A stretch of DNA of 47,775 bases from Myceligenerans pegani (GTDB taxonomy: Bacteria; Actinomycetota; Actinomycetes; Actinomycetales; Cellulomonadaceae), in NCBI RefSeq assembly GCF_014892515.1, contig NZ_JADBGR010000104.1:1-47775 (forward strand), in the 5' to 3' direction. Below, one piece after another: positions 1-47,775 of the stretch; the first letter of the stretch is position 1; each line of letters starts with the position of its first letter. The notes beneath the pieces were generated by a model. That model ran no database searches and was not told the DNA's origin. It saw only the letters and a list, made by a program, of their open reading frames with translations. Position numbers and translations under genes: made by a program.

Positions 1-1
1 G

Positions 2-2887
2 CGCCGGACCCGGTCCCGCAGGGCCGCCGAGCCCGCCGCCGTGGAGACGGCCGCGGGCGAGGGCGAGCGGACGACGTCGGCGCCCCGGAGCGGGGCCACG
101 CGACGGGCCGGGACCGCGGCGCTGTCGTCGGACACGGCGGTCGGTGAGGCGAGAGCGGCCGAGAAGGAGGCCGCCAAGAAGGACGAGCGGCCCAGGACCA
201 CGCCGCGCCTGGCCACCACTGCCCTGCTGTTCCAGGCGCCCGACCTGACGGCCGTGCAGCGTCCGCGCCGGGAGCCCGGCTTCACGATGCCGGGCGCGGC
301 CGCGGCGGCCGCCGACACCGCTGACGAGACCGAGGCGGCGCCGGAGGCCGAGGCCGCCGGCGGCCGGGACGAGGGAGCGGCCGGGTCCGCCGACGTCCGC
401 ACGGGGGCGGGGCAGCGGGACACGTCGAGCCGCCGGTCGGGCCGTGCCGCGGGCGAGCCGGACGCCGCCGCCCGGACGGAGGACGCGGCGGCCGCCGCCC
501 CGCGCTTCCAGGCCGCCGAGCTGAGCGACGACGACGCCGCGGCCGTGGACGAGGTCGCCGTCATCGAGGAGGAGCTGGCCGCCGAGGGCATCGAGCTGAC
601 CGAGCTCGGTCCGGAGGACCTCGACGAGGACGAGGAGTACGACGACTCCCGCCCGAACCGCCGTCGGCGGCGTCGGGGCGGTCGGGGCCGCCGCGGCGGG
701 CGTTTGCGTGACGCGCGCCAGGACGACGATCAGGACGACGAGCAGGACGGGCAGAAGTCGGAGGAGCAGGGCGACGACGCTCCCGCCGACGAGCCCGAGG
801 ACACGGACGAGGGCGCGGGCGACGAGGGGGATTCGGGCAGCCGCCGCCGTCGTCGCCGGCGCCGGGGCAGCCGCGCCGAGCGGGCCGAGGCCGCCCGCAG
901 CGGCCGCGGCTCCTCGGACGAGGTGACGGCCCTCAAGGGGTCGACCCGGCTGGAGGCCAAGCGGCAGCGCCGACGCGAGGGGCGCGACGCGGGACGCCGG
1001 CGCCAGATCGTCACCGAGGCGGAGTTCCTGGCACGCCGCGAGTCGGTGACGCGGTCCATGGTGGTGCGCGAGCTGGACGGGCGCACGCAGATCGCGGTGC
1101 TGGAGGACGGCGTGCTCGTGGAGCACTACGTCTCGCAGCAGTCGCAGGTGTCGATGGCGGGCAACGTCTACCTGGGCCGCGTGCAGAACGTGCTGCCGTC
1201 CATGGAGGCCGCGTTCGTCGACATCGGCAAGGGGCGCAACGCCGTGCTGTACGCGGGCGAGGTGAACTGGGACGCGGCCGGGATCGCGGACGGGCAGCCG
1301 CGCCGCATCGAGGAGGCGCTGAAGTCCGGCGACACCGTGCTGGTGCAGGTCACCAAGGACCCGATCGGGCACAAGGGAGCGCGTCTGACGTCGCAGGTCA
1401 CGCTTGCCGGGCGATACCTGGTGTTCGTGCCCGGCGGCGGCATGACCGGGATCAGCCGGAAGCTGCCCGACACCGAGCGCAACCGCCTCAAGAAGATCCT
1501 GCGCGAGGTGGTGCCGGACGGCGCCGGCGTGATCGTGCGCACGGCCGCCGAGGGCGCGAGCGAGGAGGAGCTGCGGGCCGACGTCGAGCGGCTGCAGAGC
1601 CAGTGGGACGCCATCACGACGAAGGCGGACCGGTCGAAGAAGTCCGCCCCGGTGCTGCTCCAGGGTGAGCCCGACCTCGCGATCCGCGTGGTGCGCGACA
1701 TCTTCAACGACGACTTCTCCTCCCTCGTGGTGGCGGGCGAGCGGGCGTGGGACGAGATCTCGGCCTACGTGGACGAGCTCGCCCCGGACCTGCGCGAGCG
1801 CGTGACCAAGTGGGCGCAGCCCGGGGACGTCTTCGCCGAGCACCGCATCGACGAGCAGCTCGCCAAGGGCATGGACCGCAAGGTGTGGCTGCCGTCCGGC
1901 GGCTCGCTGGTGATCGACCGCACCGAGGCCATGACCGTCGTGGACGTCAACACCGGCAAGTTCACCGGTGCGGGCGGCACGCTCGAGGAGACCGTCACGC
2001 GGAACAACCTCGAGGCGGCCGAGGAGATCGTGCGGCAGCTCCGCCTGCGCGACATCGGCGGCATCATCGTCATCGACTTCATCGACATGGTGCTCGAGTC
2101 GAACCGCGACCTCGTCCTGCGGCGCCTGGTCGAGTGCCTGGGCCGGGACCGGACCAAGCACCAGGTGGCCGAGGTGACCTCGCTGGGCCTGGTGCAGATG
2201 ACCCGCAAGCGCGTGGGACAGGGCCTCGTCGAGGCCTTCAGCGAGACCTGCGAGCACTGCAACGGGCGTGGGTTCGTGGTGCACGACCACCCGATCGAGC
2301 GTGGGTCGTCCGGTGGCGAGCAGTCCGACGCCGGCTCCGGCGGTGCGCGCAAGCGCCGCAAGCGGGGCGGCAAGACGGGGTCCGAGGTCCCGTCCGTGGC
2401 GAAGGGCTCGACCTCGCCGGGCGCGGCGGTGCTGCCCGAGGAGAGCTCCGAGGAACGCGCGGACGTCAAGGCGCGGCTGGCGACGATCGCCGCCGCGGCG
2501 CAGCACGCCCACGAGGACGAGGACGCCAGGTCCGGCGCCGGTGCGGCGCCGGACGTGAGCCCGGCCGCTTCCGGCGCGGGCGCCGTGGCGGAGGCCGAGC
2601 CGGTCGCGGAGCCGGTGGCCGGCGCCGAGACGGCGCCGGGTGCGCTGCCGGGCGCCAGGCCCGAGCCGAAGTTCGAGCTCGACCTGCCCGCGCCGAAGAC
2701 CGGCGCGGGGGAGCGGGCGGCGTCGCCGTCGTCCGCGTCGCTCGACGCGATCGTCCTGCCGGACCGCTCGGCCAGGCGCGACGACGCCGGCCCGGAGGCG
2801 CCCGGGAACGACTCGGCCGGTGACGAGGTGCCGGATGGCGGTGGTACGCCCGAACCGCCCAAAGGAGCCGGCGACGAGGTCGCCTGA
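2..2887 (+). CDS. rne: Ribonuclease E/G family endoribonuclease (5' end outside window)
   Basis: Single-strand-specific endoribonuclease for mRNA turnover and rRNA/tRNA processing. The frame is open to the left edge, so the start lies upstream; a GTG at 41 is only the first in-window start codon. The first ~340 residues are a low-complexity acidic and Arg-rich extension (runs such as RRRRRRG and RRRRRRRRG), as in actinobacterial RNase E, where catalysis sits centrally. An S1-like RNA-binding region begins near nt 1190 (GNVYLGRVQNVLPSMEAAFVDIG). The DNase I-like catalytic part holds VVDVNTGKFTG (nt ~1938) and IIVIDFIDM (nt ~2065), with the metal-binding Asp residues. The zinc-link CEHCNGRG is at nt ~2250. 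A disordered Ala/Glu/Pro-rich tail follows. A strong hairpin after the stop separates it from the convergent methyltransferase gene. Confidence 0.93.
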   Translation, partial: RRTRSRRAAEPAAVETAAGEGERTTSAPRSGATRRAGTAALSSDTAVGEARAAEKEAAKKDERPRTTPRLATTALLFQAPDLTAVQRPRREPGFTMPGAAAAAADTADETEAAPEAEAAGGRDEGAAGSADVRTGAGQRDTSSRRSGRAAGEPDAAARTEDAAAAAPRFQAAELSDDDAAAVDEVAVIEEELAAEGIELTELGPEDLDEDEEYDDSRPNRRRRRRGGRGRRGGRLRDARQDDDQDDEQDGQKSEEQGDDAPADEPEDTDEGAGDEGDSGSRRRRRRRRGSRAERAEAARSGRGSSDEVTALKGSTRLEAKRQRRREGRDAGRRRQIVTEAEFLARRESVTRSMVVRELDGRTQIAVLEDGVLVEHYVSQQSQVSMAGNVYLGRVQNVLPSMEAAFVDIGKGRNAVLYAGEVNWDAAGIADGQPRRIEEALKSGDTVLVQVTKDPIGHKGARLTSQVTLAGRYLVFVPGGGMTGISRKLPDTERNRLKKILREVVPDGAGVIVRTAAEGASEEELRADVERLQSQWDAITTKADRSKKSAPVLLQGEPDLAIRVVRDIFNDDFSSLVVAGERAWDEISAYVDELAPDLRERVTKWAQPGDVFAEHRIDEQLAKGMDRKVWLPSGGSLVIDRTEAMTVVDVNTGKFTGAGGTLEETVTRNNLEAAEEIVRQLRLRDIGGIIVIDFIDMVLESNRDLVLRRLVECLGRDRTKHQVAEVTSLGLVQMTRKRVGQGLVEAFSETCEHCNGRGFVVHDHPIERGSSGGEQSDAGSGGARKRRKRGGKTGSEVPSVAKGSTSPGAAVLPEESSEERADVKARLATIAAAAQHAHEDEDARSGAGAAPDVSPAASGAGAVAEAEPVAEPVAGAETAPGALPGARPEPKFELDLPAPKTGAGERAASPSSASLDAIVLPDRSARRDDAGPEAPGNDSAGDEVPDGGGTPEPPKGAGDEVA

Positions 2888-2942
2888 GAACCAGCAGAGG
2901 AAGGGTTTCTGGTCCAGGCTCCTGGGCCGCTGACCTTCCAGC

Positions 2943-2975
2943 GAGGGCCGTCACCCCAACGGGGTGGCGGCCCTC
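2943..2975. terminator. Intrinsic-type terminator hairpin, probably bidirectional
   Basis: Near-perfect 15-bp inverted repeat (GAGGGCCGTCACCCC / GGGGTGGCGGCCCTC) with a 3-nt AAC loop and one T-G pair. No T-tract follows, which is common in GC-rich actinobacteria. It lies between the converging RNase E/G and methyltransferase genes and can serve both. Confidence 0.75.
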
Positions 2976-3094
2976 CGTCGTACGGTCCGACGCTCCCGTT
3001 GACGCGATGGCCTCAGGGAAGTGACTCTGTCCATGGGATCCCGGGTGACGTGCGATTGTCGCGCGGTGTCGTCCGAGCTTCCCGGATTGTCGGT

Positions 3095-3667
3095 TCAGTT
3101 CTCGACCAGGGGGACGAAGCGGTAGCCGCCGTGTTCGCTCACGCGGACGTCGCCGTTCGCGTGGCGCTCCACGAGCAGCATCCGGCCCCGGACCGGGATC
3201 ACCATGAGACCGCCCGGGGCGAGCTGGTCCACCAGTTCCCGGGGCAGCCGGTTCGCCGTCGCCGACACCAGGATCCGGTCCCAGCCGTCCGGCCGGGGCG
3301 CGCCCAGCATGCCCGGCCGCGCCGGCTCGACGCGCGCCCATCCCATCCCGGTCGCCGCCACGTTCTCCGCGCCCCACTCGGCCAGCCGGGCGTGCCGCTC
3401 GACGCCCAGCACCTCACCGTCCGGGCCGGTCAGGTGGGCGAGGAGGGCGGTGGTCCAGCCGGACCCGGCCCCGATGTCCAGCACCCGAGCGCGCCGGGGG
3501 ACGCGCAGGAGGCGGAGCATGTCGGCGACGGTGCTGGGTTGCGAGGACGTCTGGCCCTGGCCGATGGGCAGCGGGTGGTCGGCACCCGCGAAGGGGCGCT
3601 GGCTGTGGGGGAGGAAGCCGGTGCGCGGCACGGCCTGCATCGCGCGCGCGACGGCGTCGTCGGCCAT
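3095..3667 (-). CDS. pcm: Protein-L-isoaspartate O-methyltransferase family protein
   Basis: SAM-dependent methyltransferase of the PCMT family, which methylates isoaspartyl residues to start repair of aged proteins. At 190 aa it is near the family length. The N-terminal part has the PCMT-like GQGQTSSQPSTVADML segment (residues ~37-52). The SAM site VLDIGAGSGWTTALLAHL (~62-79) is motif I, and GVERHARLAEWG follows with the acidic ribose-binding residue. WDRILVSATANRLP and QLAPGGLMVIPV match the later methyltransferase motifs. ATG 3667 is preceded at 7 nt by TACGCT, so the mRNA is probably leaderless. It is convergent with the RNase gene and divergent from rplU. Confidence 0.85.
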   Translation of the reverse strand: MADDAVARAMQAVPRTGFLPHSQRPFAGADHPLPIGQGQTSSQPSTVADMLRLLRVPRRARVLDIGAGSGWTTALLAHLTGPDGEVLGVERHARLAEWGAENVAATGMGWARVEPARPGMLGAPRPDGWDRILVSATANRLPRELVDQLAPGGLMVIPVRGRMLLVERHANGDVRVSEHGGYRFVPLVEN

Positions 3668-3674
3668 ACCTCAC

Positions 3675-3680
3675 AGCGTA
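3675..3680 (-). promoter_or_regulatory. -10 element of a leaderless pcm promoter
   Basis: Reads TACGCT on the minus strand, 7 nt before ATG 3667, so transcription should start at or within one base of the start codon. No Shine-Dalgarno sequence precedes the ATG. No clear -35 was identified. Confidence 0.5.
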
Positions 3681-3756
3681 GGCCGTGGCCCGGGCCGCCG
3701 CGGCGGTGCGGGAGGGGGCGGCGGGCCGCCGTCGACCATCTCACAGGGCGTGCGGT

Positions 3757-3785
3757 TTGAACGGCGTGGTCGTATCCCGTAATCT
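3757..3785 (+). promoter_or_regulatory. SigA-type promoter of rplU-rpmA
   Basis: TTGAAC (3757-3762), 17-nt spacer, TAATCT (3780-3785). Predicted transcription start is near 3792, giving a leader of about 130 nt before rplU. The leader could host L21 autoregulation, but no specific RNA fold was established by eye. Confidence 0.65.
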
Positions 3786-3922
3786 TGGACGTCGGTGCGC
3801 GCTCTGCGCACCTGTCCCGCGTGCCCATGGCGCACCGCACTCGACCGCCGCGGCGGTGAGAGTTCCAGCCAAGCCGGTGACCGACGTCGTGCGCGCACGC
3901 CAAGACGAGGAGAAGAGTTCAA

Positions 3923-4231
3923 GTGGTGTACGCGATCGTCAAGGCCGGTGGCCGGCAGGAGAAGGTGTCCGTCGGTTCCATCGTGGTCATGGACCGTGTC
4001 CCGGCGCAGCCGGGCGAGTCGGTGGAGCTGCCCGCTCTGCTGCTGGTCGACGGGGAGAAGGTGACCACCGACAAGGCCGCGCTGGCCAAGGTCAAGGTCA
4101 CCGCCGAGGTCGTGCGGGACGAGAAGGGCCCCAAGATCACGATCCTCAAGTACAAGAACAAGACCGGTTACCGGAAGCGGCAGGGCCACCGCCAGCCGCT
4201 GACCCGCCTCAAGGTCACCGGCATCAAGTGA
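3923..4231 (+). CDS. rplU: 50S ribosomal protein L21
   Basis: Large-subunit protein L21, which binds 23S rRNA. The 102-aa length is typical. The start [17 protein letters not shown] and the tail [24 protein letters not shown] are the family's conserved ends; the basic C-terminus contacts rRNA. The first GTG (3923) was chosen because GAGGAGA at 3907-3913 lies 9 nt upstream. It is followed 55 nt later by rpmA in the universal rplU-rpmA-obg order, and is probably driven by the promoter at 3757-3785. Confidence 0.97.
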
Positions 4232-4286
4232 GCTTCCGCCGGGCGCGTCGCCCGGCGACCATTCTTCCCGAAAGAGGTCAGCAGAG

Positions 4287-4547
4287 ATGGCACACAAGAA
4301 GGGCGCGAGCTCCTCGCGCAACGGTCGTGACTCGAACGCCCAGCGCCTCGGCGTGAAGCGCTTCGGTGGCCAGGTCGTGAACGCGGGCGAGATCATCGTG
4401 CGCCAGCGCGGCACGCACTTCCACCCGGGCAACAACGTCGGTCGCGGTGGCGACGACACGCTGTTCGCCCTGACCGCCGGCGCCGTGCAGTTCGGCACGC
4501 GCCGCGGCCGCAAGGTCATCGACATCGTCGAGACCGCCGGGGCCTGA
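4287..4547 (+). CDS. rpmA: 50S ribosomal protein L27
   Basis: Large-subunit protein L27, whose N-terminus reaches toward the peptidyl-transferase centre. The 86-aa protein starts directly with [23 protein letters not shown], the mature-type N-terminus without the cleaved extension found in Firmicutes. [20 protein letters not shown] is the family core. GAAAGAGG about 10 nt upstream serves as ribosome binding site. It is cotranscribed with rplU and closed by a long perfect palindrome. Confidence 0.97.
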
Positions 4548-4560
4548 TCCCCGGCTCCTG

Positions 4561-4596
4561 CGAGAGGGGCGTGCCCGGCCGGGCACGCCCCTCTCG
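4561..4596 (+). terminator. Perfect 36-nt palindromic terminator after rpmA
   Basis: CGAGAGGGGCGTGCCCGG followed directly by its exact reverse complement. It folds as a 16-bp stem with a GGCC loop, without a T-tract. It lies 13 nt after the rpmA stop and suggests that rplU-rpmA ends before obgE. Confidence 0.8.
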
Positions 4597-4706
4597 CCGT
4601 GTTCCCCTGTCCGGGCCGAGCCCCCGGAGGGGGCCGCGCGGGCATCCGGTGCCCGAACCGCCGGCTGTCTCGGCGCCAACCCGGTAAATCCTGAGAGGAT
4701 CGATTC

Positions 4707-6224
4707 ATGGCCAGCTTTGTCGATCGCGTCGTGCTCCATGCCGCGGGCGGGAACGGCGGGCACGGCGTCGCGTCGATCCGCCGCGAGAAGTTCAAGCCGC
4801 TCGCCGGCCCCGACGGCGGCAACGGGGGCGACGGCGGCTCCGTGAAGCTCGTCGTCGACCCGCAGGTGACCACGCTGCTCGACTACCACCACTCGCCGCA
4901 CCGCCGCGGCCCGAACGGCACCCAGGGCATGGGCGACGACCGGGACGGGGCCAACGGTGCCGACCTGGTCCTCGGGGTCCCCGACGGCACGGTCGTCAAG
5001 GATCGCGCCGGCAACGTGCTCGCGGACCTGGTCGGGACGGGCGCGGAGTACGTCGTCGCACGCGGCGGCAAGGGCGGCCTGGGCAACCGGGCGCTGGCCT
5101 CGCCGAAGCGCAAGGCGCCCGGGTTCGCGCTGCTCGGCGAGCCGGGCGAGGAGGCCGAGGTCGTCCTCGAGCTGAAGACGATCGCCGACGTCGCGCTGGT
5201 GGGCTACCCGAGCGCGGGCAAGTCCTCGCTGATCGCCGCGATCTCGGCGGCGCGCCCCAAGATCGCGGACTACCCGTTCACGACGCTCGTGCCGAACCTC
5301 GGCGTGGTGCAGGCCGGGGAGTCCCGGTACACCGTGGCGGACGTGCCGGGCCTGATCCCCGGGGCGAGCGAGGGCAAGGGCCTGGGTCTCGAGTTCCTGC
5401 GGCACATCGAGCGCACGGCGGTGATCGTGCACGTGCTGGACTGCGCCACGCTGGAGCCGCAGCGCGACCCGGTCAGCGACCTCGACACGCTCGAGGCGGA
5501 GCTCGCGGCGTACGCGGGCGACCTGGGGATCGAGGGCGGGCGGGTGCCGCTCGCCGAGCGCCCGCGCATCGTGGTCCTGAACAAGATCGACGTGCCCGAC
5601 GCGCGCGACCTGGCCGAGATGGTCCGGCCCGACCTGGAGGCCCGGGGCCTGCGGGTGTTCGAGATCTCGACCGCCTCCCACGAGGGCCTGCGCCCGCTGA
5701 CGTTCGCGCTGGCGCGGATCGTCGAGGAGGCGCGCGCGGCGGCGCCGGAGCCCGAGCCGCAGCGCATCGTGCTGCGGCCCAAGCCGGTCGACGCCGCGGG
5801 TTTCACCGTGACCCGCAAGGGCGGCGAGCGCGACTACTGGTTCGAGGTGCGCGGCGCGAAGCCGGAACGCTGGGTCAAGCAGACCGACTTCAACAACGAC
5901 GAGGCGGTCGGGTTCCTCGCGGACCGGCTGGAGCGGCTCGGCGTCGAGGACAGCCTGTTCAAGGCCGGCGCGGTGGCCGGTGACGAGGTACGGATCGGTG
6001 ATCCGGACAACGCCGTCGTGTTCGACTGGGAGCCCACCCTGACCACCGGGCCCGAACTGCTCGGCGCGCGGGGCACGGATCTGCGCCTGGAGGACGTCAC
6101 GCGCCCGACCCGCGCGCAGAAGCGGCGCGAGTTCACCGAGCGGATGGACGCCAAGGCGGAGGCCCGCCGCGAGCTCTGGACGGAGCGCGAGTCGGGCATC
6201 TGGACGGACCCCGACGACGACTGA
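4707..6224 (+). CDS. obgE: Obg/CgtA family ribosome-associated GTPase
   Basis: Essential GTPase of 50S maturation and stress response. The N-terminal glycine-rich Obg fold (residues ~3-158) includes [18 protein letters not shown] and [10 protein letters not shown]. The G domain follows with G1 GYPSAGKSS (~nt 5204), switch I region [13 protein letters not shown]3 DVPG, G4 NKID and G5 ISTASHEG. The C-terminal OCT domain (~345-420) is present ([33 protein letters not shown] begins it). The 505-aa length exceeds E. coli ObgE (390) because of a charged C-terminal tail, usual in actinobacteria. ATG 4707 has GAGAGGA about 10 nt upstream. Confidence 0.96.
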
Positions 6225-6353
6225 GAGGTCAGTGCTTTCCGGAGCCGCCGGGCTCAGCCCTGCGGGCGCTCCTGCGTCGCGTCCTCGGTCTTCGCTACCC
6301 TTCCGGCGGCCCGGGACCGGTTGCGGTCGCCCGAACATATACCGTCTGGCGAA

Positions 6354-7541
6354 ATGGGCGAGCGTCGGGGCGGAGCCGCCGGTGATGATGGGGGAGTGGC
6401 CCCCGTTTCCTCCCGTGCCGCGCTGCCTGCCGCGCGCCGTATCGTCGTCAAGATCGGCTCGTCCTCGCTGACCCGCCCGGACGGGCACCTCGACGAGGGC
6501 GCGCTCCGCTCGCTCGTCGACGTGCTGGCGGCCCGGGTGACCGATCCGGGGACGGGCAGCCAGATCGTCCTGGTGACCTCCGGCGCGGTCGCCGCGGGGA
6601 TCGGCCCGCTCGGCCTGCCGGCTCGCCCGCGCGACCTCGCCACCATGCAGGCGGCCGCGTCGGTGGGGCAGGGGCAGCTCGTCGCCCGGTACACGGAGGC
6701 GTTCGCCCGCCACGGCCTGCGGGTCGGACAGGTGCTGCTCACCGCCGAGGACACGGTGCGCCGCTCCCGCTACGCGAACGCGCAGCGCTCGCTGGAGAAA
6801 CTGCTCGCGCTCGGCGTCGTTCCCGTGATCAACGAGAACGACGCGGTGACCACGGCCGAACTGAAGTTCGGCGACAACGACCGGCTCGCGGCGCTGGCCG
6901 CGCACCTGGTGCGGGCCGACGCCCTCGTGCTGCTGACCGACGTCGACGGGCTCTACGACGGACCGCCCTCGCGGCCGGGCACGCGGCGTATCCCGCACGT
7001 CGCGCGGCTGTCGGACGTCGCCGGCGTCGAGGTGACGGCCCGGGGGAGCGCGGTCGGCACGGGCGGCATGGTCACCAAGCTGCAGTCGGTGCGCATCGCC
7101 ACCGGCGACGGGATCCCCGTGGTCCTCACCCGCGCCGCCGACGCGGCCGGCGCGCTCGCCGGCGAGGACACCGGCACGTTCTTCGCCGCCACCGGCCGCC
7201 GGACGACGGCGCGCCGGCTGTGGATCGCGCACGCGGCCGGCATCGAGGGCCGGATCCACCTGGACGACGGCGCGGTACGGGCGGTCCGCGGCGGACGCGC
7301 GTCGCTGCTCCCGGCCGGGGTGACGAAGGCGGAGGGGACGTTCGACGCGGGCGACCCTGTCGAGCTCGTCGGGCCCGACGGCACCGTGGTCGCGCGCGGG
7401 CTCGTGGCGTTCGGCTCCGCGGACCTGCCCGCCCTGCTCGGCCGCACCACGCACGCGCTGCGGGAGGAGCTCGGCGAGGGCTACGACCGCGAGGTCGTGC
7501 ACCGCGACGACCTGGTGCTGGAGGACAACGGCACGGTGTGA
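6354..7541 (+). CDS. proB: Glutamate 5-kinase
   Basis: First step of proline synthesis: ATP-dependent phosphorylation of glutamate. The amino-acid-kinase domain begins RRIVVKIGSSSLTRPDGHLD and includes VTSGAVAAGI, NENDAVTTAELKFGDND and LLTDVDGLYDGPP. The GTGGMVTKLQSVRIAT segment is the family's GMxTK region. A C-terminal PUA domain follows (RIHLDDGAVRAVRGGRASLLPAGV onward). Start is uncertain: TTG 6321, ATG 6354 (TACCGT at 6340-6345, 8 nt upstream) and GTG 6396 are in frame, and homology begins near residue 30 of this version. ATG 6354 gives 395 aa. proA follows 91 nt downstream. Confidence 0.93.
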   Translation: MGERRGGAAGDDGGVAPVSSRAALPAARRIVVKIGSSSLTRPDGHLDEGALRSLVDVLAARVTDPGTGSQIVLVTSGAVAAGIGPLGLPARPRDLATMQAAASVGQGQLVARYTEAFARHGLRVGQVLLTAEDTVRRSRYANAQRSLEKLLALGVVPVINENDAVTTAELKFGDNDRLAALAAHLVRADALVLLTDVDGLYDGPPSRPGTRRIPHVARLSDVAGVEVTARGSAVGTGGMVTKLQSVRIATGDGIPVVLTRAADAAGALAGEDTGTFFAATGRRTTARRLWIAHAAGIEGRIHLDDGAVRAVRGGRASLLPAGVTKAEGTFDAGDPVELVGPDGTVVARGLVAFGSADLPALLGRTTHALREELGEGYDREVVHRDDLVLEDNGTV

Positions 7542-7620
7542 GCGCTCGCGGGCCCGGGGCGCCGGGTTCCATCGCCGCTCAGCCTGTGGATAACTCCCGG
7601 CGTGCGGCGGCGTCGGGCCG

Positions 7621-7626
7621 TAGGCT
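7621..7626 (+). promoter_or_regulatory. -10 element of a leaderless proA promoter
   Basis: TAGGCT followed by 6 nt and then ATG 7633. There is no ribosome binding site, so proA appears to have its own leaderless transcript in addition to any read-through from proB. No clear -35 is visible. Confidence 0.5.
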
Positions 7627-7632
7627 CGGGGC

Positions 7633-8994
7633 ATGACGAGCCTTGCATCTGACACCGGGCCCACCTCCCGCGCGTCGGAGGAGCGCGCTCCCGGCGAGGC
7701 CGGGACCGCGCCGATCCCGCAGTCCCCGGACGACGCCGCTGCCGCGGTGCGCGAGATCGCGCGTCGTGCCAAGGTCGCGTCGCGGGCGCTGGCCACCGCG
7801 AACCGCGCCACGAAGGACGCCGTGCTCGGCGCGATCGCGGACGGCCTGGTCGCCGACGCCGACCGGATCGTGACGGCGAACGCCGAGGACATGGAGCGGG
7901 GCCGCGCGAACGGCATGTCGTCCGGCCTGCTCGACCGGCTGGTGCTGACCCCGGAGAAGATCGGGCGGATCGCCGACGCCGTCCGTGAGGTGGCGGGTCT
8001 GCCCGATCCCGTCGGAGAGGTCGTGCGTGGCCAGACCCTGCCGAACGGTCTGCGGCTGCGGCAGCTCCGCGTCCCGATGGGTGTGGTCGGGATGATCTAC
8101 GAGGCCCGGCCGAACGTCACCGTCGACGCCGCGGTCCTCGCCCTGAAGTCCGGCAACGCGGCGGTGCTGCGCGGCGGCTCCGCGGCGGCGTCGTCGAACC
8201 GGGTGATCGTCGAGGTGCTGCGTGCCGCACTGGAGGACGCGGGCCTGCCCGCGGACCTCGTGCAGACCATCGACGCGCACGGCCGCCCCGGCGCCCGCGC
8301 GCTGATGCGTGCCCGCGGCCTGGTCGACGTCCTCATCCCCCGCGGCGGGGCCGACCTCATCGGGACCGTGGTCGCGGAGTCGACCGTTCCCGTGATCGAG
8401 ACCGGCGTCGGGAACGTGCACGTGTACGTGGACGCCACCGCTGACGTCGAGATGGCCGTCGACATCACGATGAATGCCAAGACCCAGCGGGTCGGCGTGT
8501 GCAACGCTGCCGAGACGCTCCTGGTGCACGCCGACGCCGCCCCCGCGTTCCTGCCCGCCGCCCTGACCGCGCTGGCCGGCGCCGGGGTGGTGCTGCACGG
8601 TGACCCGCGCGCGATGGAGTACGCGCCGGAAGGCGCGACGGCGATCCCCGCGACCGACGACGACTGGGCCACCGAGTACCTCGCGCTGGAGCTCGGCGTG
8701 AAGGTGGTCGACTCCCTCGACGAGGCGATCGATCACATCCGCACCTGGTCCTCGGGACACACCGAGGCCATCGTGACCCGCGACCTCGCGGCCTCCGAGC
8801 GGTTCGTCGCCGAGGTGGACTCCGCCGCGGTCATGGTCAACGCCTCCACCCGGTTCACCGACGGCGGCGAGCTCGGCCTCGGGGCCGAGATCGGGATCTC
8901 CACCCAGAAGCTGCACGCCCGCGGCCCGATGGGCCTGAGCGAGCTGACCACGACCAAGTGGATCGTGCAGGGCGACGGCCACGTGAAGCCGTAG
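7633..8994 (+). CDS. proA: Glutamate-5-semialdehyde dehydrogenase (gamma-glutamyl phosphate reductase)
   Basis: Second proline-pathway enzyme: NADPH-dependent reduction of gamma-glutamyl phosphate. Aldehyde-dehydrogenase fold. The family segments [21 protein letters not shown] and [19 protein letters not shown] bind cofactor. The catalytic cysteine lies in [16 protein letters not shown] (nt ~8478). The C-terminal part has [41 protein letters not shown]. At 453 aa it is longer than the E. coli enzyme (417) because of a ~30-residue N-terminal extension with no recognised motif. The start has a leaderless-type -10 at 7621. Confidence 0.96.
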
Positions 8995-9096
8995 TCTCCG
9001 CAGGATCTCTCCGGACCCTCACCGTCCGGATACGGGACGCCGGGCCCGGCGTGAGAGACTAGGGCCCACCTGAGCACGAACCACAGGAGGACATCC

Positions 9097-9288
9097 GTGC
9101 TGCACACTGCGGTCCAGATTGCCGAATCCACCACCGGGCACGCCGCCGAGCTGCCCTTTCCGCCGCTCGCGTTCGGCCTGATCGCCTTCGGCACGCTCGT
9201 GGCCGGCCTGCTGTTCACCTTCGCCTTCCGCAACGTGAACAACCGGCACGCCGACGTCCCGGTCTCCCACGACGACACCGGTCACTGA
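9097..9288 (+). CDS. Small single-pass membrane protein between proA and nadD
   Basis: A 63-aa protein of unassigned function. GTG 9097 has a strong AGGAGG 7 nt upstream, which argues for real translation. One hydrophobic segment ([21 protein letters not shown], residues ~25-45) should span the membrane, with a short N-terminal part and a polar His/Asp tail ending [16 protein letters not shown]. To my knowledge similar small ORFs occur at this position in related actinomycetes. It ends 22 nt before nadD and is probably cotranscribed with it. Confidence 0.75.
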
Positions 9289-9310
9289 GGCCGCGGTCGG
9301 ATCGGCGCCA

Positions 9311-9916
9311 GTGACTGCTCAGCGGCCCCGTATCGGCGTGATGGGTGGGACGTTCGATCCCATCCACCACGGTCACCTCGTGGCGGCGAGCGAGGCCGCC
9401 GCGCGGCTCGGCCTGGACGAGGTCGTCTTCGTCCCCACCGGCAGACCCTGGCTCAAGCACCACCAGCAGGTCACGGAGCCGGAGCACCGGTACCTGATGA
9501 CGGTGATCGCCACGGCGTCCAACCCGCAGTTCACGGTGAGCCGGGTCGACATCGACCGCCCCGGGACCACCTACACGGTGGACACCCTGCGTGACCTGCG
9601 GCTCGAGCGGCCCGACGTCGATCTCTACTTCATCACCGGCGCTGACGCGATCCAGCAGATCCTCACGTGGAAAGATGCCGAGAGGCTGTGGGACATGGCA
9701 CACTTCGTGGCGGTCACACGCCCGGGGCATCGCTTGACCGTGGAAGGGCTGCCCACGGACGGGGTGACGACGTTGGAGGTTCCGGCGCTCGCGATCTCGT
9801 CGTCCGACTGCCGTCGGCGTGCGGGTGCCGGGCTGCCGGTGTGGTACCTGGTGCCGGACGGCGTGGTCCAGTACATCGCGAAGCACGGACTGTATCGAGG
9901 TCTTCAGGATGAGTGA
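9311..9916 (+). CDS. nadD: Nicotinate-nucleotide adenylyltransferase
   Basis: Adenylates nicotinate mononucleotide to deamido-NAD. The 201-aa protein opens [22 protein letters not shown], with the GGTFDPxHxGH nucleotidyltransferase motif at residues ~12-22. [14 protein letters not shown] and [10 protein letters not shown] are family segments. ISSSDCRRR near residue 166 stands at the usual ISSTxIR position for ATP phosphate binding. GTG 9311 is the start compatible with this N-terminus; no strong ribosome binding site is visible. Its 3' end overlaps the next gene by 8 nt, so translation is probably coupled. Confidence 0.95.
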
Positions 9917-11183
9917 CAACAATGGTCGGCCTCTGACGCGGCGCGAGATCCGCGAGCGTGAGGCCGCGGCGCGGGCGGCCGCGGAAGGCGGTGGACAGGC
10001 CCCGGGCGGCCCGCCGCAGGGCGGCGCGGGGCCGCAGGCCGGTGGTTTCCCCTCCGCGCCGCCGCCGGTCGCACGGCCGCCGCAGGCGTCCGGGACCCGC
10101 GGTGTGGATGCGACGGGCCGGCTCACGCCCGTGCAGCAGCAAGGTGGCGTGCCCGGCGGCGACGCTCCGACGGCGTTCCCGCCGCCCCGCGGCGGCGCCC
10201 CCGCCAACGGCTCATCCTCTCCGTTCCCCGGCCGATCCGGTGCACCGGCGGATCCGGCCGGTGGCCCGACGGCGCCGCAGAGCCCGTTCGGCGGGCGTGG
10301 CGGCACGCCCGCGGGTCCGGCCGGCGGTCCGACCGGCCCGCCGAGCCCGTTCCCGAGCCGTACCGGCGCCCCGGCGGATCCGGCCGGTGGCCCGACGGGT
10401 CAGCAGAGCCCGTTCGGTGGCCGGGGTGGCGCCCCGGCGGGACCCGCCCCGGCCGGACCCGCCGGCGGCCCGACCGGTCCCCAGAGCCCGTTCGCGCCCC
10501 GGACGCCAGGATCCCCGCCGCCGGCACCGGACGACTTCTCCGACGAGACCGTGCGCCGGGTGCCGCAGGCCGGAGCGCCCTGGGGCCCCGCCGCACCGGC
10601 ACCCGGCAGCGGCCCTGGCCAGGCGGCCCCGGGAGCCCCGGGTGGTCCTGGGGCCCCGGGGGCGCCGGGCGGTCAGACCACCCGGCCCGCGAGCCCTGCT
10701 TCACCGTTCGGCGACCGCGGTGCGAACCCGCCCCGGGCCGAGGCCACGCAGGTGGCGCCCGCGGGCCTGCCGTGGGGCCGGAACGCCCCGGCGCCCGGAC
10801 CCGGGGGCGGGTCCGGCCCCGGGGAGGTGCCGGGCGCGTCGCCGTTCCCGCCCGCCCTGGGCGTCCAGGGCGCGCCACCTGGCGCACCGCCGGGTCCGGG
10901 CGGCCCCGGTGGCCCCGGCGCGCCCGATCAGGGCTTCGAGATGATGGTCGGCGGACGGCCGCAGGGCGCCCGCAACGATCCGCGCGCCGAGGAGGACTGG
11001 GACGAGACGGAGGAGGATCCCGGTCCGTCCTACACCTGGTTGCACTACGTCATCCTCGTGGTCGTGGCGTTCGTGCTGGGCCTGCTGATCTGGAAGCTCG
11101 TCCTGGAGGAGGACAGCTCCTACGGTGCGGACGAGGCCGCCGCGCCGGTCGTCGCGGTGCTTCCCGGGGCGGGGCTCGCATGA
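9909..11183 (+). CDS. Pro/Gly/Ala-rich protein with C-terminal membrane anchor
   Basis: A 424-aa protein of unknown function. It begins [23 protein letters not shown], a charged helix, then runs about 330 residues of Gly/Pro/Ala-rich low complexity with four imperfect ~21-residue units of the type SPFxGRxGAPAxPAGGPTGxQ. An acidic patch ([16 protein letters not shown]) precedes one membrane segment ([21 protein letters not shown], residues ~378-398) and a short tail. The long N-terminal part is therefore probably cytoplasmic. ATG 9909 was chosen over an upstream GTG because it overlaps the nadD stop and starts the conserved [10 protein letters not shown] motif. It is coupled to rsfS by ATGA. 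Confidence 0.75.
10218..10482 (+). repeat. Imperfect 63-nt tandem repeats inside the Pro/Gly-rich gene
   Basis: Four in-frame units encoding SPF-x-GR-x-GAPA-x-PAGGPTG, each about 21 residues; the fourth is extended by an APAGP insertion. Such tracts tend to vary in copy number between strains and are prone to assembly error. Confidence 0.65.
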
Positions 11184-11620
11184 CGGCGACCGAACGCGCG
11201 CGCGAGCTCGCCGTCGTCGCGGCGCGTGCGGCGAGCGACCGGAAGGCGCAGGAGATCATCGCGCTCGACGTGAGCGATCAGCTCGTGCTCACCGACATCT
11301 TCCTCATCGCGTCGGGGACGAACGAACGCCAGGTGTCGGCGATCGTCGACGCCGTCGAGGAGGCGATGCACAAGGCGGGCTCGAAGGCGATCCGCCGGGA
11401 GGGCATCTCGGAGGCGCGCTGGGCGCTGCTGGACTTCGGCGACGTCGTCGTGCACGTGCAGCACGCCGAGGACCGCGTGTACTACGCGCTCGAGCGGCTC
11501 TGGAAGGACTGCCCGGAGATCGAGCTGCCCGAGGACGCCCAGGGCGGCGGCGACACCGCCGAGTTCGGCGGGACCGACACCGACGCGGCCATCCACCTCG
11601 ACCCGGAGCTGCGTCAGTGA
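11180..11620 (+). CDS. rsfS: Ribosome silencing factor RsfS
   Basis: Binds L14 on the 50S subunit and blocks subunit joining when nutrients are low. The 146-aa protein has the complete RsfS domain: ALDVSDQLVLTDIFLIASGTNERQVSAIVD, EGISEARWALLDFGDVVVHVQHAEDRVYYALERLWKD. A ~35-residue acidic tail follows. ATG 11180 overlaps the preceding stop (ATGA). The same frame is open well upstream inside the Pro/Gly-rich gene, but this ATG matches the family N-terminus. The stop overlaps the GTG of the next gene. Confidence 0.95.
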   Translation: MTATERARELAVVAARAASDRKAQEIIALDVSDQLVLTDIFLIASGTNERQVSAIVDAVEEAMHKAGSKAIRREGISEARWALLDFGDVVVHVQHAEDRVYYALERLWKDCPEIELPEDAQGGGDTAEFGGTDTDAAIHLDPELRQ

Positions 11621-12303
11621 CGGCGGGCACCATCGTCCTCCTGCGTCACGGCCGGACCGCCTACAACCATTCCAAGCGCCTCCAGGGGCAGATCGACATC
11701 CCGTTGGACGACGTCGGCCGCTGGCAGGCCGAGCAGGGCGCGAACGCGCTCGCGTCGTCGCACACGGCGACGAAGGTGGTGGCGAGCGACCTGCAGCGCG
11801 CCCTCGACACGGCGACCGCCTACGCGAAGCTGGTGGGGGCCGACGTCGAGCCGGACGTGCGGCTGCGGGAGCGCTCGTTCGGCGAGTGGGAGGGCTTGAG
11901 CGGCGAGGAGATCGCGGCGCGCTGGCCCGCCGAGCACGCGGCATGGCGCGCCGGGGCCGATCCCGTGCGGGCGGGTGCGGAGTCCCGCGCGGCGGTCGCG
12001 GAGCGGATGTCCGCCGCGGTGCTGGAGCACGCGGCCGGGCTGGGCGCCGAGGACACGCTCGTGGTCGTCTCGCACGGTGCCGCGATCACGCTGACGCTCA
12101 CCCTGCTGCTGGGCCAGGATCCCGTCGAGTGGCGGGGTATCAGCGGCCTGCACAACGTGCACTGGTCACACCTGCACGCGGCCGATCCGCAGGCGCATCC
12201 GGCGTGGCGGCTCGTCGCGCACAACGTCGGGGCGGGCTACCCGCTGGACCACTGGCTGGCGGGTCCGGACTGGAACCTGGAGCCGGGCGTCTCGGGGGAG
12301 TGA
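11617..12303 (+). CDS. Histidine phosphatase family protein (phosphoglycerate mutase-like)
   Basis: Phosphohydrolase of the RHG superfamily. The start TAGTIVLLRHGRTAYN carries the RHG motif, whose His is the phospho-acceptor. RLQGQIDIPLDDVGRWQAEQ, ERSFGEWEGLSGEEI and VVVSHGAAITLTL (second catalytic His) follow in the expected order. 228 aa. GTG 11617 was chosen because it forms a GTGA overlap with the rsfS stop; the frame is open upstream only as a shadow. Position directly after rsfS is common in actinobacteria, where it is often labelled phosphoglycerate mutase. The substrate cannot be read from the sequence. Confidence 0.9.
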   Translation: MTAGTIVLLRHGRTAYNHSKRLQGQIDIPLDDVGRWQAEQGANALASSHTATKVVASDLQRALDTATAYAKLVGADVEPDVRLRERSFGEWEGLSGEEIAARWPAEHAAWRAGADPVRAGAESRAAVAERMSAAVLEHAAGLGAEDTLVVVSHGAAITLTLTLLLGQDPVEWRGISGLHNVHWSHLHAADPQAHPAWRLVAHNVGAGYPLDHWLAGPDWNLEPGVSGE

Positions 12304-12310
12304 TCCGGGT

Positions 12311-12739
12311 ATGGGACAGTCGTGGGCGCAGCAACGCACCGAGGCGGCACGCCTGCAGGCCGAACGCCTGCGTGAGCGGCAGGACGCGGAGCACGTACGC
12401 GCCGAGGCGATGCTCGCCGCGTTCGTGGCGGCGGCCCGCGACGCGGGACTCGCGCCCGAGCCGCTCGTGGTGCGCGGGTACGGCGGCCGGGGGACCGCCC
12501 GCACGCCGCTGCGCGGCTGGTACCTGCGCACGGACCGCACGGCCGCGGTGTCCGACGACGGTGCCTTCTACGTCCTGACCGCGCCCCTGACCGTGCTCGA
12601 CCGGCTCCGGGGCGTGCGCCCGGAGCCGAAGCGGCCGCCGCTCGTCCTCGGCGCCGGCGGCAAGGACGGCGACTCGATCGAGCTGGCGGTGGCACTGGAC
12701 CGGCTCCTGCCGGGCCGGCCGTCCGGGCCGGCGGACTGA
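12311..12739 (+). CDS. Conserved hypothetical protein, 142 aa
   Basis: Function unknown. The N-terminal 50 residues are a charged, probably helical stretch (QQRTEAARLQAERLRERQDAEHVRAEAMLAAFVAAARDAG). The rest is a compact domain including VVRGYGGRGTARTPLRGWYLRTDRTAAVSDDGAFYVL and GKDGDSIELAVALDRLLPG. It lacks a signal peptide or membrane segment. It begins 7 nt after the histidine phosphatase stop and probably belongs to the nadD-rsfS operon. Domain boundaries and codon use look like a genuine gene. Confidence 0.75.
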   Translation: MGQSWAQQRTEAARLQAERLRERQDAEHVRAEAMLAAFVAAARDAGLAPEPLVVRGYGGRGTARTPLRGWYLRTDRTAAVSDDGAFYVLTAPLTVLDRLRGVRPEPKRPPLVLGAGGKDGDSIELAVALDRLLPGRPSGPAD

Positions 12740-12759
12740 CGCCGCTCGCCGCTCCACGC

Positions 12760-12765
12760 TAGGTT
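12760..12765 (+). promoter_or_regulatory. -10 element of a leaderless hydrolase promoter
   Basis: TAGGTT, then 6 nt, then ATG 12772. No ribosome binding site precedes the ATG, so a leaderless mRNA is likely. Confidence 0.5.
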
Positions 12766-12771
12766 CTGCGC

Positions 12772-13518
12772 ATGCACCTCACCCATGACACGACAGGATC
12801 GGGCCCCGACGTCCTGCTGCTCCATGCGGGCGTGGCCGACTCGCGGATGTGGGGCCCGCAGGTCGCGGCGCTCGCCGAGAACTTCCGCGTCACCACGTGC
12901 GACCTGCGCGGGTACGGGGACACGCCCCTCGACGGCGAGCCGTACAGCGACGCCGACGACGTCAAGCGGCTCCTCGACACCCTGAAGGCACCCGCCGCCG
13001 TCGTCGGCGCCTCGGCCGGAGGGCACGTGGCGCTCCAGATCGCCTCGGGCTGGCCGGATCTCGTCGACCGGCTCGTCCTGCTCAACCCCGCCTACCCCAT
13101 CCCGGCGACGCGCTCGCTCGAGCGTTTCGCGCGCCGCGAGGACGTCCTCCTGTCGGCGGACGATCTCGAGGGCGCCACGGAACTGAACGTCTCCACCTGG
13201 GTGGGTCCCGAGGCGGACGCCGCCGCGCGCGATCTGGTGCGCACCATGCAGCGCCACGCCTTCGAGGTCCAGCTCGGCGCCGGCGACATCGTCAATCAGC
13301 TGCCTGGCCCGGACACCGATCTGACGCGCGTCACGGCCCGCACGCTCGTCGTCTCCGGCGGTCAGGACCTGGACCACTTCCGCGAGGTGGCCCACCACGT
13401 CGTCCGGAAGATCGACGGCGCCCGCCACGTCCAGCTCGGCTGGGCGGGACACCTGCCCAGCCTGGAGCGCCCGGACGAGATCACGGAACTGATCGGCTCC
13501 TTCCTGGCGGAGGACTAG
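12772..13518 (+). CDS. Alpha/beta fold hydrolase
   Basis: Cytosolic serine hydrolase of unassigned substrate. The oxyanion region is VLLLHAGVADSRMW (LHAG rather than the usual HG). The nucleophile elbow GASAGG (residues ~82-87) contains the catalytic Ser, and CDLRGYGDTP follows strand 4. The acid Asp is probably in VVSGGQDLDHFREVAHHV and the His in GWAGHLPSLERPDEI. 248 aa, complete for the family. No signal peptide. It is convergent with the next leftward gene, overlapping it by 4 nt. It may be an esterase or a C-C hydrolase. Confidence 0.85.
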   Translation: MHLTHDTTGSGPDVLLLHAGVADSRMWGPQVAALAENFRVTTCDLRGYGDTPLDGEPYSDADDVKRLLDTLKAPAAVVGASAGGHVALQIASGWPDLVDRLVLLNPAYPIPATRSLERFARREDVLLSADDLEGATELNVSTWVGPEADAAARDLVRTMQRHAFEVQLGAGDIVNQLPGPDTDLTRVTARTLVVSGGQDLDHFREVAHHVVRKIDGARHVQLGWAGHLPSLERPDEITELIGSFLAED

Positions 13519-14147
13519 GAACCACCGCGGTCGATGCCGAGGGTGGCCACGAGGTCCTCGTGGAGCTGGAACCAGACCCGGTGACAGGAGTCGATGCCGG
13601 TCCTGTCGACCCAGTCGTGATGGCCGGCCCGCGCCCGGCGGAGGGCGGCCTCGAAGCGGTCGTCGTACCCGCCGAACCTCGCGAGCGTGGCGGTGAGACG
13701 GCCGGCCAGCGGAACGAGCGCGGTGCTCAGGGCCGCGAGCTCGGCCAGGACGCGATCGTCCCAGGCGCCGTCGTCGTGGGTGTTGGGCGCCAGCCGGTCG
13801 CCGTCGGCCGGCTTGAGCTGCCAGTCGGTGACCGCGCGCAGGAGGCGCGCGTTGAGCGGCAGGAAGTCGCGGTGGACGGCGTCGACCACGTTCCCGGGGT
13901 CGGCGATCCCGCGCTCGTGGGTGAGCTGCCGTTCGTTCTCTGCCCGTCCCTCCTCGGTCAGGGACCAGCCGCCGTCGCCGGCGAACGCGAGGTGCCGGAC
14001 CCAGCCGCGGCGCTCGGCGTCGCGCAGTACCTCGACGGACCTGTCGTGCCCGGCGCCGGCCCGGGCGGCGATCGCGAGGCTGTCCGCGTGGCCGAGCAGG
14101 CGCACCGCGTGCAGTACCCGCAGCGATGTCGGTGAGACCCAGGACAT
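13515..14147 (-). CDS. Putative winged-helix DNA-binding regulator
   Basis: A 210-aa protein I cannot assign to a named family. The first 75 residues look like a winged helix: LRVLHAVRLLGHADSLAIAARAGAGHDRSVEVLRDAERRGWVRHLAFAGDGGWSLTEEGRA, with helix-turn-helix followed by a beta hairpin. The remainder is helical and may bind ligand or dimerise (DWQLKPADGDRLAPNTHDDGAWDDRVLAELAAL). The start lies 6 nt after the stop of the upstream gene at 14154, so the two form one transcript. The pair is divergent from the phosphotransferase gene and probably regulates it. Confidence 0.65.
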   Translation of the reverse strand: MSWVSPTSLRVLHAVRLLGHADSLAIAARAGAGHDRSVEVLRDAERRGWVRHLAFAGDGGWSLTEEGRAENERQLTHERGIADPGNVVDAVHRDFLPLNARLLRAVTDWQLKPADGDRLAPNTHDDGAWDDRVLAELAALSTALVPLAGRLTATLARFGGYDDRFEAALRRARAGHHDWVDRTGIDSCHRVWFQLHEDLVATLGIDRGGS

Positions 14148-14153
14148 CGCCGG

Positions 14154-14540
14154 TCACCGGGCCCGGGCGGCGAGCCGCGCGAAGTGCTGCTGACACGCCT
14201 GCGGTGAGCGGAACCCCATCGCCTCGGCGATCTGCGCCCAGGTGAGCCCGGCGCTCCGGGCGGTGAACAGCAGGCCGGCCTCCAGGCCCTCGACCTCGGC
14301 CCGCGCGGCGGGGACCAGCGCGAGCGCGCCGAGCAGGTCCTCGGGAGCCAGGTCCGCGGATCGCCAGAGCGCGTACTGCGTGAGGTCGAACGCCGTAGGC
14401 GGCACGGATCCGGGCCGCCACGGACGGGGACCCAGGCTGTCGGCCCCGAGTGCGAGAAGGCGGTCCTGGGCGTCACGTTCACGCCGGGCCCGTGCGTGGT
14501 CCTCGTCGGCCGGACGGTCGACGTCGTGCTTGCGTTCCAT
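14154..14540 (-). CDS. Small helix-turn-helix DNA-binding protein
   Basis: A 128-aa protein ending in a clear helix-turn-helix, LTWAQIAEAMGFRSPQACQQHFARLA (residues ~98-123). The N-terminal half is charged, then RPGSVPPTAFDLTQYALWRSADLAPEDLLGALALVPAARAEVEGLEAGLLFTARSAG forms helices. ATG 14540 was chosen over ATG 14549 because a TTGACA-17-CAGGAT promoter ends 7 nt before it, which fits a leaderless start. It is the first gene of a two-gene leftward operon. A symmetric 29-bp element overlapping its -35 is a candidate autoregulatory operator. Confidence 0.7.
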   Translation of the reverse strand: MERKHDVDRPADEDHARARRERDAQDRLLALGADSLGPRPWRPGSVPPTAFDLTQYALWRSADLAPEDLLGALALVPAARAEVEGLEAGLLFTARSAGLTWAQIAEAMGFRSPQACQQHFARLAARAR

Positions 14541-14547
14541 GCACCTC

Positions 14548-14576
14548 ATCCTGCAGAATCAACATTGTGTTGTCAA
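14548..14576 (-). promoter_or_regulatory. Promoter of the leftward regulator operon
   Basis: On the minus strand: TTGACA (14576-14571), 17-nt spacer, CAGGAT (14553-14548), then 7 nt to ATG 14540. The -35 matches consensus exactly. The spacing places the transcription start on the start codon. Confidence 0.65.
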
Positions 14577-14587
14577 CAAATCGTTGA
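14559..14587. promoter_or_regulatory. Nested dyad operator between regulator and phosphotransferase genes
   Basis: Two inverted repeats share one centre (14573): inner arms TGTTG/CAACA (14568-14572, 14574-14578) and outer arms TCAAC/GTTGA (14559-14563, 14583-14587). The element covers the -35 of the leftward promoter and lies about 70 bp before the rightward phosphotransferase gene. The likely ligand is one of the two adjacent leftward helix-turn-helix proteins. Confidence 0.55.
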
Positions 14588-14657
14588 TGGAGTGGAGCGG
14601 AGCATCGATGGACCGGGCGGACGGAGGCCATGTGGACGGACGACGGACGGACGGGCG

Positions 14658-15905
14658 ATGATCACGCCCCTCCGGGAAGCGGCCGCCGACACCTGCGGCG
14701 GCAAGGCGGCGGCGCTCGCCGCCCTGCTGCGAGCAGGACTGCCCGTGCCCGACGGCTTCGTCCTCCCCTTCGCCGCGCACCGGCGCGCCGTGCACACGGC
14801 GGGGCGTCGCCCGACGGGTGGAGCGCTGCGTTCGTCCGCGGCCGGGGCGCCGGGCCGCGGGACGCTCGGCAGGCTCCCCGAGGCGCGGCCTGCGGTGTCC
14901 GCCGAACTGCGGAGCGAGATCTCCGGTCACCTCGCCGCGATGGGAGACCCCTCCGTCGCGGTGCGCTCCTCGGCGGCGCACGAGGACACGCCGGGCGCGT
15001 CCGCCGCCGGCCAGTACGAGAGCGTCGTGGGCATCTGTGGGCTACCGGCGGTCTCGGAGGCAGTCCGGACCTGCTGGGCGTCGGCGCGCTCGGCGCGCGT
15101 CGCTGCCTACCGGCGCCGGATGGACGACGCCGGCTCGGCCGGAGCTCCGGGCGGGGGCGACGCCGGCTCATCGGGCACGCCGGACATGGCGGTGCTCGTC
15201 CAGCGCCTGATCGACGCCGAGGTCTCGGGCGTGATGTTCACCCCGTTCGCACCGGGCGACCCCACCCGCATCGAGGCCTCGTGGGGACTCGGGCTCAGCG
15301 TGGTCGGCGGAACGGTCAGCCCCGATGCCTACGAGGTCGCTGCGGACGGAAGCGTCCTGGTGGCCGCTCCGGCCCCACGGAAGGCGCTCGACGACGTCAC
15401 CGCCGCGGCGCTCGCTGCCCTCGGGCGCCGCGTGGCGGAGGTCCTCCGGAGGCCGCAGGACATCGAGTGGGCCATCGCGGACGGGAAGGCGTGGATCCTC
15501 CAGGCCAGGCCGATCACCGCGCCCCTTCCCCCGCTGCCCGCCCGGCCGTCGTCGTCCGGCGCTGCGCCGTCGACCGCGCGCACGGTCCTGACCGGCGTGC
15601 CGGGCGCTCACGGGACAGCCGGCGGGACCGCACGAGTCCTGCGCAGCCCTGCCGAGCTCGGCCGGGTGCGGCGCGGGGACGTCGTCGTCTGCCGGTACAC
15701 CGAACCGGCCTGGACCCCCGTGTTCGGCATCGCCGGGGCCGTCGTCACCGAGACCGGCGGCGCGCTCTCCCACGCGGCGATCGTCGCCCGCGAGCACGGC
15801 ATCCCCGCCGTCCTCGGCGTCGCGCACGCCACCACCGCCATCCGCGACGGCGCCCGGATCGCCGTCGACGGCGGCGCGGGGATCGTCGCCATCACCTCGG
15901 ACTGA
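14658..15905 (+). CDS. Compact PEP-synthase/rifampicin-phosphotransferase-like protein
   Basis: A 415-aa protein combining an ATP-grasp PPDK N-terminal domain with a PEP-utilising swivelling His domain. The ATP domain starts DTCGGKAAALAALLRAGLPVPDGFVL and includes AVRSSAAHEDTPGASAAGQYES (~101-122), VLVQRLIDAEVSGVMFT, EASWGLGLSVVGG and DIEWAIADGKAWILQARPI. After a Pro/Ser linker (~288-307) the His domain carries TETGGALSHAAIVAREHGIPAVLG, with His372 as expected phospho-carrier. Full rifampicin phosphotransferases have a large drug-binding domain between these two; here it is absent. ATG 14658 fits the family N-terminus. A histidine phosphatase gene follows 11 nt later. Confidence 0.82.
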   Translation: MITPLREAAADTCGGKAAALAALLRAGLPVPDGFVLPFAAHRRAVHTAGRRPTGGALRSSAAGAPGRGTLGRLPEARPAVSAELRSEISGHLAAMGDPSVAVRSSAAHEDTPGASAAGQYESVVGICGLPAVSEAVRTCWASARSARVAAYRRRMDDAGSAGAPGGGDAGSSGTPDMAVLVQRLIDAEVSGVMFTPFAPGDPTRIEASWGLGLSVVGGTVSPDAYEVAADGSVLVAAPAPRKALDDVTAAALAALGRRVAEVLRRPQDIEWAIADGKAWILQARPITAPLPPLPARPSSSGAAPSTARTVLTGVPGAHGTAGGTARVLRSPAELGRVRRGDVVVCRYTEPAWTPVFGIAGAVVTETGGALSHAAIVAREHGIPAVLGVAHATTAIRDGARIAVDGGAGIVAITSD

Positions 15906-15916
15906 AGGGTTCACCC

Positions 15917-16519
15917 ATGTCGACCAGGTATCTCTACATCGCCCGGCACGGCGCCGCCGATCCGTTCGGCGAGCTCACCGACACCGGCCGGGAACAAGCC
16001 GGGCTCCTCGGCCGGCGCCTCGCGCACCTGCCGATCGGCGCCGTGTGGCACTCCCCGCTCCCGCGTGCGGCCGAGAGCGCGCGGGAGCTCGCCGCGCGGC
16101 TGCCGGCCGGCACGGCGGTCGCCGAGGCCGCCGAGCTCGTCGACCACGTCCCGTACGTACCGGCGCCCGGCGAGATACCGCCCGACTGGGTGCCGTTCTT
16201 CGACGGGTACGACGACGGTGAGGCCGCCGAGGGCAACCGCATCGCGCAGGGCCTGACCGCCCGGTTCGCTGCCGCGCCCGAGCAGACGGGCGACCTCCAC
16301 GAGGTGCTCATCACCCACGCCTACCAGATCGCCTGGCTCCTGCGCGACGCGCTCGGGGCGCCGCCGGTCCGGTGGCTCGGCCTCAGCAGCGCGAACGCGG
16401 CGCTGACCGTCATCGAGTACCGCCCCGCCGTGCCGCCGAGCATCGCGATGTTCAACGACATGAGCCACCTCCCCGCGGAGCTCCGCTGGACAGGATTCCC
16501 CGACGTGGCCCGGCCCTGA
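15917..16519 (+). CDS. Histidine phosphatase family protein paired with the phosphotransferase
   Basis: A 200-aa RHG-type phosphatase. RYLYIARHGAADPFGELTDTGREQAGLLGRRL contains the RHG nucleophile motif, SPLPRAAESARELAARL follows, and VLITHAYQIAWLLRDALGAPPVRWLGL provides the second His. The central insert (VPYVPAPGEIPPDWVPFFDGYDDGEAAEGNRI) differs from typical phosphoglycerate mutases. It starts 11 nt after the phosphotransferase stop, so the two are very probably cotranscribed. The substrate is unknown; acting on a product or partner of the phosphotransferase is an inference from adjacency. Confidence 0.85.
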   Translation: MSTRYLYIARHGAADPFGELTDTGREQAGLLGRRLAHLPIGAVWHSPLPRAAESARELAARLPAGTAVAEAAELVDHVPYVPAPGEIPPDWVPFFDGYDDGEAAEGNRIAQGLTARFAAAPEQTGDLHEVLITHAYQIAWLLRDALGAPPVRWLGLSSANAALTVIEYRPAVPPSIAMFNDMSHLPAELRWTGFPDVARP

Positions 16520-16573
16520 CGCACGGGCCGCGGGAGCCCCGCCGTCCGGTTCCCAACAGGTCACTGATCGCTG

Positions 16574-16579
16574 TATGGT
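16574..16579 (+). promoter_or_regulatory. -10 element of a leaderless cmtR promoter
   Basis: TATGGT, 6 nt, then ATG 16586. The hexamer is partly inside the adjacent operator dyad, so repressor binding would block polymerase. Confidence 0.6.
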
Positions 16580-16596
16580 CAGTACATGCTGACCAT
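16575..16596. promoter_or_regulatory. Operator dyad over the cmtR promoter and start codon
   Basis: Perfect 8-bp arms ATGGTCAG (16575-16582) and CTGACCAT (16589-16596) with a 6-nt spacer TACATG. It overlaps the -10 and the ATG, the expected arrangement for autorepression by an ArsR/SmtB-family metal sensor relieved by metal. Confidence 0.7.
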
Positions 16597-16951
16597 TGCC
16601 TCGCGGACGGACGTGATGAACCGGCTGGGCCGGGCGATGGCGGATCCGACCCGCTCCCGGATCCTGCTGTCGCTCCTGGAGTCCCCGGGATATCCCGCCC
16701 GGCTTGCCCGTGACCTGGAGCTGACGCGGACCAACGTGTCGAACCACCTGGCGTGCCTGCGCGGCTGCGGCATCGTCGTCGCCGAGCCGGAAGGGCGGCA
16801 GACCCGCTACGAGATCGCCGACCCGCACCTCACCGCGGCCCTGACCGCGCTGGTGGAGGTCACGCTCGCGGTCGACCAGGACATCCCGTGCATGGATCCG
16901 CACTGCACCGTGCCGGGCTGCTGCGAGCCGGGCGTGGAGGTGGCCTCGTGA
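16586..16951 (+). CDS. cmtR: CmtR-type Cd(II)/Pb(II)-responsive ArsR-family repressor
   Basis: A 121-aa winged-helix metal sensor. The DNA-reading helix region is ARDLELTRTNVSNHLACLRGCGIV (residues ~41-64). Cysteines fall at 57, 61 and 102, the same positions reported for the Cd/Pb site of Mycobacterium tuberculosis CmtR: ACLRGCG gives 57/61 and DIPCMDPHC gives 102. Extra Cys occur at 107, 112 and 113. The start is leaderless and lies inside an operator dyad. The stop overlaps the following P-type ATPase by GTGA, so sensor and pump form one metal-induced operon. Confidence 0.92.
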   Translation: MLTIASRTDVMNRLGRAMADPTRSRILLSLLESPGYPARLARDLELTRTNVSNHLACLRGCGIVVAEPEGRQTRYEIADPHLTAALTALVEVTLAVDQDIPCMDPHCTVPGCCEPGVEVAS

Positions 16952-19155
16952 GTCGCGAGTGCTGCGGCTCCGATGCGCGGATCGCGCCGAGGGTCGTGAT
17001 CAAGTCGCCGCGCGTCACGGACTGTGCGTGCTGCGCGCCGCCCGGCGGGTTCGTGCCCGCCGCCGCGAGCGCATCCGACGGCGCGGGCCTGCCCTCGGCG
17101 AAGGCCGGGGACGCCTGCTGCGGGCCCGAACCCGCCGAGGCGGATCCCGGGGAGGAACCGGAGATACGTCCACCGTGGTGGCGCGACCCGGCGCTGCTGC
17201 CCTCGGTGATCTCCGGAGTGTTCCTCGTCGCCGGGCTCGCGCTCGAGTGGTCCGGCGCGGGCACCCCGGCCCTGATGGCTCAGTGGATCGCCCTGCTGGC
17301 CGGCGCGTGGACCTTCGTACCGGGTGCGATCCGCCGGCTCGCGCGGGGCCGGCTGGGCGTGGGGCTGCTCATGACGATCGCCGCGGTCGGCGCCGTCCTG
17401 CTGGGACATGTCGGCGAGGCAGCCGCCCTGGCGTTCCTGTTCTCCCTCGCGGAGACGCTGGAGGACCGCGCCATGGACCGGGCCAGGGAGGGCCTGCGCG
17501 CCCTGCTGTCCCTGATCCCCGAGACCGCCCGCGTCTCCCGCTTGAGCGGGGATGTCACCGTCCCGGTCACCGAGGTCCGCGAGCTCGACCTGCTCCGGGT
17601 CGGCGCGGGGGAGCGGGTCGCGACGGACGGCGTCGTCGTCGAGGGCCGGTCCGGCATCGACACCTCCGCCGTGACGGGCGAGGCGATCCCCGTCGAGGTC
17701 GGCCCCGGCGACGCCGTGCCCGCCGGCGTCGTGAACGGCGCCGGCAGCCTGCTGATCGAGGCCACCGCCGACGGGCGGGACAACTCCCTGACGCAGATCG
17801 TCGCGCTGGTCGAGCAGGCGCACGCCCGCAAGGGCGAACGCGCCCGGCTCGCCGACCGGATCGCGCGCCCCCTGGTCCCTGCCGTCCTCGTCGCCGCCGC
17901 CCTGGTCGCCCTGTTCGGGGTGATCGCCGGAGACCCCTGGACGTGGATCGAGCGCTCCCTCGTCGTGCTCGTCGCGGCGTCGCCGTGCGCGCTGGCGATC
18001 GCCGTGCCCGTCACCGTGATCAGCGCGATCGGCTCCGCCTCCCGGTTCGGCGTCGTCATCACGTCCGGCGCCGCGTTCGAGCGGTTCGGCACCATCCGCA
18101 CGGTCGCGTTCGACAAGACCGGCACCCTCACCCGGGGCGAGCCGACCGTCGTCGACGTGCGCACCACCGGCGACGCCACCCGGGACGAGGTGCTGGCCCT
18201 GGCGGCCGCCGTCGAGTCCACCAGCACCCACCCGCTCGCCTCCGCGATCACGGCCGCCGCCCCAGGCGTCACCGCCGCTCCCGCCCCCGGCGCCGAACCT
18301 GCCACCGCCGCACCCGGCGGCACGCCGACCACCGCCGTACCCGGCCCCACGCCGGCGACCGACGTCGCGGAGAACGCCGGCCACGGCATCACCGGACGCG
18401 TCGGTGCCCGCACCGTACGAGTCGGCAGCCCTCGCTGGGTCGACCCCGGCCCGCTCCGGGACGACGCCGGTCGCATGGCCGCGGCGGGCATGACCGCCGT
18501 CGTCGTCGAGGTGGACGGCCGGGCCGCCGGGCTCATCGGCGTCCGCGACGAACTGCGGCCCGAGGCCGCCGAGACCGTCGGGATGCTGCGCGACCAGGGC
18601 GTCGACGTCGTCATGCTCACCGGCGACACCGCCGCGACGGCGCACGCCCTCGCCGCGGAGGCCGGGATCGCCGAGGTCCGGGCGGAACAGCGCCCCTCCG
18701 ACAAGGCCCACGCGATCACCGAGCTGGCCGCCGTCCGACCGACGGCGATGGTCGGCGACGGCATCAACGACGCGCCGGCGCTCGCGACCGCGACCGTCGG
18801 GATCGCGATGGGCGCGACCGGCTCCGCCGCGGCGGTGGAGTCCGCCGACATCGCCTTCACCGGCCACGACCTCCGCCTCATCCCGGCCGCGCTGGCCCAC
18901 TCCCGGCGCGGGCACCGCATCATGACGGTCAACATCGCCCTGGCGCTGGCGATCATCGTCGTGCTGTTCCCCCTTGCGCTGTCCGGCGTGCTCGGCCTGG
19001 CCGGGGTGGTGCTGGTCCACGAGGTCGCGGAGGTCGTCGTCATCCTCAACGGCATCCGCGCGGCACGACGCCGCGGCGGGCCCGCCGTCGGGGGCCGGGG
19101 CGACGCCCGGGAACTCACCCGTTCCGGGGGAGGCGCCCCGGCGGCACGCTCGTAG
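16948..19155 (+). CDS. ctpG: Heavy-metal P1B-type ATPase, CtpG-like
   Basis: ATP-driven metal exporter, probably Cd/Pb/Zn given the CmtR partner. 735 aa. The cytosolic N-terminus is Cys-rich (CC at 5-6, CACC at 26-29, CC at 57-58) instead of a classical heavy-metal-associated domain. Catalytic elements: TGEAIPVE (A domain), DKTGTLTRGEPT (phosphorylated Asp), STHPLASAI (nucleotide-binding HP) and GDGINDAPAL. The transmembrane metal motif is SPC (AASPCALAIAVPV), not CPC, and the last helix region has HEVAEVVVILNG. A ~40-residue Ala/Pro/Thr-rich insert (nt ~18253-18365) interrupts the nucleotide-binding domain. GTG 16948 is coupled to cmtR. Confidence 0.9.
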   Translation: MSRECCGSDARIAPRVVIKSPRVTDCACCAPPGGFVPAAASASDGAGLPSAKAGDACCGPEPAEADPGEEPEIRPPWWRDPALLPSVISGVFLVAGLALEWSGAGTPALMAQWIALLAGAWTFVPGAIRRLARGRLGVGLLMTIAAVGAVLLGHVGEAAALAFLFSLAETLEDRAMDRAREGLRALLSLIPETARVSRLSGDVTVPVTEVRELDLLRVGAGERVATDGVVVEGRSGIDTSAVTGEAIPVEVGPGDAVPAGVVNGAGSLLIEATADGRDNSLTQIVALVEQAHARKGERARLADRIARPLVPAVLVAAALVALFGVIAGDPWTWIERSLVVLVAASPCALAIAVPVTVISAIGSASRFGVVITSGAAFERFGTIRTVAFDKTGTLTRGEPTVVDVRTTGDATRDEVLALAAAVESTSTHPLASAITAAAPGVTAAPAPGAEPATAAPGGTPTTAVPGPTPATDVAENAGHGITGRVGARTVRVGSPRWVDPGPLRDDAGRMAAAGMTAVVVEVDGRAAGLIGVRDELRPEAAETVGMLRDQGVDVVMLTGDTAATAHALAAEAGIAEVRAEQRPSDKAHAITELAAVRPTAMVGDGINDAPALATATVGIAMGATGSAAAVESADIAFTGHDLRLIPAALAHSRRGHRIMTVNIALALAIIVVLFPLALSGVLGLAGVVLVHEVAEVVVILNGIRAARRRGGPAVGGRGDARELTRSGGGAPAARS

Positions 19156-19196
19156 CGTGAGACGGGCCCCGCCCTTCCCGCGAAGTGGAGCCCGTC

Positions 19197-21562
19197 ATGC
19201 GCCCCGACATGCACGCCCGCACGATGCTGCCCGTCCCGGACCGCCCGGCGCTCGGTCTCACGACGTACGACGCGAAGGACCCGGAGACGTCCTACCCGCC
19301 CATCGAGCCGCTGCTCCCGCCCCCGGGCGCGCCCAACGTGCTGGTCATCCTGCTCGACGACGTCGGGTTCGGCGCCCCGAGCGCGTTCGGCGGGCCGTGC
19401 TTCACCCCGACGGCCGAGCGCCTCGCCGGGGCGGGCCTGCGGTTCAACCGGTTCCACACCACCGCGCTGTGCGCCCCGACCCGCCAGGCGCTGCTGACGG
19501 GCCGCAACCACCACTCGGTCGGCATGGGCAGCATCACCGAGACGGCCACCTCGGCGCCGGGGAACAACTCGCTGCGCCCCAACACGAAGGCGCCCCTGGC
19601 CGAGACCCTCCGGCTGAACGGGTACTCCACCGCGCAGTTCGGCAAGTGCCACGAGGTCCCGGTGTGGCAGTCGTCGCCGATGGGTCCCTTCGACGCCTGG
19701 CCGACCGGCGGTGGCGGGTTCGAGACGTTCTACGGGTTCATCGGTGGCGAGAACAACCAGTGGGCCCCCGCCCTGTACAGCGGCACCACGCCGGTCGAGC
19801 CGCCGGCGACCGCGGAGGAGGGCTACCACCTCACCGAGGACCTCCTCGACCACGCGTGCGCCTGGGTGCGGCAGCAGAAGGCACTGATGCCGGACCGGCC
19901 GTTCTTCGTCTACCTCGCCCCGGGAGCGACGCACGCCCCGCACCACGTCGCCCCCGAGTGGATCGAGAAGTACCACGGGGCGTTCGACGACGGCTGGGAC
20001 GTGCAGCGCGAACGGACCCTCGCGCGGCAGAAGGAGCTCGGCGTCGTGCCGCCCGACGCCGAGCTCACCGCACGCCACGACGAGATCCCCGCGTGGGGCG
20101 ACATGCCCGAGGACCTCAAGCCCGTGCTCGCGCGGGAGATGGAGACGTACGCGGGCTTCCTCGAGCACACGGACACGCAGGTCGGCCGGCTGATCGACGC
20201 GCTCGAGGACCTCGGGGTTCTCGACGACACGCTCGTCTATTACATCATCGGCGACAACGGCGCCTCGGCCGAGGGCACGCTCCACGGCGCGTTCAACGAG
20301 ATGGCGAACTTCAACGGCATGGCCGCCCTGGAGACGCCCGAGTTCCTGCGCGGCAAGATGGACGAGTTCGGGTCGCCCAGCTCCTACAACCACTACGCCG
20401 TGGGCTGGGCCTGGGCCATGGACACGCCCTACCAGTGGACCAAGCAGGTCGCGTCGCACTGGGGCGGGACCCGCAACGGCACGATCGTGCACTGGCCGAA
20501 CGGCATCGCCGAGCGCGGCGGGCTCCGCCGGCAGTTCTCCCACGTGATCGACGTCGCGCCCACGATCCTCGAGGCCGCCGGGGTCCCGGAACCGACGACG
20601 GTCAACGGCGTGCTGCAGTCCCCCATCGAGGGCACGTCCATGCTGTACGCCTTCGGCGACGCGGAGACGCCCGAACGGCACGACCTGCAGTACTTCGAGA
20701 TGTTCGGCAACCGCGGGATCTACCACCGCGGCTGGAGCGCGGTCACCAAGCACCGCACGCCGTGGGAGCTGACCGGCGGGGCCGTGCCCGCCTTCGACGA
20801 CGACGTCTGGGAGCTCTACGACGGCGCGTCCGACTTCAGCCAGGCGCACGACCTCGCGGCCGAACGGCCGGACATGCTCGCCAGGCTCCAGCGCCTCTGG
20901 CTCATCGAGGCCACGAAGTACAACGTGCTGCCCATGGACGACCGCACCGGCGAACGGCTCTCACCCGCCCTCGCCGGTCGGCCCACGCTCATCCGCGGGG
21001 ACTCCCAGCTCTTCTTCCCCGGGATGGGCCGCCTGTCCGAGAACAGCGTCGCCAGCATCAAGAACAGGTCGTTCGCCGTCACCGCCGAGGTCGACGTCCC
21101 GGCGGAAGGCGCCGGGGGCGTCGTGATCGCGCAGGGCGGGCGGTTCGGCGGCTGGGCGCTGCACACCACGGGTGGCCGGCTCACGTTCACCTACAACGTG
21201 CTCGGCATCCACCGGTACGACGTCGTCGCCGACGACCCGTGCCCTCCGGCAGGCACCAACTGCGGATCGAGTTCGCCTACGACGGCGGTGGGCTCGGCAA
21301 GGGCGGCGACGTCACCCTCTTCCACGACGGGACCCCGGCCGGGCGGGGCCGGGTCGAGGCGACCCAGCCGCTGATCTTCTCGGCCGACGAGACCACCGAC
21401 ATCGGCTACGAGTCCGGCACCTGCGTGTCCAGCGCCTACGACGTGCACACGAGCCGGTTCACCGGCCGCATCGAGTGGGTCCAGCTCGACGTCGGCAAGG
21501 ACGACCACGACCACTTCGTCAGCCCGGAGGAGCGGCTGCGGATCGCGATGGGGCAGCAGTAG
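19197..21562 (+). pseudogene. Type I sulfatase (arylsulfatase) with late -1 frameshift
   Basis: Sulfatase of the alkaline-phosphatase superfamily. VLVILLDDVGFG (residues ~48-59) supplies the metal-binding Asp pair. LCAPTRQALLTGR contains Cys92, the formylglycine precursor (CxPxR, with Thr in place of the common Ser). VYYIIGDNGAS carries further metal ligands. The N-terminal frame ends at 21374 after non-homologous residues, while the expected C-terminal domain (RIEFAYDGGGLGKGGDVTLFHDG to SPEERLRIAMGQQ) continues in another frame to 21562. One base is missing in the CCC run at 21236-21238. Repaired length would be ~788 aa. The catalytic domain is intact. ATG 19197 has GGAG 6 nt upstream. No signal peptide. 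Confidence 0.85.
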
Positions 21563-22250
21563 ACGCGCCGGGCAGCCGCGCCTCGAGGCCGGCGATCGTG
21601 ACGTCGACGACGAACCGGTAGTACTCCTCGACGCGTGCGGCGGCGGTGTCCGGGTCGCCGGTGAGCGGCCGGATCATGCTGTCGAGCAGCGCGTCGACGC
21701 CCGGGCTGCCGCTGGTGTTCGCCTGGAAGTCGTGCATCATCGCGCGGTGGTCGCGAGGGCTGTCCGCCTCGTGCCGGAGCCGCTCGTCGCCGACCGAGAT
21801 GGTCAGCAGCGCGTTGTTCAGCAGGACGCTGTAGGCGAGCCCGACGCGGTCGCCGAAGCCCGCCTCCTCGAGCGCGGCGATGCCGGCGTCGATGACCGGC
21901 GTGATCCCGGGGAACGCCGGGCCGTGCATGAGCAGCCAGGACGCGGTCCCCGGGTAGCGGCGCAGGATCGGGTGGATCGACGTGAGCAGTTCCCGGAACC
22001 ACGCCTGCCAGGACGTGCCGGTGGCCGGGGCCTCGACGTCGTCGAGAATGCGCTCGACCACCCCGCGGGCGACCGCGTCCTTGCCGCCGACGTGGTGGTA
22101 GATCACGGACGGGACGACGCCGAGCGCCGCGGCGAGGTCACGCACCGACCAGGCCAGCAGATGTGACTGCGCGGTGAGGGAGAGGGCGGCGTCGATCACA
22201 CGGCCGGGGGTGAGCCCGGCGTGGAACGGGGTGGAGTCGCTACGGATCGT
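21519..22250 (-). CDS. TetR family transcriptional regulator (start codon unclear)
   Basis: One-component repressor. The helix-turn-helix is RVIDAALSLTAQSHLLAWSVRDLAAALGVVPSVIYHHVGGKDAVARGVV. The ligand domain resembles TetR_C-type proteins (AWFRELLTSIHPILRRYPGTASWLLMHGP). It overlaps the 3' end of the sulfatase gene by 44 nt in convergent orientation. Start problem: a good GGAGG (22259-22255) is followed at normal spacing by ACG (22250) or ATC (22247), not by NTG. In-frame alternatives are GTG 22199, which would clip the first helix, or ATG 22391, which adds an Arg-rich 47-residue extension and lies in the operator. The given start is a compromise. It is divergent from and probably regulates the ABC pair. 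Confidence 0.8.
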   Translation of the reverse strand, partial: TIRSDSTPFHAGLTPGRVIDAALSLTAQSHLLAWSVRDLAAALGVVPSVIYHHVGGKDAVARGVVERILDDVEAPATGTSWQAWFRELLTSIHPILRRYPGTASWLLMHGPAFPGITPVIDAGIAALEEAGFGDRVGLAYSVLLNNALLTISVGDERLRHEADSPRDHRAMMHDFQANTSGSPGVDALLDSMIRPLTGDPDTAAARVEEYYRFVVDVTIAGLEARLPGASTAAPSRSAAAPPG

Positions 22251-22348
22251 GATTCCTCCGGTTGCGGGTGGTCGCTCCCATTCTCGGGTACGCGCGCGTG
22301 CCGCGATGGACCGGCGCCGGCGCGAGAGCCGCAGTATCGGGGACGGCC

Positions 22349-22376
22349 TTGATTCGAACACCGTTCTAGCTACAAT
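22349..22376 (+). promoter_or_regulatory. Promoter of the ABC transporter operon
   Basis: TTGATT (22349-22354), 16-nt spacer, TACAAT (22371-22376). The spacer holds the imperfect dyad GAAC-ACC-GTTC (22356-22366), and the -10 touches the perfect dyad at 22375-22391. Confidence 0.65.
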
Positions 22377-22391
22377 GAGAACTGTTCTCAT
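22375..22391. promoter_or_regulatory. TetR-type operator before the ABC operon
   Basis: Perfect palindrome ATGAGAAC-T-GTTCTCAT, 8-bp arms around one base, at the expected transcription start. The shorter GAAC-N3-GTTC at 22356-22366 looks like a second half-strength copy. The divergent TetR protein is the natural ligand. Confidence 0.7.
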
Positions 22392-22425
22392 CACGTCATC
22401 GCAAGGCATCTGGAACGGACGGGGC

Positions 22426-24240
22426 ATGGCACAGGAGGCTTCGCGGCTGCGCGACCAGGACGACGACACGGCGCCGCACGCGCCGCACCCGCCGCACACG
22501 TCGTTCTTCGCCCCGGTACGGGGAAGCCTGGCGGCGATCATCGGTCTGAGCCTGCTCGGCGCGGTCACGAGCGTGGTGCCGTTCGTCGCCGTCGTCGAAC
22601 TTGCCCGCGCCGTCCTGCCCGCGCTGTCTGGCGGCGCGGTGGACCCGGGCCGGGTGTGGGCGATCGTGGCCGTCGCCGCGGCCGCCCTCTTCGTGAGCTT
22701 CGGGGCGGCCTGGCTGTCGGGGATGGTGAGCCACGTCGCCGACGCCGGACTGCAGCACTCCCTCCGGCGGCGGATCGTGCGGCACCTGCAGCGTCTCCCG
22801 CTGGGCTGGTTCGACGCCCGCTCCTCGGGGACGGTGCGCAAGCTCGTGGAGAACGACGTCGTCGCGCTGCACCAGCTGGTCGCGCATGCCATCCACGACG
22901 TGCTCACCGCGATCGCGGTACCGGTGATCAGCCTCGTCTACCTCTTCGCCATGCAGTGGCAGCTCGCGCTGGCGGCGATGGTGCCGCTGCTGCTCGCCAC
23001 CGTCGCCTACGTGCTGATGATGCGCGGCGGGGCGGAGAAGTACGCGCGGTACGACGAGGCGACCGCCCGGCTGTCCGGCGCCACCGTCGAGTTCGTGCAC
23101 GGCATCGCCGTCGTCAAGCGCTTCGGCCAGCTCGGGCGCAGCCACCGTCGCTACGAGGAGCGGAAGGACCACTACGTCGGATTCGTCGACGAGTGGACCC
23201 GGGCCACCGCCGTCGGGTTCACGATCATCGAGCTCCTCGCCTCGCCGGTCGTGGTGCTGGTGTGGCTCCTCGCCGTCGGCGTCTCGCTCGTCGCGGGCGG
23301 GGCCGCCGCGCCGATCGACGTCCTGCCCGGCCTCCTGCTCGGCCTCGGCCTCACCGCGCCGCTGATGAAGCTCGGCGCGTCGGCCCAGTTCCTGCGCAAC
23401 GCGACGAAGGCGCAGCAGTCGCTCGCCGCGTTCCTCGCCCTGGCGCCCATGCCCCGGCCGTCGACCCCGCAGGCCCCCGACGGCCACGGCGTGGCGTTCG
23501 CGGACGTCGGGTTCAGCTACGACGGCGAACACCGCGTGCTGCACGACATCGTCGCCGAGTGCCGGCCGGGCACGGTCACCGCGCTGGTGGGGCCGTCCGG
23601 ATCGGGGAAGTCCACGCTCGCGAGGCTCGCGGCGCGCTTCTACGACGCGACCGAGGGGAGCGTCACGATCGGGGGTACGGACACCCGCGAGATCGCGGCC
23701 GGCGAGCTGTACCGCACGGTCGGGTTCGTGTTCCAGGACGTGCAGCTGTTGCGCGCGAGCCTGCGCGACAACCTCCGCCTCACCCGTCCGGACGCGACCG
23801 ACGCCGAGATCGAGCAGGCCGCCCGCACGGCGCAGATCCACGACCGGATCATGCGCTTCGACCGCGGGTACGACGCGGTGGTCGGCGAGGACGCGAACCT
23901 CTCCGGGGGAGAGGAACAGCGCGTCACGATCGCCCGGGCCCTGCTCACCGACGCGCCCGTCCTCGTGCTCGACGAGGCGACCGCGTTCGCCGATCCCGAC
24001 TCCGAGGCGGCGATCCAGCGGGCCCTCAGCGCGCTGGCCACGGACCGCACCGTGCTCGTCGTCGCGCACCGCCTGCACACCGTCGTCCGCGCGGACCAGA
24101 TCGTCGTCCTCGACGGCGGCCGCGTCGTCGAACGCGGCACCCACGCCGACCTGGTCGCCGCCGGCGGACGCTTCGCGCGGATGTGGGCCGACTACCAGGA
24201 GAACCACGCCCGCGCCCTGCCGGAAGGAACCGCCCGATGA
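22426..24240 (+). CDS. ABC half-transporter, fused permease and ATPase (first of pair)
   Basis: 604-aa type IV ABC (exporter-fold) half-transporter. The membrane domain (residues ~25-330) has about six segments, including LAAIIGLSLLGAVTSVVPFVAVVEL and VISLVYLFAMQWQLALAAMVPLLLATVAYVLMM. The ATPase follows with Walker A GPSGSGKST (~388), Q-loop FQDVQLL, signature LSGGEEQ (~494), Walker B VLVLDEATAFAD and H-loop VAHR, all intact. A His/Pro/Asp-rich N-terminus (DQDDDTAPHAPHPPHTSFF) precedes the first helix. It overlaps the second half-transporter by ATGA. The pair resembles heterodimers such as IrtAB or YbtPQ, but the substrate is unknown. Confidence 0.88.
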   Translation: MAQEASRLRDQDDDTAPHAPHPPHTSFFAPVRGSLAAIIGLSLLGAVTSVVPFVAVVELARAVLPALSGGAVDPGRVWAIVAVAAAALFVSFGAAWLSGMVSHVADAGLQHSLRRRIVRHLQRLPLGWFDARSSGTVRKLVENDVVALHQLVAHAIHDVLTAIAVPVISLVYLFAMQWQLALAAMVPLLLATVAYVLMMRGGAEKYARYDEATARLSGATVEFVHGIAVVKRFGQLGRSHRRYEERKDHYVGFVDEWTRATAVGFTIIELLASPVVVLVWLLAVGVSLVAGGAAAPIDVLPGLLLGLGLTAPLMKLGASAQFLRNATKAQQSLAAFLALAPMPRPSTPQAPDGHGVAFADVGFSYDGEHRVLHDIVAECRPGTVTALVGPSGSGKSTLARLAARFYDATEGSVTIGGTDTREIAAGELYRTVGFVFQDVQLLRASLRDNLRLTRPDATDAEIEQAARTAQIHDRIMRFDRGYDAVVGEDANLSGGEEQRVTIARALLTDAPVLVLDEATAFADPDSEAAIQRALSALATDRTVLVVAHRLHTVVRADQIVVLDGGRVVERGTHADLVAAGGRFARMWADYQENHARALPEGTAR

Positions 24241-25916
24241 TCCGACGCCTGCTCCACTACGCCGACCCGCGGGCGCGGCGACTGCTCCTCGCGGAGCTGG
24301 CCTGCATCGTCGTCGTCGCGATCCTGCAGGGCATCGCCTTCCTGCTGCTCGTCCCGGTGCTGCGCGCCCTGTTCGACGGCGACACGACGGCGGCCGGGAA
24401 CCGGCTCGGCGTCCTCGCGGTCGTCGGCGGCGTCTACGCCGTGGCGTTCTGGTGCGCCGGCCAGATCGGGATGCGGGCCAGCACCGCGCTCCTCGACTCC
24501 CTGCTGACCCGGCTCGGCGACCGCCTCGTGGAGCTCCCGGTCGCCTGGTTCGGCGCCGACCGGTCCGGCATGATCGCCGGCATCGCCACCCAGGGCGCGA
24601 TGTTCGTCTCCACCACACCGTACTCGTTCCTGCGCCACGTGCTGACCGGGTTCATCACCCCGGCCACGGTGCTGGCCGGCATGTACGTCCTCGACTGGCG
24701 CCTCGCGGTCGCGATGACCGTCATGGTCCCGGTGATGGCGGTCGGCTACCGGTGGGTGCGGCGGGCGATCGCCCGCGGTGACGCCGCGCACTCCGAGGCG
24801 GTGGCGCAGGCGTCCAACCGGGTGATCGAGTTCGCGCGCGCCCAGCCGGTGCTGCGCACCGCGGGTGACGACTCGATCGCCCACCGCCTCGTGGACGAGT
24901 CGCTGCGCAACCAGCACCGGGTCTACCGGGGCATGCTGGCCACGGGCGGCGCGGGCATCGCAGCCTTCGCCGCGATCGTGCAGCTCTCCCTCACGGTGCT
25001 CCTCGTCGTCGGCGCCTACCTCGCGATCGGCGGCTCCGTCGACCCGGCCACCCTGATCGCGCTCCTCGTGCTCGGCGCCCGGTTCAACGAGCCGATCGTC
25101 GCCGCCGGCGACCTCAGCGGCGGGATCTCGGTCGCCCGCACCACCCTCGACCAGCTCGACGCCCTGTCCGCCGTCCGGGGCCTGCCCGAACCCGCCACGC
25201 CGCGGAAGCCCGCCGACTGGAGCATCCGCTTCGACGACGTCACGTTCGGGTACGACGGCGCGCCCGTCCTCGAGCGCCTGTCGTTCACCGCCCCGGCCGG
25301 CCGGATGACGGCGATCGTCGGGCCGTCCGGATCGGGAAAGACGACGATCACCAAGCTCGTCGCGCGCTTCTACGACCCGGAGTCCGGCACCGTCTCGATC
25401 GGCGGCGTACCCGTGCCCGAACTCGGCACCGCCGTCGTCGAGGGCGCCGTCGCGCCCGTGTTCCAGGACGTCTACCTGTTCGACGACACGATCCTGAACA
25501 ACGTCTGGATCGGCAACCCCGGCCTCGGCCGCGATGCCGTCGTCGCGGCCGCCACCCGTGCCCGGGTCGACGAGATCGCCGACCGGCTGCCCGGCGGGTG
25601 GGACGCCCGTGTCGGCGAGGGCGGCTCCAACCTCTCCGGCGGCGAGCGGCAGCGGGTCTCCATCGCCCGCGCCCTGCTCAAGGAGGCGCCGATCGTGCTC
25701 CTGGACGAGGCGACCGCGGCGCTCGACATCGGCAACGAGATCGCCGTCGGCGAGGTCGTCGAGCAGCTCCGCGCCGACCGGACGCTCGTCGTCGTCGCGC
25801 ACCGGCTGCAGACGATCATGACGGCCGACCAGATCGTCATGCTCGACGGCGCCGGCGGCATCCGGGAGTCCGGCACGCGAGGGGCGGCGGCCGGCCTGGA
25901 GGTCAGGACGCCGTAG
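24237..25916 (+). CDS. ABC half-transporter, fused permease and ATPase (second of pair)
   Basis: 559-aa partner of the preceding protein. The membrane domain starts RARRLLLAELACIVVVAILQGIAFLLLVPVL. The ATPase has Walker A GPSGSGKTT (~361), Q-loop FQDVYLFDD, signature LSGGERQ (~467), Walker B IVLLDEATAALD with catalytic Glu, and H-loop VVAHRL. Both nucleotide sites of the predicted heterodimer look competent, unlike many heterodimeric exporters with one degenerate site. ATG 24237 overlaps the upstream stop. The C-terminus is short after the H-loop (GAGGIRESGTRGAAAGLEVRTP), ending without the usual LL-rich helix. Confidence 0.88.
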   Translation: MIRRLLHYADPRARRLLLAELACIVVVAILQGIAFLLLVPVLRALFDGDTTAAGNRLGVLAVVGGVYAVAFWCAGQIGMRASTALLDSLLTRLGDRLVELPVAWFGADRSGMIAGIATQGAMFVSTTPYSFLRHVLTGFITPATVLAGMYVLDWRLAVAMTVMVPVMAVGYRWVRRAIARGDAAHSEAVAQASNRVIEFARAQPVLRTAGDDSIAHRLVDESLRNQHRVYRGMLATGGAGIAAFAAIVQLSLTVLLVVGAYLAIGGSVDPATLIALLVLGARFNEPIVAAGDLSGGISVARTTLDQLDALSAVRGLPEPATPRKPADWSIRFDDVTFGYDGAPVLERLSFTAPAGRMTAIVGPSGSGKTTITKLVARFYDPESGTVSIGGVPVPELGTAVVEGAVAPVFQDVYLFDDTILNNVWIGNPGLGRDAVVAAATRARVDEIADRLPGGWDARVGEGGSNLSGGERQRVSIARALLKEAPIVLLDEATAALDIGNEIAVGEVVEQLRADRTLVVVAHRLQTIMTADQIVMLDGAGGIRESGTRGAAAGLEVRTP

Positions 25917-25955
25917 TGGGGGAGGAGTCCGTCGACGTCGGACGGCGTGGGGCGG

Positions 25956-25961
25956 TACGTT
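25956..25961 (+). promoter_or_regulatory. -10 element of a leaderless RDD-gene promoter
   Basis: TACGTT, 6 nt, then GTG 25968. This spacing decides the start in favour of GTG 25968 over GTG 25947. Confidence 0.5.
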
Positions 25962-25967
25962 CGGCCG

Positions 25968-26474
25968 GTGAATCCCGACGCCTGGCGCCGCATCGCCGCA
26001 TGGCTCGTCGACTGGTTGTGCTTCCTCGCGTGGCTCGGCCTGGTCGCGGCGGTCGGCATCCCGTTGTACCTCGCCGGAGTGACGGGCGACGGGTCCGTCG
26101 TGACCATGAACGTCGTGTCCGCGCTCGTCACGGCCGTCCCGCTGACGACCTTCCTCGCCGTCCTCGAGGCGGGCCCGCGGCAGGCGTCGATCGGCAAGCG
26201 GGTGGCCGGGCTCAGGGTGGTCGGCGCCAGGGACGGCCGGCGGCTCTCGTTCGGCGCGGCGCTCGTCCGCAACGCGCTCAAGGTCGCGGTGCCGTGGACG
26301 ATCGGGCACGCGGCGGCGATCGGCCTCGTCGTGTCCCCGACGGTCGGCCCCGGCCTGGTGGCCCTGACCGCGGCGGCCTACGTGCTGCCGATCGCGTACG
26401 TCGTCACCCTGTTCGCGGGTGCGGGCCGCACGCCGTACGACCGGGCGGCGGGGGCCAGGGTGGTCCGGTCCTGA
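25968..26474 (+). CDS. RDD family membrane protein
   Basis: 168-aa integral membrane protein named for conserved Arg-Asp-Asp. NPDAWRRIAAWLVDWLCFLAWLGLV holds the first Arg and Asp at the start of helix 1. Helices continue at VVSALVTAVPLTTFLAVLE, IGHAAAIGLVVS and LTAAAYVLPIAYVVTLFAG; ASIGKRVAGLRVVGARDGRRLSF is the typical loop. TPYDRAAGARVV carries the last Asp. RDD proteins are linked to transport or envelope functions but mostly uncharacterised. The gene is 51 nt after the ABC operon and has its own leaderless-type -10, so it need not belong to it. Confidence 0.82.
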   Translation: MNPDAWRRIAAWLVDWLCFLAWLGLVAAVGIPLYLAGVTGDGSVVTMNVVSALVTAVPLTTFLAVLEAGPRQASIGKRVAGLRVVGARDGRRLSFGAALVRNALKVAVPWTIGHAAAIGLVVSPTVGPGLVALTAAAYVLPIAYVVTLFAGAGRTPYDRAAGARVVRS

Positions 26475-26552
26475 CGGCGCGGGCTCGGCGTCGAGGCAGA
26501 TGTCAGGGCGGCGGCAGGCGGGCGGTCGTACCCTCCCCGGGACCCGTGCGGG

Positions 26553-27089
26553 TCAGGTGCGCGGCGTGACGATGACGTTGACCGCCTCGAAGCCGCCGTC
26601 AGGGCTCCCCGTGTACGAGTGCGGCTGGTCCGCGGGGAACTCGACGAAGTCGCCCGTGACGAGTTCGGACCGTCGGTCGCCGTAGGTGACCACGCCGCTG
26701 CCGGTGAGCACGACGAGTCGCTCGACGGCGCCGGCGGCGTGGGCGGGGGAGCGGCGCACCGCGCCGGCCGCGAGCCGGATCAGGTAGACCTCGGTCACGC
26801 GCGAGTCCTCGCGCAGCACCCGGACCCGGGTGGTGAAGATCCCGTTCTCGTCGAGCCTCGTCCAGTCGTCGTCGCCCACCAGCTCCGCCATCGGTACGCC
26901 CAGCGGCCCCGCGACCGCGTACAGCGTGTCCAGGGTGGGGTTCCTCCGCCCGGTCTCCAGCTCCGACAGGGAACCCTTGCCGATCCCGGCGGTCGCGGCC
27001 AGCGCCGTCAGCGACATCCCGCGGGCGGTGCGCAGCGCACGGATGCGCCGCCCGACCTTCGCCGCCGCGCCCTCTCCGACGTTCCCCAT
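26553..27089 (-). CDS. XRE-family regulator with C-terminal cupin (SutR/YdcN-like)
   Basis: 178-aa one-component regulator. The N-terminal helix-turn-helix is VGRRIRALRTARGMSLTALAATAGIGKGSLSELETGRRNPTLDTLYAVAGPLGVP (residues ~12-66). The cupin beta-barrel (~100-178) includes VERLVVLTGSGVVTYGDRRSELVTGDFVEFPADQPHSYTG and probably senses a small ligand. ATG 27089 has AAGGAAG 5-8 nt upstream. It is divergent from a BenE-type transporter gene, the same pairing as Escherichia coli ydcN (sutR) - ydcO. A perfect 16-bp palindrome lies just upstream of its start. Confidence 0.88.
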   Translation of the reverse strand: MGNVGEGAAAKVGRRIRALRTARGMSLTALAATAGIGKGSLSELETGRRNPTLDTLYAVAGPLGVPMAELVGDDDWTRLDENGIFTTRVRVLREDSRVTEVYLIRLAAGAVRRSPAHAAGAVERLVVLTGSGVVTYGDRRSELVTGDFVEFPADQPHSYTGSPDGGFEAVNVIVTPRT

Positions 27090-27106
27090 CCACGCTTCCT
27101 TGCCTT

Positions 27107-27145
27107 GTTCTGTATACAGAACGTAGGGTGTTCCGTAATCAGAAC
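27107..27145. promoter_or_regulatory. Two operator copies between XRE-cupin and benE genes
   Basis: Copy 1, 27107-27122: perfect palindrome GTTCTGTATACAGAAC. Copy 2, 27130-27145: GTTCCGTAATCAGAAC, matching 13 of 16 positions. Their starts are 23 bp apart, about two helical turns, which would put two dimers on the same face of DNA. They occupy the space between the divergent genes and are the probable binding sites of the XRE-cupin protein. Confidence 0.75.
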
Positions 27146-27168
27146 AGCGTAGGCGAAGGGATGCTCGG

Positions 27169-28341
27169 GTGGGCGACAGATCGCGTCAGGGACCCGTCAC
27201 CGCCGGGATCGTCACCGCCGTCGTCGGCCCCAGCAGCTCCGTCGTCGTCGTGCTCGCCGGCCTGACCGCCGTCGGCGCCTCGCCCGCACAGGCCGCCTCG
27301 GGCCTGCTGACCCTCCTCGTCACCCAGGCACTCGGCATGCTGTGGCTCAGCGTGCGGCACCGCACCCCGATCATCCTGGCCTGGTCGACACCCGGCGCCG
27401 CGCTCCTCGCCTCGATGCCCGCCGTCGCGGGCGGGTGGCCGGCGGCCGTCGCCGCGTTCGGGATCACCGGACTGCTCATCCTCCTCACCGTCGTCATCCC
27501 GCGGCTGGGGGATCTCGTCGCGGCCATCCCGGCATCCCTGGCCCAGGGGATGCTCGCCGGGGTGCTCGTGCCGCTCTGCCTGGCCCCGGTCACGGCGCTC
27601 GCGGGTGCGCCGCTCGCCGTCGCGCCGGTCGTGCTGATCTGGCTGGTCCTGCTCCCGGTCTCGCGACGCTGGGCCGTTCCCGCGGCGCTCGGCGTCGCGC
27701 TCGTCGTGGTGCTGGTCACCGGCGGCGGCGCGGTCTCGGCCGCGGACCTGGTGCCCGCGCTGTCGTGGACGACGCCGCGCGTGACGCTCGAGGCCGTCGT
27801 CGCCGTCTCCGTCCCGCTCTACGTCGTGACGATGGCGTCGCAGAACGTCCCCGGCGTCGCCGTCCTCACCGCCCACGGCTACCGCACACCCTGGCGCGAG
27901 AGCCTGATCGTCACGGGCCTGGGCACCACCCTCGGGGCGACGACCGGCGGGCACGCGATCAACCTGGCCGCCATCGCGGCGGCCCTCGCCGCGGGCCCGG
28001 AAGCGGGACGGGACCCGAATCGTCGCTGGATCGCGGGCGTCACCACGGCGGTCACCATGCTCGTGCTCGCCGCCGCCAGCGGAGCGCTCGCGACGCTGGT
28101 CCAGGCGGCGCCCGACGGTGTGATGCAGGCGGCGGCGGGCCTGGCGCTGCTCGGGACCCTGTCCGGCTCCCTGCTGGCGGCCCTCTCCGATCCGCGCGAC
28201 CGCGAGGCCGCCGTCCTGACCGTGCTGATCGCCGCGTCCGGCGTCGCCTTCCTCGGGATCGGCGCCGCGTTCTGGGCCCTCGCTGCCGGACTGGTGATCA
28301 GGCACGTCATGCGCCTGGCGCGTCAAGGGGTCCCGGTGTAG
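27169..28341 (+). CDS. BenE family (benzoate/H+ symporter-like) transporter
   Basis: 390-aa polytopic membrane protein with 10-12 predicted helices and almost no loops. The family start [50 protein letters not shown], then [18 protein letters not shown] and [18 protein letters not shown] match BenE. The C-terminal half has [51 protein letters not shown] 27169 follows AAGGGA at 9 nt. The E. coli homologue YdcO is uncharacterised, so benzoate as substrate is not assured; no benzoate catabolic genes are nearby. Its 3' end overlaps the convergent VOC gene by 19 nt. Confidence 0.87.
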
Positions 28342-28733
28342 GCGTCTGCGTACTCGGCGGTGGCCGGGATCGGCTGGATGATGTCGAGCAGTACGTCGTC
28401 GGGCGCCGCGACGATGAAGTGGCGTTGCCCGAAGTCCTCGTCCCGGAGGGGGAGGAGGGGCGTGAGGCCTGGCCTGTCGGCCAGGCGCGCGTGGACGGCG
28501 TCGACGTCGTCGACCTCGACGTTCACGATGACTCCCCGCGGCAGCGCGCGGTATCCCTCGGGGATCGTCGGGTGGTCGTGGGCGAGGACGGCGAGTTCGA
28601 ACGCGCCGAGGCGCAGGCTCACGTACCAGTCGGACTCGTACGTGGTCTCGAACCCCAGGGCCTCGCGATAGAACGAGACCGCTGCGGTGACATCCTGCGA
28701 CATGAGGACGGGGTAGACGGCGGTGGTGGCCAT
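28323..28733 (-). CDS. VOC family (glyoxalase-like) protein
   Basis: 136-aa single vicinal-oxygen-chelate unit pair. [46 protein letters not shown] is the first beta-alpha-beta-beta-beta module. [15 protein letters not shown] followed by [17 protein letters not shown] is the second. ATG 28733 was chosen over ORF starts upstream because AAGGAG lies 6 nt before it and homology starts there. It is divergent from a TetR gene, with two operator-like repeats between. Members act as resistance proteins or dioxygenase/lyase-like enzymes; the substrate cannot be inferred here. Confidence 0.83.
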
Positions 28734-28743
28734 GGCGCACTCC

Positions 28744-28796
28744 TTACGTACACTGTGCATGTAACTCGATCCACGATACATACTCAGTGCACGTAA
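28744..28796. promoter_or_regulatory. Paired inverted TetR operators in the VOC/tetR divergent region
   Basis: Site 1 (28744-28764) is an imperfect palindrome beginning TTACGTACACTG and ending GCATGTAA. Site 2 (28777-28796), read on the minus strand, begins TTACGTGCACTG and ends GTATGTA, so it is the same motif in opposite orientation. Each site abuts the ribosome binding site of the gene it faces. The adjacent TetR protein is the probable ligand. Confidence 0.65.
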
Positions 28797-28807
28797 AGGA
28801 AGTGCGT

Positions 28808-29383
28808 ATGCCTCGCGCCTCGGCCGCCGCTGCCGCCCGAACCGCCCAGCAGGTACTCGACGTCGCGTCCGGCCTGTTCGCCTCCCGCGGCTTCAGTGAG
28901 GTGTCGCTCGACGACGTCGCCCGTGCCGCCGGGGTCACGCGGGGCGCGGTCTATCACCACTACGGGAACAAGCCGGGCCTGTTCCGTGCCGTCGCGGCCC
29001 GGCTCCAGGCGCGGGTGGCGGACGCCGTCGTGGAAGCGGCCGAACGCGCCGGTGCGGACCCCCGGGCCCAGCTGAGTGCGGGGTCGCACGCGTTCCTCGA
29101 CGCCGTCACGTCCGGTCCGGCGGTGCGCGTTCTGCTCGTGGACGCACCCGCCGTGCTGGGCTGGCAGGAGTGGCGCCGGCTCGACGCGGAGAACTCCGGC
29201 ATGCATCTGCAGGACGTGCTCCGCGAGATCGGCGTCGGAGACGATCTGCTCGGCGCGATGTCCGCCCAGCTCTCCGGCGCGATGAACGAGGCCGCCCTGT
29301 GGATCGCGGAGCGCGACGACGCCGAGGCGCGGAGGTCGGCGCACTCGGCGCTGGAACGGCTCCTCGCCGCCGTCGCACCGTGA
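28808..29383 (+). CDS. TetR family transcriptional regulator
   Basis: 191-aa repressor-type regulator. Helix-turn-helix: [53 protein letters not shown] (residues ~11-63), a near-consensus TetR_N domain. The C-terminal domain is helical ([26 protein letters not shown]). ATG 28808 has AAAGGAAG 5-9 nt upstream; the in-frame GTG 28787 lies inside the operator. It is divergent from the VOC gene, which it probably controls together with itself. Confidence 0.88.
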
Positions 29384-29418
29384 ACACCGTCAGAAGGTGC
29401 CCCGCCGCGCGGAATCTC

Positions 29419-29463
29419 TGTCCAACGGTCCGGTAGAAGCCTGTCCGATGGTCCGGTGGAGCC
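29419..29463 (+). repeat. Short imperfect direct repeat
   Basis: TGTCCAACGGTCCGGTAGAAGCC (29419-29441, described in parts) is followed directly by a similar unit starting TGTCCGATGGTCCGGTGGAGCC (29442-29463). It lies in the gap between convergent tetR and VOC genes. Role unknown. Confidence 0.4.
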
Positions 29464-29477
29464 AGGGCCGACGCCGC

Positions 29478-30044
29478 CTACCCGGAGGTCGAGTTCGCCC
29501 GGGAGCTTGTCTCGCTGCCGAGCGTCGGCATCGTCTCGACGAGGGTGCGGTGGATGTAGGCCAGGCCGGGGTCCGTCCACTCGGTGGCGGCGTCGTCGGT
29601 GCCGGGCTCGGTGGTGGCGTTGTCGGTGGCGTCGTCGTTCCAGTCGAGTTCCGGGGCCTCGCCGTGCTCGTACACCCACCACAGGTTGCCCCACGGGTCG
29701 ATCAACCGGGAGAAGACGGTGCCGAAGAAGTCGGTCGGCCGTGTGACGACCCGAGCGCCGCGGGCCTCGGCACGCGACAGCACGTCGTCCAGGCCGGAGA
29801 CGTAGATCTGCGTGAGCTGCGGCAGGTCCGGCCACCCGGGCTTGCGTTCACCGAACATCAGCGTGGTGCCGCCGATCTCGAGCTCGGCGTGCAGCAGCAG
29901 GCCGTCGACGTCGACCGTCCTCGCGTCGTCGTGCTCGGTGCCGCCGAACACGTCCCGCAGGAAGGTGATCAGGCCCTCGGCGTCGCGGGTGACGAAGAAC
30001 GGATTGAGGGTCGAGAAGCCGGCCGGTGTCTCGGCGGTGGTCAT
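29478..30044 (-). CDS. VOC family protein, PhnB-like
   Basis: 188-aa vicinal-oxygen-chelate protein. It opens FSTLNPFFVTRDAEGLITFLRDVFGGTEH, typical of PhnB/glyoxalase-like proteins, with HAELEIGGTTLMFGERKPGW closing module 1. Module 2 is TQIYVSGLDDVLSRAEARGARVVTRPTDFFGTVFSRLIDPWGNLWWVYEH. A ~45-residue Asp/Thr-rich tail (NDDATDNATTEPGTDDAATEWTD) is unusual. ATG 30044 has AGGAGG 6 nt upstream. The AraC-type gene immediately upstream on the same strand may regulate it. Confidence 0.85.
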   Translation of the reverse strand: MTTAETPAGFSTLNPFFVTRDAEGLITFLRDVFGGTEHDDARTVDVDGLLLHAELEIGGTTLMFGERKPGWPDLPQLTQIYVSGLDDVLSRAEARGARVVTRPTDFFGTVFSRLIDPWGNLWWVYEHGEAPELDWNDDATDNATTEPGTDDAATEWTDPGLAYIHRTLVETMPTLGSETSSRANSTSG

Positions 30045-30123
30045 GGTGTGCCTCCTGGTGACGGATCGGGCTGGTCGTCACCACCCTCGCCGTTCGGTGG
30101 GGGCACGGTCTTGAACGAAAGCG

Positions 30124-30795
30124 TCAACCGTCACGGACGGTGGCGGCGAGGATCCGCGCCGGCGTCTCTCCACGGATCCGTCGCAGTTCTCGCGTGAGAT
30201 GGGCCTGGTCGGCGTACCCGACCGCGGCCGCGACCCGGGCCGGCCGCACCCCCTCGCACAGCAGCCGGTAGGCGTGGCGGGCGCGGTCCAGCCGCTCGAT
30301 CTCCTTGCGCCGCAGGCCGGTCACCGACCGGAACCTCCGCTGCCAGCTCCGCCGGGAGAGCCCGTCGTCGTCACCGGCGAGCGCGCGGCGGATGTCGGCG
30401 TCCGCCACGAGGGCGCCGTCGGCCAGCAGCCGCGAGACGAAGTCCTCGAGCTGCTCCCAGTCCGGCACCCGGTACCGGCGTCCTGCGATGATCACGTGGT
30501 CGTCCTCGACGTCGAGGGTCTGGATCGCGCCGCGCAGCAGGGCCTTGTCGACGCCGGGGATCAGGACATGCACGGCGAGCTCGACACCCCAGTACGTCTC
30601 TCCGGTCCGGCTCCGGATCGGACGGCGTTCGACACGCGGACCCGCGATCTCGGCGGTGAGTGATCCATCGGCCCGGCGGACGAACGAGAGGCCCCAGTGC
30701 TCGCTCGCGTCGTCGGTGTAGTCGGCCGCCTCCTCGACGTAGGCCCGCCAGACGGCCCGGATGTCCGGGTGGGCCGAGCGTCGCAACTCCCACAC
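30124..30795 (-). CDS. AraC family transcriptional regulator
   Basis: 223-aa regulator. The C-terminal AraC/XylS DNA-binding domain (residues ~125-223) has two helix-turn-helix units: LSRRSWQRRFRSVTGLRRKEIERLDRARHA and GVRPARVAAAVGYADQAHLTRELRRIRGETPARI. The N-terminal part resembles the DUF6597-like domain of AraC proteins (TYWGVELAVHVLIPGVDKALLRGAIQTLD). GTG 30795 is preceded at 6 nt by TACTCT, indicating a leaderless mRNA. The downstream same-strand VOC gene starts 79 nt later. Confidence 0.86.
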   Translation of the reverse strand: MWELRRSAHPDIRAVWRAYVEEAADYTDDASEHWGLSFVRRADGSLTAEIAGPRVERRPIRSRTGETYWGVELAVHVLIPGVDKALLRGAIQTLDVEDDHVIIAGRRYRVPDWEQLEDFVSRLLADGALVADADIRRALAGDDDGLSRRSWQRRFRSVTGLRRKEIERLDRARHAYRLLCEGVRPARVAAAVGYADQAHLTRELRRIRGETPARILAATVRDG

Positions 30796-30801
30796 GCTGC
30801 G

Positions 30802-30807
30802 AGAGTA
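30802..30807 (-). promoter_or_regulatory. -10 element of a leaderless AraC-gene promoter
   Basis: Minus strand TACTCT, 6 nt, then GTG 30795. No ribosome binding site is present. Confidence 0.5.
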
Positions 30808-30857
30808 GTCGGTCGCTCCTCCGTTCGGGATGTCACGCCTGGCGGTATGCGAACGGC

Positions 30858-31430
30858 CTACGCAGGCGCGTCAGCGAAGAGCGCGACGAGCAGGTCGAGG
30901 CGCTGCTCCTGCGCGGACTGCGGGATCCGGCCGCTGCGCAGCAGCACCGCCATGCCGTGGAGCGAACCCCAGATCAGCTCGGCGAGGGCCGCGTTCCTGT
31001 CGTTGACCGGGCCGAACGCGCCCACGATCTCGTGGAACGCGGCCCGCAGCGGGGCCGGGGAATCGGCGCGGGCCCACTTCACGTCGGTGGGCAGGGAGAA
31101 CATGGCCTGATACGCGGCCGGGTGCGCCGCGGCGAACTCGAGGTACGCGGTGCAGACCGCGCGGACGGCCTCGTGCTCGGGGGCGGCGAGACGCGCCTCC
31201 CGGAGGAGTTCGGCCATCTCGCCGATGCCCTCGATGGCGACGGCGTCGCGGATGGCCTCCATGTTCGCGAAGTGGCTGTAAAGGACCGGCTGGCTGTACT
31301 CGACCTTGTCGGCGAGCCTGCGGGTGGTCACGGTTTCCCAGCCCTCGGCCTCGGCGAGTTCGCGGGCGGCGGTGATGATCAGCTGGTGTCGTTCGGCGCG
31401 TTGCCGTTCGCGGCGTTCGGCGGCGGTCAC
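30858..31430 (-). CDS. TetR family transcriptional regulator
   Basis: 190-aa regulator. The DNA-binding domain is ERHQLIITAARELAEAEGWETVTTRRLADKVEYSQPVLYSHFANMEAIRDAV (residues ~13-65). The C-terminal domain matches the TetR_C WHG type, with ELIWGSLHGMAVLLRSGRIPQ. Two adjacent GTG codons are possible; GTG 31430 was preferred because TAGAAT (31442-31437) stands 6 nt upstream, giving a leaderless transcript whose -10 lies in an operator. It is divergent from the DUF4267 gene; identical dyads flank the shared promoter region. Confidence 0.87.
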   Translation of the reverse strand: MTAAERRERQRAERHQLIITAARELAEAEGWETVTTRRLADKVEYSQPVLYSHFANMEAIRDAVAIEGIGEMAELLREARLAAPEHEAVRAVCTAYLEFAAAHPAAYQAMFSLPTDVKWARADSPAPLRAAFHEIVGAFGPVNDRNAALAELIWGSLHGMAVLLRSGRIPQSAQEQRLDLLVALFADAPA

Positions 31431-31436
31431 CACATG

Positions 31437-31442
31437 ATTCTA
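31437..31442 (-). promoter_or_regulatory. -10 element of the leaderless tetR promoter
   Basis: Minus strand TAGAAT, 6 nt, then GTG 31430. Its upstream bases are part of the operator dyad at 31439-31453, consistent with autorepression. Confidence 0.55.
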
Positions 31443-31453
31443 GCACTGCTAGA
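31439..31453. promoter_or_regulatory. TetR operator copy 1
   Basis: TCTAGCA-C-TGCTAGA, perfect 7-bp arms around one base. Identical arms recur at 31489-31503. It overlaps the tetR -10. Confidence 0.75.
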
Positions 31454-31488
31454 TTTCCGGGCACCGATGGTCTATCGTTGAACATGGA

Positions 31489-31503
31489 TCTAGCAGTGCT
31501 AGA
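31489..31503. promoter_or_regulatory. TetR operator copy 2
   Basis: TCTAGCA-G-TGCTAGA, the same dyad as copy 1 with the central base complemented, 50 bp away. It sits 33 bp before the DUF4267 start, where binding would block that promoter. Confidence 0.75.
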
Positions 31504-31535
31504 TGCCACACGCGCCTTCCGAAGGGAACCACCCC

Positions 31536-31910
31536 ATGCTCGCTGCCATCGCCACCGCCCTCGCCGCGCTCCTCGGACTCGCCGTCGTCGCCATGGGCAT
31601 CACCGGCATGCTCAAGCCCCAGTTCTTCGCCACCTTCGGTATCCCCGGCACCGGCCCGGACCCGGTCCTCGACCACTGGCTCACGGTGAAAGGTGGACGC
31701 GACGTCGGCGCCGGACTGATGCTCCTGGTCGTGGCCGTGCTCGGTACCACCTCGCTCACCGGCTGGGTCGTGCTCGCCGCCACCGTGATGCCCGTCTTCG
31801 ACGGCCTGATCGTCCTGCGCTCCAAGGGGCCCCGCGCGGCCGCCTACGGCGTCCACTTCGCCACGGCAGCGGTCATGGTCGTCATCGCCGGCTTCCTGTT
31901 CCTGGCCTGA
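31536..31910 (+). CDS. DUF4267-type small membrane protein
   Basis: 124-aa predicted four-helix membrane protein. MLAAIATALAALLGLAVVAMGITGML is helix 1; KPQFFATFGIPGTGPDPVLDHWLTVKGGRDVGAGLMLLVVAVLG contains the family-like loop and helix 2; WVVLAATVMPVFDGLIVL and VHFATAAVMVVIAGFLFLA follow. ATG 31536 was chosen for AAGGGA 9 nt upstream and the hydrophobic start; the longer GTG/ATG frame begins inside the operator. Similar proteins are commonly next to TetR regulators. Function unknown, and the TetR partner suggests induction by a small molecule. Confidence 0.8.
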   Translation: MLAAIATALAALLGLAVVAMGITGMLKPQFFATFGIPGTGPDPVLDHWLTVKGGRDVGAGLMLLVVAVLGTTSLTGWVVLAATVMPVFDGLIVLRSKGPRAAAYGVHFATAAVMVVIAGFLFLA

Positions 31911-31918
31911 GCGGGGCC

Positions 31919-31941
31919 AGGGCCGGTCCCGAACCGGCCTT
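31919..31941. terminator. Terminator hairpin between convergent genes
   Basis: GGCCGGT (31921-31927) pairs with ACCGGCC (31933-31939) around CCCGA, extended by two weaker pairs. It is 9 nt after the DUF4267 stop and faces the convergent tetR gene. Confidence 0.55.
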
Positions 31942-32045
31942 CGTCATGCCGCGGCCCGGTGACGTGGGCCGTCATGGCGCGGTTGCGGACGCAGTTGCAC
32001 CGGCCGGACAGTTCTTCCGGTGCCACGCCGACCCGACCGGGCGCG

Positions 32046-32633
32046 TCACAGCCCCAGTGCCCGCCAGAGGGCGTCGAGAAGCTGGGCCCTCCGCTCCGGC
32101 GGCCACGGGCGACCCGAGTCGAATCCGGTGACGATGAGGCCGTCGACGAACACGTCGATCAGATCCGCCGCCAGGTCCGGGTCCGTCGGCCGGACGCGCT
32201 CGACATGACCGCGCAGCTGCTGATCCCACCAGTCGTTGAACCGGTCGAGCTCGGCGCGCAGCACGGGATCACTCGCAGCGCCGAGAACCATCGCGAGCCA
32301 GAACCGGTGGGTGTGCTCATCGGGCCGCAGGAGGGCCTCTTCGACGAACGTCCGCAGCGCCTCCTGCGCGCCGAGGTCTCGGACGGCCTCCTCGGCGTCC
32401 CTGCGGCGCCGGTCGGTCTCGCGTCGCACCGTGCTGCGGAGCAGCACTTCGCGACCGCCCATGTAGTGGGTGACCGCTGAGGTCGAGGCGCCGATATGAC
32501 GAGCGACGGCTCGGATCGTCACCGCGGCGAAACCCGACTCGACCGCGATCGCGATGACCGCGTCCTCGATCAGCGCGCGGCGATTCTCATGGTCTACGTG
32601 ACGTGGCACGGTCGTCAGTCTACGATGTGCCAC
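32046..32633 (-). CDS. TetR family transcriptional regulator
   Basis: 195-aa regulator. DNA-binding domain: NRRALIEDAVIAIAVESGFAAVTIRAVARHIGASTSAVTHYMGGREVLLRSTV (residues ~17-69). The C-terminal domain resembles BetI-type TetR proteins (RFWLAMVLGAASDPVLRAELDRFNDWWDQQLRGHVERV). GTG 32633 is favoured over GTG 32609 because TATACA (32645-32640) lies exactly 6 nt upstream. It is divergent from a flavin amine oxidase gene with overlapping -10 regions, and probably controls it. Confidence 0.86.
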   Translation of the reverse strand: MAHRRLTTVPRHVDHENRRALIEDAVIAIAVESGFAAVTIRAVARHIGASTSAVTHYMGGREVLLRSTVRRETDRRRRDAEEAVRDLGAQEALRTFVEEALLRPDEHTHRFWLAMVLGAASDPVLRAELDRFNDWWDQQLRGHVERVRPTDPDLAADLIDVFVDGLIVTGFDSGRPWPPERRAQLLDALWRALGL

Positions 32634-32638
32634 ACGTG

Positions 32639-32649
32639 TTGTATAACAA
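32639..32649. promoter_or_regulatory. Overlapping divergent promoter/operator of tetR and amine oxidase genes
   Basis: TTGT-ATA-ACAA dyad. Minus-strand TATACA (32645-32640) is the tetR -10 for a leaderless start at 32633. On the plus strand TATAAC (32642-32647) may serve the oxidase. An adjacent palindrome ACACGTGT is at 32632-32639. Confidence 0.5.
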
Positions 32650-32671
32650 GCGTTTCACATGGGAGGTAGTG

Positions 32672-33961
32672 GTGAGCAGAGGCGACGTCGATGTCGTAGT
32701 GGTCGGCGCGGGGTTCTCCGGGCTGGCTGCGGCCCGTGCCCTGCAGCGTTCCGGGCTGTCGGTACGTGTGCTCGAGGCCGCCGACCGGGTGGGTGGTCGT
32801 GCCCTGACGGTGTCCTCGGCGGCGGGCACGCCGGTCGACCTGGGCGGGCAATGGATCGGGCGGCACCACGTCCGGATGCGGGAACTGGCCCAGGAGTTCG
32901 GGATGACGCTGTTCCCCACCTACTCCGCGGGGAGGCCGGCGATGCGTGACGGGAACGGTGAGGAGATCCCACCCGTCTCGGCGGCCACCCTCGGGGCGGC
33001 GTGGGCACTGGCGCGGCTGATCGTGATGATGCGCACCGGCCTCGGCGTGAGCGACGAGCGTCCTGTGGCCGACTGGGTCGCTCGCATCCGCCCGCCGCGG
33101 GCACGACGGCTCGTGGAGATCGCCCTGTCGGAGGCAGCCTCGACCGATCTGGACCTGATCTCCCTGCGCGCCACGGCCGAGATGGTCAGAGCGGCCGGCG
33201 GACTCGCCGAGGTGCTCGGCTCCGCGCAGGAGTCGTTGGTGTCCTGCGGCGCGGGCGGGCTCGCCGCCCTGATCGCCGACGACGTCGGCCCGGCCGTGGC
33301 GCTGAACCAACCGGTCACCTCGATCGTTCGTGACGAGGAGGGCGTCACCGTGCGGACGCCGTGCGAGGCGATACGTGCCCGGCGAGTCATCGTCGCCGTA
33401 GCGCCGCCGGTCGCTCGGAAGATCACCCATCAGCCGGCTCTGCCCGATTCCCGCGCACTGGTGCAACGCGAGACGTTCATGGGCACCGTCTACAAGGCGG
33501 TGATCGTCTACGACGAACCGTTCTGGCGCGACGCCGGCCTCAGCGGCGAGGCGAGTTCACTCGACGGCCTCGTCCCCACCGTCGTGGACGTCTCACCGTC
33601 CAACGGCCCCGGTCACCTGTGCGCGCTGGTACCTGGCAGCGAAGCCCGCGCCCTGGACGCCCTCAGCGCCGATGCCCGGCGCGAGACCGTTCTCGACACG
33701 CTCTCCACGCACTTCGGCGAGCGCGCCCGTGCTCCGCTGAGTTTTCACGAGAAGTCCTGGCACCAGGACGAGTTCGTGCTCGGCGGCTACACCGCCCGGC
33801 CCCGGCTCGGCTCCCTGGACGCCGTCACCGCGGCAGGCCACGCCCCTGTCGGACGCGTGCACTGGGCAGGCACCGAAGCCGCGCCCCGCTACAACGGGTA
33901 CCTCGAGGGTGCGGTGCGATCGGGCGAACGAGCGGCGGCGGAGGTGCTCGCGGCGCTGTGA
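32672..33961 (+). CDS. Flavin-containing amine oxidase (FAD-dependent oxidoreductase)
   Basis: 429-aa monoamine-oxidase-type flavoenzyme. The dinucleotide motif VVVVGAGFSGLAAARALQRSGLSVRVLEAADRVGGRALT is at residues ~8-46, followed by PVDLGGQWIG (second FAD-binding region). SLRATAEMVRAAGG and AALIADDVGPAVALNQPVTSIVR belong to the FAD/substrate core. The C-terminal VHWAGTEAAPRYNGYLEGAVRSGERAAAEVL is the family FAD-closing motif. There is no signal peptide. GTG 32672 is placed 5 nt after GGGAGG (32661-32666). The family oxidises primary or polyamines with H2O2 release; the substrate is not evident. The divergent TetR gene suggests ligand-inducible control. Confidence 0.88.
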   Translation: MSRGDVDVVVVGAGFSGLAAARALQRSGLSVRVLEAADRVGGRALTVSSAAGTPVDLGGQWIGRHHVRMRELAQEFGMTLFPTYSAGRPAMRDGNGEEIPPVSAATLGAAWALARLIVMMRTGLGVSDERPVADWVARIRPPRARRLVEIALSEAASTDLDLISLRATAEMVRAAGGLAEVLGSAQESLVSCGAGGLAALIADDVGPAVALNQPVTSIVRDEEGVTVRTPCEAIRARRVIVAVAPPVARKITHQPALPDSRALVQRETFMGTVYKAVIVYDEPFWRDAGLSGEASSLDGLVPTVVDVSPSNGPGHLCALVPGSEARALDALSADARRETVLDTLSTHFGERARAPLSFHEKSWHQDEFVLGGYTARPRLGSLDAVTAAGHAPVGRVHWAGTEAAPRYNGYLEGAVRSGERAAAEVLAAL

Positions 33962-34068
33962 TCCTTCTGCGCGGACTCCAGCCCTGCGAAGGGTCGGTTC
34001 CGCCGGGAGAGCGCCGTACGGGCGACAGGTCGGTCAGGAATCGAGAAGCGCTCCGTTCCGCGCGTCCC

Positions 34069-34074
34069 TAGCGT
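34069..34074 (+). promoter_or_regulatory. -10 element before the VOC gene
   Basis: TAGCGT, 7 nt (TGAGGAC), ATG 34082. The spacer also contains GAGG, so a leaderless start and an SD-led start cannot be fully separated. Confidence 0.4.
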
Positions 34075-34081
34075 TGAGGAC

Positions 34082-34714
34082 ATGGCAAACATCGACTCCG
34101 TCACCCTCGAGGTGACCGACCCCAGCACCGCACGTTCCTTCTACGACGCCGCCTTCGGCCTGAGCAACTCGGGCCTGGGCGAGAGGCTCCGCCTCCGTGC
34201 CGGCGAGACACCCACCACCGGGTTCCGCGGATACCACATTTCCCTCATCGCCTCTCAGCCCGCCAACGTCAACGCCCTGTTCGACGCCGCGGTCACCGCG
34301 GGCGCCACCACGCTCAAGCCCGTCGCGAAGTCCCTGTGGGGCCACGGCGGCGTGGTCCAGGCGCCCGACGGGAGCATCTGGAAGCTCGCGACCTCCGCCA
34401 AGAAGGACACCGCTCCCGCCTCCCAGGAGATCGACGAGATCGTGCTCCTGATCGGCGTCGCCGACGTGTCGGCCAGCAAGCGGTTCTACGTGGAGCACGG
34501 CCTGAAGGTGGGCAAGAGCTTCGGTTCCTACGTCGACTTCGACATGGGCTCCAGCCCGATCGGGTTCGGCCTGTACAAGTACCGCGCGCTGGCCAAGGAC
34601 GCCGGCGTGCCGGCCGAGGGCACGGGTTCGCACCGGCTCACGATCAACGGCGACCTCGGGGAGGTCTCGGACCCGGACGGATTCGCCTGGGAGCCCGTCC
34701 GGGCCACCCGATAG
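34082..34714 (+). CDS. VOC family glyoxalase-like protein, two-module
   Basis: 210-aa protein with two vicinal-oxygen-chelate halves. Module 1: IDSVTLEVTDPSTARSFYDAAFGL, GFRGYHISLIASQPANVNALFDAAVTAGATTLKPV, VVQAPDGSIWKLA. Module 2: IDEIVLLIGVADVSASKRFYVEHGLKVGKSFGSYVDF to TINGDLGEVSDPDGFAWE. Such proteins are often annotated glyoxalase/bleomycin-resistance but most lack a known substrate. The gene stands alone between the amine oxidase and the kinase, reading the same way as both. Lys-rich segments (SAKKD, KYRALAKD) and fewer GC-extreme codons than neighbours are minor differences. Confidence 0.83.
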   Translation: MANIDSVTLEVTDPSTARSFYDAAFGLSNSGLGERLRLRAGETPTTGFRGYHISLIASQPANVNALFDAAVTAGATTLKPVAKSLWGHGGVVQAPDGSIWKLATSAKKDTAPASQEIDEIVLLIGVADVSASKRFYVEHGLKVGKSFGSYVDFDMGSSPIGFGLYKYRALAKDAGVPAEGTGSHRLTINGDLGEVSDPDGFAWEPVRATR

Positions 34715-34740
34715 AACCGGGTTGGCTCCCGCCGCGACTG

Positions 34741-34746
34741 TAGCGT
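34741..34746 (+). promoter_or_regulatory. -10 element of a leaderless kinase-gene promoter
   Basis: TAGCGT, 7 nt, ATG 34754, identical hexamer to the one before the preceding VOC gene. No convincing ribosome binding site. Confidence 0.45.
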
Positions 34747-34753
34747 TGGGCGC

Positions 34754-35311
34754 ATGGGCGCTGATGTCGTGATCCTCACCGGACCTCCGGGCGCGGGTAA
34801 GTCAACGACCGCTCGCGCGCTCGCCTCGGCCCTTCCGCGGTCGGTGCACTTGCATACAGATGACTTCTGGCGCTCCATCGTCTCGGGTGCTATCCCGCCG
34901 TATCTTCCCGAGTCCGAGGAACAGAACCACACGGTCATGCGCGTCATCCGCGCGGCCGCCGACACCTATGCGACGGGCGGATTCGTCACCGTCATCGACG
35001 GCGTCATCGGCCCGTGGATGCTCGATCACTTCATTGGCGGCGACGGAGAAGACCCGCCGGCTCTGCACTACATCGTGCTGCGCCCGGTCTACGAGGAGAC
35101 CCTCCGCCGAGCCCAGGCCCGGACGGCACCGGATGCCTTGGTGGACGAACAGCCGATCGCGTCACTGTGGAGCCAGTTCTCCGACCTGGGAGCACTTGAG
35201 CGGAACGTCATCGACACAACGGGGCAGCAACCGGACAAGACCGTGGAGGCCGTACAGCACGCCGTCGCGAGTGGCTCATTCGTGCTCGGCGCGGCACCAA
35301 CACGGAGGTAG
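34754..35311 (+). CDS. P-loop small-molecule kinase-like ATPase
   Basis: 185-aa AAA_33/zeta-toxin-like P-loop protein. DVVILTGPPGAGKSTTARALASAL (residues ~4-27) is Walker A. HLHTDDFWRSIVSG supplies the acidic substrate-side residues, as in gluconate or chloramphenicol kinases. FVTVIDGVIGPWML is the likely Walker B strand. RPVYEETLRRAQARTAPDAL holds lid arginines. It may phosphorylate a small alcohol or drug; the target is unknown. It lacks an adjacent antitoxin-like gene, so a toxin role is not favoured. It is followed by a remnant region. Confidence 0.8.
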   Translation: MGADVVILTGPPGAGKSTTARALASALPRSVHLHTDDFWRSIVSGAIPPYLPESEEQNHTVMRVIRAAADTYATGGFVTVIDGVIGPWMLDHFIGGDGEDPPALHYIVLRPVYEETLRRAQARTAPDALVDEQPIASLWSQFSDLGALERNVIDTTGQQPDKTVEAVQHAVASGSFVLGAAPTRR

Positions 35312-35334
35312 GCGGAGGAGCTCCCGTCATCCGG

Positions 35335-35560
35335 TCACGAGGGCACGGCCAGCAAAGTGATCACGAGGATCGAGCCGAGCGTCGCCAGCACGAACCGGGT
35401 GATGATCACCGATCGGATCCAGGACGGGTAGGCGGCCTCAGCGGCGTCGACGAACGATCGCACGTCAATATCCCGGATGCCTTTCTTCCGGAAGGCTGTT
35501 TCGACATACCGGGTGGGGAACACCTCGCCCGGCATGATCACGAGGCCGGCGATGAACAGG
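35335..35560 (-). pseudogene. 3' remnant of a membrane protein gene
   Basis: Minus-strand reading from about 35560 gives VLFIAGLVIMPGEVFPTRYVETAFRKKG, then ASWIRSVIITRF-like helical sequence and LATLGSILVITLLAVPS before the stop. It has two hydrophobic stretches and natural codon use. Upstream of VLFIAG the frame runs antisense through the agmatinase remnant, so the original N-terminus is lost. The family was not recognised. The longer 132-codon frame is not credible as a whole gene. Confidence 0.55.
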
Positions 35561-35562
35561 AC

Positions 35563-35781
35563 CGGCTGGAGTTCGCACCCGGCACCGGCACCCCGGAGCC
35601 CGGTGGGTTCGCCCCTATCGACCTCCTCCGCGCGATCCGCCGGCTGACCCTGGAGACGAACGTCGTCGGCATGGACGTCATGGAACTCGCACCCGCCTAC
35701 GACCACGCGGACGTCATGATCAACAACGCCCATCGATTGATCTGGGAAGCGCTCGCGGCCCTTTCCTTCAAGAAGAGGTGA
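35563..35781 (+). pseudogene. 3' remnant of an agmatinase/arginase (ureohydrolase) gene
   Basis: Plus-strand reading ends at TGA 35779-35781 and gives EFAPGTGTPEPGGFAPIDLL, then NVVGMDVMELAPAYDHADVM and HRLIWEALAALSFKKR. APGTGTPEPGG and the GMDV-E-APAYDHAD segment are hallmarks of the ureohydrolase C-terminus. The metal-binding N-terminal two-thirds is missing; upstream sequence belongs to the opposite-strand membrane remnant. It cannot make an active enzyme. Confidence 0.75.
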
Positions 35782-35876
35782 TCCTCGAGCCGCGCGGTGG
35801 TCATCCCGGCGTCGTCGGCGAGTTCGCGGAAGCGGCCAAGGAACGCGCCGCGGCCGATGAGGCTCGCAGCCAGGTG
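35782..35876. other. Remnant-like spacer between ureohydrolase fragment and lacI
   Basis: No intact gene. The minus strand reads GRGAFLGRFRELADDAGMTTARLEDHL without start or recognisable family; it resembles protein-coding sequence and may be another fragment. Confidence 0.35.
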
Positions 35877-36947
35877 TCAGGACACCTCGCGGGGGCGGAC
35901 CGAGCTGCGGATCACGAGGTGCGTCCCGATCATGACGTGGGGAGGTGTGCCGCCGCGTGCCTCGTGCTCGAGCGCGAGACGCACGGCGGTGCGCCCGATC
36001 TCCTCGTGCGACATGTGCACGGTGGTCAGGTCGAGGTCGAGCGAGGGCTGAAGATCGTCGAATCCCACGACCGACACGTCGTCGGGCACCTTGAGCCCGT
36101 TCTCCGTGAGCGCCCGGACGGCGCCGCCGGCGATGAGGTCGTTGAGGGCGAAGACCGCGGTGAAGTCACGCCTACCGGTGGCCAGTCGCTCCTTCATCAT
36201 CCGGTAGCCCTCGTGCCACAACATCATGCCCTCCACCTCCAGCGCCGGGTCGTGCGGCACGCGGTGCGCGGCCAGCGCCCGGCGGTAGCCGGCCACCCGG
36301 CCCTCGGCCGTGGTGTAGCCGGGACGACTGCCGAGGCACAGGATCCGCTCGTGTCCCGCGGACAGCAGGTGGCTGGTCGCCGAGTGCGCCCCACCGACGT
36401 TGTCGTACTCCACGACGACCGCGGGCACGTCGGGGCCGAGCGGCGGGCGGCCGCACAGCACCAGCCGGGAACCGATTGCGGCCAGGGCGTGGGCGTACCG
36501 GCTCATGCGCTCGTGGTACCTCTCGTCGGCGACCACGTTGCCGACCAGGATGACCGCCTCGGTGTGCTGCTCCCGCATGAACCTCACCATGGCGAGCTCG
36601 CGCTCGGGGTCACCGCCGGTCGTACCGATCAGGCACAACCGGCCCTCCGCGGCGGTCTGCGCCTCGACCCCCTGGGCGACGTGCGCGTAGTGCGGTGAGA
36701 CAACCGAGTTGAGCACGATGGCGATGCTCTTGGCGGAGGTGCCGGCAAGGGCGCGGGCGTGGGCGTTGGCCACGTAGTCCAGTTCCTCGACGGCGCGCAT
36801 GACGCGCTTGCGGGTGGCAGGAGCGGCCGGGTAGTCGCCGCTCAGGATTCGGGACACGGTGGCGACCGACACACCGGCCCGAGCCGCCACCTCGCGGATC
36901 GTGGACCGCCGCTGGCCGCCCCCGGACTCGCTCGCCCTTCGCGCCAT
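35877..36947 (-). CDS. LacI family transcriptional regulator of the pectin locus
   Basis: 356-aa sugar-responsive repressor. The helix-turn-helix and hinge are STIREVAARAGVSVATVSRILSGDYPAAPATRKRVMRAVEELDYVANAHARAL (residues ~15-68). The periplasmic-binding-protein-like domain follows: IAIVLNSVVSPHYAHVAQGVEAQ, VILVGNVVADERYHERMSRYA, FAVFALNDLIAGGAVRAL-type region and VSVVGFDDLQPSLDLDLTTVHMSHEEIGRTAV. ATG 36947 fits the family start; the longer ATG 36977 frame has no support. It is divergent from five secreted pectin-degrading enzymes. A 20-bp dyad with an AAGCGGTT core lies 44 bp upstream, suggesting autoregulation. Confidence 0.9.
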   Translation of the reverse strand: MARRASESGGGQRRSTIREVAARAGVSVATVSRILSGDYPAAPATRKRVMRAVEELDYVANAHARALAGTSAKSIAIVLNSVVSPHYAHVAQGVEAQTAAEGRLCLIGTTGGDPERELAMVRFMREQHTEAVILVGNVVADERYHERMSRYAHALAAIGSRLVLCGRPPLGPDVPAVVVEYDNVGGAHSATSHLLSAGHERILCLGSRPGYTTAEGRVAGYRRALAAHRVPHDPALEVEGMMLWHEGYRMMKERLATGRRDFTAVFALNDLIAGGAVRALTENGLKVPDDVSVVGFDDLQPSLDLDLTTVHMSHEEIGRTAVRLALEHEARGGTPPHVMIGTHLVIRSSVRPREVS

Positions 36948-36990
36948 CGTCCACCGGCCTTCCCAGCACCGCCGCATCGGAGTTCCGTTT

Positions 36991-37010
36991 TCAGGAAGCG
37001 GTTACTGAAT
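36991..37010. promoter_or_regulatory. LacI-type operator before the lacI gene
   Basis: TTCAGGAAGCGGTTACTGAA: outer arms TTCAG/CTGAA are perfect and 16 of 20 positions are symmetric around the central CG, the usual LacI-family design. A TATAAA -10 for lacI (minus strand, 37019-37014) lies just upstream. Confidence 0.7.
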
Positions 37011-37140
37011 CATTTATACCCCTTGCGCACCGGTGTCATCCACCTGCAGGGGAACGGCTGCTCCACCGCTCCGACGACGTGCGCGGGTGGCACGCGCGCC
37101 GGGGCCCCATCCCGCCTGGTCACAGGCGGAGGGAAGAGAG

Positions 37141-37285
37141 TTAAAGCGCTTAAAGGGGTGCATTGCCACTCAGGGAGCCGCGTCGACCGAAGCGATACTA
37201 GCCGTAACCGAGTAAATGGGCGGTTGTGGAGGTATGGACAGCCCTGGGGTGGTTGGCTACGCTGCGTTCGTCATAGTAAGCGTTT
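37141..37285. promoter_or_regulatory. LacI-type operators before the rhamnogalacturonan lyase gene
   Basis: Two sites share AAGCGnTT with the site at 36991. Site 2, 37141-37154, is TTAAAGCGCTTAAA (12 of 14 positions symmetric). Site 3 core, 37278-37285, is AAGCGTTT within GTAAGCGTTTCC, 24 bp before ATG 37309. This fills most of the 361-bp intergenic region; otherwise I see only possible promoter elements (TTGGCT at 37253) without certain spacing. Confidence 0.65.
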
Positions 37286-37308
37286 CCACACCGTCGTGGA
37301 GGCTATAC

Positions 37309-39546
37309 ATGTCAGTGAAACAGTCCCTCAAGATTTCGACAGCCGGGGCCGTAGCCGTCCTGCTGCTGGGATCGATCACGACGTTCGCCGCCGACGCGAG
37401 CGCCGCGACGACCCGGTACGAGGCGGAGTCCGCGCCGGCCGTGTGCGACGGCACCATCGACTCGAACCACAGCGGCTTCTCCGGGAGCGGGTTCTGCAAC
37501 GGGGCCAACGCCGTCGACTCCTCGGCCCAGTTCACGGTGACGCCGGAGGCCGCCGGCACGGCGACGCTCGGGATCCGGTTCGCCAACGGGACCACCAGTG
37601 CCCGGCCGGTGGACCTGGTGGTCAACGGGACGACAGCGCAATCGGTGTCGTTCGAGCCCACCGGAGCGTGGTCCTCGTGGTCCACCAAGTCCGTGACGGT
37701 CCCGCTGAACAGCGGCGGCAACACCGTCCGGTTGGAGCCGACCACCACGGCCGGGCTACCCAACATCGACTACCTCGACGTGACGGACGGCGGCGACCCG
37801 CCGCTGGGTGACGGCAGGAAGATGGAGAGTCTCGGGCGCGGGGTCGTGGCCGTGCGGTCGGGCAGCGACAGCGTCCTGGTCTCCTGGCGGCTGCTGGGCC
37901 TCGATCCAGAAGGCATCGGGTTCAACGTCTACCGCTCCACCGCAGGCGGCCAGGAAACCAAGCTCAACTCCTCGGTGCTGACCGGAGGAACCAACTACGT
38001 CGACTCGACGGCCAACCTGTCGCAGGCCAACACCTATCGGGTGCGGCCGGTGATCGACGGCGTGGAGCAGCCGGCGAGCGGTGCGTTCACGTTGTCCGCC
38101 AACCATGCCACCGAGCCGGTCGTCCGGGTTCCGCTGCGTTCCGGTGGCCCGGTGAAGTTCGTGTGGGTCGGCGACCTGGACGGCGACGGTGAGTACGACT
38201 ACGTGCTGGACCGCCAGACCTCACCGCAGACGATCGAGGCCTACCGAAGCAACGGCGAGTTCCTCTGGTCGGTGAACATGGGGCCGAACAGCACCGACCA
38301 GAACAACATCGAAGGTGGATCGTCCACGATCGACGTCGGGCACAACGACGGCGTGACCGTCTACGACTTCGACAGCGACGGCCGCGCCGAGGTCGCCGTA
38401 CGGATCGCGAACGGCGTCCGCTTCGGCGACGGCACGACATACGACGACCTGCCCAACAACACCCGGCAGGCGATCGCCATTCTCGACGGGATGACCGGGG
38501 CGGCGCGCGCCACTGCGCCTGTGCCCACCGACTACCTGTCCGACGGCCCGATGTACGCGCGCTTCGGCGTCGGCCACCTCGACGGCGAGAACCCCAGCCT
38601 GGTCGCGTACATGAAGAACCGGATCGGCAACGGCGGGTTCAACCTCATGTTCACCGCGTGGCGGTTCAGCGGCAGCACGCTGACGCAGGAATGGAAGTTC
38701 CTGCGCGGCAACCAGAACCTGCCGGACGGGCACAACACCCGGGTCATCGACGTGGACGGCGACGGCCGGGACGAGGTCGCCGAGATCGGGTTCGTGCTCA
38801 ACGGGGACGGCACGCTCAAGTACTCGCTGGGGCCGCAGGGCGTCGTCCACGGCGACCGCTTCCACATCGCCGACATGGACCCGAACCGGCCGGGCCTGGA
38901 GGGCTACGCGGTCCAGCAGGACAACCCGAGCGGTCTGCGCGAGTACTACTACGCCGCCGCCACCGGCACCATGATCTGGCGGCACACGGCGTCCGGCACG
39001 GCCGACGTCGGCCGGGGCATGGCCGGCGACATCGACCCACGTCACCCCGGCATGGAGGTCTGGTCGTTCTCCGGCTTGTACAACGCACCGACCAACCGCC
39101 TCGCCGAGCCGAACACGTCGTTGCAGCCGTGGCCGCAGACGGGACTGTGGTGGGACGGCGACATCACGATGGAACTGCTCAACGACGGCAAGTTCGAGAA
39201 GTGGGATCCGAACGACCCCAGGCCGACCAACAGCCTGCCACGGCTGCTCAGCACCTGGAACTACGGTGCGGTCGACGCCAGCCAGAACGTCCAGCCCACC
39301 TTCCACGGCGACATCCTCGGCGACTGGCGCGAGGAAGTCGTGTACACCAACGCGAGCTACGACGAGCTGATCATCTTCACCACCGACCGGCCGTCGAGCA
39401 CCCGGCTGTACACGCTCGCGCACAACCCGGCCTACCGCAACGACATGACCGTCAAGGGCTACATGCAGTCCCATCACGTCGACTACTTCCTCGGCGCCGG
39501 CATGGCCCGGCCGCCCCAGCCGGACATCACCTACTCCGGGAGGTGA
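37309..39546 (+). CDS. Secreted rhamnogalacturonan lyase, PL11, with N-terminal CBM35
   Basis: 745-aa extracellular enzyme that cleaves the rhamnose-galacturonate backbone of RG-I by beta-elimination. A signal peptide (SVKQSLKISTAGAVAVLLLGSITTFAADASAA) is followed by a CBM35-like module (nt ~37408-37790). The PL11 domain starts KMESLGRGVVAVRSGSDSVLVSWRLLGLDP and IGFNVYRST. Calcium-type loops DLDGDGEYDYVLD, DFDSDGRAEVAV and DVDGDGRDEVAEIG belong to its propeller, and the end HNPAYRNDMTVKGYMQSHHVDYFLGAGM is typical for YesW/YesX relatives. ATG 37309 lies 6 nt after GGAGG. It is the first gene of the locus. Confidence 0.92.
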   Translation: MSVKQSLKISTAGAVAVLLLGSITTFAADASAATTRYEAESAPAVCDGTIDSNHSGFSGSGFCNGANAVDSSAQFTVTPEAAGTATLGIRFANGTTSARPVDLVVNGTTAQSVSFEPTGAWSSWSTKSVTVPLNSGGNTVRLEPTTTAGLPNIDYLDVTDGGDPPLGDGRKMESLGRGVVAVRSGSDSVLVSWRLLGLDPEGIGFNVYRSTAGGQETKLNSSVLTGGTNYVDSTANLSQANTYRVRPVIDGVEQPASGAFTLSANHATEPVVRVPLRSGGPVKFVWVGDLDGDGEYDYVLDRQTSPQTIEAYRSNGEFLWSVNMGPNSTDQNNIEGGSSTIDVGHNDGVTVYDFDSDGRAEVAVRIANGVRFGDGTTYDDLPNNTRQAIAILDGMTGAARATAPVPTDYLSDGPMYARFGVGHLDGENPSLVAYMKNRIGNGGFNLMFTAWRFSGSTLTQEWKFLRGNQNLPDGHNTRVIDVDGDGRDEVAEIGFVLNGDGTLKYSLGPQGVVHGDRFHIADMDPNRPGLEGYAVQQDNPSGLREYYYAAATGTMIWRHTASGTADVGRGMAGDIDPRHPGMEVWSFSGLYNAPTNRLAEPNTSLQPWPQTGLWWDGDITMELLNDGKFEKWDPNDPRPTNSLPRLLSTWNYGAVDASQNVQPTFHGDILGDWREEVVYTNASYDELIIFTTDRPSSTRLYTLAHNPAYRNDMTVKGYMQSHHVDYFLGAGMARPPQPDITYSGR
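37408..37790 (+). repeat. CBM35 coding module, near-identical to one in the PL9 gene
   Basis: Encodes RYEAESAPAVCDGTID to NIDYLDV. It shares uninterrupted identical runs of about 60 nt with 43756-44135, for example from GACGGCACCATCGACTCG onward and from GGATCCGGTTCGCCAACG onward. Confidence 0.8.
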
Positions 39547-39574
39547 TGGGACGACGCGAGTTTCGTGCAGGAAC

Positions 39575-39604
39575 GCCGGCGCGCAGGACGTCCTGCGCGC
39601 CGGC
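39575..39604 (+). terminator. Perfect 30-bp palindrome after the PL11 gene
   Basis: GCCGGCGCGCAGGAC followed by its exact reverse complement, 29 nt after the lyase stop and before the GH43 gene. It is probably a terminator or an mRNA-processing/stability hairpin setting first-gene expression apart. Confidence 0.7.
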
Positions 39605-39640
39605 CCGTGATCACCGTCAACCCCGCATCGGGAGGAACCT

Positions 39641-42271
39641 ATGAATCGGCTCAGCAAGGCTTCGAAACTCGGGGCCACCGTCACGTTGTTGTCCATGGCG
39701 TTGGTGGCACCGCTGTCCGCGAGCACCGCCGCGGCCCAGGCACCGGCGGCCCAGCAGGCACCGGCGGCCCAGCAGGCACCGGCGGCCCAGCAGGCACCGG
39801 CGGCCCAGGCACCCGCAGCAGGTCTCCAAGACCTACGTGCCGAAGCCGAACCGGTGGATCGAGGCCTCGACTACCTGGTCTCGGACTACCAGAACCGCGA
39901 CGAGGCGGAGTACACGGCCGAATCCTGGGCGCCCTTCGCCAAGGCGTTGCGCGCCGCGGACGACGTCGCCGACGACGCGTCGGCCTCCACGTCGGAGGTC
40001 GCCACCGCGAAGACGGAACTCATGACCGCCGCTGCCGATCTGACGGCGGCCGACGAAGGCACGTTCGAGACCATCACGAACGACACCTTCTGGAACGACA
40101 CCGACGGCAACCCCATCTACTCGCAGGGCGGTGGGGTCTTCAAGTTCGGGGACACGTACTACTGGTACGGCGTGCACTACACCGGCGCCGAGAGCTATCG
40201 GGCCAACCCGACACAGAAGTACGACAACCAGGTCTCCTTCGTCTCGATCCCCGTGTACTCGTCCCAGGACCTGGTGAACTGGAAGTTCGAGAACCGGGTG
40301 GCGACGCGCTCCACCGGCGTCGGCAGCGGCGCCAACCTGGGCGGTGCCGGCTGGGTCGGGCGGCTCGGCGTCACGTACAACGAGAACACCGGCAAGTACG
40401 TGCTCGCCGTGCAGATGTGGCACCCGGGCCGTGGCGGGCACGGCGTCCTGCTGCTGCAGGGCGACTCGCCGACCGACACCTTCGACTACGGCTACTTCCA
40501 GATCCAGGTCCAGAACTCGCCGACGACCGGCACCGGGGATCAGACGGTCTTCACCGACGACGACGGGCAGGACTACCTGATCTTCTCCAACCGCGAAGGA
40601 CGGTCGCGCGGCTTCGTGTCCAAGTTCCGGGAGTCCGACTCGCTGCGGATCGAGCCAGGCGTCGAGATCCGCCGCGGCGACGGCCGCGAGGGCAACGCCA
40701 TGTTCAAGCTCGACGGCAAGTACTACCACGCGGCGTCGGACCTGCACGGCTGGAACACGTCCGTCAACTACGTCAACGAGTCGACCAGCGGCAACATCCA
40801 GGGCAGCTACTCCAGCGAGTTCATCCTCGAGGGCACCGAGATGGACTACAGCCACGTGACCCAGACCGGGTTCTTCGTGACGGTGAACGGCACCAAGCAG
40901 AGCACGGTGATCTACGCCGGCGACCGCTGGGCCGACTTCGCCTGGAACGGTATCGGCTACAACCAGTGGGTACCGATCACCAAGACCGGCGCGCGGCCGG
41001 AGTTCCACTCGGTGAGCCAGTGGCAGTTCAACGTCACGACCGGCGAGTGGCGCGTCGGACCGCAGAACAACTACATCCTCAACCCCGACATCCAGGCCGA
41101 CCGGATCATCGTGTCCAACGTCCGAGGATGGCGGAACATCGGCGGCTGGTCGACCAACGTCAACGGTGGCGCGAACGGGTCCCGCTTCGCGCTCGAGGTG
41201 GGTGACCGCGGCGGCGTGGAGCAGCGGATCGAGTCGGTTCCCGGCGGCGAGTACACCCTGTCCCTGCACGCCCGGGGCAACGCCGGGCAGGTCGTGGTCA
41301 CCGGTGCCAACGGCGTCCAGAGCACCCTCAGCGTTCCGTCGTCGGGCGGCTGGACCCAGCGCCAGCTCACCGGCATCGAACTGCCCAGCGGGGGAGCCAC
41401 CGTCACCGTGCGGGCGTCGGGTTCGGGCGGCTTCACCGTCGACCAGCTCTCACTCGTCAGGACCGACGACGGCCCGCCGCCCGAGCCGGGGCAGCGCTAC
41501 GAGGCGGAGTCCGCGCCCGCGGTGTGCCAGGGCACGATCAGTTCGAACCACTCGGGGTACTCGGGTACCGGGTTCTGTGACGGTGACCAGGCCGTCGGGG
41601 CCTACGCACAGTTCACGGTGACCCCGCAGGACGCCGACACGGCGGCGGTGGGGATCCGGTTCGCCAACGGCAGCACCAGTGCGCGGCCGGCGAACGTGGT
41701 CGTCAACGGGACCACGGTGGACACGGTGTCGTTCGAGCCCACCGGCTCGTGGTCGACGTGGTCGACCAAGTCCGTGCCGGTCTCGCTGAACGAGGGCAGC
41801 AACACGATCCGGATCGAGCCGACCGCGGCCACAGGACTGCCCAACGTGGACTATCTGGACCTCATCGGCGCGCCCGAACCGGAACCGGAACGTCTCGAGG
41901 CCGAGGACGCCCCGGCCACCTGCGACGGCACCATCGACACGAACCACTCCGGCTACTCCGGCACGGGGTTCTGCAACGGCGACAACGCCGTGGGCGCGGC
42001 AGCGCAGTTCACGGTGAACCCGGCAGCCGCCGGCACGGCCACGGTGGAGGTCCGGTTCGCCAACGGCGCAGATTCGCGGGCCGCGAATGTGATCGTTAAC
42101 GGTGCCACGGTGGACACGGTCTCGTTCGAGTCCACCGGCGCCTGGTCCGCGTGGGCCACCAAGGCCCTGACCGTGTCGCTGAACGAGGGCAGCAACACCA
42201 TCCGGATCGAGCCGACCACGGCCGCAGGCCTCCCCAACATCGACTACCTCGACGTCGGTCCCGCCGCGTAA
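39641..42271 (+). CDS. Secreted GH43-family glycosidase with two C-terminal CBM35 modules
   Basis: 876-aa exported enzyme probably removing galactose or arabinose side chains of RG-I. Order: signal peptide (~1-33); QAPAAQ repeats (~34-55); helical FIVAR-like spacer (SDYQNRDEAEYTAESWAPFAKALRAA); five-bladed-propeller catalytic domain from ~145 (DTFWNDTDGNPIYSQGGGVFKFGDTYYWYG, GRLGVTYNENTGKYVLAVQM, DDDGQDYLIF, EGNAMFKLDGKYYHAASDLHGWN); a carbohydrate-binding-like module (NPDIQADRIIVSNVRGWRNIGGWS, ~483-610); CBM35 at nt ~41491-41870 and ~41887-42262. The catalytic start resembles the exo-beta-1,3-galactanase branch of GH43; subfamily and specificity are not certain. GGGAGGA about 8-10 nt before ATG 39641. 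Confidence 0.85.
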   Translation: MNRLSKASKLGATVTLLSMALVAPLSASTAAAQAPAAQQAPAAQQAPAAQQAPAAQAPAAGLQDLRAEAEPVDRGLDYLVSDYQNRDEAEYTAESWAPFAKALRAADDVADDASASTSEVATAKTELMTAAADLTAADEGTFETITNDTFWNDTDGNPIYSQGGGVFKFGDTYYWYGVHYTGAESYRANPTQKYDNQVSFVSIPVYSSQDLVNWKFENRVATRSTGVGSGANLGGAGWVGRLGVTYNENTGKYVLAVQMWHPGRGGHGVLLLQGDSPTDTFDYGYFQIQVQNSPTTGTGDQTVFTDDDGQDYLIFSNREGRSRGFVSKFRESDSLRIEPGVEIRRGDGREGNAMFKLDGKYYHAASDLHGWNTSVNYVNESTSGNIQGSYSSEFILEGTEMDYSHVTQTGFFVTVNGTKQSTVIYAGDRWADFAWNGIGYNQWVPITKTGARPEFHSVSQWQFNVTTGEWRVGPQNNYILNPDIQADRIIVSNVRGWRNIGGWSTNVNGGANGSRFALEVGDRGGVEQRIESVPGGEYTLSLHARGNAGQVVVTGANGVQSTLSVPSSGGWTQRQLTGIELPSGGATVTVRASGSGGFTVDQLSLVRTDDGPPPEPGQRYEAESAPAVCQGTISSNHSGYSGTGFCDGDQAVGAYAQFTVTPQDADTAAVGIRFANGSTSARPANVVVNGTTVDTVSFEPTGSWSTWSTKSVPVSLNEGSNTIRIEPTAATGLPNVDYLDLIGAPEPEPERLEAEDAPATCDGTIDTNHSGYSGTGFCNGDNAVGAAAQFTVNPAAAGTATVEVRFANGADSRAANVIVNGATVDTVSFESTGAWSAWATKALTVSLNEGSNTIRIEPTTAAGLPNIDYLDVGPAA
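39741..39809 (+). repeat. 18-nt tandem repeat encoding QAPAAQ
   Basis: Three exact copies of CACCGGCGGCCCAGCAGG (39741-39794) plus a partial fourth, just after the signal peptide. Slippage-prone linker; copy number may vary. Confidence 0.85.
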
Positions 42272-42282
42272 CACCGTCGGCG

Positions 42283-42322
42283 GCGGTCAGGAGGGTGTCC
42301 GGTTCTTCGCCCTCCTGACCGC
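42283..42322 (+). terminator. Terminator hairpin after the GH43 gene
   Basis: 13-bp perfect stem GCGGTCAGGAGGG / CCCTCCTGACCGC with a 14-nt loop, 12 nt after the stop codon. Confidence 0.75.
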
Positions 42323-42396
42323 ACCAGCTCGGCCGCAACGCCCTGACCATGCTCGGGCCGGCGTATCGCGGCGACCCTACTCACTGAGGAGTGGTG

Positions 42397-44145
42397 ATGA
42401 AACTACTGGCGAAACTGGTCGTGACGGCCGTCCTGGCGGGTTCGGCCGGGCTGGTCGCGCCCCACGCCGACCCGGCGGCCGGGCAGGCCTCCGCGGCCGG
42501 ACAGACCTATTACGTGGCACCGAACGGCAGTGACGGCGCGGCAGGCACGCAGGCAGCTCCCTGGGCCTCGATCGCCCATGCACAGTCCGTGGCTCGCGCC
42601 GGCGACACCGTCTACTTCCGGGGCGGCACCTACGCCTATACCCGTGCGAACAGGAGCTGCTCGAGTCAGACCGACCGGGTCGACGCCATCACCCTGAACA
42701 GGAGCGGCAGCGCGGGCAACCCGATCCGCTACTGGGCCTACCCGGGTGAGACGCCGGTCTTCGACTTCTCCGGCATGCGGGACGACTGCCGGATCAAGGG
42801 CTTCAGCGTCACCGGCAGCCACCTGCACCTCAAGGGGCTGGAGGTCACCGGTGTGCCGCAGAACAACTGGCGGAACGCCGAGTCCTGGGGGATCTGGATC
42901 TCAGGAGACAACAACACGTTCGAGCAGCTCGACCTCCACCACCACATGGGGACCGGCCTGTTCGTCAACGGTGGCAGCGGCAACCTCGTCGTCAACTCGG
43001 ATTCGCACGACAACTACGACCCGCGCAGCACCGACGGGCCCGGCGAGAACGCCGACGGTTTCGGCTCGCACTACACGCCGGCCGGCCGCCCCGCGAACGT
43101 GTTCACGGGGTGCCGCGCGTGGTGGAACGGGGACGACGGGTTCGACCTCATCTCCACGTACTCGCCCGTGACCATCGAGCACTCGTGGTCCTGGCGCAAC
43201 GGGTACGAGCCGGGGGCGACGACGCCCGCCGGCAACGGGGTCGGCTTCAAGGTGGGTGGCTTCGGTGGCGACTACGACACCGGCGCGGTGAAGCACACCG
43301 TCCGCTTCTCGGTCGCGTTCCTGAACAAGGCCGCGGGCTTCTATTCCAACCACCACCCGGTGGCCAACGACTACTTCAACAACACCGGCTACGGAAACCA
43401 CCCCAACTTCAACATGAGGGGAGTCGACTCGAGCGGCAACGCCGTCGGACGCGGGAACCTGCGCAACAACGTCGCCTACACCGGAACGCCGACGTCGTAC
43501 ATGAACGGCACCAACTCCTCGCACAACACCTGGGACCTCGACATCCGCCTGTCGGACTCGCAGTTCCAGAGCGTGTCGACGTCGGGCTGGGACGCACCCC
43601 GTCAGGCCGACGGAGGCCTGCCCGTGCTGCCCCACCTCCGCCCCGCGGAGAACAGTGACCTGATCGACCGGGGCACCGACGTCGGCCTGCCGTACACCGG
43701 AACGGCGCCGGATCTCGGCGCCTTCGAGGCGGGCGACGGCGGCCCGCCGCCGGGGCAGCGGTACGAGGCGGAGACCGCGCCGGCGGTGTGTGACGGCACC
43801 ATCGACTCGAACCACAGCGGCTTCTCCGGGAGCGGGTTCTGCAACGGGGCCAATGCTGTGGACTCCTCCGCGCAGTTCACGGTGACCGCGGAGACCGCCG
43901 GCACCGCGACGCTGGGGATCCGGTTCGCCAACGGGACCACCAGTGCCCGGCCGGTGGACCTGGTGGTCAACGGGACGACGGCGGGGACGGTGTCGTTCGA
44001 GCCCACCGGCGCGTGGTCGACGTGGTCGACCAAGACGGCGACCGTCCCGCTCGACGCCGGCAGCAACACCATCCGGCTGGAGCCGACCACCACGGCCGGG
44101 CTACCCAACATCGACTACCTCGACGTCGAAGCCGCCGCTGACTGA
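42397..44145 (+). CDS. Secreted PL9-like pectate lyase (right-handed beta-helix) with CBM35
   Basis: 582-aa exported protein. Signal peptide KLLAKLVVTAVLAGSAGLVAPHADPAAG. The catalytic part opens TYYVAPNGSDGAAGTQAAPWASIAHAQSVARAGDTVYFRGGTYAYT, standard for extracellular beta-helix pectate lyases. Parallel beta-helix turns follow (FEQLDLHHHMGTGLFVNGGSGNLVVNSDSHDNYD, FTGCRAWWNGDDGFDLI, VRFSVAFLNKAAGFYSNHH). NADGFGSHYTP and DDGFD recall the calcium site of PL9 enzymes. LIDRGTDVGLPYTGTAPDLGAFE ends the domain, then a CBM35 (nt ~43756-44135). ATG 42397 is 5 nt after GAGGAG. It should cut homogalacturonan or RG-I. Confidence 0.88.
   Translation: MKLLAKLVVTAVLAGSAGLVAPHADPAAGQASAAGQTYYVAPNGSDGAAGTQAAPWASIAHAQSVARAGDTVYFRGGTYAYTRANRSCSSQTDRVDAITLNRSGSAGNPIRYWAYPGETPVFDFSGMRDDCRIKGFSVTGSHLHLKGLEVTGVPQNNWRNAESWGIWISGDNNTFEQLDLHHHMGTGLFVNGGSGNLVVNSDSHDNYDPRSTDGPGENADGFGSHYTPAGRPANVFTGCRAWWNGDDGFDLISTYSPVTIEHSWSWRNGYEPGATTPAGNGVGFKVGGFGGDYDTGAVKHTVRFSVAFLNKAAGFYSNHHPVANDYFNNTGYGNHPNFNMRGVDSSGNAVGRGNLRNNVAYTGTPTSYMNGTNSSHNTWDLDIRLSDSQFQSVSTSGWDAPRQADGGLPVLPHLRPAENSDLIDRGTDVGLPYTGTAPDLGAFEAGDGGPPPGQRYEAETAPAVCDGTIDSNHSGFSGSGFCNGANAVDSSAQFTVTAETAGTATLGIRFANGTTSARPVDLVVNGTTAGTVSFEPTGAWSTWSTKTATVPLDAGSNTIRLEPTTTAGLPNIDYLDVEAAAD
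43756..44135 (+). repeat. CBM35 coding module, near-identical to the one in the PL11 gene
   Basis: Encodes RYEAETAPAVCDGTID to NIDYLDV. DNA identity to 37408-37790 is very high in two ~60-nt blocks and at the 3' end, with scattered synonymous and non-synonymous changes between. Confidence 0.8.
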
Positions 44146-44216
44146 CGTCCCCGCCGGCACGGCTCTCTCGCGGTCCACCGAACCCCAGGATGTTCCCTAC
44201 ACCCAAGGAGTCAACG

Positions 44217-45536
44217 ATGACCATGCAACGACGGACCTTCCTCCGCATGAGCGCGGCCGGAGCGGCGGGCGTGGGCCTGACGTCCCTGCTCGGCGCGGCG
44301 CCGGCGCTCGGTGCGGCGCCCCTGGCCACGGCGTCGGCCGCCGCGACGTACGCGGTCGGCGTGCGCCGGTACGACTGGTGGCGCGGCAGCCGCCGCTGCA
44401 CCACCTACGTCTACTACCCCGCCACCGGCACCCCGGGCGGCAACCCGGTGACGAACGCCCCGGTCGCCGACGGCGTCTTTCCCGTCTACAACTACACCCA
44501 CGGCTGGGGCTCCAGCCCGCAGAACTCGCTGTTCTTCATCCGCCCGCTGGCCGCGGCGGGCTTCATCGTCCCGGCCCCGCACTTCGAGTACAGCGGCGCC
44601 GGCGAGGTCCGGAGCGGCGAGCCGTCGAGGGACGTCTCCGAGATCATCACGCAGACCCTCGCCCTCAACGCGAGCGGACCGCTGTCCGGGCACATCAACA
44701 CCGACATCGGCGTGGGCGTCTCCGGCCACTCCCTGGGCGGCATGACCACCCACGGCCTGCTCACCGCCTGGCCCGACAGCCGCATCATCTCGGCCAACCC
44801 GCAGTCGTGCGAGGACATGGGCACCCCCGCCTCCTCGATCACGGCCAAGGTCGTGTTCGTCCACGGCGACCGCGACGACCTCACGCGGTACGACTCGGCG
44901 CGCCAGGCCTACAACGAGCTGACCTGGCCCAAGGGGTTCCTCACGTTCGTCGGCGGCAGCCACACCAGCTTCTGGGGCGACGTCCGCTTCCCGAACACCG
45001 TCGTCGACTGGGCGCTCTGGAGCATGAACGGCGACACCGCCGCCCGCGACCGCCTCCCGCAGGATGCGGCCGGGCCCAACACCAGGTGGGAGGCCGAACT
45101 GGGCGAGGGACCGTCCGAGCCGACCGGGGTCTTCCGCCTGGCTGCCCAGCACAGCGGCAAGCTGGCCGACATCGACGCCCGCTCGACCGCGGCCGGGGCC
45201 CGGCTGATCCAGTGGCGGTCCACCGGAGCGACCAACCAGCAGTTCGAGTTCGTCGCCGCCGGCGACGACCACTACCGGATCAAGGCCCGCCACTCCGGCC
45301 TGTTCCTGCAGGTGGCGAGCAACAGCAGCGGCGCCGACATCACCCAGCAGCCCGAGTCGGGCGCGACGACCCAGCAGTGGCGCATCGTCGACCACGGCGG
45401 CAGCATCAGCCTCATCAACCGGTCCTCGGGCCTCGCCATGGACGTCTGGGAGTACTCCTCCGCCGATGGCGCCCGCATCTCCCAGTGGGACTACACCGGC
45501 AACGCCAACCAGCGCTTCGCCCGCCAGAGCGTCTGA
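44217..45536 (+). CDS. Tat-exported alpha/beta hydrolase (esterase) with ricin-type lectin domain
   Basis: 439-aa secreted esterase. The twin-arginine signal is MQRRTFLRMSAAGAAGVG. The hydrolase domain resembles chlorophyllase/PET-hydrolase-like dienelactone hydrolases: VYNYTHGWGSSPQNS (oxyanion region), VGVSGHSLGGMTTHG (catalytic Ser), VFVHGDRDDLTRYDSARQAY (acid) and FVGGSHTSFWGD (His). Residues ~305-439 form a ricin B-like CBM13 domain with repeated Q-x-W motifs (IQWRS, QQWRIVD, SQWDYTG). ATG 44217 is 7 nt after AAGGAG. In this locus it may deacetylate or de-esterify pectin fragments; that role is inferred from position. Confidence 0.85.
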   Translation: MTMQRRTFLRMSAAGAAGVGLTSLLGAAPALGAAPLATASAAATYAVGVRRYDWWRGSRRCTTYVYYPATGTPGGNPVTNAPVADGVFPVYNYTHGWGSSPQNSLFFIRPLAAAGFIVPAPHFEYSGAGEVRSGEPSRDVSEIITQTLALNASGPLSGHINTDIGVGVSGHSLGGMTTHGLLTAWPDSRIISANPQSCEDMGTPASSITAKVVFVHGDRDDLTRYDSARQAYNELTWPKGFLTFVGGSHTSFWGDVRFPNTVVDWALWSMNGDTAARDRLPQDAAGPNTRWEAELGEGPSEPTGVFRLAAQHSGKLADIDARSTAAGARLIQWRSTGATNQQFEFVAAGDDHYRIKARHSGLFLQVASNSSGADITQQPESGATTQQWRIVDHGGSISLINRSSGLAMDVWEYSSADGARISQWDYTGNANQRFARQSV

Positions 45537-45674
45537 CCGTGCGGTGGGGCGGGCCGATGACCCGGTACCGCCCCGCCCGACGCCGCCACCTACCTGGGCG
45601 GCCCGCGCGGCCGCCGGTCCCGGCGGCCGCGCCCTGTCTGCCGTGCGATTCGATCACTACCTCGGAGGTCCATC

Positions 45675-47567
45675 ATGCGTTCACCCAGACGGCGTCCGGC
45701 GCTGCTCTCCGCCGGGCTTGCCGCGGCACTTTCCGCCGGGCTTGCCGCGGCGCCGGCCGGCGCCGGTCCCATCGTCGGTTCCACGGTGGCCTCCGCCGCG
45801 GTGGAGACCCGCTACGAGGCCGAGACCGCCCCGGCCACCTGCGACGGCACCATCGACACGAACCACTCCGGCTATTCCGGCACGGGGTTCTGCAACGGCG
45901 ACAACGCGGTCGGTGCGGCAGTCCAGTTCACCCTTGACGAGGACGCCTCCGCCACCGGCACCGCCACCCTCCTGGTGCGATTCGCGAACGCCTCCTCGGC
46001 CGCCCGCGCGGCCGAGGTCGTCGTCAACGGCACCACGGTGCAGTCGGTCTCGTTCCAGCCCACCGGCGCGTGGAGCACCTGGGCCACCACGACACTCACC
46101 GTCTCGCTGGACCCGGGCAGCAACACGATCCGGCTCAACCCCACCAGCGCCGCCGGCCTGCCCAACGTGGACTATCTCGACGCCGAGGCAGTCACCACCC
46201 CGACCCGCTACGAAGCCGAGACCGCACCGGCCACCTGTGACGGCACCATCGACTCCGACCACGGCGGCTATTCCGGCACCGGGTTCTGCAACGGCGACCC
46301 GGAGGCCGGCGCCGCGGCACAGTTCACCGTGAACGCGTCGGAGACCGGCACGGCGACGCTGGCGATCCGCTACGCCAACGGCGCCACCGCCGCACGCCCC
46401 GCCGATCTGATCGTGAACGGCGACACCGTGCTGTCGACGTCGTTCCAGCCCACCGGCGGATGGAGCGGCTGGACCACGAAGACCTCCGTCGTGCAGCTGA
46501 ACTCAGGTGACAACACCATCCGGCTCAGCCCCACCGGTGCCGACGGCCTACCCAACATCGACTACCTCGAATTCGAGCTCGGAGACATCCCGCAGCCGCC
46601 CGGCTGGCCGCAGGAGTGCGAGCGCAGGTCTCCGATCGTCTGCCACTTCGACGTCGCTCCCGGCAACTACGAGGTCACCGCATGGGTCGGCGACCGTGAC
46701 ACGGCGGGCAACACCTCGATGTCGGTGGAGGCGCGCCGCCGTGTCCTGCACGCGGTCGACACCGCGGCCGGCACGATCACCGAGCACACCTTCACCATCA
46801 ACGTCCGGCAGCCGGAGGGCCAGCCGACGGGCCAGGGCGGTACAGGCAACCCCGGACTGGACATCACCTTCGCGGGTTCGGCGCCGAGGCTGTCCGGTCT
46901 GACGGTGCAGCCGGCGAACGACCCCATGGTGGTGTACCTGGCGGGTGACTCCACGACGTGTGACCAGCCGCTCGCCCCGTGGACCGGCTGGGGGCAGCTC
47001 CTGCCCACGCAGGTGTCGGAGGGTGCCGTCGTCGCCAACTACGGGGACTCGGGCGAGAGCTCGGGGAGCTTCCTGCGCAACTCGGCGTTGTTCCCGACGA
47101 TGAGGCCGCTGATCCAGAGCGACGATTTGGTACTCATCCAGTTCGGGCACAACGACAAGTCCACGTCGGCGTCGGCGTTCCGCGGCAACCTCGCCTCGAT
47201 GATCAACCAGGTGCGGGACAGAGGAGGCGACCCCGTCCTCGTCACGCCACCGGTACGGCGGCACTTCGACGGCGACCGGCTCACCCCCACCGCGCGACAT
47301 GTCAACGGCGTGGGCGTCGACCTGCCGGCGGAGATGCGCAGGCTCGGCTCCGAGCTCGGCGTGCCGGTCATCGACCTGACCGCCAAGAGCCAGGCGCTCG
47401 TGGAGTCGCTGGGGCCGAACGAGTCCGCCCGGCTCTACCTGCGCCAGGCGGAGGACGGGTACCGGGACAACACCCACTTCTCGGAGTACGGCGCCGGAAG
47501 GATGGCCGACCTCGTCGTCGAGGGAGTCCGCGAGCACAACCTGTCCCTGGTCAGCTACCTACGCTGA
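45675..47567 (+). CDS. Secreted rhamnogalacturonan acetylesterase, CE12, with two N-terminal CBM35
   Basis: 630-aa extracellular SGNH hydrolase that removes acetyl groups from RG-I so lyases can act. A signal peptide (~1-35) precedes CBM35 at nt ~45807-46190 and ~46200-46575. A beta-sandwich-like linker (CHFDVAPGNYEVTAWVGDRDTAGNTSMSVEARRR) leads to the esterase: VVYLAGDSTTCDQPLAPWTGWGQLLP (catalytic Ser in GDST), NYGDSGESSGSF, VLIQFGHNDKS, and DNTHFSEYGAGRMADLVVEGV with the Asp-x-x-His pair. All blocks of CE12 are present. ATG 45675 has GGAGG about 7 nt upstream. It ends the locus before a terminator. Confidence 0.92.
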   Translation: MRSPRRRPALLSAGLAAALSAGLAAAPAGAGPIVGSTVASAAVETRYEAETAPATCDGTIDTNHSGYSGTGFCNGDNAVGAAVQFTLDEDASATGTATLLVRFANASSAARAAEVVVNGTTVQSVSFQPTGAWSTWATTTLTVSLDPGSNTIRLNPTSAAGLPNVDYLDAEAVTTPTRYEAETAPATCDGTIDSDHGGYSGTGFCNGDPEAGAAAQFTVNASETGTATLAIRYANGATAARPADLIVNGDTVLSTSFQPTGGWSGWTTKTSVVQLNSGDNTIRLSPTGADGLPNIDYLEFELGDIPQPPGWPQECERRSPIVCHFDVAPGNYEVTAWVGDRDTAGNTSMSVEARRRVLHAVDTAAGTITEHTFTINVRQPEGQPTGQGGTGNPGLDITFAGSAPRLSGLTVQPANDPMVVYLAGDSTTCDQPLAPWTGWGQLLPTQVSEGAVVANYGDSGESSGSFLRNSALFPTMRPLIQSDDLVLIQFGHNDKSTSASAFRGNLASMINQVRDRGGDPVLVTPPVRRHFDGDRLTPTARHVNGVGVDLPAEMRRLGSELGVPVIDLTAKSQALVESLGPNESARLYLRQAEDGYRDNTHFSEYGAGRMADLVVEGVREHNLSLVSYLR

Positions 47568-47572
47568 GAACG

Positions 47573-47605
47573 TGCCTGGGGACTTCGTGCAAGGGTCCCC
47601 AGGCA
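47573..47605 (+). terminator. Terminator hairpin closing the pectin locus
   Basis: 11-bp perfect stem TGCCTGGGGAC / GTCCCCAGGCA, 11-nt loop, 5 nt after the CE12 stop. No T-tract. Confidence 0.75.
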
Positions 47606-47690
47606 TCGCCCGCCGCCCTGGACCGGCGTATGGCGCAGAGCCGCCCCGGCCCGGCCAGCGGGGTGGAGCTCGGCACCCCAGGTAGGGGTC

Positions 47691-47775
47691 GGGGCAACCT
47701 CTGCCCACCCGTGCGGGGTTCCGGGGCGAACCTTCTGCCCACCGGGGTCGGGTCGGGGTCCGGGGCGAAGCCCCG
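47691..47775. repeat. GC-rich imperfect repeats at the right edge
   Basis: Units beginning GGGGC(G)AACC(T)TCTGCCCACC recur at 47691 and 47723, and a third begins at 47762 as the window ends. The array continues outside. A 63-codon minus-strand frame here shows no protein-like features. Otherwise 47606-47690 holds nothing recognisable. Confidence 0.5.

Follow-up and report, generated by a model that had tools for sequence, protein, structure and literature searches.

The closest described counterpart is the yes/rhg system of Bacillus subtilis, in which PL11 lyases and a CE12-type esterase likewise act on rhamnogalacturonan I (RG-I). PL11 and CE12 are RG-I families. A cassette with a PL11 protein matching YesW/YesX was found in the window, i.e. 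the whole stretch of 47,775 nucleotides of Myceligenerans pegani DNA that was analysed. It differs from yes/rhg in having LacI in place of the B. subtilis regulator, in lacking transporter and GH105 genes, and in its exported CBM35-bearing enzymes, extra PL9 lyase, GH43-like enzyme and Tat hydrolase. As in yes/rhg, ABC permeases, presumably of the Yes/Lpl type, are present in an operator-bearing cassette of Lentzea alba.

Single components also have described relatives. A rhamnogalacturonan acetylesterase of Clostridium thermocellum (2w1w/2w47) likewise joins a CBM35 with the uronate-binding signature to a GDSL esterase, whereas the window has no cellulosome parts and carries six modules on four free enzymes in one gene block. 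The PL9 beta-helix, with its Ca-site Asp and catalytic Lys, is shared with BT4170 of Bacteroides thetaiotaomicron (5OLQ) and with Dickeya Pel9A (1RU4)/PelN, but the window enzyme bears a CBM35. The hydrolase shares with PETase/cutinase-like alpha/beta-hydrolases the sequential order of its Ser, Asp and His and resembles them in profile searches; it differs in its pectin-gene neighbourhood and its ricin lectin.

The locus is probably a self-contained cassette that breaks down acetylated pectin, mainly RG-I, outside the cell, under a local LacI. Weighing against this reading are the missing GH88/GH105 match in the genome, the closeness of PL9 to a homogalacturonan enzyme model, the better-scoring PL11 matches elsewhere in the genome, the absence of the refined operator consensus outside the locus and the loss of the uronate His from CBM35 modules of relatives. 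The original prediction of such a pectin/RG-I locus is supported by the PL11 and CE12 families, by the conservation of the cassette and its operator-like sites, and by the same operator motif, which precedes a PL26-type (PcRGLX) lyase gene in Streptomyces TRM68367. The cassette would amount to a well-delimited, transferable actinobacterial equivalent of a pectin utilisation locus, for which a repressor-operator pair is predicted.

Layout of the cassette

A LacI gene divergent from PL11, GH43, PL9, Tat esterase/lectin and CE12 genes had been predicted. All six genes were located as described, with matches to the domain families named.

35877..36947, minus strand: LacI-family repressor gene (Pfam LacI HTH and Peripla_BP_3), divergent from the enzyme genes
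37309..39546, plus strand: exported PL11 rhamnogalacturonan lyase (RGI_lyase and RGL11_C), N-terminal CBM35 at 37414-37779
39575..39604, plus strand: 30-base hairpin with a 13-bp stem in the PL11-GH43 gap (ViennaRNA fold; palindrome core 8/8)
39641..42271, plus strand: exported protein with FIVAR-like domain, GH43_24-like domain (about 40070-41074) and two CBM35 at 41495-41860 and 41891-42253 (profile and sequence matches)
42391..44145, plus strand: exported PL9 lyase (about 42481-43728; NCBIfam PelN, 5olq, 1ru4), C-terminal CBM35 at 43759-44124
44190..45536, plus strand: Tat-type alpha/beta-hydrolase (core 44325-45089; hydrolase profiles) with C-terminal ricin-type lectin (about 45102-45527; RicinB match)
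45675..47567, plus strand: exported CE12-type SGNH esterase (about 46944-47492; GDSL Pfam, 2o14, 1deo), two N-terminal CBM35 at 45810-46181 and 46206-46571
47572..47606, plus strand: strong hairpin directly 3' of CE12, lacking a T tract, candidate transcript end (ViennaRNA fold)

The likely starts of LacI (36947) and PL11 (37309) were chosen by eye from signal peptides and relatives in Promicromonospora panici; the longest open reading frames start slightly upstream. Translations read by eye had a hydrophobic export signal at the N-terminus of all five enzymes and a twin-arginine motif in the fourth, the alpha/beta-hydrolase. The expected export signals and the six CBM35-like modules on four of five enzymes were recovered. 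The FIVAR-like match lies below the Pfam cut-off. No palindrome resembling the 39575..39604 hairpin was seen by eye in the PL11-GH43 gap of P. panici. Scans for consensus promoters and T-tract terminators gave no useful output, and the latter did not call the hairpin at 47572..47606. The gene set is not a chance assembly, since the same six genes occur in the same order and orientation in P. panici.

Lyases, CBM35 modules and the GH43-like enzyme

The PL11 protein has the RGI_lyase and RGL11_C domains and aligns to solved PL11 structures (280 bits to 4cag, 273 to YesW); it is predicted to cleave the RG-I backbone. Its score to RGL11_C is 249 bits, where the top members of the family reach about 700-830. 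It is not the only PL11 in the genome: eight RGL11_C matches were found, and those on contigs C63 and C84 score far better (799 and 752 bits), so the locus is not the only RG-I system of this genome.

The best model for PL9 was the PelN pectate lyase (NCBIfam equivalog) with 611 bits, yet under the cut-off of 740, compared to 228 bits for the RG lyase 5OLQ and 195 bits for 1ru4. Its DDGFDL and GFK stretches align to 1RU4 and 5OLQ, and the Ca-site Asp and catalytic Lys, as given in PMC6627557, are kept. Both lyases had been assigned to the RG-I backbone; this holds for the family of PL11, while PL9 is closer to a pectate-lyase model.

The uronate-binding signature of CBM35 (Trp A, Asn B, Asn C, His D2, Asn E and an Arg patch) was taken from section 9 of PMC9843283. 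His D2, Asn B, Asn C, Arg and both Trp are present in all six window modules. Asn E is found in five and is replaced by Asp in the first GH43 module. Among relatives, the uronate His is missing in 12 of 25 GH43 modules and 2 of 5 PL9 modules. Given this signature, the six modules probably share as their ligand a terminal uronic acid, either GlcA or unsaturated GalA. The proposal that the modules direct the enzymes to one pectin ligand is supported at the level of residues as to a common ligand, but the ligand predicted is not intact pectin.

The GH43 domain is most similar to the GH43_24 exo-beta-1,3-galactanases, among them Ct1,3Gal43A, Pc1,3Gal43A and BT3683. The equivalents of Glu208, Asp158, Trp229 and Gln263 are invariant in its clade, with the acid Glu208 and the base Gln263 in 30/30 sequences, the window included. 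In contrast to the galactanases, subsite -1 has Gly for Glu102 and Val or Ala for Glu57 in all 30. Because both glutamates are missing, the enzyme was not classified as an exo-beta-1,3-galactanase. The role first assigned to it, that of an RG-I side-chain enzyme, lacks support in that form, the domain being GH43_24-like with two glutamates of subsite -1 lost. Removal of unsaturated GalA by this enzyme is speculative and was judged unlikely, as that residue is alpha-linked.

In the proposed mechanism, CE12 and probably also the Tat-exported hydrolase would remove ester groups. PL11 would cut the RG-I backbone, and PL9 either pectate or RG-I, by beta-elimination, so that both produce ends with an unsaturated uronic acid. 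The GH43-like enzyme may trim a side-chain sugar. The CBM35s on PL11, PL9, GH43 and CE12 would bind terminal uronic acids, and each lyase cut would create docking sites for the other enzymes.

Two other targets were considered. The cassette could be directed at homogalacturonan-rich pectin generally, with PL9 as the main lyase and PL11/CE12 clearing the hairy regions. The PelN score favours this, as does the preference of the characterised PL9 enzyme PpPel9a for homogalacturonan over RG-I, reported in PMC6627557. However, the 20 neighbour proteins scanned, a minor share of all neighbours, gave no match to the homogalacturonan-specific families PL1, CE8 and GH28. PL11 and CE12 genes are found repeatedly around the hydrolase (in 32 and 37 of 80 loci) and one locus has the PL26-type lyase, and this target is considered unlikely. 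Even less probable is arabinogalactan-protein (AGP), or type II arabinogalactan on pectin, where GH43 would be an exo-beta-1,3-galactanase and the CBM35s would bind GlcA caps. The best matches of GH43 and its retained catalytic acid and imidic-acid Gln positions fit such a role, but the galactose O4-recognising Glu is the one replaced by Gly in 30/30 sequences, with the second subsite -1 Glu also lost, and no AGP role is known for PL11, PL9 or CE12.

LacI, operator-like sites and uptake

The LacI protein combines a LacI HTH with a sugar-binding domain, and palindromic operator-like sites lie beside its gene, as expected of a LacI repressor. Orthologs with 87-90% identity were found in four named genomes.

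36994..37005, no strand: operator-like site 1, GGAAGCGGTTAC, 47 bp ahead of the probable lacI start
37141..37154, no strand: operator-like site 2, TTAAAGCGCTTAAA, aligned with TTAAAACGGTTAC in P. panici
37276..37287, no strand: operator-like site 3, GTAAGCGTTTCC, 21 bp ahead of the probable PL11 start, identical in P. panici

A site similar to site 1 occurs at nearly equal distance in P. panici, Lentzea alba and Streptomyces TRM68367. The 361-bp intergenic region (36948-37308) holds three sites compared to a shuffle mean of 0.0075, and none of 2000 shuffles scored as high. The four LacI-ortholog loci (75.5 kb) hold 14 sites, as against 24 in the other 76 loci (1,362 kb); the motifs were derived from these same sites in the window and in P. 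panici, so that the counts for these two lack independence. LacI would bind two or three operators between lacI and PL11 and repress both genes, and a pectin-derived sugar would relieve the repression.

The refined consensus occurs at two places in the 5.87-Mb genome, both in this locus (reversed control, 0). Site 2 has no second place in the genome at up to 2 mismatches. Neither of two other searches supported a regulon beyond this locus: GKAARCGNTTMC, the motif used first, gave four outside places, with strand hits equal to the reversed control (9 vs 9), and TTAAAGCGCTTAAA at up to 3 mismatches gave 16 matches, fewer than the control (38). As the refined consensus is absent outside the locus, it links no uptake gene in this genome to the LacI.

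All 39 sugar-permease matches fall outside the window, no GH88/GH105 match was found anywhere in the genome, and the sole GH28 match lies on contig C45 beside ABC-transporter genes, in agreement with the original prediction for the window. With no importer in the locus and no GH105 in the genome, the cassette is not a complete yes/rhg-type RG-I system. A GH88 or GH105 hydrolase is regarded as necessary for lyase products, and with no match it becomes a question by what route such bacteria use the unsaturated products. Uptake genes had been expected to the right or elsewhere, which holds in part. A cluster of an IclR regulator, ABC genes and a glucarate-dehydratase-like gene does start about 15 kb to the right of CE12, but other genes come first and the cluster has no refined operator match, so it was rejected as the transporter of the cassette. 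In Lentzea alba the operator motif precedes ABC-transporter genes, and the closest relative of that permease is on C45, beside GH28.

The CE12-type esterase, the Tat hydrolase and the probable spread of the cassette

The CE12-type protein matches Lipase_GDSL_2 and has the GDST stretch with the catalytic Ser and a C-terminal Asp-x-x-His (DNTHF). Its CE12 label rests on the PDB relatives yxiM (2o14) and RG acetylesterase (1deo). For the Tat-type hydrolase, no specific esterase family was found in Pfam or NCBIfam. It only just reached the Chlorophyllase cut-off (26.0 bits), and its core gave no match to the PETase-like PF12740 at E ≤ 0.1, which 11 of 46 relatives did match. No account of the cassette or the hydrolase appeared among the literature matches listed, in a search covering few subscription papers; PMC9843283, PMC6627557 and PMC7939473 served as background.

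The hydrolase might be a cutinase/polyester-type enzyme for cutin or suberin, serving general attack on plant debris and not pectin de-esterification. Its profile matches, among the best 60 of 157, are to PET hydrolases, dienelactone hydrolase, cutinases and acetyl xylan esterase (best E 1.4e-11). This is possible but doubtful, given that 57 of 67 relatives with at least 70% identity lie near PL11, PL9, GH43 or CE12 genes, compared to none of 11 more distant ones; the 70% split was chosen after seeing which loci had no pectin genes and many loci belong to species that are related, and the Fisher value for this linkage is therefore not a clean probability. A ricin lectin (46 of 67) or CBM35 (4 of 67) directly follows the hydrolase domain in these relatives, and in two Streptomyces loci the operator motif stands 190-265 bp before the hydrolase gene. 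Linkage to pectin genes was seen in Streptomyces, Glycomyces, Saccharothrix, Micromonospora, Nonomuraea, Lentzea and other actinobacterial genera.

The hydrolase is regarded as a candidate founder of a new pectin esterase family. A wider reading is offered tentatively: the hydrolase-lectin would represent a new carbohydrate esterase family removing a pectin (RG-I) ester, and GH43 a new clade with imidic-acid apparatus and non-galactose, perhaps uronic acid, specificity, which together with the uronate-homing CBM35s would form a pectin system lacking GH88/GH105. Two uncharacterised enzymes, the esterase candidate and a GH43 clade whose substrate recognition is altered, recur with known RG-I enzymes, and both are open to direct expression and assay.

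In P. panici the cassette is present as a whole, with gene order and orientation kept (71-90% identity, four CBM35, different flanks). It is complete in this one other bacterium and partial in many. The different neighbours in P. panici, and a close PL9 homolog in just 2 of 221 family genomes, that of the window included, suggest that the cassette probably spread horizontally.

The CBM35 modules were compared in a FastTree tree of 76 modules with few columns, after removal of hits shorter than 105 residues or with stops and of one locus (L160). By host enzyme, 13 changes were counted compared to a shuffled mean of 26.8 (0/200 shuffles as low), with 20 modules lacking an assigned host excluded. 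Taken by themselves, the five PL9 modules show no grouping (5 changes compared to a shuffled mean of 4.9). Counted by locus, the raw number of changes was 42. One exchange was supported: the window PL11 module is sister to the window PL9 module, with a support of 98.

Gene content and conservation of the cassette

The locus was originally predicted to be a coherent, LacI-controlled system for the degradation of pectin, more precisely rhamnogalacturonan I (RG-I), and it was borne out as real. Six genes were found to fill the stretch:

35877-47567: LacI gene leftward; PL11, GH43-like, PL9, hydrolase and CE12-type genes, in this order, rightward

Domain names for the six genes were obtained from Pfam and NCBIfam, and matches to PDB proteins were consistent with them. 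As a pectin/RG-I cassette it is of a type already known; among its unusual components are two that merit direct enzyme tests. The window covers bases 1-47775 of contig C91 (288 kb) in a genome of 5.87 Mb (111 contigs). An export signal was recognized by eye at the N-terminus of all five enzymes, and the gaps between the consecutive enzyme genes are 94, 119, 44 and 138 bases. A strong hairpin directly follows the CE12-type gene, and a perfect hairpin with a 13-bp stem between PL11 and GH43 (39575-39604) is a possible RNA processing or attenuation site. A consensus promoter scan found none, and a scan for T-tract terminators gave two matches, both on the strand opposite to the enzymes.

A close homolog of the PL9 lyase (85% identity) was observed in one further genome, bringing the count to two among the 221 genomes of the family, that of M. 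pegani included; PL9 matches of any kind at 1e-30 were present in 10 of the 221. The second genome, G219, belongs to Promicromonospora panici and carries the whole cassette, with all six genes in identical order and identities of 90% (LacI), 82% (PL11), 84% (GH43), 83% (PL9), 71% (hydrolase) and 82% (CE12). The P. panici cassette carries one CBM35 module each on PL11, GH43, PL9 and CE12, four in total compared to six in the window, and its flanks are different. Thus, the cassette stays together while the number of CBM35 modules changes.

CBM35 modules, GH43-like enzyme and PL9 lyase

The six CBM35 modules of the window share 62-90% mutual identity, and those of PL11 and PL9 are the closest pair (90% at the protein and 91% at the DNA level). 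In the window, the PL11 and PL9 modules group as sisters (support 98), and the PL11 module of P. panici falls outside this pair, despite 89% identity between the two PL11 catalytic parts, which indicates that modules were exchanged within the locus. Features of uronate-binding CBM35 are given in a published comparison (PMC9843283). The Arg, both Trp, Asn B, Asn C and His D2 are present in all six window modules, and Asn E is replaced by Asp in one of them; this signature places the GH43 and PL9 modules of the window in the uronate type. In a set of 76 modules, the His D2 residue was conserved in 15/15 from PL11, 11/11 from CE12, 13/25 from GH43, 3/5 from PL9 and 12/20 unassigned ones, and many of the GH43 modules from relatives, chiefly Streptomyces, fall outside the uronate type by signature. 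The expected common CBM35 ligand therefore fits the window modules but does not hold for the system in general. The notion that lyases create unsaturated ends to which CBM35 modules are drawn is not new.

The solved proteins nearest to the GH43-like enzyme are exo-beta-1,3-galactanases. In their subfamily the acid is Glu208 and the base is Gln263, and galactose O4 is recognized by Glu102 (PMC7939473). Residues were mapped by HMMER alignments to solved galactanases. Equivalents of the acid, the Gln, Asp158 and Trp229 were invariant in the window protein and 29 aligned homologs, and in the same set Glu102 corresponds to Gly and Glu57 to Val or Ala. A role as plain RG-I side-chain galactanase or arabinanase is unsupported; as judged from the alignments, the GH43-like enzymes are a distinct clade with the catalytic apparatus kept and the galactose handle lost. 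A QAPAA repeat (39737-39823) lies right behind the signal peptide of the window protein, and no such repeat was noticed at the N-terminal end of its P. panici counterpart.

The PL9 lyase scored 611 bits against the NCBIfam pectate-lyase model PelN, under the cut-off of 740, and 228 bits against the RG lyase structure 5OLQ compared to 195 bits for Pel9A. The calcium-site Asp and the catalytic Lys are kept, and the substrate may be pectate or RG-I. Another contig, C92, encodes a further PL9-like protein that also bears a CBM35, at about 179.5-183.1 kb (L078:7535-11107; frame start uncertain). Its CBM35 is 58% identical to the window PL9 module, and it is closer to PelX (164 bits, far under cut-off).

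The Tat-type hydrolase

The main new lead is the hydrolase, a Tat-type alpha/beta-hydrolase that carries a ricin lectin. Pfam matches were weak or general only, and the window core barely reached the Chlorophyllase cut-off (26.0 bits), a family matched by all 46 of 46 relatives at E<=0.1. A profile built from these 46 matched PET hydrolases, dienelactone hydrolase and cutinases at E-values from 1e-11 to 1e-7, and the catalytic triad (Ser, Asp and His) is fully conserved. The best 80 of 132 relatives from a genome scan were read, and the protein was located in 78. PL11, GH43, PL9 or CE12 was sought within fetched flanks of up to 10 kb: at least one was present for 57 of 67 relatives with at least 70% identity (two or more for 40 of 67), compared to 0 of 11 below 70%, a line chosen after the data were seen and with many loci from related species. 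With both flanks at least 9 kb, the figures were 40/46 and 0/6. Directly behind the catalytic part, the closer set carries a ricin lectin in 46/67 and a CBM35 in 4/67. The linkage in 57 of 67 close relatives is good evidence that the hydrolase, a candidate esterase, takes part in pectin breakdown. In one homolog (genome G013, L079 at about 10774-11968) an internal stop was observed, with a transposase-like fragment (by eye) close by, and this gene looks decayed.

Regulation, uptake and other putative pectin loci

Alignment of the lacI-PL11 regions of the window and P. panici gave three conserved sites, with the window forms GGAAGCGGTTAC, TTAAAGCGCTTAAA and GTAAGCGTTTCC. LacI orthologs at 87-90% identity are also present in Lentzea alba, Streptomyces CNH099 and Streptomyces TRM68367. 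The motif [GT][GTA]AA[AG]CGNTT[AC][CA], drawn up on the window and P. panici sequences before being widened by eye, occurred 14 times in 75.5 kb of the four LacI-ortholog loci compared to 24 times in 1,362 kb of the other 76 loci; without P. panici, from which it was partly drawn, 10 sites in 54.7 kb remained. The three sites of the whole window all fall in the interval that separates the lacI start from the PL11 start. Three of the four relatives have an operator-like site about 50 bp upstream of lacI (the one in CNH099 is 349 bp upstream), and others precede the hydrolase gene in both Streptomyces loci and a PL26-type lyase in TRM68367. In the Lentzea locus, one is flanked by a 2-hydroxyacid-dehydrogenase-like gene on one side and by a row of two permease genes and a binding-protein gene on the other. 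KDAARCGBTTAC, refined on all sites from the window and relatives, matched the own genome only twice, both at the cassette (reversed control 0), and these matches suggest that LacI acts as a local repressor in M. pegani. An earlier, looser motif was rejected as a regulon marker, its signal being no higher than the control.

Uptake genes had been expected to the right of the window or elsewhere, and putative ones were found in both places. A cluster some 15 kb to the right of CE12 contains an IclR regulator and ABC genes together with one dehydrogenase-like and one glucarate-dehydratase-like gene, and all of these names are under curated NCBIfam cut-offs. The closest match to the Lentzea operator-linked permease (47%) is on contig C45, adjoined (by eye) by a binding protein and a second permease, and by the only GH28 match of the genome, which is without evident export signal. 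A GH43-like gene is also close together with these genes (L171:7638-15760, partly by eye), and the cluster is a candidate pectin-oligosaccharide import locus. GH88/GH105 enzymes, acting on unsaturated lyase products, were over cut-off in two of nine genomes tested (G243 and G245); P. panici had one match under cut-off, and none was found in the own genome, G001-G003, G244 or G246.

Further high-scoring PL11 genes are present in the own genome on contigs C63 (L075:10917-15596) and C84 (L077:9723-12038), so RG-I breakdown looks redundant in M. pegani. The C63 gene also matches the CE12 query, and the C84 gene has a ricin-type lectin match.
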